Positions 1 through 30,829 of a stretch of DNA of 30,829 nt are shown here, piece after piece; position 1 is the first letter of the stretch; each line of letters opens with the position of its first letter. The notes beneath the pieces were generated by a model. It saw nothing but the letters and a program-made list of their open reading frames with translations, was not told where the DNA came from and made no database searches. The stretch is from a virus, in IMG/VR virus record IMGVR_UViG_3300010151_000085, positions 1 to 30,829 of that record. One strand, given 5' to 3'. The position numbers and the translations under genes were made by a program.

Positions 1-35
1 CGGTCCGATGTGATGAGAAATTAAGTAAATTTTAA
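1..35 (+). CDS. possible 3' end of an upstream gene (partial)
   Basis: Reading from base 3, an open frame ends in RCDEKLSKF and a TAA at 33-35. The fragment is too short to assign. Another frame from base 1 also stays open until a TAA at 22-24, so the frame choice is a guess. If real, its stop lies just before the -35 element of the exonuclease promoter. Confidence 0.25.
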   Translation, partial: VRCDEKLSKF

Positions 36-36
36 G

Positions 37-64
37 TTGATATTCAACAAATTTAGTATATAAT
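37..64 (+). promoter_or_regulatory. sigma70-type promoter for the exonuclease gene
   Basis: TTGATA (37-42), a 16-bp spacer and TATAAT (59-64) form a near-consensus host-type promoter. Transcription would start near 71, only about a dozen bases before the ATG at 83. An AAAGGTG sequence just upstream of the ATG can serve as ribosome-binding site. This suggests early or middle expression by host polymerase holoenzyme (inference). Confidence 0.6.
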
Positions 65-82
65 GCGAAAGGTGATTTTATT

Positions 83-739
83 ATGAAGCAATTTAACCAT
101 GTAGCCTTAGATGAGAACTTCAGCGATTTAACAACCATTCATGAAGATGGCAAAAGAATCTATGTTACACCAGAAGGGCAATACCCTTCAGTGACCACAG
201 TGACTGGGTGGGAAAAGAGAAAGTTCTTTGCCAAGTGGCGAGCAGAAAATCCCACAGAGTCTCGTCGTGTTCTCAGTCGAGGCAACAAACTACACAGTCT
301 AATTGAAGACTACATCAACAATAATCTTGAATCGGTAGACACATGTGAACTGCCTATTAAAGATTTGTTTATTCAAATACAACCAGAACTAGACAACATC
401 GACAATGTTCTAGCACAAGAAGTTTCTCTTTGGTCTTCTACTCTAGAATTAGCAGGCCGAGTTGACTGTGTTGCAGAATACAATGGTAAACTTTCAATCA
501 TTGACTTCAAGGGTTCTACACGACCGAAGAGAAAATCAGACATCAAAAATTACTTCATGCAAGCAACTGCATATGCCATCATGTGGCAAGAGATGACTGG
601 TAAACCGATTGATAATATTGTAATTTTGATTGCATCCGAAGATGGTGTTCCTCAAGTCTTTGAAGATAAACCAAACAGATATGCAAAAGCATTATTGAAT
701 GCTATTCGAAGTTATCAAGAAGAGATGTCAATCAATTAA
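83..739 (+). CDS. MGME1/RecB/Cas4-like PD-(D/E)XK exonuclease
   Basis: This 218-residue protein has the motif order of the RecB/Cas4/MGME1 nuclease clade. There is a YPSVTTV segment (34-40), a helix with RGNKLH (His71), Glu113, AGRVD (Asp128), IIDFK (Asp141 and Lys143, the D-x-K pair) and QATAYA (Gln160, Tyr164, the QxxxY motif). These residues should bind two metal ions and cut ssDNA ends. Exonucleases of this type are common in T4-like marine phages, where a role in recombination, replication or host DNA breakdown is usually assumed. The four-cysteine iron-sulphur cluster of Cas4 is absent, so it is closer to MGME1 or lambda-exo types. It is preceded by its own promoter and ends 5 bases before the stop of the convergent gene, with no terminator seen between them. 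The biological role is inferred. Confidence 0.8.
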   Translation: MKQFNHVALDENFSDLTTIHEDGKRIYVTPEGQYPSVTTVTGWEKRKFFAKWRAENPTESRRVLSRGNKLHSLIEDYINNNLESVDTCELPIKDLFIQIQPELDNIDNVLAQEVSLWSSTLELAGRVDCVAEYNGKLSIIDFKGSTRPKRKSDIKNYFMQATAYAIMWQEMTGKPIDNIVILIASEDGVPQVFEDKPNRYAKALLNAIRSYQEEMSIN

Positions 740-744
740 CATAA

Positions 745-1821
745 TCAAGTAGCATAGTAGGAATAGTTTATTCCCGCATCTATGGTTCCTCTGACATAAA
801 CTTTATTTAAATTGTCTACTTCAATGAATACCTCTTCTCTGTCATCTAAATCCCAACCACCAGTCATTGCTGATGTGGAACCTGCGACAGAATCGTAAGA
901 AACAGTAAGAGTACCGGAACCGTGTGTATTTTTAACTCGAACACCAGATTGTAGTGTTGTAGAAGTAGTTCTGAGTTGAATGCCGCCCGATCCACCATAT
1001 GCACCACCAGTGCCGGCAGTACTTGATCCCATTACTACTGGATTGTCTACAGAAATGCTTCCAATTCCGATTGTTACTCCGCCTGCGATTGCAGCAATTG
1101 CGGCAGTCATACCACCTGTTGCTTCAATAAGAACGGTACTTCCTTTAGCACTACCAGTCCAACCATTTACGCTTCTAATGTCTGCTGAAAGTCCACCGAT
1201 TCGATAAGTACCATCTGCTCCAGTACCACCAACTTTAATGCTGTGGATGTCTGATGCAATTCTTCTTAATTTTGCGGATATTGTTCCTACAAAAGCACCT
1301 GTAGCGGCAATTGCATGTGCTGAAGTACCATATCCACCTGTTGCAGACGAATCTGTTGTAGCACCAACATGTGGGATTGCTCCGCCCGCAGTAGAACCTG
1401 CGATTGGTACATAATGTCCACCACTTGTTCCTGCGACTGCAATTGTTGCGGTTGCACCTGGTCCATAAATCAATAGACTTGCGGCAGAACCACCTTGATT
1501 TCTAATATTAACATCAATCATTCTTGAGGTTGAAGATGCAATAGCGGTAGTACTAACAGCCGAACCAGAAGAATCTCTCATTTGTATTGGAATTGGGGCA
1601 TTTCCTGATCCCGTTGTCGCTCCAGAGGATACAGCATCGTCCGCCCAATAAAATTCACCAGTTGATCCCCATGCAAGTTTGACAACCTGAACTTCCATTT
1701 GGGTTGCGCCTGCTCCAGAGGATAGCCCAAGTCCCGTGCCGGTTAGAAAGGTTTCTGTAGCGATCATGGCACCACTGGTTCCTGCGGCCGCCGAAAGTTG
1801 AACTCCGCCTTGTTTTGGCAT
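745..1821 (-). CDS. Gly/Ala/Ser/Thr-rich virion-type protein, decoration/adhesin-like
   Basis: The 358-residue product is dominated by Gly, Ala, Ser and Thr with no cysteine. Most of it is short beta-prone repeats separated by glycine turns. The last 70 or so residues look like a compact beta domain seen at the ends of phage virion proteins: GVRVKN, then a Gly/Thr-rich stretch, then EEVFIEVDNLNKVYV. This suggests a head decoration, fibre or other surface protein, but no family is firmly recognised. An AGGAG lies 7 bases before the ATG, and TATAAATA and TATACATA elements on this strand (1910-1903, 1860-1853) fit T4-type late transcription. It is isolated on the minus strand among replication and regulatory genes. 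A true gene is likely from the ribosome-binding site, promoter elements and unbroken frame; the function is uncertain. Confidence 0.7.
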   Translation of the reverse strand: MPKQGGVQLSAAAGTSGAMIATETFLTGTGLGLSSGAGATQMEVQVVKLAWGSTGEFYWADDAVSSGATTGSGNAPIPIQMRDSSGSAVSTTAIASSTSRMIDVNIRNQGGSAASLLIYGPGATATIAVAGTSGGHYVPIAGSTAGGAIPHVGATTDSSATGGYGTSAHAIAATGAFVGTISAKLRRIASDIHSIKVGGTGADGTYRIGGLSADIRSVNGWTGSAKGSTVLIEATGGMTAAIAAIAGGVTIGIGSISVDNPVVMGSSTAGTGGAYGGSGGIQLRTTSTTLQSGVRVKNTHGSGTLTVSYDSVAGSTSAMTGGWDLDDREEVFIEVDNLNKVYVRGTIDAGINYSYYAT

Positions 1822-1852
1822 GACACTTCTCCTATAATATCTTTATCATTAT

Positions 1853-1860
1853 TATGTATA
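1853..1860 (-). promoter_or_regulatory. weak late-promoter-like element TATACATA
   Basis: The minus strand reads TATACATA, one mismatch from the T4 late element TATAAATA. It would give a leader of about 26 bases for the minus-strand virion-type gene. It is an alternative to, or a second copy of, the perfect element at 1910-1903. Confidence 0.3.
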
Positions 1861-1865
1861 AGTAG

Positions 1866-1893
1866 TTGACATTGTGTTTAATTGTAGTAACAT
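1866..1893 (+). promoter_or_regulatory. possible sigma70-type promoter for the gp33-like gene
   Basis: TTGACA (1866-1871), a 16-bp spacer and TAACAT (1888-1893; 4 of 6 consensus positions) lie upstream of the gp33-like start. The -35 box is perfect and the -10 box is poor, so it may need an activator. It is the best plus-strand promoter candidate in the 100-base divergent gap. Confidence 0.35.
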
Positions 1894-1902
1894 GCACCTA
1901 TA

Positions 1903-1910
1903 TATTTATA
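1903..1910 (-). promoter_or_regulatory. T4-type late promoter TATAAATA
   Basis: The minus strand reads a perfect TATAAATA, the -10 element recognised by the T4 late sigma gp55. Transcription would start near 1897 and give a leader of about 75 bases for the minus-strand virion-type gene. In AT-rich DNA this octamer occurs by chance several times per 30 kb, so the call rests on its position in a divergent gap. The element lies directly over the upstream edge of the gp33 ribosome-binding site on the other strand. Confidence 0.5.
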
Positions 1911-1921
1911 GGAGATCATAT

Positions 1922-2134
1922 ATGGATGTCTCGGAATTAGAATTTTGCCAGTCGGTAGAAGAAAATTTAAAAGAATGTGATGGGTATATTGAGGCTGTAA
2001 TTGAGGCTTGTATTCGTCACAACATCGATCTTCGCGCCGGCGCGAAATTGATCTCTCAGCCAATTATTGAAAAAATTCAAAGTGAAGGTGAAAATACCAA
2101 TCTCCTTCCTAAATTTTCAAAATTACCAGTGTAA
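1922..2134 (+). CDS. 33: gp33-like late transcription coactivator (small)
   Basis: This 70-residue acidic, helical protein begins MDVSELEFCQ and ends LLPKFSKLPV. In T4, gp33 bridges RNA polymerase and the sliding clamp and, with sigma gp55, switches on late promoters. The size and predicted all-helical fold fit short gp33 homologues of marine T4-like phages. So does the position, two genes upstream of gp32 (T4 has 33-59-32). The ATG at 1922 is chosen because AGGAG (1910-1914) lies 7 bases upstream; an in-frame extension to 1874 has no ribosome-binding site. The hydrophobic C-terminal tail could be a clamp- or polymerase-binding peptide (inference). A 16-bp GC palindrome lies inside the coding sequence at 2031-2046. 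The family call is from memory of the family pattern and synteny, not from an alignment. Confidence 0.6.
   Translation: MDVSELEFCQSVEENLKECDGYIEAVIEACIRHNIDLRAGAKLISQPIIEKIQSEGENTNLLPKFSKLPV
2031..2046. repeat. 16-bp perfect GC-rich palindrome
   Basis: TTCGCGCCGGCGCGAA is identical to its reverse complement and has 12 G/C of 16 in an AT-rich phage. In RNA it could fold as a 6-bp stem with a CCGG loop. It lies in the middle of the gp33-like gene and encodes Leu-Arg-Ala-Gly-Ala-Lys. Confidence 0.9.
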
Positions 2135-2143
2135 GGATATATT

Positions 2144-2818
2144 ATGCTATTTGATATTGATGATGTAGAACTTGACGTAAAAGGTGTATGGCACATTGGC
2201 GCACATCATGGACAAGAATATAAATCGTTCAGAGACATGGGTGTTAAAAATCACATATTCTTTGAACCCCTACCTTCTAATTATGAAAAACTTCTTAAAA
2301 ATATAGAGTCTTACGATTCAGATGGATTTAATGTAAAAACAGAAAATATTGCTTTAGGGTCAGAAGATGCAGAAAAGACAATGTATGTTGAAACTGCAAA
2401 TAATGGGATGTCTTGTTCTCTACTAAAACCTCAAATACATCTTCAACTATATCCCGGCATAGAATTTAACGAAGAAGCCACCGTTTCACAAACATCTCTT
2501 GATAATTACGTTTCTGAAAACAACATCAACACAGATGATTTTAATTTCATTATGATTGATGTTCAAGGATATGAATTAGAAGTGTTTAATGGAGCCAAAG
2601 AAACTCTGAAATGTGTAGATTACATTTTCACCGAAGTTAATTTTGTTGATGTGTATCAAGATTGTGCCAAGGTAGATGAGTTAGATAAATTTTTAGGGGA
2701 ATATGGCTTTAAGAGAGTCGAAACAGTAAATGTCGCCAATGCCTGGGGAGACGCCTTTTACACAAAGAAAGAATATAAAAAGAAAAATAAATTCAAAATC
2801 TCAGGATTACCTGTTTGA
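2144..2818 (+). CDS. FkbM-family SAM-dependent methyltransferase
   Basis: The 224-residue protein has a class I methyltransferase layout. WHIGAHHGQE (16-25) corresponds to the glycine-rich SAM loop, FFEPLPSNYE (39-48) to the acidic residue binding the ribose, and FIMIDVQGYELEVFNGA (135-151) to the FkbM signature D-x-x-G-x-E-x-x-x-L/F-x-G-A. Family members O-methylate sugars or other hydroxyls. In marine phages the substrate is unknown and could be host surface glycan, phage glycan or a small molecule. AAGGA precedes the ATG at 2144 by 7 bases and the gene follows gp33 by 9 bases, so the two are probably co-transcribed. Its stop codon lies inside the -35 box of the gp32 promoter. The last residues (KFKISGLPV) resemble the end of the preceding gp33-like protein (KFSKLPV). 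Confidence 0.85.
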   Translation: MLFDIDDVELDVKGVWHIGAHHGQEYKSFRDMGVKNHIFFEPLPSNYEKLLKNIESYDSDGFNVKTENIALGSEDAEKTMYVETANNGMSCSLLKPQIHLQLYPGIEFNEEATVSQTSLDNYVSENNINTDDFNFIMIDVQGYELEVFNGAKETLKCVDYIFTEVNFVDVYQDCAKVDELDKFLGEYGFKRVETVNVANAWGDAFYTKKEYKKKNKFKISGLPV

Positions 2819-2842
2819 CATGGGTCATTCTTGAGGTATAAT
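2815..2842 (+). promoter_or_regulatory. consensus sigma70-type promoter for gene 32
   Basis: TTGACA (2815-2820), a 16-bp spacer and TATAAT (2837-2842) match both host consensus boxes perfectly. The -35 box contains the TGA stop of the methyltransferase gene (2816-2818). Transcription should start near 2849 and give a leader of about 40 bases to the gp32 ATG. Such a strong promoter fits the need for stoichiometric amounts of the ssDNA-binding protein. Confidence 0.75.
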
Positions 2843-2888
2843 ACATATTGTAACACATCGTACACTACGCACATATAGGAGAAAACAT

Positions 2889-3773
2889 ATGTCATTTGAA
2901 AACATGAAAAGTAGTTCAATGTCCAGTTTCGAGAAGTTGACTGGCGAATTAGACAAACTCTCAAAGAAGAGTGAGTCATACAAAGACGACCGAATTTGGA
3001 AGCCAGAATTGGATAAGGCATCTAATGGATATGCAGTCATTAGGTTTTTACCTGCACCCAAAGACGAAGAACTCCCGTGGGTTCGTGTCTTTAATCATGG
3101 GTTCAAAGGACCTGGTGGTTGGTACATCGAAAACTCTCGTACTACACTTGGCGAAAAAGACCCAGTATCGGAGATGAACACCCAACTATGGAATAGTGGT
3201 ATTGAATCTGATAAGGATATTGCAAGAAATCGCAAGCGTCGATTGAGTTACTACTCAAATATTCTTGTTGTTTCTGACCCCAAGAATCCTGAGAATGAGG
3301 GTAAAATATTCCTCTACAAATTCGGTAAGAAGATTTTCGATAAGATTATGGAAAAGATGCAGCCAGAGTTTGAAGATGAAACTGCAATCAATCCGTTTGA
3401 TTTTTGGGGTGGTGCAAACTTCCGCCTTAAGGTTCGTAAGGTTGCAGGATTTGTTAATTACGACAAGAGCGAATTTGAAGATGCATCACCGCTACTTGAC
3501 GGAGATGATGCACAACTTGAAGAATTGTGGCAGAAGCAATATTCTCTGGCAGAGTTCAACGACCCATCCAACTTTAAACCTTATGGTGAATTGAAGACTA
3601 AACTTGAAACTGTCCTTGGTGGTAATATTAGATTCACAGAAACAGCAGAATCCACCACAGAACAGCAGTTATCTCCTTCCACAAAAGTATCAGAGGAAAG
3701 CAATAGCGTCAGTGAAACTGTTGATGATGATGACGCATTGTCCTACTTTGAGAAATTGGCAAACGAAAGTTAA
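2889..3773 (+). CDS. 32: gp32 single-stranded DNA-binding protein
   Basis: The 294-residue protein matches T4 gp32 through its OB-fold core. Clear landmarks are FNHGFK (68-73), WYIEN (78-82), SYYSNILVVSDP (120-131), ENEGKIFLYKFGKKI (135-149), WGGANFRLKV (173-182) and VAGFVNYDKSEF (185-196). It coats ssDNA cooperatively and coordinates replication, recombination and repair. The N-terminal arm (about 1-20) is Ser/Met-rich and basic further on. The C-terminal tail is Asp/Glu-rich (279-294) and should be the partner-binding tail. T4 gp32 holds zinc with His64, Cys77, Cys87 and Cys90; here the His is kept (His70), Cys77 is Ser83, and no cysteine occurs in the whole protein, so this is a zinc-free form. 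AGGAG lies 7-8 bases before the ATG. The gene has its own strong promoter and a terminator directly after it. Confidence 0.96.
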   Translation: MSFENMKSSSMSSFEKLTGELDKLSKKSESYKDDRIWKPELDKASNGYAVIRFLPAPKDEELPWVRVFNHGFKGPGGWYIENSRTTLGEKDPVSEMNTQLWNSGIESDKDIARNRKRRLSYYSNILVVSDPKNPENEGKIFLYKFGKKIFDKIMEKMQPEFEDETAINPFDFWGGANFRLKVRKVAGFVNYDKSEFEDASPLLDGDDAQLEELWQKQYSLAEFNDPSNFKPYGELKTKLETVLGGNIRFTETAESTTEQQLSPSTKVSEESNSVSETVDDDDALSYFEKLANES

Positions 3774-3798
3774 TATTTTAATATATCGTTTTGTCAAG

Positions 3799-3829
3799 AA
3801 TCTCCACCTTTCATCGGGTGGAGATTTTT
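3799..3829 (+). terminator. intrinsic terminator after gene 32
   Basis: AATCTCCACC (3799-3808) pairs perfectly with GGTGGAGATT (3817-3826) around an 8-base loop, followed by a run of T to 3829. It lies 25 bases after the gp32 stop and 2 bases before the end of the convergent tape-measure gene. On the minus strand the same hairpin has a weak T tract, so it may end both transcripts but is oriented best for gp32. Confidence 0.85.
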
Positions 3830-3831
3830 AA

Positions 3832-5925
3832 TTATGACCATCCCTTTAGATTGTGTTGTGTGTTATCTAAAAGTGCAATTCTTTCCCTATCCATAAATGA
3901 TGTTTCATCATATGGATCGGCATTATAGTTTGTGTTTTGTTGGACAGAAACGGATGGTGCATTTGTAATAGCCAACCCAGTTCCGGGCATGGTTCCGCCT
4001 CCAGCAAACGATGCAATAAATCTATTTGATGCATTTACATCAAGAGCAATTGCTCCCGGGACGCCATTAACGTTTGGGCCCATTGACTGCGGCTTAATTT
4101 TTTGTTTTGTGTTATGCTCTTCTAATAGTCTATGGTAATTTTGTATGCCTGGATCTAACTCATAATATCCTCGGCCGTATTTTGGAAGCACCCATTTCAT
4201 TCCACTTTCTTTTAGGAGATCTCTTGATATCGTTCCCCTTGGGCCCCCGCGATCAGACTTGTGCGATGAATAATCGTTTTCTGGATTGAGAAACCACATT
4301 CGTTGCTTTAGACTATTCAGATAAGCCTTATCCTGACTCTCAAACATTCCCATATCGTTGTAAATGCTGTTTAAGATTTGTTGCGAGGCCCCCCAATTAT
4401 TTTTATGCATATGCATAGCATTTACTATGTCGCTCTGATTTCTCGGCATAGTACCTCTGACTAAATAGGCTCGCTCATCTATTAAACCTTCAGCAGCGCC
4501 CATCAATGAATTTGCTTCAACGTGTTCATCATTGTTTCGTGCTGCAAGGGCGGCCCTCATGGTTTCTATTATTTGAGTTTCGTTAATATCTAATTTATTT
4601 TTTGCTATTTCTATATTATTGGATTGACTGTCGAGCCAGGCATTTCCCGTAGATGTTCGGGTTCTATTAGGATCAAAAATGACACTACCCGATCCTGGCA
4701 CTATGTTCCCAAACATATCCATTTCAGTACCACTGGTGAGTGATCTTGTTATGCCTTCTGGATCGATATATGACCCTGATGAATTAATTGCTGCATTTAG
4801 TTTAGTTGTTGTGTGTTCTGCATCTCGAATCATTGCTTGACCGATTTGCCATAACGTTTCTGTGATACCAAAAGAAATCAACCCACCGGCGATTCGACTA
4901 CTGGAGGCAATTGCTTTTGCACCAGCACTTAACCTACCCATTCTTGTTGTTGTCGCTGCCCCGGATCTGGACCCGGCCCAAAGAGCGGCAAGACCACCGC
5001 CGCCACCAGCAGAACTTCCCAATCTTGCTCCTATCGCCGTGGCCGCTCCACCAAGCATCCATTGGCCGACACGGGTTTTAGCAATCCATCTTGCTGCTCC
5101 CCCCACTGGGCCTGCAAGCATTGCAGCAATTATGGCATTGTCCATCGTAGCGATGTCGCCAAGTCCACCGCCGTCGTCACCGTCAGCCCCTGCTGCACCA
5201 CCGCCGCTTGCCATGATTATGGAAGGATGCTTAACCATGTCTCGTATTTCTTCCAACAAGTCGATAACAACATTTTCTTTTTGTTTTACTTCTTGGACTC
5301 GTACTTCTTGTTTTCTTCTTACTTCTTCTTTTTCAGCAGGCGTATCATCTGTACTTTGTTCTGATACGACACCAAGATCGGACTCTGCCATTCGTAAACG
5401 AAGTTCTGCGTGGGACCTTTTGCGGGAATTCGCACCTTTACTTCCGGGAACTGTTGCTAAATACCCACCAAACTTACTTCCAAATATTGTAGTGAATATA
5501 CTTGTTCCATATCCTTGTGTTGATTTAGATCTCTCTTCTCTTAATGCGTGTTTTCTTGCTTTACCAACACCACCCATGGCAATAGATGCGTATTCGCTTA
5601 AAAAATCACCCTCTGCACCATCAACTTCTGTGCTTACTTTTGCGATTTCTTGTATTCGTTTGCTGATGTCCTTTAGCCGCTTCGAATCTGCTTTTGTTCC
5701 TTCGTCTATAAGTTTTTTTATTTCACTTTTGAGAAGATTGGTGGATCCTTTCAGTTCATTATCTGATTTTCCAAACAAAGCACTAAGTTCTGCTTGTGAT
5801 TCTGAGACTTCTTTAATAACATCACGAATTGATTCTCTGCTCAATTCGCCAATAGATAAAGTCGAGCGAACATTTTTCTTTGCCTCTATTATTTTATCTT
5901 CAAGTTGTCGAATTCTATCTTCCAT
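3832..5925 (-). CDS. probable tail tape measure / gp29-like hub protein
   Basis: The 697-residue protein has charged, heptad-like helices in residues 1-100 and a basic Glu/Lys/Arg coiled-coil stretch at about 165-230. A Gly/Ala-rich hydrophobic region follows at about 239-365, with segments such as AIIAAMLAGPVGGAA and IAGGLISFGITETLW, and the rest is mostly polar. Coiled coils followed by hydrophobic segments are typical of tape-measure proteins, which set tail length and are threaded into the host membrane. Its position directly after a frameshifting tail chaperone supports this, as does the gp26/gp54 neighbourhood; T4 gp29 (590 residues) plays this role. No gp29 sequence motif was recognised with certainty. 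Its ATG overlaps the TAA of the -1 frame gp26 extension (TAATG) and has no clear ribosome-binding site, so it probably relies on translational coupling. Confidence 0.65.
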   Translation of the reverse strand: MEDRIRQLEDKIIEAKKNVRSTLSIGELSRESIRDVIKEVSESQAELSALFGKSDNELKGSTNLLKSEIKKLIDEGTKADSKRLKDISKRIQEIAKVSTEVDGAEGDFLSEYASIAMGGVGKARKHALREERSKSTQGYGTSIFTTIFGSKFGGYLATVPGSKGANSRKRSHAELRLRMAESDLGVVSEQSTDDTPAEKEEVRRKQEVRVQEVKQKENVVIDLLEEIRDMVKHPSIIMASGGGAAGADGDDGGGLGDIATMDNAIIAAMLAGPVGGAARWIAKTRVGQWMLGGAATAIGARLGSSAGGGGGLAALWAGSRSGAATTTRMGRLSAGAKAIASSSRIAGGLISFGITETLWQIGQAMIRDAEHTTTKLNAAINSSGSYIDPEGITRSLTSGTEMDMFGNIVPGSGSVIFDPNRTRTSTGNAWLDSQSNNIEIAKNKLDINETQIIETMRAALAARNNDEHVEANSLMGAAEGLIDERAYLVRGTMPRNQSDIVNAMHMHKNNWGASQQILNSIYNDMGMFESQDKAYLNSLKQRMWFLNPENDYSSHKSDRGGPRGTISRDLLKESGMKWVLPKYGRGYYELDPGIQNYHRLLEEHNTKQKIKPQSMGPNVNGVPGAIALDVNASNRFIASFAGGGTMPGTGLAITNAPSVSVQQNTNYNADPYDETSFMDRERIALLDNTQHNLKGWS

Positions 5926-6113
5926 TATTGTTTGCTCATTTGTTCCATTTTCTTATTTTCTTCTTTGATGTGTTCTATTAATAAGTTTGTGTATATTTCT
6001 CTCTCCCACGGCATCATATTCTCTAACTCTTCAAGAGAATATTTGTGATGTTGCATCATTTGGAAGTTTAACTTGTAATACAACATCAGCGTTTCATGGG
6101 AGAGACTTAGAGA
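5925..6113 (-). CDS. -1 frameshift extension of gp26 (tail chaperone GT-like part)
   Basis: A -1 shift at the T7 run (6119-6113) leads from gp26 into 62 more codons ending in TAA at 5927-5925. The added peptide begins SLSLSHETLM and contains MMQHHKYSLEELENMMPW followed by EREIY and a charged Lys/Glu tail, a well-structured helical sequence rather than noise. The full fusion, starting at 6802, would be about 292 residues. An internal ATG at 6086 could start a 53-residue protein on its own, but no clear ribosome-binding site is seen. Lambda gpG/gpGT and many other long-tailed phages use such a fusion as a chaperone for the next-encoded tape measure, which is the arrangement here. The stop overlaps the next gene's ATG, showing that this frame is under selection. 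The alternative is one missing T in the homopolymer, giving one continuous gene. Confidence 0.75.
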   Translation of the reverse strand, partial: SLSLSHETLMLYYKLNFQMMQHHKYSLEELENMMPWEREIYTNLLIEHIKEENKKMEQMSKQ

Positions 6114-6802
6114 AAAAAATCACCAAGTCCCTCCAATGCAAATTCGTTTTCCTTTTCGCATTTGGCACATTTAAACTTGACATCGTGGTGTAGTTTTGGC
6201 ATAGTAGAAAAGAAATTTAAAATACTTTCAAATTGTTTATGTGTTAACCCTTCTATGAACGTTTTTAATTCTTCGTCTTTATATTCAGAAGATTTATGTA
6301 TGGCATCTCCCTCATAGATGATATCGACACAATCAGCAATAGATTTAATCGATATTTGTTCTTGTTCTTCTGACTCCACATCTTCAGACAACACAGGATA
6401 CTTCATAACAATTCCCAATTCGCCACCCAACGAAATCTTCTTCGTGTGTTCTTTGTCTTCATCAATATTAATTTTTGTTAAATCAATTTCAACTGGATTG
6501 GGTGTATCACAGTGCTGGCAATATAAAATGGGTTCTGCTGTCTCACCAACAGATTTTGCTCGAATGTTGAGGAATAAATGACACAAATCAAATACTGGTA
6601 ATTCATCAACATTAATTTTATCAAATGTACACGATTTCACTGTGTCTTTGATTGCAGTTACAATCATGTTAAAGTTACCACTTTCCATTGCGATCATTAA
6701 TACTTTTTCTTCTTTTACGACAAATGGCCGAAAAGAAACAGCATTTCCTGATGAATGTAATTTTAATTTATATTTTGGTAAAGTTATTGTTGGTAGTGTC
6801 AT
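6107..6802 (-). CDS. 26: gp26-like baseplate hub / tail assembly chaperone
   Basis: The 231-residue 0-frame product resembles the T4 gp26 baseplate protein family: a beta-rich start (TLPKYKLKL), FRPFVVKEEKVLM, and a helical C-terminal half ending LEGLGDFFL. Two CxxC pairs (CQHC near 95-98 and CAKC near 212-215) can form one zinc ribbon. In T4, gp26 acts in hub assembly and is not abundant in the virion. The ATG at 6802 is preferred because GGAG lies 6 bases before it; an ATG four codons upstream (6814) lacks a ribosome-binding site. It follows gp54 on the same strand and precedes the tape measure. It ends within two codons of a T7 slippery run, so two products, a short one and a fusion, are predicted. 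Confidence 0.75.
   Translation of the reverse strand: MTLPTITLPKYKLKLHSSGNAVSFRPFVVKEEKVLMIAMESGNFNMIVTAIKDTVKSCTFDKINVDELPVFDLCHLFLNIRAKSVGETAEPILYCQHCDTPNPVEIDLTKINIDEDKEHTKKISLGGELGIVMKYPVLSEDVESEEQEQISIKSIADCVDIIYEGDAIHKSSEYKDEELKTFIEGLTHKQFESILNFFSTMPKLHHDVKFKCAKCEKENEFALEGLGDFFL
6113..6134 (-). promoter_or_regulatory. programmed -1 ribosomal frameshift signal
   Basis: On the minus strand GGAGGG (6134-6129) is followed by 9 bases and then T TTT TTT (6119-6113), in phase with gp26 codons GAT TTT TTT. Slipping back one base re-pairs both Phe codons perfectly. An SD-like element about 10 bases upstream of a slippery heptamer is the stimulator known from E. coli dnaX. No strong downstream hairpin or pseudoknot was found by eye; the 0-frame stop follows after one codon. 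Confidence 0.75.
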
Positions 6803-6828
6803 AATATTCTCCATTAATTAAGTTTCAG

Positions 6829-7641
6829 TTATCCAAGTATATCGCCAAAGAAATTTGATATTGCAACCCCACCCTGATTTGTTATCTGCTCGGGGTCGAG
6901 TCCCCATGGGAGATTAAGTACAGTTCCGCCTATTGCGGTGGGTGTCATTGGTATGGTTCCACCAAACATGCCATCAATTTTTCTGTTCAATCTTCCTCGT
7001 AGGTCTAATCTATTTATAACACCTTGCAGGAACCCAACTTCATCGGGTGCTTTCATTCTCCATTGACGATATGAAAGACTAATAGTTTGTTTTTGTATTC
7101 CTTCTTTCTCATCTCCAAGTTCAAGTGGGTGTATTGTTTTTGGAAAAGCATCTTCAAGTATAAGATGATAAATTGGTTGGTCTTGCTGGTCTAATTGGGT
7201 TATTTGAACTTCAGAAACATATGAGTCTTTATACCCAAGGTTATTTGTTTTCGGATCTACAATTTTATTTTGCCATTTCTCGAATATATTTCGTTCAAAA
7301 TAATCTCCGGCCAGTTTAAACATTACCTCGACATCTCCCGAATAGGAAACCTCATATGGCATTTCATCTACGGGCCCGTGTGTTTTAATTTCCTGAGTTG
7401 TAATTGTTTTTCCTGGCATTGTCACATTCTCACAGGACACTGCTAATCTTAAGTTAGACATTGGATCGACTGCGGAAAATGAAATTTCATATTTGAATGG
7501 GTATGAAAGTTTCTTGTGGGATATGCTGGCCACAAGAGTATCAATCGCATTTGGCACATTAGAACCACTTCCAAACAAATCAACATTTCCCACAAGGGGA
7601 AGGTTGATGCTTGTATCAATTTCTGGTAAAAATGATGTCAT
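6829..7641 (-). CDS. 54: gp54-like baseplate tail-tube initiator
   Basis: This 270-residue protein has the tail-tube fold pattern of gp19/gp54. A strand YPFKYEISFS is followed by a segment around CENVTMPGKTI, by YEVSYSGDVEVMFKLAGDY, by FEKWQNKIVDP (the helix found in tube proteins), and by the final strand QTISLSYRQW. A Pro/Gly-rich tail follows. In T4, gp54 sits on gp48 at the top of the hub and starts polymerisation of the gp19 tube. The size is near T4 gp54 (320 residues). It overlaps the upstream gp2 stop by ATGA (7641-7638), implying translational coupling. Because gp48 is recognised separately on the other strand, gp54 is a better assignment than gp48; a divergent gp19 is less likely because of the long tail and hub neighbours. 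Confidence 0.72.
   Translation of the reverse strand: MTSFLPEIDTSINLPLVGNVDLFGSGSNVPNAIDTLVASISHKKLSYPFKYEISFSAVDPMSNLRLAVSCENVTMPGKTITTQEIKTHGPVDEMPYEVSYSGDVEVMFKLAGDYFERNIFEKWQNKIVDPKTNNLGYKDSYVSEVQITQLDQQDQPIYHLILEDAFPKTIHPLELGDEKEGIQKQTISLSYRQWRMKAPDEVGFLQGVINRLDLRGRLNRKIDGMFGGTIPMTPTAIGGTVLNLPWGLDPEQITNQGGVAISNFFGDILG
7011..7018 (-). promoter_or_regulatory. possible internal late promoter TATAAATA
   Basis: The minus strand reads TATAAATA inside the 3' part of gp54. It would start a transcript near 7005, about 200 bases before gp26. The octamer here encodes part of Val-Ile-Asn-Arg and may be chance. Confidence 0.2.
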
Positions 7642-8375
7642 TGTTCTGCTACTCCCTGTTTTTCTTCTACTAGTTTTTGTCTACTTTCCATCCACACAAA
7701 ATATCTATTCGTTTTTTTGAATCGTTCGATTGGTAAATGGATTGCTAAATCCCAATCTTTAGGCCAAATGTGTAATATTCTAGAACCAATGCGGTTTGTT
7801 TTGTACCGTTTGATACACGGTCTATAATATCTAAAGTGTCTGTTATCTTTTAACATAGAATATGGGAGTTCTAATCTAGACCATTTATTTTCAATAGACC
7901 CACGCATTCTTGTGCGTACTATTTGGAAAAATCTTGCTCTCATCGATGGAGCAAGATAATGTAAATTTAACCCCAAAAACCCATCGTGATAAAATTTTAA
8001 TATCCAAACCAATGGCACTGTATCATAGTATTTTAATTTTGATCTAGTTTTTGGGAAGTAGTTAAACAAATACATCCCACCAACTCGTTTATATCCTGTT
8101 TTTTGAATCAGTCTTGTTTTGTCTCTCAAAACAGTCTCTTCTGGTGAAAGGTCTGTCATTTCAAACATTTCGCGGACAAGACTTCTATACCATTCCATTG
8201 CTTGTTGTGATCCGCGAGCAAATCCTGTTTCTAAGAACATCTCATCAAGGGCATCAAAAACATTTTTACGACTGAGAATTATGTCCGGCGATGCCACCAA
8301 ACTACCAATGGATGTTGGTGCTGCATATATGGCCCCGGCTGAGGCTGGTCCTAGATGTTCTGATTCTTCAGGCAT
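7638..8375 (-). CDS. 2: gp2-like DNA end protector / head completion protein
   Basis: This 245-residue basic, aromatic-rich protein has a conserved core: KTGYKRVGGMYLFNYFPKT (92-110), YYDTVPLVWIL (116-126), and DGFLGLNLHYLAPSMRARFF (131-150). A positively charged C-terminal part follows. This core is characteristic of T4 gp2 homologues as I remember them. T4 gp2 binds the packaged DNA end inside the head, protecting it from host RecBCD, and is needed for head-tail joining. T4 gene 2 lies next to gene 4, as here. It starts 18 bases after the gp4 stop with no clear ribosome-binding site on this strand. The first 35 residues are Ala/Ser/Pro-rich and probably flexible. The assignment relies on motif memory plus synteny. 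Confidence 0.7.
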   Translation of the reverse strand: MPEESEHLGPASAGAIYAAPTSIGSLVASPDIILSRKNVFDALDEMFLETGFARGSQQAMEWYRSLVREMFEMTDLSPEETVLRDKTRLIQKTGYKRVGGMYLFNYFPKTRSKLKYYDTVPLVWILKFYHDGFLGLNLHYLAPSMRARFFQIVRTRMRGSIENKWSRLELPYSMLKDNRHFRYYRPCIKRYKTNRIGSRILHIWPKDWDLAIHLPIERFKKTNRYFVWMESRQKLVEEKQGVAEQ

Positions 8376-8393
8376 GTAAATATGTATGCCAAA

Positions 8394-8828
8394 TTAAGGA
8401 GCCAAAGTTTCATCTGTCATTATAATAAATTTCCACCCTTTATTTTCTGCGTACTCGGTTGCAGCCTTCCATTTTGCACTGTTGACTCCCCAAGTTTTTA
8501 TTTCGTTGAGGTATGTCCTTGTTTTCTTTTTAGGTTTTTTGGGTGCAGAACATTGCTTCTTTGGTTTAACTTCTATTAGTAGAGTTTCTGTTATCCCATC
8601 TTTATTTTTCAGTTTTATTATGAAATCTACAAAGTATCGGTGCATCCTATTATCAACTGGTGATTTATATGGAACTATAACCTCTTCAGATCCCCATTCA
8701 AGTATACTACTCTTCTTATCACAATATACCATGAATCTTCTCTCAAGAAGACTTCTATAAATAATATTGGTTGGATTACCAATATATTTTTCTGGGCAGT
8801 TTGGTTTATATCGTCCTTTATATGCCAT
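8394..8828 (-). CDS. 4: gp4-like head completion protein, nuclease fold
   Basis: The 144-residue protein matches T4 gp4 along its length. It starts MAYKGRYKP, then has KYIGNPTNIIYRSLLERRF, a strand with YFVDFIIKL, IEVKPKK, and a helix with WGVNSAKWKAATEYAE, ending near KFIIMTDE. The Glu of YRSLLE, Asp of FVDF and Glu-x-Lys of IEVKPK fit a PD-(D/E)XK or TnsA-like nuclease centre, and T4 gp4 has been reported to be a nuclease needed to finish heads before tail joining. The ATG at 8828 is chosen because homologues begin M-A-Y; a GTG seven codons upstream (8849) would add GRYIIY. A GGGGAG sequence lies 13 bases before the chosen ATG. It is the first gene of the minus-strand set and is divergent from gp48. 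Confidence 0.9.
   Translation of the reverse strand: MAYKGRYKPNCPEKYIGNPTNIIYRSLLERRFMVYCDKKSSILEWGSEEVIVPYKSPVDNRMHRYFVDFIIKLKNKDGITETLLIEVKPKKQCSAPKKPKKKTRTYLNEIKTWGVNSAKWKAATEYAENKGWKFIIMTDETLAP
8756..8763 (+). promoter_or_regulatory. T4-type late promoter TATAAATA for the baseplate operon
   Basis: A perfect TATAAATA lies on the plus strand inside the antisense of gp4. Transcription would start near 8769 and give a leader of about 100 bases to gp48. The intergenic gap is only 42 bases, so a plus-strand promoter outside gp4 would have little room. The octamer is expected by chance several times at this AT content; position is the main support. Confidence 0.45.
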
Positions 8829-8870
8829 ATATATTATATATCTCCCCACATTATAAGGAAGAATTAAACA
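8829..8870. promoter_or_regulatory. 42-base divergent gap between gp4 and gp48
   Basis: The gap holds an AT-only near-palindrome around 8828-8840, GGGGAG for gp4 on the minus strand (8846-8841) and AAGGAA for gp48 on the plus strand (8855-8860, 10 bases before its ATG). The minus strand also has TATAAT (8854-8849), a possible -10 box for gp4, without a recognisable -35 box. Confidence 0.35.
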
Positions 8871-10133
8871 ATGCCATTTCCATCATATATGAATCAAGAT
8901 TTTCTTGGCCAAATAAGGCAAAATAATCAAAACTCACACCATCCGGTTGCAACCGATTCCGTTAGAAATTTACAATCAGATTTTTTAGGGAATATATCGG
9001 CAACAGACATATATGACACATCCACCAGATTGGATTTTCCTTTAACTCTGGGGACAGACAAACATACACACATGATGGTATTTCACATATACAACGATAT
9101 TCATGCTGGTGTTGAAAACTTAACGCCAGATGTCCTTGAGAGTGTGGAGTCAGCAGAAGGTAAAATATTTACCGGCAATTTAGCAGGTGTTGGAGCGGGT
9201 GCTGTTGGTGGATATATGGGAACCAGAGCATTAACGAGTCTGTCAAACGGTAGACTTGGAAAATGGGGAACTTTGATCAATCTGGCTGGTATGGGTGGTG
9301 CAGCAGTTTTAGGTTTCCATGCCGGTGGCGCAATTGCAGAAGATGTATCGTTGACACCAGAGGAGGCCGAGGGGCTGCAAACTTATGCAGATGCAACAGA
9401 TGCAGTCACAGAAGCCCAAGAAGCGTATGAAAATAAGGTGTTTAACGAAACCGGAAGGTTAGCAAGGTTTGGAGAAGCAAGAACAAAACAAAAAGACACA
9501 ATTGCTCTTTATATGCCACAGAAAGTTCAATCACTTTCATTAGTAGAATATGAACAACAAGACTTATCCTTTATGCAAAACCTATTAAATACTTGGGAGG
9601 GATTAGCGGCAAAGGCGCTTATACAAAAGGCACCAAGAATTGTGGACAGTATTGCTGGGTTCATAGGATTAAATACAAACATCGATGCTTATTTGATGGC
9701 AGGGGCTCGAATCATGCCAAACCCCAGAAAACAATTGATGTTTCGGGAACCTATCTCTAGAAAATTTGAATTTAACTTTAACTTTTCTCCTAGAAATGAA
9801 GAAGAATCCGTAAGGGCTTATGAAATAATTAAAGCGTTTAAGAAACACGCTTATCCTACCCTCAACAAATCGAAGGGCCAAGGTGCGTTTTATAACTTCC
9901 CCGCCGAGTTTGAAATTGAATATCAAACAGTAAATGAATATGGAGAAGTAGTAGAAAACGACTGGATCAACAGGATAGGTAGATGTGCGTTAAGAGAAAT
10001 TAATGTTGACTACGCATCTGCTGGATCGTTTTCGACATTTAAAAGTACAGGGGCTCCTACGAACATGATCGTTTCTCTCACGTTCGAAGAGATGACACTG
10101 CTGGATTCTGAATTAATCGAACAAGGATATTGA
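8871..10133 (+). CDS. 48: gp48-like baseplate tail-tube cap / junction protein
   Basis: This 420-residue protein has the gp48 signature in its C-terminal half: MPNPRKQLMFREP, then FEFNFNFSPRNEEE, then AYEIIKAFKKHAYP, with a FEIEY strand and a CALREINVDYAS strand. In T4, gp48 closes the hub on gp27 and forms the platform for gp54 and the tube. A Gly/Ala-rich, hydrophobic segment at about 103-160 (GAGAVGGYMGTRA, LAGMGGAAVLGFHAGGA) looks membrane- or tape-measure-contacting and makes the protein longer than T4 gp48 (364 residues). AAGGAA precedes the ATG at 8871. It opens the plus-strand baseplate operon and its TGA is two bases before the gp53 start. Its partner gp54 is on the opposite strand. 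Confidence 0.85.
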   Translation: MPFPSYMNQDFLGQIRQNNQNSHHPVATDSVRNLQSDFLGNISATDIYDTSTRLDFPLTLGTDKHTHMMVFHIYNDIHAGVENLTPDVLESVESAEGKIFTGNLAGVGAGAVGGYMGTRALTSLSNGRLGKWGTLINLAGMGGAAVLGFHAGGAIAEDVSLTPEEAEGLQTYADATDAVTEAQEAYENKVFNETGRLARFGEARTKQKDTIALYMPQKVQSLSLVEYEQQDLSFMQNLLNTWEGLAAKALIQKAPRIVDSIAGFIGLNTNIDAYLMAGARIMPNPRKQLMFREPISRKFEFNFNFSPRNEEESVRAYEIIKAFKKHAYPTLNKSKGQGAFYNFPAEFEIEYQTVNEYGEVVENDWINRIGRCALREINVDYASAGSFSTFKSTGAPTNMIVSLTFEEMTLLDSELIEQGY

Positions 10134-10135
10134 TA

Positions 10136-11032
10136 ATGTATTTTAAAAATTTTCCAAGAGTAATTTTAGACGGGTCTACTGGAGCAACTGGCAGTTCTGT
10201 TATTGCTGTTGATATATTGCGTAGAGTAGGATTCAACAATACTGGAAAGACGGGATCTGAATTTTTCGTCGAATATAACATTGGAGATACAGAGACTCCA
10301 GAATCTATAGCAAATCACATATATGGATCACCCGAATACCATTGGGTAGTTCTAATGTTCAATGATAAATTTGATGCATTCTTTGAATGGCCTCTTAGTG
10401 TTCGAAAATTTGAAAAGTATATGACAAAAAAATATCAAGGTATTACTCTATTTTTTGCTGATGGTGTGACTGGATCATTCCTACCAAATGATACTCTTGT
10501 AAAAACAAGCGGAACTGGCCTTACGGGATGGGGTGGATTGGTTGAAGAATATGATCCAACACTCAATAAACTTACTATTACTGGGGTGGGTTCTGGATAT
10601 GAATTCTCCGCAGATGATTTAGTAAAATCGTATAATGCAACAGGGGGAACCCTATTAACTCAAAATGTAGGAGAAGCAGTTGTTAAAAGAATAGTCACAG
10701 ATTCCTCGCAGGCACTTCATCATTTTGAAACTTCAGGATCAACCTTTGATGGATATGATGACATTGGAGGTGGTTCTCAAACAGCAAAAATAAGATTGGA
10801 TCCTTTGTCAAAGTATAACGGAATAACTCAAGTGTCGATGGGTTCTGGTGGAGTAACTTTCGGAAACACTTTATTATATGGATACACATATAACAGTTCA
10901 AGCAACTATGTAAAGACAAATTATGATTATGAAACGGAACAAAACGAGGACAAAAGAAAAATATCTTTACTGAACCCCACACATCTGGACCAAGTCATAC
11001 GGGAATTTAAAAGTTTAATTAATAAGAGATAA
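10136..11032 (+). CDS. 53: gp53-like baseplate wedge protein, enlarged
   Basis: This 298-residue protein begins MYFKNFPRV. It contains the gp53 core: YNIGDTETPESIANHIYGS, EYHWVVLMFNDKFD, and WPLSVRKFEKYMTKKY. These pack a LysM-like fold onto gp6 and gp25 in the T4 wedge, joining the wedge inner ring to the hub. T4 gp53 has 196 residues; the extra length here is a Gly/Thr/Ser-rich beta stretch (about 105-270) of the kind repeated in the gp7-like, gp8-like and DUF4815 proteins downstream. The ATG at 10136 is chosen because homologues start M-Y-F/M-x-x-F-P; a TTG two codons earlier is less likely. The start nearly abuts the gp48 stop, so translation is probably coupled. Confidence 0.88.
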   Translation: MYFKNFPRVILDGSTGATGSSVIAVDILRRVGFNNTGKTGSEFFVEYNIGDTETPESIANHIYGSPEYHWVVLMFNDKFDAFFEWPLSVRKFEKYMTKKYQGITLFFADGVTGSFLPNDTLVKTSGTGLTGWGGLVEEYDPTLNKLTITGVGSGYEFSADDLVKSYNATGGTLLTQNVGEAVVKRIVTDSSQALHHFETSGSTFDGYDDIGGGSQTAKIRLDPLSKYNGITQVSMGSGGVTFGNTLLYGYTYNSSSNYVKTNYDYETEQNEDKRKISLLNPTHLDQVIREFKSLINKR

Positions 11033-11039
11033 TGTGATA

Positions 11040-12476
11040 ATGGCAAAGAACAATACACAACAGCCCTTTTCTACACCAGCAGTAGATCCAAATGCTTATC
11101 TTAGGCAGGATGATGTACGTCTACAGGACATTAGTATAGTCACTCAAAGCAATCCTGAAGGTGTTAGCATAATGAATCAATATGCTATATGTCAAATATC
11201 CGAAGACATATTTCAAAATAACATATCTGGAATAATTTCGGGAATAGATGCATCAAGTGTTGTAACAAATCTTCCCCTTACTGGGCAAGAATATGTGCTT
11301 CTTTCATTTCATACACCATCGACTGGTAAAGAAATAGAATTGTTTTTTATAATCGATAAAATTACAGATAGGATTCCCCTAAAAAATAAACAATCTCAAA
11401 TATACGACATACATTTTATATGTCCTACCTTTACAATAGGTCTTTTTAGTTCTGTCAATAAATCATATAATAATCAAACTATAAGCAATATTGTAGATGA
11501 TATCTACACTAATTTCATTAATCCATCTTCGTATGATACTGTAGAATCAAGCGAAAACGGAAAACAATTAATAACAAATGAAAATACCAACGGAGAACAA
11601 AACATAATCATTCCGAATTGGCAGCCCTTTCTTGCAATCAACTGGTTAGCAAAAAGAGCAGCATCTACAAGCAATCCCAAAATTGCTAATTATGTTTTTT
11701 ATCAAGACTTGAGTGGATTTCATTTCTGTTCTCTTAGTTCATTTTTCCAAAAAAATGTAGTTAAAACATACACATACGGGGTAGACAATGCAAACGATTT
11801 TATTCGGGATCATCCTAACCTAGAAGTAAACGTGGAATCGTCCTTTACGCACATAAGAAAATTAATAATTAGTGGGTTTGACAGGAGCCGAGAAATATAC
11901 AGAGGAACCTATGCTTCGTCAATGTTGGTGCATGACATTGTAAACAAATCATACACCGTACAAAACTACAACTACTTAAAAGAGTTTAGTGAATTACCAA
12001 GTTTAAATCCCAGCCCCATTCTTCCTCAAAAAGCAAACATCTTTTCTACAAAACCCTCATCTAAAGAATATTTTGTTCCCACACACACAAACATGTATGG
12101 AGTTCCCAATGATGTAAAATTTAACAGTGGCAACGAAGGAGTTGAAAACTGGATGCAGCGACATGATGCACAGATAAGTCAACTTCTTTCAAATTCAATT
12201 GAAATTTTAGTTGCTGGAGATAGCACAAGAAGAGTGGGGGATAAAATATCAGCAATAATAAATTCATTCGAAGGTACGGATGAAAATGGTAGAGGGAAAT
12301 TGGATTATAGTGCTACTGGAAATTATATCGTAACAAAAATTACTCACAACATAAGCAAAACCAAAGGACATACATTATTAATGAAACTTTGCAAAGAGTC
12401 TAATGTTGAACCGACTCCAGATTATACTATTTTTGATTCTGGTAATGCATCATCTGTTGAGAGTGTATTATCATGA
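11040..12476 (+). CDS. 27: gp27-like baseplate hub protein
   Basis: This 478-residue protein (start ATG at 11040; an upstream GTG is less likely) has the layout of hub proteins of the gp27/VgrG-N type. A beta-barrel start has alternating strands (LQDISIVTQ, YVLLSFHTP, IELFFIIDKI). A helical middle contains IIIPNWQPFLAINWLAKRAA and a FYQDLSGFHF hairpin. A second barrel contains the RRVGDKISAIINSF strand and YIVTKITHNIS, typical of the return-to-surface strands of gp27 proteins. In T4 a gp27 trimer sits under gp48/gp54 and carries the gp5 spike. The next gene, overlapping by four bases (ATGA at 12473), encodes the gp5-like spike, which supports the call. Sequence identity to T4 gp27 is low by eye, so the assignment leans on fold pattern and position. 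Confidence 0.72.
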   Translation: MAKNNTQQPFSTPAVDPNAYLRQDDVRLQDISIVTQSNPEGVSIMNQYAICQISEDIFQNNISGIISGIDASSVVTNLPLTGQEYVLLSFHTPSTGKEIELFFIIDKITDRIPLKNKQSQIYDIHFICPTFTIGLFSSVNKSYNNQTISNIVDDIYTNFINPSSYDTVESSENGKQLITNENTNGEQNIIIPNWQPFLAINWLAKRAASTSNPKIANYVFYQDLSGFHFCSLSSFFQKNVVKTYTYGVDNANDFIRDHPNLEVNVESSFTHIRKLIISGFDRSREIYRGTYASSMLVHDIVNKSYTVQNYNYLKEFSELPSLNPSPILPQKANIFSTKPSSKEYFVPTHTNMYGVPNDVKFNSGNEGVENWMQRHDAQISQLLSNSIEILVAGDSTRRVGDKISAIINSFEGTDENGRGKLDYSATGNYIVTKITHNISKTKGHTLLMKLCKESNVEPTPDYTIFDSGNASSVESVLS

Positions 12477-13510
12477 ATCATATGGGGAAAGATGGTTTTG
12501 TTTGGTTTCAAGGAGTAGTAGAGGACAGGAAAGATCCTATGTTACTTGGTAGGTGTAAAATTAGATGTTTGGGTTATCATACAGATGACAAAACACTAAT
12601 TCCCACTGAAAATTTACCATGGGCATTTCCAATTCAACCAATCACATCTGCTGCGATGAACGGGATTGGAAACTCCCCATTGGGCCCCGTCGAGGGAACA
12701 TGGGTGATAGGATTCTTCAGAGATGGATTTAATCTGCAAGAACCAGTATTTTTTGGAACCATCGGCGGCATTGTCCCTGTAGAAAAACCCAACACCAATA
12801 GGGGTTTTTGTGATCCTTCTGGAATATATCCAAAAGATGGATTCACTGCCGAACAAGACACGAATAGACTGGCAAGGGGTATAACTTCTGGAACCATAGT
12901 AGAATCAAAAATATCTGGAGCCACTACAGATTATCCAACTGCAAATAACGCTGGAGACAGTGGGTGGGGAGAACCAGAAACACCATTCATGGCAGAATAT
13001 CCATACAATTATGTTTATCAATCTGAGAGTGGTCACATTCAAGAATTCGATGACACGCCAGAATCAGAAAGAATACACACATATCACAAATCTGGAACCT
13101 TTGAAGAAATTCATCCCGGCGGTGGTAAAGTTGTAAAGGTAGTTGGCGATGATTATGAATTTACTCTTGGGAAAAAGTTTATCAATGTTGTTGGTAATAC
13201 GAATATCCTCATTGGGCCAAAATCAGACGACGAAGAAGATTCCGAAGATGAAGAGAATATTGGCAATTTTACACTTTATATAAAAGGAAGTGCCAATATT
13301 CAAGTTGATGGTAGTGTGAACCAGGTAGTGAACGGAGATGTTAAACAAAATATAAATGGAGATGTTAATATAAATTCTGATGGCGATTTTGAACTTGAAT
13401 CTAAAAACATAACCATGAAAGCAACAGAAAATATTAATATTGAAACAGAAGGAAGTATGGTACTCAAGGGTACTACCGGAATTGATTTAAATCCACCGGA
13501 AGGACAATAA
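12473..13510 (+). CDS. 5: gp5-like central spike, without lysozyme domain
   Basis: This 345-residue protein has the gp5 OB-fold at 5-105: GFVWFQGVVEDRKDP, LGRCKIRCLGYHT, then PWAFPIQP, then GPVEGTWVIGFFRDG and EPVFFGTIGG. After a linker (105-175) comes a spike region with SGHIQEFDDTP, HKSGTFEEIHPGGGKV, and then octad-like beta-helix repeats at about 264-335 (NGDVKQNI, NGDVNINS, DGDFELES). T4 gp5 (575 residues) carries a lysozyme domain between these parts; here nothing of that kind is present, as in other marine T4-like phages. An acidic insert of Asp/Glu/Ser (251-262) interrupts the helix. The ATG at 12473 overlaps the gp27 stop; a second ATG at 12482 (MGKDG) is equally plausible. It works as a trimeric needle capped by the PAAR protein next door. 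Confidence 0.9.
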   Translation: MNHMGKDGFVWFQGVVEDRKDPMLLGRCKIRCLGYHTDDKTLIPTENLPWAFPIQPITSAAMNGIGNSPLGPVEGTWVIGFFRDGFNLQEPVFFGTIGGIVPVEKPNTNRGFCDPSGIYPKDGFTAEQDTNRLARGITSGTIVESKISGATTDYPTANNAGDSGWGEPETPFMAEYPYNYVYQSESGHIQEFDDTPESERIHTYHKSGTFEEIHPGGGKVVKVVGDDYEFTLGKKFINVVGNTNILIGPKSDDEEDSEDEENIGNFTLYIKGSANIQVDGSVNQVVNGDVKQNINGDVNINSDGDFELESKNITMKATENINIETEGSMVLKGTTGIDLNPPEGQ

Positions 13511-13791
13511 TGCCAGGCGAAATTACAAGAACAACTGATCCGACCATACCCTTTGGTGCTAATCTTATATTAGGATCAACGAACGTGAAGGTGGGCGGCG
13601 ATCCCGTCGCACTACAGGGATCTCCCATAACTCCACACGGACCAATTCCAGGACACGGTGAGGTGCCAGGAATCATGAATCAAAGTTCCTTGACAGTTAA
13701 GGTAAATGGGCAAGGTGTGGTGAGACAGGGCGATATCGCATCATGTGGTGATGCTGCAACAGGATTTCCAACAGTGAGAGCAGGAGATTAA
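13510..13791 (+). CDS. 5.4: PAAR-domain spike tip protein (gp5.4-like)
   Basis: This 93-residue protein has the two-part PAAR pattern: GSTNVKVGGDPVALQGSPIT (22-41) with a following HG, and SLTVKVNGQGVVRQGDIASC (60-79) with GDAATG. His43, His49 and Cys79 are candidates for the zinc or iron site at the tip. PAAR proteins form a sharp cone on the end of gp5 or VgrG spikes; T4 gp5.4 is about the same size. The ATG shares its A with the gp5 TAA (TAATG), so the spike and its tip are translationally coupled. Confidence 0.92.
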   Translation: MPGEITRTTDPTIPFGANLILGSTNVKVGGDPVALQGSPITPHGPIPGHGEVPGIMNQSSLTVKVNGQGVVRQGDIASCGDAATGFPTVRAGD

Positions 13792-13793
13792 TC

Positions 13794-14537
13794 ATGGGCA
13801 TTTTCCCCACAGAAGGATGTGTTATTGGATCGATTGATATTTCTTCCGAAAAGAAGAGCATTATGGACCAAGTAACAAATGGCAATGCATTTGTAAATCC
13901 AACAAAAGAAAATATCGATGGTGTAAGTGCTTCTGTCGCAAGTGCATTAACATCAGTAGACAACTGTACATCGCCATCAATATTTAATGGGTTGACGGGT
14001 GCGTTGACCACATTAAGGACAAATCTAACTTCCTATGTTTCACATTCTAATAGGTTGTCTGGTGTTGTGTTGGGTGCTACAGGACCAAATGGTGAGCCAG
14101 GTTTGAATGGATTAGTGGGAACAGCAAAGGCATATAATTCAATTTGTGAATCTGTAACTGGTGGAGTCAAAGATAATTTTAGCCCAATATTTAATAGTAT
14201 ACTGGGCCCAGGTTCTGCAAAATTAAATACCATAAAACAAAAGATAGACAATCAAGTTATTAATTTTATTAACATCAATTCGTCAAGGACTGGCACCGGC
14301 TCTGGATTCATTACTGAACTTACAGCACACATCAGTAATATAGATACATCAGCAACTAATATAACAAATTTAATTACAAGTGATAATTCTGCATATACTA
14401 ATGCAAATCAAACAATTCAGAATTATAATGTCGGAAATATGTTAATATCAAGTTCAAATGATCCTTGTTTCACGGAAAAATTGATAAATAACATATCTTC
14501 TCTGTCGATGAAAGAAAAATTAAGCAGCCTACAATAA
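13794..14537 (+). CDS. conserved-type tail operon protein of unknown function
   Basis: The function is not recognised. The 247-residue product is rich in Ser, Asn, Thr and Ile, with mostly helical periodicity. It has a Gly-rich turn region at about 94-110 (GATGPNGEPGLNGL) and two cysteines near the middle plus one close to the C terminus (DPCFTEKL). No signal peptide or membrane segment is seen. It starts two bases after the PAAR stop, and AGGAG at the end of the PAAR gene provides a ribosome-binding site, so it belongs to the same transcript. Position between spike tip and gp25 suggests a minor tail or baseplate part or an assembly factor (inference). The repeated heptad-like Asn/Ile/Thr pattern (SNIDTSATNITNLI) may form a helical bundle. 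Confidence 0.75.
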   Translation: MGIFPTEGCVIGSIDISSEKKSIMDQVTNGNAFVNPTKENIDGVSASVASALTSVDNCTSPSIFNGLTGALTTLRTNLTSYVSHSNRLSGVVLGATGPNGEPGLNGLVGTAKAYNSICESVTGGVKDNFSPIFNSILGPGSAKLNTIKQKIDNQVINFININSSRTGTGSGFITELTAHISNIDTSATNITNLITSDNSAYTNANQTIQNYNVGNMLISSSNDPCFTEKLINNISSLSMKEKLSSLQ

Positions 14538-14563
14538 TACATAAAGTGTATAAGGAAGTATAA

Positions 14564-15214
14564 ATGAGCATGAGTCATTGGAATGAATGGGTATCACTTG
14601 GAACAGCCGTTGCTGCGGCTGCTGTAGGATTTTTTACATATTTTGTCAGAAAGAAGATAAAAAATCACAAGAAATCAAAGGACATCATATCGCCAACATT
14701 AGATTTTCCTGATAAGTTTTGGCACACACACACACAACTACAGGAGACAATTACAGAATTGCGACTCCGTGTGGATTGTGCAAGAACACATCTTATACAA
14801 TTTCATAATAGTGGATATTTTCTTGATGGGATTGGTATGAAAAGAATGTCTCTCACCCACGAATCCTTAGAAAGAAGTGTATCAGACGAAAGTAAAAATC
14901 ATCAAGATTTGTTAATGTCTCGATTTATGTCACTTCTTGACATCATTCGAAAAGATAAGGCTGATTTATATATTGTAACTGAGATGGACGATTGTTACGC
15001 GAAGCAAAACCTTGAGAGCGGAAACGTTATAGCATTTTCTGTCCTACCTCTCCAAAAGGATAATATGATTATCGGATATGTTATGGCCCAGTGGTGTAGT
15101 TGGAATAAAGTGGACGGCATTAATGAAGAAATAATAGAGGATTGGATGAACAGAAGTCAATCTTTAATTGAAGTAGAATTAACCAATCAGAAAAGACAAA
15201 CTGAGCATAAATAA
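14564..15214 (+). CDS. membrane-anchored GAF-like protein
   Basis: The 216-residue protein has one hydrophobic segment (about 9-28, WVSLGTAVAAAAVGFFTYFV) followed by Arg/Lys residues, so the C terminus should be cytoplasmic. A helix with TELRLRVDCARTHLIQFHNSG (64-84) leads into a GAF-like alpha/beta domain with GYFLDGIGMKRMSLTHE, LYIVTEMDD, VIAFSVLPL, and IIGYVMAQWCSW. GAF domains bind small ligands or act as dimerisation modules. I remember similar genes at this site, between the PAAR and gp25 genes, in marine T4-like phages, always without known function. AAGGA lies 7 bases before the ATG; the gene ends 3 bases before gp25. Possible roles include a holin-like or signalling membrane protein, or a structural piece. 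No catalytic motif (GGDEF, kinase or phosphatase) is attached. Confidence 0.75.
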   Translation: MSMSHWNEWVSLGTAVAAAAVGFFTYFVRKKIKNHKKSKDIISPTLDFPDKFWHTHTQLQETITELRLRVDCARTHLIQFHNSGYFLDGIGMKRMSLTHESLERSVSDESKNHQDLLMSRFMSLLDIIRKDKADLYIVTEMDDCYAKQNLESGNVIAFSVLPLQKDNMIIGYVMAQWCSWNKVDGINEEIIEDWMNRSQSLIEVELTNQKRQTEHK

Positions 15215-15217
15215 AGT

Positions 15218-15616
15218 ATGGCAGGACAAACCCACACAGAACGATACCGAGACTTAGATTTGGATTTCATTGCACATCCAGTGACGGGGGATATTGTGCA
15301 GAAAGTTAATAAAGAATCAATTAAACAATCAGTAAAAAATTTAGTGCGGATGGGAAGATTTGATAAACCATTTCAGCCTCATATTGATTCAAAAATTCGA
15401 AGATTATTATTTGAACCAGATACTCCACTCACAAAAGTAGAACTTCGAAAATCAATATTCGATGTTCTTAAAAGACATGAGCCCAGAATTATATTACACG
15501 AAGTGCAAATTCTTTACGATATGGTTGATAATTCATATAACATTACTCTTAGGTATCAAATATTAAATCAACCAAATATTGAAAATATATCAATCCAATT
15601 AGAGAGATTACGATGA
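15218..15616 (+). CDS. 25: gp25 baseplate wedge protein
   Basis: This 132-residue protein has exactly the length of T4 gp25. It has the GPW/gp25 family pattern: DLDLDFIAHPVTGDI at 12-26, the helix with IKQSVKNLVRMGRFDKPF, RRLLFEPDTPLT, and the strictly conserved Glu-Pro-Arg (88-90) in RHEPRI. Gp25 joins the inner wedge to the sheath and serves as the starting template for gp18 sheath assembly, and is conserved to type VI secretion (TssE). Its TGA overlaps the gp6 ATG (ATGA, 15613-15616). The Shine-Dalgarno is weak, so translation may be coupled to the preceding gene. Confidence 0.95.
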   Translation: MAGQTHTERYRDLDLDFIAHPVTGDIVQKVNKESIKQSVKNLVRMGRFDKPFQPHIDSKIRRLLFEPDTPLTKVELRKSIFDVLKRHEPRIILHEVQILYDMVDNSYNITLRYQILNQPNIENISIQLERLR

Positions 15617-17448
15617 CAAACAATAGAAAAATAGAAGTAAGCGATTTAGATTTCTTTGGAATTAAAGATAATCTTAAATCATATTTAAGTGGGTTAGATC
15701 AATTTAATGATTTTAATTTTGAGGGGTCGGGAGCCTCTATTTTATTAGATTTATTGGCGTATGTTACACATTATCAGGGTTTTTATAATAACATGGTCGC
15801 TAATGAATTGTTCCTTGACAGTGCTGTTAAGAGAACTTCAGTAATTTCACACGCAAAAGCATTGGGGTATACTCCATCGTCGTCTTCTGCTTCAACAGCA
15901 GTAGTGGATGTTACTATTAATAGTACTGATACAAGTACAACATATCTTACCAAAAGGACAAATTTCACAGCAGTAAAAGATGGTGTGAGTTATACATTCT
16001 CGAACCCCGATGTTGAAACGTTTGAGGTATTAAACAGCACACAAAAGATTGCACGAAATGTAACCTTAGTAGAAGGGACATGGAGAAATTTCTCATTCAT
16101 CGTTGATAGCAATATATCAAATCAGCGTTTTATCATCCCCGATAAAAACATAGACATGGACAGACTAAATGTATTTGTGCAAACTTCTACCACCGATACA
16201 ACTGGATATGCTGACACATGGACAAAATCATCTGATGTGATTGAATTAACTTCTACCAGTAAAATTTACTTCACACAAGAAACTGAAGATGGTTTCTATG
16301 AAATTTATTTTGGTGACGGTATTTTGGGTGCATCTTTATCCGACAATAATCTTATTGTTGTTGATTATTTAATAACCAATGGATCGCCTGCTAATAATAT
16401 TGGTCCATTGGATAAAATAAATTCTCGATCTTTTAGTTCCTCCTTTTCGAACATTTCAGATATTGAAGTAATTACTACTTCAAATGGTGGTGGTGGTAAA
16501 GAAACCCTAGATTCGATTAAATATAATGCTCCAAAATCATACCAATCTCAAAATCGAAGTGTTACTGCTAATGATTATAGGTCTTATATTAAAACCAATT
16601 ACACAAATGCAAGCGATGTGTTTGTCTGGGGCGGGGAAGATAATAATCCTCCCGAATATGGGAAAGTGTTTATTTGTGTAAAACCTACTAACTCTAGTGT
16701 GTTGAACAATGAAGAAAAGATAAGTTTACAAAATTCGATTAAAGAAAAAAACATAGTTAGCGTGATACCAGAAGTTGTAGATCCGAATTATATTTACCTG
16801 AACATAACCAGCAAAATTTTCTATGATGCTGATGCAACAACAAAAACTACAAAAGACATAAAAACGTTGGTAGAAGAAAAAATACTGGTATACAAAGTTA
16901 CATCTCTTGAAAAGTTCGGACGAAATCTTCGTTATTCAAAATTCGTTAAAGAATTGGATGAGTCGGATTCTTCCATCCTAAGCAATCAAACCTCCATTGT
17001 TCTTCAAAAAAGGATTACACCAACATCCGGGGAAGAAAAATCATATACGATAAAATTTGAAAATCCAATATACCATCCTCATTCTGGACATCTCCCTGTC
17101 GTTTCGTCTTCACAATTCACATATACTAAAACTAATGGAGAAACGGTAAATGCATATATTGATGACAACGATGGTGTATTGAAAATATATGAATTGTCAA
17201 ACAATGAAAAAACTTATATCGTAGACAATGTTGGATCGGTGGATTATGAACAGGGAATTGTAACACTTGAAAAATTTAATCCAACGCTCGTCCCTGATAC
17301 TATTCTAAAAATTACTTGTGTGCCGGCTGACAAAGACATAATATCAGAACGAGGTTCTATTATAATAATCGACAGTGCTGATCCAGATTCTGTAAACATT
17401 TCTGCTGAATCCTACCTACCATTCAGCACAATCAGTAGTAATGAGTGA
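15613..17448 (+). CDS. 6: gp6 baseplate wedge protein
   Basis: This 611-residue protein begins with the gp6/J family signature: VSDLDFFGIKDNLKSYL, then LLDLLAYVTHYQGFYNNM and NELFLDSAVKRTSVISHAKA with LGYTPSS. Later landmarks are FYEIYFGDGILG, then YNAPKSYQSQNRSVTANDYR, YGKVFICVKP, and IVSVIPEVVDPNYIYLNI. In T4, gp6 dimers form the inner ring of the baseplate that drives sheath contraction. T4 gp6 has 660 residues. The C-terminal 120 residues include the expected ribbon with SYTIKFENPIYHPHSG. It overlaps the gp25 stop by 4 bases and is 9 bases before the gp7-like gene, so gp25-gp6-gp7 are a coherent wedge block. Confidence 0.95.
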   Translation: MTNNRKIEVSDLDFFGIKDNLKSYLSGLDQFNDFNFEGSGASILLDLLAYVTHYQGFYNNMVANELFLDSAVKRTSVISHAKALGYTPSSSSASTAVVDVTINSTDTSTTYLTKRTNFTAVKDGVSYTFSNPDVETFEVLNSTQKIARNVTLVEGTWRNFSFIVDSNISNQRFIIPDKNIDMDRLNVFVQTSTTDTTGYADTWTKSSDVIELTSTSKIYFTQETEDGFYEIYFGDGILGASLSDNNLIVVDYLITNGSPANNIGPLDKINSRSFSSSFSNISDIEVITTSNGGGGKETLDSIKYNAPKSYQSQNRSVTANDYRSYIKTNYTNASDVFVWGGEDNNPPEYGKVFICVKPTNSSVLNNEEKISLQNSIKEKNIVSVIPEVVDPNYIYLNITSKIFYDADATTKTTKDIKTLVEEKILVYKVTSLEKFGRNLRYSKFVKELDESDSSILSNQTSIVLQKRITPTSGEEKSYTIKFENPIYHPHSGHLPVVSSSQFTYTKTNGETVNAYIDDNDGVLKIYELSNNEKTYIVDNVGSVDYEQGIVTLEKFNPTLVPDTILKITCVPADKDIISERGSIIIIDSADPDSVNISAESYLPFSTISSNE

Positions 17449-17457
17449 GAATAGCAA

Positions 17458-19671
17458 ATGACTTTTTTAGTTTTCAATGAAGGAGCGGCGAGCGGCGAAC
17501 CACCACCATCGCAAGTGGTGACACTTCTTGATGCTGCAATCAAAACTGTTGAAAATCCTCTATCTAGTATTATATCTGAATATCTTCCTGATTTTATAAG
17601 CAACGAACACGCTGGATTTATTGATTTTATGGAAGCATATTATGAATGGTTGGAATATAAAGAAAATCCATACGGAACTTCTGTCACATTAATGGATACG
17701 TTAGATATTGATAGAACATTAGATTCTTTTGTTGAATATTTTAGAGAAACATATCTTCATAATTTTCCAAAAACATATGCTGCAACTGCTAACTATAATA
17801 TAAACGAAAAAACAATTCTTAAAAATATAAATGACTTCTATAAAGCAAAAGGAACAGAAAAGTCATATAAATTTTTATTCAGAATTTTACACGATAGCGA
17901 TGTTCTTTTTTATTATCCTAAAAAAGACATACTCAGAGTTTCTGATGGAAAATGGGTAGAAAATAAATCCATTAAAGTTACCAGTAATAATGGCAACACA
18001 AACTTTTCATTAAAAAATAAACAGATTCAGCAAATTGACCCCTCTCTCAATGGTGCAATTACAGCATATGCTAATGTTGATAACGTGTATCAATATCAAC
18101 TTCAACAATATCAAGTTACTGAACTTTTTTTAACAGACATTAATGGCACATTTACACAGGGTTCTAAGATACAAAGCACACTGGATGATGGAAATAGAAT
18201 AACTGAAAGAATATATTCAATCCCATCTGACATATTAATTTCAAATGGTGGTGTTGGGTATCGTTCTGGTGATATAGTTAATGTTGATGAAACTAGTTCT
18301 AGTTACCTATCGGGTATTGGAGCAAAAGGATCTATAGACAGAGTTAACTTAACAGGTGTTGTCAAAAAAGCACAAATTGATAATTTTGGTGTTGATTATA
18401 AAAGCGCAAGTACAGAAAATATACTTCCTATTACATTTAGATCTGCTTCTGGTGCTGGGGCATCTGGACATGTAAACCTTGATGCACTTTGCACATATCC
18501 AGGATATTATGCTAATAACGATGGAAAATTAAGTTCTAATAAAAAAATAAGAGATAATAAATTTTATCAAGAATATTCTTATGTTCTAAAAACAGAAATC
18601 TCTTTAGTTAAATATAAAAATCAAGTAAAAAATCTTGTTCATCCTGTAGGAACAAATTTATTTGGAAATATTTCCATTTTCGATACCAATACGACATCTA
18701 GTGCGTACAGTACTCAACTACACCAATCAAAAATTCCAGTTATAGGAAGATATTGTCCGTATACATTAGAAACTCAAGATTCTCTAAGAAGTGCAACTGG
18801 TTCTGGTTCTCTTGTAGATTTATATCCAAGAGGATTTAATCCCGGTTCTACCGCAGCAAATCACTGCTTAGGAAACACCGGAGGAAGATTAGCAATAAAA
18901 ACTGGAACAGCCACATTTGGTGGCGGATATACGAGTGGTTCGTTTAGGATAGGAGAAGGAATTACTGGTTCTTCTACGGGAGTAAGTGGTTCTGTGTTTG
19001 GTTGGTGGAGAAACACTTCTACTGGAGGAGTAGTATTTTTAAATACTATAGGTGGTGGAACAGCACTTGGATTTACTACAGGAGAAATGGTAACAGCAAC
19101 TGGTGGTATAACAGGAATTGTTGAATATGCAACTGTTGGAAATGGGACAGTGTATGAATTTGGTTCAACAACACACATCACTGGACCGGCAGCACTCTAT
19201 GGTGGTGCGCTTACCGCTGGAGCAACCGCTTATGGATCCACGGGGTACTGGGACGTTGACGATTCTCCTGTCACAGACTCTGGTGAACCTTTAACTCTAA
19301 CAGTTCAAACGTTTTCAGAAACCAAAACTGGATACACATCCGGATACGACTTCACAATAGGCAATGTAATCACACAGGGGGAAGGTGCCTACAACAATAC
19401 AAGTAGGGGCATAGTAAAAGATTGGATTCCTGGAATTTCTGGTGGGACCGGCAATACATTAAAAATATTGTTGACATTTGGTCCCAATTTTGCAGGGGGA
19501 ACTTGCAGCGAGATAGATAACTATGATGGTAACGTTTCCACAATTTATGGAGTTTCGGGCGGAATGTCAGAAGAAGTAATAAGAAACAAAATAAAACATT
19601 TGAAATTAGATAATGTTGTGCAATTACCGGCTTCATGGTCATATCATAGTGATCATGGATACACACTTTAG
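17458..19671 (+). CDS. 7: gp7-like baseplate wedge protein (C-terminal type)
   Basis: The 737-residue product matches the C-terminal part of T4 gp7. HAGFIDFMEAYYEWL (51-65) corresponds to the T4 FCEAYIQYL helix. NINDFYKAKGTEKSYKFLFR (123-142) corresponds to YSTKGIEASYKFLFK. A segment around YVLKTEISLVKYKNQVKNLV followed by HPVGT (375-399) corresponds to the T4 RFVHPVGFG region. T4 gp7 (1032 residues) has an extra N-terminal half that is absent here. Instead, the part after about 440 is a Gly/Thr-rich beta region with repeats such as GEGITGSSTGVSGSV and GEMVTATGGITGIV. Gp7 forms a heterotrimer with two gp6 chains in the T4 wedge; the gene directly follows gp6. The start at 17458 has no strong Shine-Dalgarno. 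Confident as a gp7 relative; the outer-domain function is unknown. Confidence 0.78.
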   Translation: MTFLVFNEGAASGEPPPSQVVTLLDAAIKTVENPLSSIISEYLPDFISNEHAGFIDFMEAYYEWLEYKENPYGTSVTLMDTLDIDRTLDSFVEYFRETYLHNFPKTYAATANYNINEKTILKNINDFYKAKGTEKSYKFLFRILHDSDVLFYYPKKDILRVSDGKWVENKSIKVTSNNGNTNFSLKNKQIQQIDPSLNGAITAYANVDNVYQYQLQQYQVTELFLTDINGTFTQGSKIQSTLDDGNRITERIYSIPSDILISNGGVGYRSGDIVNVDETSSSYLSGIGAKGSIDRVNLTGVVKKAQIDNFGVDYKSASTENILPITFRSASGAGASGHVNLDALCTYPGYYANNDGKLSSNKKIRDNKFYQEYSYVLKTEISLVKYKNQVKNLVHPVGTNLFGNISIFDTNTTSSAYSTQLHQSKIPVIGRYCPYTLETQDSLRSATGSGSLVDLYPRGFNPGSTAANHCLGNTGGRLAIKTGTATFGGGYTSGSFRIGEGITGSSTGVSGSVFGWWRNTSTGGVVFLNTIGGGTALGFTTGEMVTATGGITGIVEYATVGNGTVYEFGSTTHITGPAALYGGALTAGATAYGSTGYWDVDDSPVTDSGEPLTLTVQTFSETKTGYTSGYDFTIGNVITQGEGAYNNTSRGIVKDWIPGISGGTGNTLKILLTFGPNFAGGTCSEIDNYDGNVSTIYGVSGGMSEEVIRNKIKHLKLDNVVQLPASWSYHSDHGYTL

Positions 19672-19684
19672 GTAGGGGATAGAG

Positions 19685-22003
19685 ATGGCTTCAGATGCTA
19701 TGAAAAAAACATTTTCACTTACATTTGCTAAGGATTTAGCAGACAATTTTAACAACGATAACGAAGATCAATACTTTTTATTCTTCGGTAAAATTGATTC
19801 GTGGGTTAATTCGCCATATAATTCTGTTGATGATGCAACAAATGGTCCTGCAACAAATATTGATTGTGTAGAAAGATCAAACTATGCTCTTAGAGATGGT
19901 GTAGCAGCAAAACGAATTTCTTCAAGAAACATATATCATATGATTCCAAGATACGACTGGACATATGGAACATCATACGATGAGTATGATGACACCATTG
20001 ATTTGTTTGAAACGCCAAAAACATTCTTCGTGTACACATCATCTGGTAATGTTTATAAATGCATTGAAAATAATAGCGGTTCTGTTTCTCAATATGAACC
20101 AAATCATACCATCACAACTTCGGTTTCATATAGTGATGGGTATAAATGGAAATTTATATGCAAAGTATTAGAAGATGCACAAGATTTTACCACCGATTCT
20201 TATATACCGGTTCAATTGGCTGAAGATAATTCGGACAATATATTAAATCAGTGGAATGCTCAACAAGATTCGACAAATGGATCTATTGATTATATAAAGG
20301 TTACGGTTCCCTCTTCAGGATTTACCGCTGCTGCGTGGATTAAATCTTCGTACAGTGCTACTAATACCGAAACAACAGATAGTGAAATTGGCGAAAACTC
20401 TCCTCTTGGTAGCACCAACATCGTGCTTACCTCGATGGAAAGCAATGAAAACGATTATTATAATGGTTATGCAATTTACATATCAAGTGGACCTGGAGTT
20501 GGGCAAAGAAGAGTTATAATAGACTATGATGGATCAGACAGAAGAGTTCATTTTACAGACCCCCTGACATCGGAATTAAATAAATCTGGTGGTGGCCTTG
20601 AAGGTTCTAAATATAAAATCATACCTAATGTTGTTTTTAATGGGGATGGTGTTTCTGCCGCGGCAATTCCTTTGTTAAATTCAAGTTATGAGATTACTAA
20701 TATTTCCATGATTAACAATGGTTCTGATTATACTATTGCAGAATTGGAAATATATCCAACATCTGTGTCGGGTGGAAATGTCGGAGAATCTGGCATTGCA
20801 GGTCCTACGTTTGCAGCATCAATACCACCATATGGTGGACATGCAAATAATGTATTAAATGAATTTAATTCTTCTAATATAATGATTAAGACTGTTCTGA
20901 AAGCATTAGATGCTAATTTCAATACAGCACAGGATTTTAGGCAAATTTCGATTGTTAAAAATCCAAAATTATTAGGTGGTACAAATGATGGTGAAATTGC
21001 CGGAACGGAAATAACCAGAAGAAAACAGTTAACAGTAACACAACCATATTTTAGTTCTCAGAATTTTAATGATTCATCGTTTATTGCTGGTAATTCTATT
21101 ATGGGAGAAACCACCAAAGCAACGGCTAAAATTGAACAATGGGTCACAGAGGCATCTGACCCAAGCATAGGAACATTAGAATTATCAAACGTACAGGGAA
21201 ATTTTGATATTGAAGATCCCGCATCGGATTTGTCAAGACTTGTATTTTCTTCAGGTGCTGCTGGTTCTACTGGCACTTTAACAGTGGGTAACATAGTCAA
21301 ACAAACCAACGACGGTATAGTTGCGGTGGGTAAAATAAAATATTGGAATGCACCAAGTGGGGGTCCATATGAACTTATTGTTGATGTTACTGCAAATTCC
21401 TTTTCTTCTGATTCAAATTCTGTTATAGAATATGACTCCACCGGATCTGCTGTAACGGGAGTAGATTGGAACGGAACTGATGTTGTAGAAAGAAAAATGG
21501 GAGAATTAATTAAACACTTTTCTTCTGCGCCAGGGACGACATTTGAATTTAAGTTGTTTCCAGAAGCAACAGGATACCAAAACATAGCACGATCCAACAA
21601 ATTAACAGATGTTCAAGACGAAGAGACATTAGAAAAATCATATAGACTTACTACAAAACTCGTAATCGAAGACACAACTACAAATCTAACAGATGGTTCT
21701 TACACAAAAGATAATACATTTTATCAAGTTACATTAGATACAGGAATAACTGGAAGTACGGTAAAAGGAAAAATTGTAGATTGGGAAAAAACTAGCGGAT
21801 CTACTGGAATATTATATTTAAATGATGTTCGAGGATCATTTGTTACTGGTGGATTTTCTGGTTCATCCAATCATGGTATTACTGCAATATCTCTACCAGA
21901 ATTTAAAGTTGGGTCAGGAGAAGTCTTATATATACAGAATATAAGACCCGTTACTAGAAATGTCGAACAGGACGAAGAAATCAAAATAATGATTGGTTTT
22001 TAG
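19685..22003 (+). CDS. 8: gp8-like baseplate wedge protein, enlarged
   Basis: The 772-residue product keeps the T4 gp8 landmarks in order. YFLFFGKIDSW (30-40) parallels IFITFGRSEPW, HMIPRYDW (85-92) parallels VIPRRDW, VYKCIEN (123-129) parallels VYRCLD, SDGYKWKFICKV (150-161) parallels DGYVWEYLFEI, and FRQISIVKNP (about 418-427) parallels FRQISIITNP. The final EVLYIQNIRPV with EEIKIMIGF parallels MIYMENRPPI with EEINILFTF. T4 gp8 has 334 residues, so more than 400 residues are inserted, mostly Gly/Ser/Thr-rich beta modules at about 215-400 and 450-745. Gp8 dimers sit at the wedge periphery and link to gp7 and gp10. AGGGGA precedes the ATG by a short spacer. The gene follows gp7, as in T4. Confidence 0.83.
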   Translation: MASDAMKKTFSLTFAKDLADNFNNDNEDQYFLFFGKIDSWVNSPYNSVDDATNGPATNIDCVERSNYALRDGVAAKRISSRNIYHMIPRYDWTYGTSYDEYDDTIDLFETPKTFFVYTSSGNVYKCIENNSGSVSQYEPNHTITTSVSYSDGYKWKFICKVLEDAQDFTTDSYIPVQLAEDNSDNILNQWNAQQDSTNGSIDYIKVTVPSSGFTAAAWIKSSYSATNTETTDSEIGENSPLGSTNIVLTSMESNENDYYNGYAIYISSGPGVGQRRVIIDYDGSDRRVHFTDPLTSELNKSGGGLEGSKYKIIPNVVFNGDGVSAAAIPLLNSSYEITNISMINNGSDYTIAELEIYPTSVSGGNVGESGIAGPTFAASIPPYGGHANNVLNEFNSSNIMIKTVLKALDANFNTAQDFRQISIVKNPKLLGGTNDGEIAGTEITRRKQLTVTQPYFSSQNFNDSSFIAGNSIMGETTKATAKIEQWVTEASDPSIGTLELSNVQGNFDIEDPASDLSRLVFSSGAAGSTGTLTVGNIVKQTNDGIVAVGKIKYWNAPSGGPYELIVDVTANSFSSDSNSVIEYDSTGSAVTGVDWNGTDVVERKMGELIKHFSSAPGTTFEFKLFPEATGYQNIARSNKLTDVQDEETLEKSYRLTTKLVIEDTTTNLTDGSYTKDNTFYQVTLDTGITGSTVKGKIVDWEKTSGSTGILYLNDVRGSFVTGGFSGSSNHGITAISLPEFKVGSGEVLYIQNIRPVTRNVEQDEEIKIMIGF

Positions 22004-22016
22004 GAGTTACAATTAG

Positions 22017-25000
22017 ATGGTATACAGCGCAACACTTTTTAATACTGATCCTTACTGGGATGACTTTAATGAGGATAAAAATTTCCTCAGAATGTTATTC
22101 CGACCTGGTAGGTCTGTACAAGCAAGAGAACTTACTCAACTCCAAACTATTGTTCAAGATCAAATTAAAAAGTTTGGGGACCATATATTCAAAAGTGGTT
22201 CTAGGGTTCTGGGTGGAGAAATAGCCAATCAAGATGTTATATTTTTAAGAATCAATCCCATTGATCCCACTTCTTCTATAAACGAAAAAGTAAACATCGA
22301 ATCTCTTATTGGAACTGACATTACATCAAACACGACTGTTGGTGAGGACACCAGGCGGGCAAGAGTATTATATGGTATAACCGGAGGCACCTCGGATAAT
22401 GATAATTATTATACCTTGTTTGTTCAATATGTGGATGGTGGGGGTCAGTATGGAGAACAATTTGGCGACGGCAGCGTAATAAAAGGAACAAGTGGTGACA
22501 ACACATATGTTGCCAAAGTTGCAACTATTAGTGGTATGGACAGTACAGATGCAGTATTCGTTAATGGTATAACAGGTTCTGCAAAATTAACCACCACAAA
22601 AGATGGAATTTTCTTTGTGGGTGGTCATTTTGTAAAAACTGATACGCAATCCATTTCTCCGTATATTTTAACTGGTGATAACTCAGACATAAAAAACTTT
22701 GGGACGCCTACCAGCAGGATAGGGTTTGGTATTGAAAAAAGTATAATCGAATACACAGAAGATTATACCTTAAGAGATCCCGCATCGGGATCATTCAATT
22801 ACAATGCGCCAGGATCAGATCGATACAAAATTAGTTTAAAACTGGATTTTAAAAATTTCGTCAATGATGCATCATATGGAGTAAGTGGATTTGCGGATGC
22901 TAACTTTATCGATTTAGTCAGATTTGTTAGCGGTACACTCAAGTCGAATAAAAATTACTCAGAATATTCTGAACTTGAAAAAACTCTTGCTCGTCGGACA
23001 TACGACGAATCTGGATCATATACAACAAAACCATTTGAAATTGATATTAGAGAATCATTATCTACTCTTGGTGGTCCTTATAGCGCAGATCAAGGTGGTG
23101 GTGAAACTCTTGCTGCAATTGGATTGCAGCCGGGGAAAGCATATGTTTTTGGATATGAGTTTGAAACACAGGGAATAGAATATGTGCTGGTTGATAAAGC
23201 AAGAACAACGACAACTCTTACGTCACAGCCAGTAAATGATGTAAACTTTGGTCAATATGCTGTTGTTACCGCAAGAAGTCATCGCTCGTTGACAGGTGGT
23301 GTAGATATTTCTTCCACCTATCCAAAAGTTTTATTGACTGGATCCGGCGGAGCAACGGGAACAGCAAGAATAAGGCAACTTATTCCAAACAATGATAATT
23401 TTGGTGGAACCGGAATGACTTCTGCTGCTCAAACCTATAACATGTATCTTTTCGATATTAATCTTGGTTCTACCAGTAGTGGTATTACTGCGTTTGAAAA
23501 TATATCATATTTTGGTGGGACTGGTTCATTGGGTTCCAATGCAACAACTGCTGGTTTTTGTGCTGCTGCCGGATACACAAACGAAAATGGATGGGGACCT
23601 AAACTATATCAACCAATGTTGAATACTTCAATTTTCTCATTACCTGTTGGAAATTCTGTTGAGTCAGTTTCAGATTTAACATATAGAATATACAAGGGAT
23701 TTACATTCGCACAAACAGACGCAACAGATATACAAACAATATCATCTGGTAGTGACGCCATGTCCTTTGTTGGAACTGTTGATGGGTCAAATATGATATA
23801 CGATGAAGATCTTCGAGACCATTATTTACTCATAGGTGGTCCTACGGGTGAAAGAATTAATACAAATAACGTACAATTCAAAAAATCAACAGACGAAAAA
23901 TCCATTGACATCGGACATGCCACAGACGCATTAAAACAACTTCCAATAAGTACATTATATACCCTCTATACAACAGTAGACGTTTCAACCCCATTAGTGT
24001 ATAGGAAAAAGACAAGACAAACAGCATCTACCACAAACTATGTTGTTGATAATGCCCAGCAAGTAAGTCTATCTGGAGTTACTGGTAATTATTATCTTAC
24101 ATTAGATCATCATGATATTCTTGATGTCACAAGTGTCCAAGATAATAATAACATCGTATCAAACGCAACTGGGTTGCCAGCAGCCGATGTTAAAGATGCA
24201 TTTATGTTGGACAATGGACAAAAAGATAATTACTATGATTATGGTAAATTATATTTAAAACCAGATATAGGCGTCGGTGGAATTACCGGATCAATTGATC
24301 TCACAATAACATATGACAGATTCAATCATGAATCGGGAAATGGTCCGTTTGTCGTGGACTCATATACCCATTCAACATCAGGATTTACTTTTGATAATAT
24401 TCCAATATATACCAGCCAAAAAACTGGCAAGAGTTATTCACTTCGTAATTGTATTGATTTCCGTGGAACTGCTCAGAGTGACGGAACAATTATACCGGAT
24501 GGATTAAATCCAAGAAGTTCTTCTACATTCCGAGCAACATATGATCATCATCTTTCAAGAATTGATAAGATTATTCTTACAAAAGAAAGAAAATTTGATG
24601 TTATCAAAGGAATTCCTGCACTTAATCCACAAACACCACCAGATCGAGTAGATGCAATTACTTTGTATGTTATAACTGTGCCCGCATACACATATAACGT
24701 TGATGACATCACTACAAAATATATTGAAAACAAACGATATACAATGAGAGACATAGGTTCAATTGAAAAGAGAGTAGAAAATTTAGAATATTATACTAGC
24801 CTATCTCTTCTTGAACAGCAAACAGAAGCAAGAGCATTTGTAGATTCTTCGGGAACCGATATTTTCAAGAATGGTATTATGGTAGATGCATTTAGAGGAC
24901 ATTCTGTGGGTGATGTTTTAAATGGAGATTATAAATGTTCCATTGATTATGAAAATGGTCATTTGCGTCCATCATTTTATAGTACGGGTGTTAAACTTGA

Positions 25001-27242
25001 AGACGTATCAAATTCTGGAATTACTATAACACCAGATGGAATTGCTATGCTTGATCACACACCACATCATCAATTTGTATGGCAACCATTTGCAAGTAGT
25101 TGGATAAAGGCAAACCCATTTAGTGTTCCAACTTTCATGGGACATATTAATTTTGATGATCCTTTTGATAATTGGTATGATCAAATAAATCAACCAACAG
25201 TCAAAATTAATAGTCAAGGTGAAAATGATCGATGGAAAGTAAATAATGAAAATGAATCATATGGGTATGGAACTCAATGGAACGATTGGGAGGTGTTATG
25301 GTCCGGAAGAAACATCACTGAAAGTGATCTATACAACAATAGGGGTAGAGATTTTCTTAGTGAGTTTAACACAACTTCTCTTTCTTCTAACATCGAACAA
25401 AGAACGGCAATTGCAAATGATGCCAGAATTCGTTCTACTGAAACATTAAAAAATAACGAGGGTAGATCTGGAATTCGAATTCGTAAACTACCAGAAAGAC
25501 TAGAAAAATTAGTCAATGACAGAATTGTGGATGTAAGCGTTGTTCCTTATATGAGAGCAAAGACTGTTAATTTTGATGCGTATGGATTGAAGCCTAACAC
25601 AACAGTTTATCCATTCTTTAACGGGGACAATGTTTCTGCATATTGTGGTCCAAATGGCGGCGAATCGGGCGGAGGATTGACAACAGGATCCAATGGTGAA
25701 ATTGAAGGTGCCTTTTTCTCAATTCCATCAGCAACATATAAGACTGGAGAAAAATTATTCAGGATCACCAACAGTTCATCGGACACTCTGTCCAGCACAA
25801 CAACTGCTGCTGATGGAATATATTATGCACAGGGTATTGTAGAACAAAGAGAAGGCACTTTAGTTTCTACACGACCAATTGTTTCCAGAAGACAAGTGGT
25901 AAATGATAATTCTCTTGTTCGAGATGCATTTGATCGTGACATTTATATCAGCACACATGAAAATAATTTGTGGTTGGATCCCCTTGCACAAACATTTACT
26001 GTGAGCAGCAATGAATATGAAGATGGTGTGTTTCTTCATAGTATCGATTTGTTCTTCCAAAGACGAGATGAAAATGTTCCAATCACACTGGAAATTCGTC
26101 CTACTATTAATGGATATCCACACCTATCGAAAGTATTACCACTTTCCAGTGTTTCTTTAATTCCCGATGCAAGTGAAATTAGAGAAAATTATCCAGTGGA
26201 TGAGACTTATACTAACTTTAAATTTACCACGCCGCTGTATTTAACGCCTGGCGAATATGCAATGTGCCTCCGTACAAGCAGTCAATCATATAATTTATAC
26301 AGGGCAACAATTGGTGAAGGAGACTTGAATAGTGGGGGAATTATATCCGAACAACCATATGACGGGACACTATTTGTTCCTCAGAATACTGGAATCTCTG
26401 TTCCAAATCCTGCTGAAAGTTTAAAATTTAAAATTAAGATATGTTCTTTTGACGCGTCAGGAAATGTAGATCTGAAAATTCCATCTGATGAATTTACGTC
26501 TGAAATAGGATCTTCAGGAACCGTAGTCGATACATTTAAAATTGCATCCGGGGAACATGCTCCAAGAAATACATCGTTCGTACATAAAGTTACAGTTGGT
26601 TCTGGTGTGTTAAATACAGAAATAATTTCTAATGAAAATATTTATCTGGAAACTCCCCAGACATTATCAACCAATGCTGATTTCAACTTAAATGCTAATT
26701 TATCAACATCAAATGGATGGGTATCTCCTGTTTTAGACACAAAAAGAATAGATTTAATTTCGGTAAATAACAACATAAATAACAGTACAGACACATCAAC
26801 GAATGGAGAATTGTCTGCAAATGCAAATTCTTCTGACAGTTCGTTGTATGGATCAGGAACAGATAATCCAACACAAACAGCGGGTGCTGCGGCAAGATAT
26901 ATAACCCGAAGAGTGACTTTAGCAGATGGGTTCGAATCCAGTAATTTTAAAGTTTTAATGTCTGTAAACAAACCAGCAGAATCGACGATCCAAGTATTTA
27001 TTAAAGCACTTGCAGAAGAAGATGATACCTCGTTTGAAGAAGTAGAATATACACAAATGACAGCAGACTCTACTATTCCAGATTCATCTAATGATTATGA
27101 TTTTTCAGAATCTACATTCTCCCTTTCTTCGAATTTCGATAAGTCAATTAAAACCTTTGCTATTAAAGTTTGTTTATATAGTTCCTCCAGTACAAAAATT
27201 CCTTCGGTTAAAGATTTCAGAACAATAGCATTAAACGGATAA
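22017..27242 (+). CDS. DUF4815-type large tail/fibre-associated protein
   Basis: The 1741-residue product begins with a conserved block (LFNTDPYWDDFNEDKNF, FRPGRSVQARELTQLQTI, KFGDHIFKSGSRVLGG) that I recognise as the DUF4815 N terminus found in tail proteins of marine myoviruses. Gly/Thr-rich beta modules occur at about 100-215 and 440-520. A conserved helix with YTMRDIGSIEKRVENLEYYT lies at about 908-928. Jelly-roll-like strands around DPLAQTF (about 1320), LDLF/SIDLFFQRRDENVP and a lectin- or fibre-like C-terminal domain follow. It follows gp8 where T4 has gp9-gp12, so it may anchor or form part of the short or long fibres; no homology to those is claimed. TAGGAG precedes the ATG at 22017. 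It is the largest gene in the window. Confidence 0.8.
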   Translation: MVYSATLFNTDPYWDDFNEDKNFLRMLFRPGRSVQARELTQLQTIVQDQIKKFGDHIFKSGSRVLGGEIANQDVIFLRINPIDPTSSINEKVNIESLIGTDITSNTTVGEDTRRARVLYGITGGTSDNDNYYTLFVQYVDGGGQYGEQFGDGSVIKGTSGDNTYVAKVATISGMDSTDAVFVNGITGSAKLTTTKDGIFFVGGHFVKTDTQSISPYILTGDNSDIKNFGTPTSRIGFGIEKSIIEYTEDYTLRDPASGSFNYNAPGSDRYKISLKLDFKNFVNDASYGVSGFADANFIDLVRFVSGTLKSNKNYSEYSELEKTLARRTYDESGSYTTKPFEIDIRESLSTLGGPYSADQGGGETLAAIGLQPGKAYVFGYEFETQGIEYVLVDKARTTTTLTSQPVNDVNFGQYAVVTARSHRSLTGGVDISSTYPKVLLTGSGGATGTARIRQLIPNNDNFGGTGMTSAAQTYNMYLFDINLGSTSSGITAFENISYFGGTGSLGSNATTAGFCAAAGYTNENGWGPKLYQPMLNTSIFSLPVGNSVESVSDLTYRIYKGFTFAQTDATDIQTISSGSDAMSFVGTVDGSNMIYDEDLRDHYLLIGGPTGERINTNNVQFKKSTDEKSIDIGHATDALKQLPISTLYTLYTTVDVSTPLVYRKKTRQTASTTNYVVDNAQQVSLSGVTGNYYLTLDHHDILDVTSVQDNNNIVSNATGLPAADVKDAFMLDNGQKDNYYDYGKLYLKPDIGVGGITGSIDLTITYDRFNHESGNGPFVVDSYTHSTSGFTFDNIPIYTSQKTGKSYSLRNCIDFRGTAQSDGTIIPDGLNPRSSSTFRATYDHHLSRIDKIILTKERKFDVIKGIPALNPQTPPDRVDAITLYVITVPAYTYNVDDITTKYIENKRYTMRDIGSIEKRVENLEYYTSLSLLEQQTEARAFVDSSGTDIFKNGIMVDAFRGHSVGDVLNGDYKCSIDYENGHLRPSFYSTGVKLEDVSNSGITITPDGIAMLDHTPHHQFVWQPFASSWIKANPFSVPTFMGHINFDDPFDNWYDQINQPTVKINSQGENDRWKVNNENESYGYGTQWNDWEVLWSGRNITESDLYNNRGRDFLSEFNTTSLSSNIEQRTAIANDARIRSTETLKNNEGRSGIRIRKLPERLEKLVNDRIVDVSVVPYMRAKTVNFDAYGLKPNTTVYPFFNGDNVSAYCGPNGGESGGGLTTGSNGEIEGAFFSIPSATYKTGEKLFRITNSSSDTLSSTTTAADGIYYAQGIVEQREGTLVSTRPIVSRRQVVNDNSLVRDAFDRDIYISTHENNLWLDPLAQTFTVSSNEYEDGVFLHSIDLFFQRRDENVPITLEIRPTINGYPHLSKVLPLSSVSLIPDASEIRENYPVDETYTNFKFTTPLYLTPGEYAMCLRTSSQSYNLYRATIGEGDLNSGGIISEQPYDGTLFVPQNTGISVPNPAESLKFKIKICSFDASGNVDLKIPSDEFTSEIGSSGTVVDTFKIASGEHAPRNTSFVHKVTVGSGVLNTEIISNENIYLETPQTLSTNADFNLNANLSTSNGWVSPVLDTKRIDLISVNNNINNSTDTSTNGELSANANSSDSSLYGSGTDNPTQTAGAAARYITRRVTLADGFESSNFKVLMSVNKPAESTIQVFIKALAEEDDTSFEEVEYTQMTADSTIPDSSNDYDFSESTFSLSSNFDKSIKTFAIKVCLYSSSSTKIPSVKDFRTIALNG

Positions 27243-27246
27243 AACT

Positions 27247-27474
27247 ATGAGCAATACAATTTCAATTGAAAATAGAAAAGACATCATACGAGATGAAAAT
27301 TCTAAAGCCATATTAAAAACTGATGTTTCAGAAAAAAATGCATGGTTAAAGAAAAAAGAAAGAAATAATAAAATATTTCAGAACGAAACCGAAATAAATA
27401 AAATAAGAAGCGAGGTTGCTGAAATTAAAAACATGTTAATTGAAATCAAAAATAGTCTAAGGGTGATTGAATAA
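27247..27474 (+). CDS. small coiled-coil protein, unknown function
   Basis: This 75-residue, highly charged protein begins MSNTISIENRKDIIRDENSK. It ends in a heptad helix, with Ile/Leu/Val spaced 3-4 apart from about 48 to 74 (INKIRSEVAEIKNMLIEIKN). Small proteins of this type sit between large tail proteins and fibres in marine T4-like phages as I remember; the function is unknown. It starts 4 bases after the DUF4815 stop and its TAA overlaps the next ATG (TAATG), so it is tightly coupled to the fibre gene. An assembly chaperone or trimerising adaptor is possible. Confidence 0.75.
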   Translation: MSNTISIENRKDIIRDENSKAILKTDVSEKNAWLKKKERNNKIFQNETEINKIRSEVAEIKNMLIEIKNSLRVIE

Positions 27475-28901
27475 TGGGCGTCGAAAATAACACATACCAA
27501 ATACCAAACTTAGTTCTTGGTGACACATTCTATGAATGGATGAATGTCACCAATTCTTCCATCATTTCCAAGTTGAACAATATATCCACATATTCGGTAA
27601 CTGGTGGTGATGGAATTAGTGCCAATGTTAACACTTCTGGATTGGTAGAAATCGAAATTGCGCCCACCATCACAAAAGGCATTACCTTTTCTGGAAATGT
27701 TATTTTTGATGGAACAGTTACTACTATAAATTCTACTAATCTAACCATTGATGATTACAATTTAGTTCTTGGTGATACCGATAATGGCACAGGAACAGCA
27801 GATGTAAATATTGGTGCCAGTGGTGGTGGTGGAATTATGTTAAAAAGGGTACACGGTCCCACTGCCTCTATTCTTTGGACTGGTATTACTACAGGAGATG
27901 CGACTTTAACATTCAACACATTGAATGTTGGTTGTTCTGGTACATGGACCACGACCGATTATATCAACATGACAGGCGGGGTTGGATTTAAATCAAACGA
28001 TGATATTCTAAGATTCAAATCTGGTACAAATGCAACAGGCGCTGGACTTATGGTGGCAACAGTTGCAACTGCCGATGCTCCACATGGCGGCACGGCAGTT
28101 TTCTATGATCAAAAATCAATGAAAATTGGTCACATGTCAACCGCAAGTGCGGCGATTACACAAGGTGTTCATTTCGACCAAGATGGAATGGTAAGAATTT
28201 ACGATGGTGTTAACAAGAAATATTTCTCCACTGGATTGACTGCTCACGGATTTACATTTGGACAGTGTGTTCGACTTGGTGCTGGTGGAACCTGTCAACT
28301 TGCACACGGTAATGCAATTGAAGATGCAGAAGTTCTTGGTATGGTTTCTGAGATTATAAACACAAAAGAATTTGTTGTTACCATGCAGGGAGAAATTCGA
28401 GGAGAATTTGGCAATGGAGCATTAGGGGTTGGTGGAGCAACATTATCGCCTGGTACAATTTACTTCTTAAGTGGCACAGCAGGCAATTCTGGTGAAATTA
28501 CAAATCAAGAACCAATGGTTGCTGGTAAAATTAGAAAACCCATGCTTCTTGGATTTGGTGCTACTTCTGGTTATATATTCTCTTATGTTGGAGCAAAAAT
28601 TGCACCGGAGGTAGACACAGTTGCACCAGTACTGCGTAGAATTACCATGAATGCATCAGGAACCAAACAAAGCGGTTCTACTAGTATTACCTCTGACTCT
28701 AGTGCTACTGGAGTTTATCAGATTACGCATGGATTTGGTACAGCAAATTATTCTGTATCGGTTTGTGGGGTTACAACAGGAGCAGCATTTGGTTTTGTTA
28801 CTGAAAAAAATACAAATGGATGCACATTCACAATATGCAACGCAGCAGGCGCATCTATAGGCGTTGCAAACGAAGTTATATTAGCAAAGGATGTAACATA
28901 A
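27474..28901 (+). CDS. tail fibre-like structural protein with two shared modules
   Basis: The 475-residue product starts with a helical stretch (FYEWMNVTNSSIISKLNNIS) followed by GDGISANVNTSGLVEIEI. A fibre-type repeat TTINSTNLTIDDYNLVLGDT (83-102) is common in marine phage fibres. Residues about 258-376 (HGFTFGQCVR to YVGAKI) are homologous to the N terminus of the fibre gene at 29243. Residues about 400-472 (ITSDSSATGVYQITHGFG and on) are homologous to the 107-residue protein at 28903. No enzyme motif or collagen-like repeat is seen. It is translated from an ATG overlapping the previous stop. A role in host recognition is inferred from composition, modules and position after the baseplate genes. 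Confidence 0.8.
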   Translation: MGVENNTYQIPNLVLGDTFYEWMNVTNSSIISKLNNISTYSVTGGDGISANVNTSGLVEIEIAPTITKGITFSGNVIFDGTVTTINSTNLTIDDYNLVLGDTDNGTGTADVNIGASGGGGIMLKRVHGPTASILWTGITTGDATLTFNTLNVGCSGTWTTTDYINMTGGVGFKSNDDILRFKSGTNATGAGLMVATVATADAPHGGTAVFYDQKSMKIGHMSTASAAITQGVHFDQDGMVRIYDGVNKKYFSTGLTAHGFTFGQCVRLGAGGTCQLAHGNAIEDAEVLGMVSEIINTKEFVVTMQGEIRGEFGNGALGVGGATLSPGTIYFLSGTAGNSGEITNQEPMVAGKIRKPMLLGFGATSGYIFSYVGAKIAPEVDTVAPVLRRITMNASGTKQSGSTSITSDSSATGVYQITHGFGTANYSVSVCGVTTGAAFGFVTEKNTNGCTFTICNAAGASIGVANEVILAKDVT

Positions 28902-28902
28902 A

Positions 28903-29226
28903 ATGCCAAGTGCAAGACAAGTAACGGGCGTAGGACCAAGACACGCATTTACCTTCACTGGAACTGGTTCGAGTGGTATAACAACAGATCAAGTGATTGG
29001 TACAGGAATTATAGTATCGTCAGAGGCTGGTTCCGGCAAATGGCATGTCACACACAATCTTGGAAAGACAGGATATTGTGTATCTGCATCTGCTCAAAGT
29101 GCATACGGAACTGAAATGTGGGTGCATGTAAACAACAGACATGGAAACACATTTGGAATAGAATGTCAGGACAGTGCTGGCAATTCGTTGAACCCGGATT
29201 TTGTCCATTGTATAATTTACGATTAG
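28903..29226 (+). CDS. small fibre-tip-like protein, paralogous to preceding C terminus
   Basis: The 107-residue product ends in a beta domain (about 33-107) with the pattern GIIVSSEAGSGKWHVTHNLG, YCVSASAQS, GNTFGIECQDSAGN, closing in VHCIIYD. The same pattern ends the preceding fibre protein (ITSDSSATGVYQITHGFG, YSVSVCGV, GCTFTICNAAGA). It starts two bases after that gene's stop. The domain may be a trimeric receptor-binding tip or adaptor encoded as a separate chain. No enzyme motif is seen. Confidence 0.75.
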   Translation: MPSARQVTGVGPRHAFTFTGTGSSGITTDQVIGTGIIVSSEAGSGKWHVTHNLGKTGYCVSASAQSAYGTEMWVHVNNRHGNTFGIECQDSAGNSLNPDFVHCIIYD

Positions 29227-29242
29227 GAAATTGGAGTAATAA

Positions 29243-30829
29243 ATGGCTAACTCAGCATTTGTATTAAGCAGCGGCGTTGGTTCGGATGGTAAATCCAACC
29301 GTGCTACTAAATATCAATCATCTCATGGATTTTCAGCAGGTAGTGTTGTTCGTTTTGAACAAACTGCTAATGGTGTTACTGGTGCATTTGTGCTTGCCCA
29401 GGCAAACAGTGGTATTTCTGCTGAAGTCGTTGGTATTGTAGAAAGCGTAGACGCCGGTGGAAATGAATTTACGTTAGTTTATAATGGCGAAATTGACACT
29501 TCAAACTTCATTACTGTAAATGGAGAAGGTGTTACTGGTTCGGACGTTTGGTTCCTTGATACTTCTGTGGCTGGTGGACTTACATCCACAGTACCCGTTA
29601 GTTCCGGAGACATCATCAAACCTGTTCTTACATTAGTCAGTGGATCGCAAGACGACAAAGGCCTTGTCACTAATTATGTGGGAACAATTATTGGCGGAAG
29701 CAATACCGTAAGTCTTGATTCTGTCCATCCCGTTGGAGAAATAATTGCATTTGCTGGTGGTGTTAGCGATATTCCTACTGGATGGCAATTATGTGACGGA
29801 AGCACGCTTGATGTGGGTGGTGACTATGCAGACTATTATTCCAGAGTTGGAACTAAATATGGTTATAATACTGAAATGGTATTTACCGTTACATCGGGAC
29901 ATACGGGATTCGTTGGGAATACCGCTGAACAAACTGTAAGTTCAACAGCGATTGGATCATTGGTATTGGATTGGGCGCCGAGTGCCGGAAACACAGGAAC
30001 CATATTACTCGATGCTGATGTTTTGACAGGAATTACTGGTGGCGAAACATCAGGGGACGATACTGGTTATCCTCACGGATTAGTATATGCGGGCGGAACA
30101 AACATAAAAGTTGGAACGGGTGGTAACGCAAGTAACACATATTCAACAACAAGCGCAACTGTAAAATATGTAAAAACTCCAGACTTAAGAGCAAGAACCC
30201 TTCTTGGTGCAACTTCAGATTATGTCGTATCATGGAGTCCACGTTCAAGTGGTATGGATGGATACACCGCAGGACAAATCGGTGGTTCAGAAGATGCAGA
30301 TACCACCAACATCAGCGATGATGGTTCTGGTGTGCGTGTTTATACCGCCGCTAGTGCAACAAGCGCAAACCTTCGACAACCATTCATGGCAGCACACTAT
30401 ATTATCCGAACAACTGCAACAGCAAAAGCAGCCCTTGTTGATGGTGTGAACGTTTCGATTGCAGATTCTGGATTAACAGACCACGACACAGCAAATGCCT
30501 CAAATGGTGATATTCTTGTAAGAGGCAGCGGCGCCAACTGGGAAGAATTGAGACTGTTTGATTCGTATCCAAGCAATCAAACTAATTTTGAAAATTCATT
30601 CCGAATCAGGTCTGATAATGGATATGTCACTATAGGAAATAATGGCGGAGACTATCCATTACACATTAAAACTTCTACAGACCCGCAAATTAGACTTGAA
30701 GATACTGGCAATTCAAAATCGATTGCGCTTGTTGCAGGATCATCCAACGCTGGTGCCGGCGATAATTTATTATCTTCCAATAGTTGGATCTATATCGCTG
30801 CTGAAGCATCCGTTGCGGACAATCCGGCC
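29243..30829 (+). CDS. tail fibre with phage collar domain (partial, runs off window)
   Basis: The frame is open for 529 codons from ATG 29243 to the last base, so the C terminus is missing. TTGGAG precedes the start. Residues about 28-150 are a module shared with the gene at 27474 (HGFSAGSVVRF, AEVVGIVESVD, EFTLVYNGEI, VWFLDTSVAG). Residues about 162-395 form a phage tail collar domain with the usual anchors HPVGEIIAFAG, PTGWQLCDGS, KTPDLRART and FMAAHYIIRT, interrupted by an insert at about 213-308. A later repeat YPLHIKTSTDPQIRLEDTGN (471-490) is typical of fibre and tail-spike shafts. It should be a short tail fibre or receptor-binding protein. Confidence 0.88.
   Translation, partial: MANSAFVLSSGVGSDGKSNRATKYQSSHGFSAGSVVRFEQTANGVTGAFVLAQANSGISAEVVGIVESVDAGGNEFTLVYNGEIDTSNFITVNGEGVTGSDVWFLDTSVAGGLTSTVPVSSGDIIKPVLTLVSGSQDDKGLVTNYVGTIIGGSNTVSLDSVHPVGEIIAFAGGVSDIPTGWQLCDGSTLDVGGDYADYYSRVGTKYGYNTEMVFTVTSGHTGFVGNTAEQTVSSTAIGSLVLDWAPSAGNTGTILLDADVLTGITGGETSGDDTGYPHGLVYAGGTNIKVGTGGNASNTYSTTSATVKYVKTPDLRARTLLGATSDYVVSWSPRSSGMDGYTAGQIGGSEDADTTNISDDGSGVRVYTAASATSANLRQPFMAAHYIIRTTATAKAALVDGVNVSIADSGLTDHDTANASNGDILVRGSGANWEELRLFDSYPSNQTNFENSFRIRSDNGYVTIGNNGGDYPLHIKTSTDPQIRLEDTGNSKSIALVAGSSNAGAGDNLLSSNSWIYIAAEASVADNPA

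Follow-up and report, generated by a model that had tools for sequence, protein, structure and literature searches.

Two probable forms of a tail assembly chaperone at the gp26 locus

The window, a 30,829-base IMG/VR virus record analysed here over its full length, carries T4-like head and tail genes. Its gp26 locus very probably encodes two forms of the tail assembly chaperone of a T4-like (Kyanoviridae-like) marine phage, the longer of which would be produced by a -1 ribosomal slip. In the best reading, the short form (TAC-N) is gp26, and the long form (TAC-NC) is a frameshift product of 296 aa. The gene order on the minus strand is a gp4-like head closure gene, a gp2-like DNA end protector gene, a tail tube protein gene, gp26, and an ORF of 697 aa. 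The junction is composed of the following features:

6814-6107, minus strand: gp26 (TAC-N, 0 frame), 235 aa, with the last codons GAT TTT TTT CTC TAA
6134-6129, minus strand: Shine-Dalgarno (SD)-like GGAGGG, 9 nt before the T7, within the Leu-Glu-Gly codons TTG GAG GGA
6119-6113, minus strand: in-phase slippery heptamer T TTT TTT (0-frame codons GAT TTT TTT)
6109-6107, minus strand: stop codon TAA of gp26, one codon past the heptamer
6113-5925, minus strand: -1 extension (TAC-C, gp51-like), 62 codons (6113-5928) followed by TAA (5927-5925)
5925-3832, minus strand: 697-aa ORF, a candidate tape measure gene by position

A sequence-only reading had described this arrangement, and its coordinates, the GGAGGG, the 9-base gap, the in-phase T7, the stop, the 62 codons, and the TAA/ATG overlap were all recovered. 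The peptide read after a -1 slip is SLSLSHETLMLYYKLNFQMMQHHKYSLEELENMMPWEREIYTNLLIEHIKEENKKMEQMSKQ (62 codons), and the predicted frameshift product has 234 + 62 = 296 aa. The TAA of the extension (5927-5925) overlaps the ATG (5925-5923) of the 697-aa ORF as TAATG. Directly 5' of the T run, a TGA terminates the -1 frame, and the two frames overlap by 10 nt; thus, a change of frame is possible only on the run and the codon that follows it. Elsewhere in the window, a 358-aa ORF rich in Gly, Ser, Thr, and Ala (745-1821, minus strand) had no match in PHROGs.

The gp26 cassette is more than a chance arrangement. The genes of the window contained 19 in-phase A6N or T6N heptamers, and the one in gp26 was the only one located at a gene end, where a known protein family follows in the -1 frame. 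The open -1 frame of 62 codons is weak evidence by itself (P ~0.04 at the composition of the window). When compared with close relatives, the extension was found to evolve as a protein, with a dN of ~0.10-0.15 and a dS that was saturated or 1.7.

Conservation of the heptamer and the -1 frame

A core set of 90 unique junctions was collected mainly via the extension. All 90 were in a -1 relation and harbored an in-phase heptamer (T TTT TTC in 56, T TTT TTT in 24, and T TTT TTA in 10), with the 0-frame stop mostly one codon further on, and the T run started at the third base of a codon in every one of them. The run consisted of only six T in 66 of these junctions, and of seven to nine T in a minority. 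A second set of 61 unique junctions was chosen on N-terminal patterns of gp26 alone to avoid bias from the extension; the in-phase heptamer was scored in 60 of these, and the remaining one (L162) also carried the run. Of 80 loci searched with the HMM of the extension, 78 gave a match, always in the -1 frame and never in the 0 or +1 frame; the two loci that lacked a match were L162 and L122, and the contig of L122 ends at this point. The codon before the T run ended in T in all 119 representatives (log10 P of -21.5 when conditioned on amino acids and on pooled codon usage, uncorrected for kinship). Such a strict codon phase is needed by tandem slippage of ribosomes, but not by transcript slippage.

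The in-phase heptamer was also present in phages of Caulobacter, Vibrio, Aeromonas, Pseudomonas, Rhizobium, and Desulfovibrio. A comparison of gp26 loci, as proposed in the sequence-only reading, showed conservation of T TTT TTN, the SD-like element, and the -1 frame, with T7 itself occurring in part of the relatives. The canonical heptamer was absent in two more distant gp26 relatives, Salmonella phage Vi01 (L022) and Vibrio phage K448 (L020), and any shift in these two phages would work differently from that of the phages with the canonical heptamer. An open -1 extension follows gp26 in both Vi01 (3260-3468) and K448 (2030-2255), and their junctions read GAA ATT TTC ATT TAA and TCA CTT TTC AAG TAA, respectively.

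Shine-Dalgarno-like element and RNA structure

The SD-like element was analysed in 119 divergent representatives, with an anti-SD sequence taken as E. coli-like, which may differ from that of the hosts. Glutamate at the SD-like site was encoded by GAG in 56 cases and by GAA in 16, whereas GAG accounted for 24% in the same genes (p = 6e-22, uncorrected for kinship). Given this excess of GAG over gene-wide usage, the Glu-Gly dipeptide does not account for the motif, and codon usage indicates that GAG GGN is kept by codon choice rather than by its amino acids. Pairing with the assumed E. coli-like anti-SD was stronger than synonymous randomisation would give (mean z of -1.48), compared with -0.14 to +0.21 in ten control windows within the genes. 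Of the 102 relatives that had the motif, 95 carried it 8 or 9 nt before the heptamer. As in dnaX, where an SD-like element is located about 10 nt upstream, the window contained GGAGGG at 9 nt.

Across relatives, folding clearly exceeded that of synonymous controls only just 3' of the heptamer, with a mean z of -2.4 to -1.6 for folding windows that started within 8 nt; the signal faded to -0.6 by 23 nt and was -0.5 to 0 over the rest of the region. A large share of this hairpin signal came from one cyanophage clade (42 representatives, mean of -4.7). Compensatory changes backed the downstream stem in two groups, with A-U, U-A, and G-C at one pair in one group and two pairs in the other, although these counts concern few pairs each, in sequences that were selected for forming the stem. 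The downstream hairpin was present in many relatives, among them three close to the window (L004, L006, and L106), and absent in the window itself (z of +0.4), which therefore lacks the hairpin 5-9 nt past the slip site that is characteristic of the dnaX type. Raw means appeared to indicate a trade-off between T7 and the hairpin (-0.7 for T7, n = 40; -3.2 for T6C/A, n = 79; p = 4e-7), but only 7 of 13 independent contrasts on the tree agreed, and the difference was put down to relatedness.

Two other stems were observed in the window. A 12-bp stem (6138-6095, minus strand), in which GGAGGGACTTGG pairs with the sequence at and just past the gp26 stop, encloses the slip site and would hide the SD-like element. 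Its z was -5.8 against shuffles and -4.7 against synonymous codons. Among relatives, L006 had a clear long form, L004 and L007 had no clear one, and the stems of L023 and L032 were shorter. This stem was dropped as a candidate stimulator because a ribosome positioned on the heptamer would already have melted it. A second strong stem of 13 bp (6046-6088, minus strand) lies inside the extension, ~24 nt past the slip site.

Domain identity and the neighbouring ORF

The gp26 of the window matched PF12322 (E = 2e-59) and phrog_150 (E = 9.6e-65). The extension matched phrog_634, annotated as baseplate hub assembly catalyst (gp51; E = 3.7e-26), as well as the C-terminal end of phrog_150, and its profile matched residues 207-244 of T4 gp51 (E = 4e-4). 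T4 gp51 is itself a full-length protein of the gp26 family (PF12322, E = 7.7e-55; phrog_150 positions 13-280, E = 1e-87), and its C-terminus corresponds to the domain of the extension. In the AlphaFold2 model of gp26 (pLDDT of 87), the N-terminal domain resembled the HK97 tail assembly chaperone 2ob9 (Z of 7.7 over 86 residues, rmsd of 4.2), and a comparison with 3fgx gave a Z of 8.1, whereas the next unrelated fold reached a Z of 2.7. A Foldseek search with the model alone returned no significant match in the PDB. These middling Z values, together with the non-significant Foldseek result, support a predicted tail assembly chaperone fold for gp26 without proving it.

The 697-aa ORF had no family match in profile searches and no match in the phage collection. 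It shared 27% identity over 586 columns with the ORF at the same place in L007, and both Cr30 and HTVC008M have a gene with a tape measure annotation at roughly this position; similarity to the tested part of the HTVC008M tape measure was undetectable. The proposal that the cassette precedes a tape measure gene is therefore a positional one, including the overlapping start, and the 697-aa protein is a candidate tape measure.

Proposed mechanism

The elements, their conservation and phase, the families of both domains, and the chaperone-like fold of gp26 were all obtained from sequences and models. The following account of slippage, its rate, and its role in assembly is a proposal. Most ribosomes would stop at the TAA at 6109-6107 and release gp26 (TAC-N, 235 aa), and a minority would slip back by one base, with tRNA-Phe on U UUU UUU. 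Pairing of GGAGGG with 16S rRNA 9 nt upstream would help this slip. The slipped ribosomes would read the -1 frame and yield the 296-aa TAC-NC with its gp51-like C-terminal domain. If the lambda gpG/gpGT pair is a guide, many copies of TAC-N and few of TAC-NC may coat the tape measure protein, recruit tail-tube subunits, and then leave. In E. coli, A AAA AAG shifts more readily than U UUU UUU (PMC5009743), which counts against slippage, as do the absence of the downstream hairpin from the window, the absence of a canonical heptamer from Vi01 and K448, and an ATG near the junction in some relatives.

Alternative explanations

The -1 ORF could instead be an independent small gene 51 that is translated by reinitiation near the gp26 stop, and it is so annotated in P-SSM2, S-RSM4, HTVC008M, and others. 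An ATG is found within 11 codons in 40 of 119 relatives and overlaps the TGA stop in L004, but the position of the start is not conserved, and in 50 of the 119 none of the first 11 extension codons is ATG, GTG, or TTG. Anti-SD pairing before the ATGs near the junction was weak (mean of -1.0 kcal/mol with an E. coli-like anti-SD assumed), and the first ATG of the extension in the window is codon 10, past an invariant His. An in-phase slippery heptamer would be needless for a separate gene, and T4 gp51 has this domain fused to a gp26-like domain. A separate gene 51 is thus quite unlikely. Slippage of RNA polymerase on the T run, rather than of ribosomes, could also join the two frames, as runs of nine A or T slip in bacteria (PMC5009743) and a minority of the relatives have seven to nine T. 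However, runs of only six T, the state of 66 of the 90 core junctions, are short for efficient transcript slippage, judging from the nine-base examples in PMC5009743, and the codon phase in 90 of 90 as well as the SD-like and hairpin elements are expected for ribosomes, which makes polymerase slippage very improbable.

Sequencing error or gene decay, with a single unbroken ORF in reality, would find a parallel in Vibrio phage TDDLMA, in which gp26-like and gp51-like domains lie within one ORF. Nonetheless, two contigs with 100% identical gp26 (IMG/VR 3300006754 and 3300037634) have exactly seven T, which counts against an eight-T assembly error, the outcome that the sequence-only reading had named as a refutation. 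The T7 is identical in these independent assemblies, and the same break occurs in all readable gp26-selected relatives and in several phage groups, so that conservation refutes this explanation and leaves it a negligible chance. Among homologues, the break and the slippery run are widespread, and the single unbroken ORF is that of TDDLMA. The production of gp26 as a short and a -1 fused form in the manner of gpG/gpGT, as originally proposed, is the best-supported reading, since the conserved heptamer, the -1 coding, the lack of a conserved start, the SD codon choice, and the chaperone fold agree.

Comparison with known systems

The slip site of lambda gpG/gpGT is G GGA AAG, whereas the window has T TTT TTT with an SD-like element. 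In lambda, a short form and, in minor amounts, a -1 fused form are encoded immediately ahead of the tape measure gene (scheme in PMC5009743). E. coli dnaX shares the SD-like element upstream of a slippery heptamer, but differs in its A AAA AAG, its efficiency of ~50%, and a -1 product that ends one codon later (PMC5009743). In the tail assembly chaperones of Vandenendeviridae and Andersonviridae, which are other phage families, a like -1 shift occurs where TAC-N ends in a GTTTTT motif, and the extension is likewise misannotated as a separate gene or as intergenic (PMC12846349).

In T4, both domains are homologous to those of the window, but genes 26 and 51 are separate and lie on opposite strands. 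T4 thus has the short and long forms as two genes, whereas a shift is most likely the source of the long form in the lineage of the window. Vibrio phage TDDLMA (L188, 664-1353) showed a third layout, with both domains in one unbroken ORF. Frameshifting is said to be conserved in several T4-like groups, T4 itself reportedly using genes 26 and 51.

The layout had been thought undescribed for the gp26 family, which does not hold: Vladimirov, Gautam and Davidson (2022; Virology 566:9-15) reported tail assembly chaperone genes and frameshift sites in T4-like phages. PMC12846349 credits that study with poly-T -1 signals in the TAC-N genes of T4-like phages. The TAC-N and TAC-NC of that study reportedly belong to the same gp26/gp51 family, in which TAC-N ends with a poly-T -1 site and the extension is TAC-C. 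The statistics on the SD-like element and on hairpins specific to certain lineages may add new detail to this known principle. More tentatively, T TTT TTN, together with an SD-like element 8-9 nt upstream and, in many lineages, a downstream hairpin of shifting register, may be kept across marine T4-like phages as a full cassette that would set the ratio of TAC-N to TAC-NC, with the hairpin absent in some lineages such as that of the window; such stimulators may be undescribed for gp26/gp51.

Implications for annotation

According to Sullivan et al. (2010; PMC3037559), gp51 of cyanophages is missing the first 200 residues and reaches only ~20% of the T4 gp51 length; the frameshift would explain this odd size. 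What is annotated as a short separate "gp51" in marine T4-like phages thus most likely represents the part of gp26 that is reached by the frameshift. In public cyanophage and pelagiphage records (L009-L016 and L184-L194), the extension is either missing or given as a separate gp51 whose start varies, and it was left unannotated in S-CAM1, S-WAM1, and Aeh1. A total of 702 records matched the extension. If the frameshift is real, the annotation of hundreds of genomes would be corrected, and these phages would offer natural sites that combine an SD-like element with a U run for study, the principle itself being already known.
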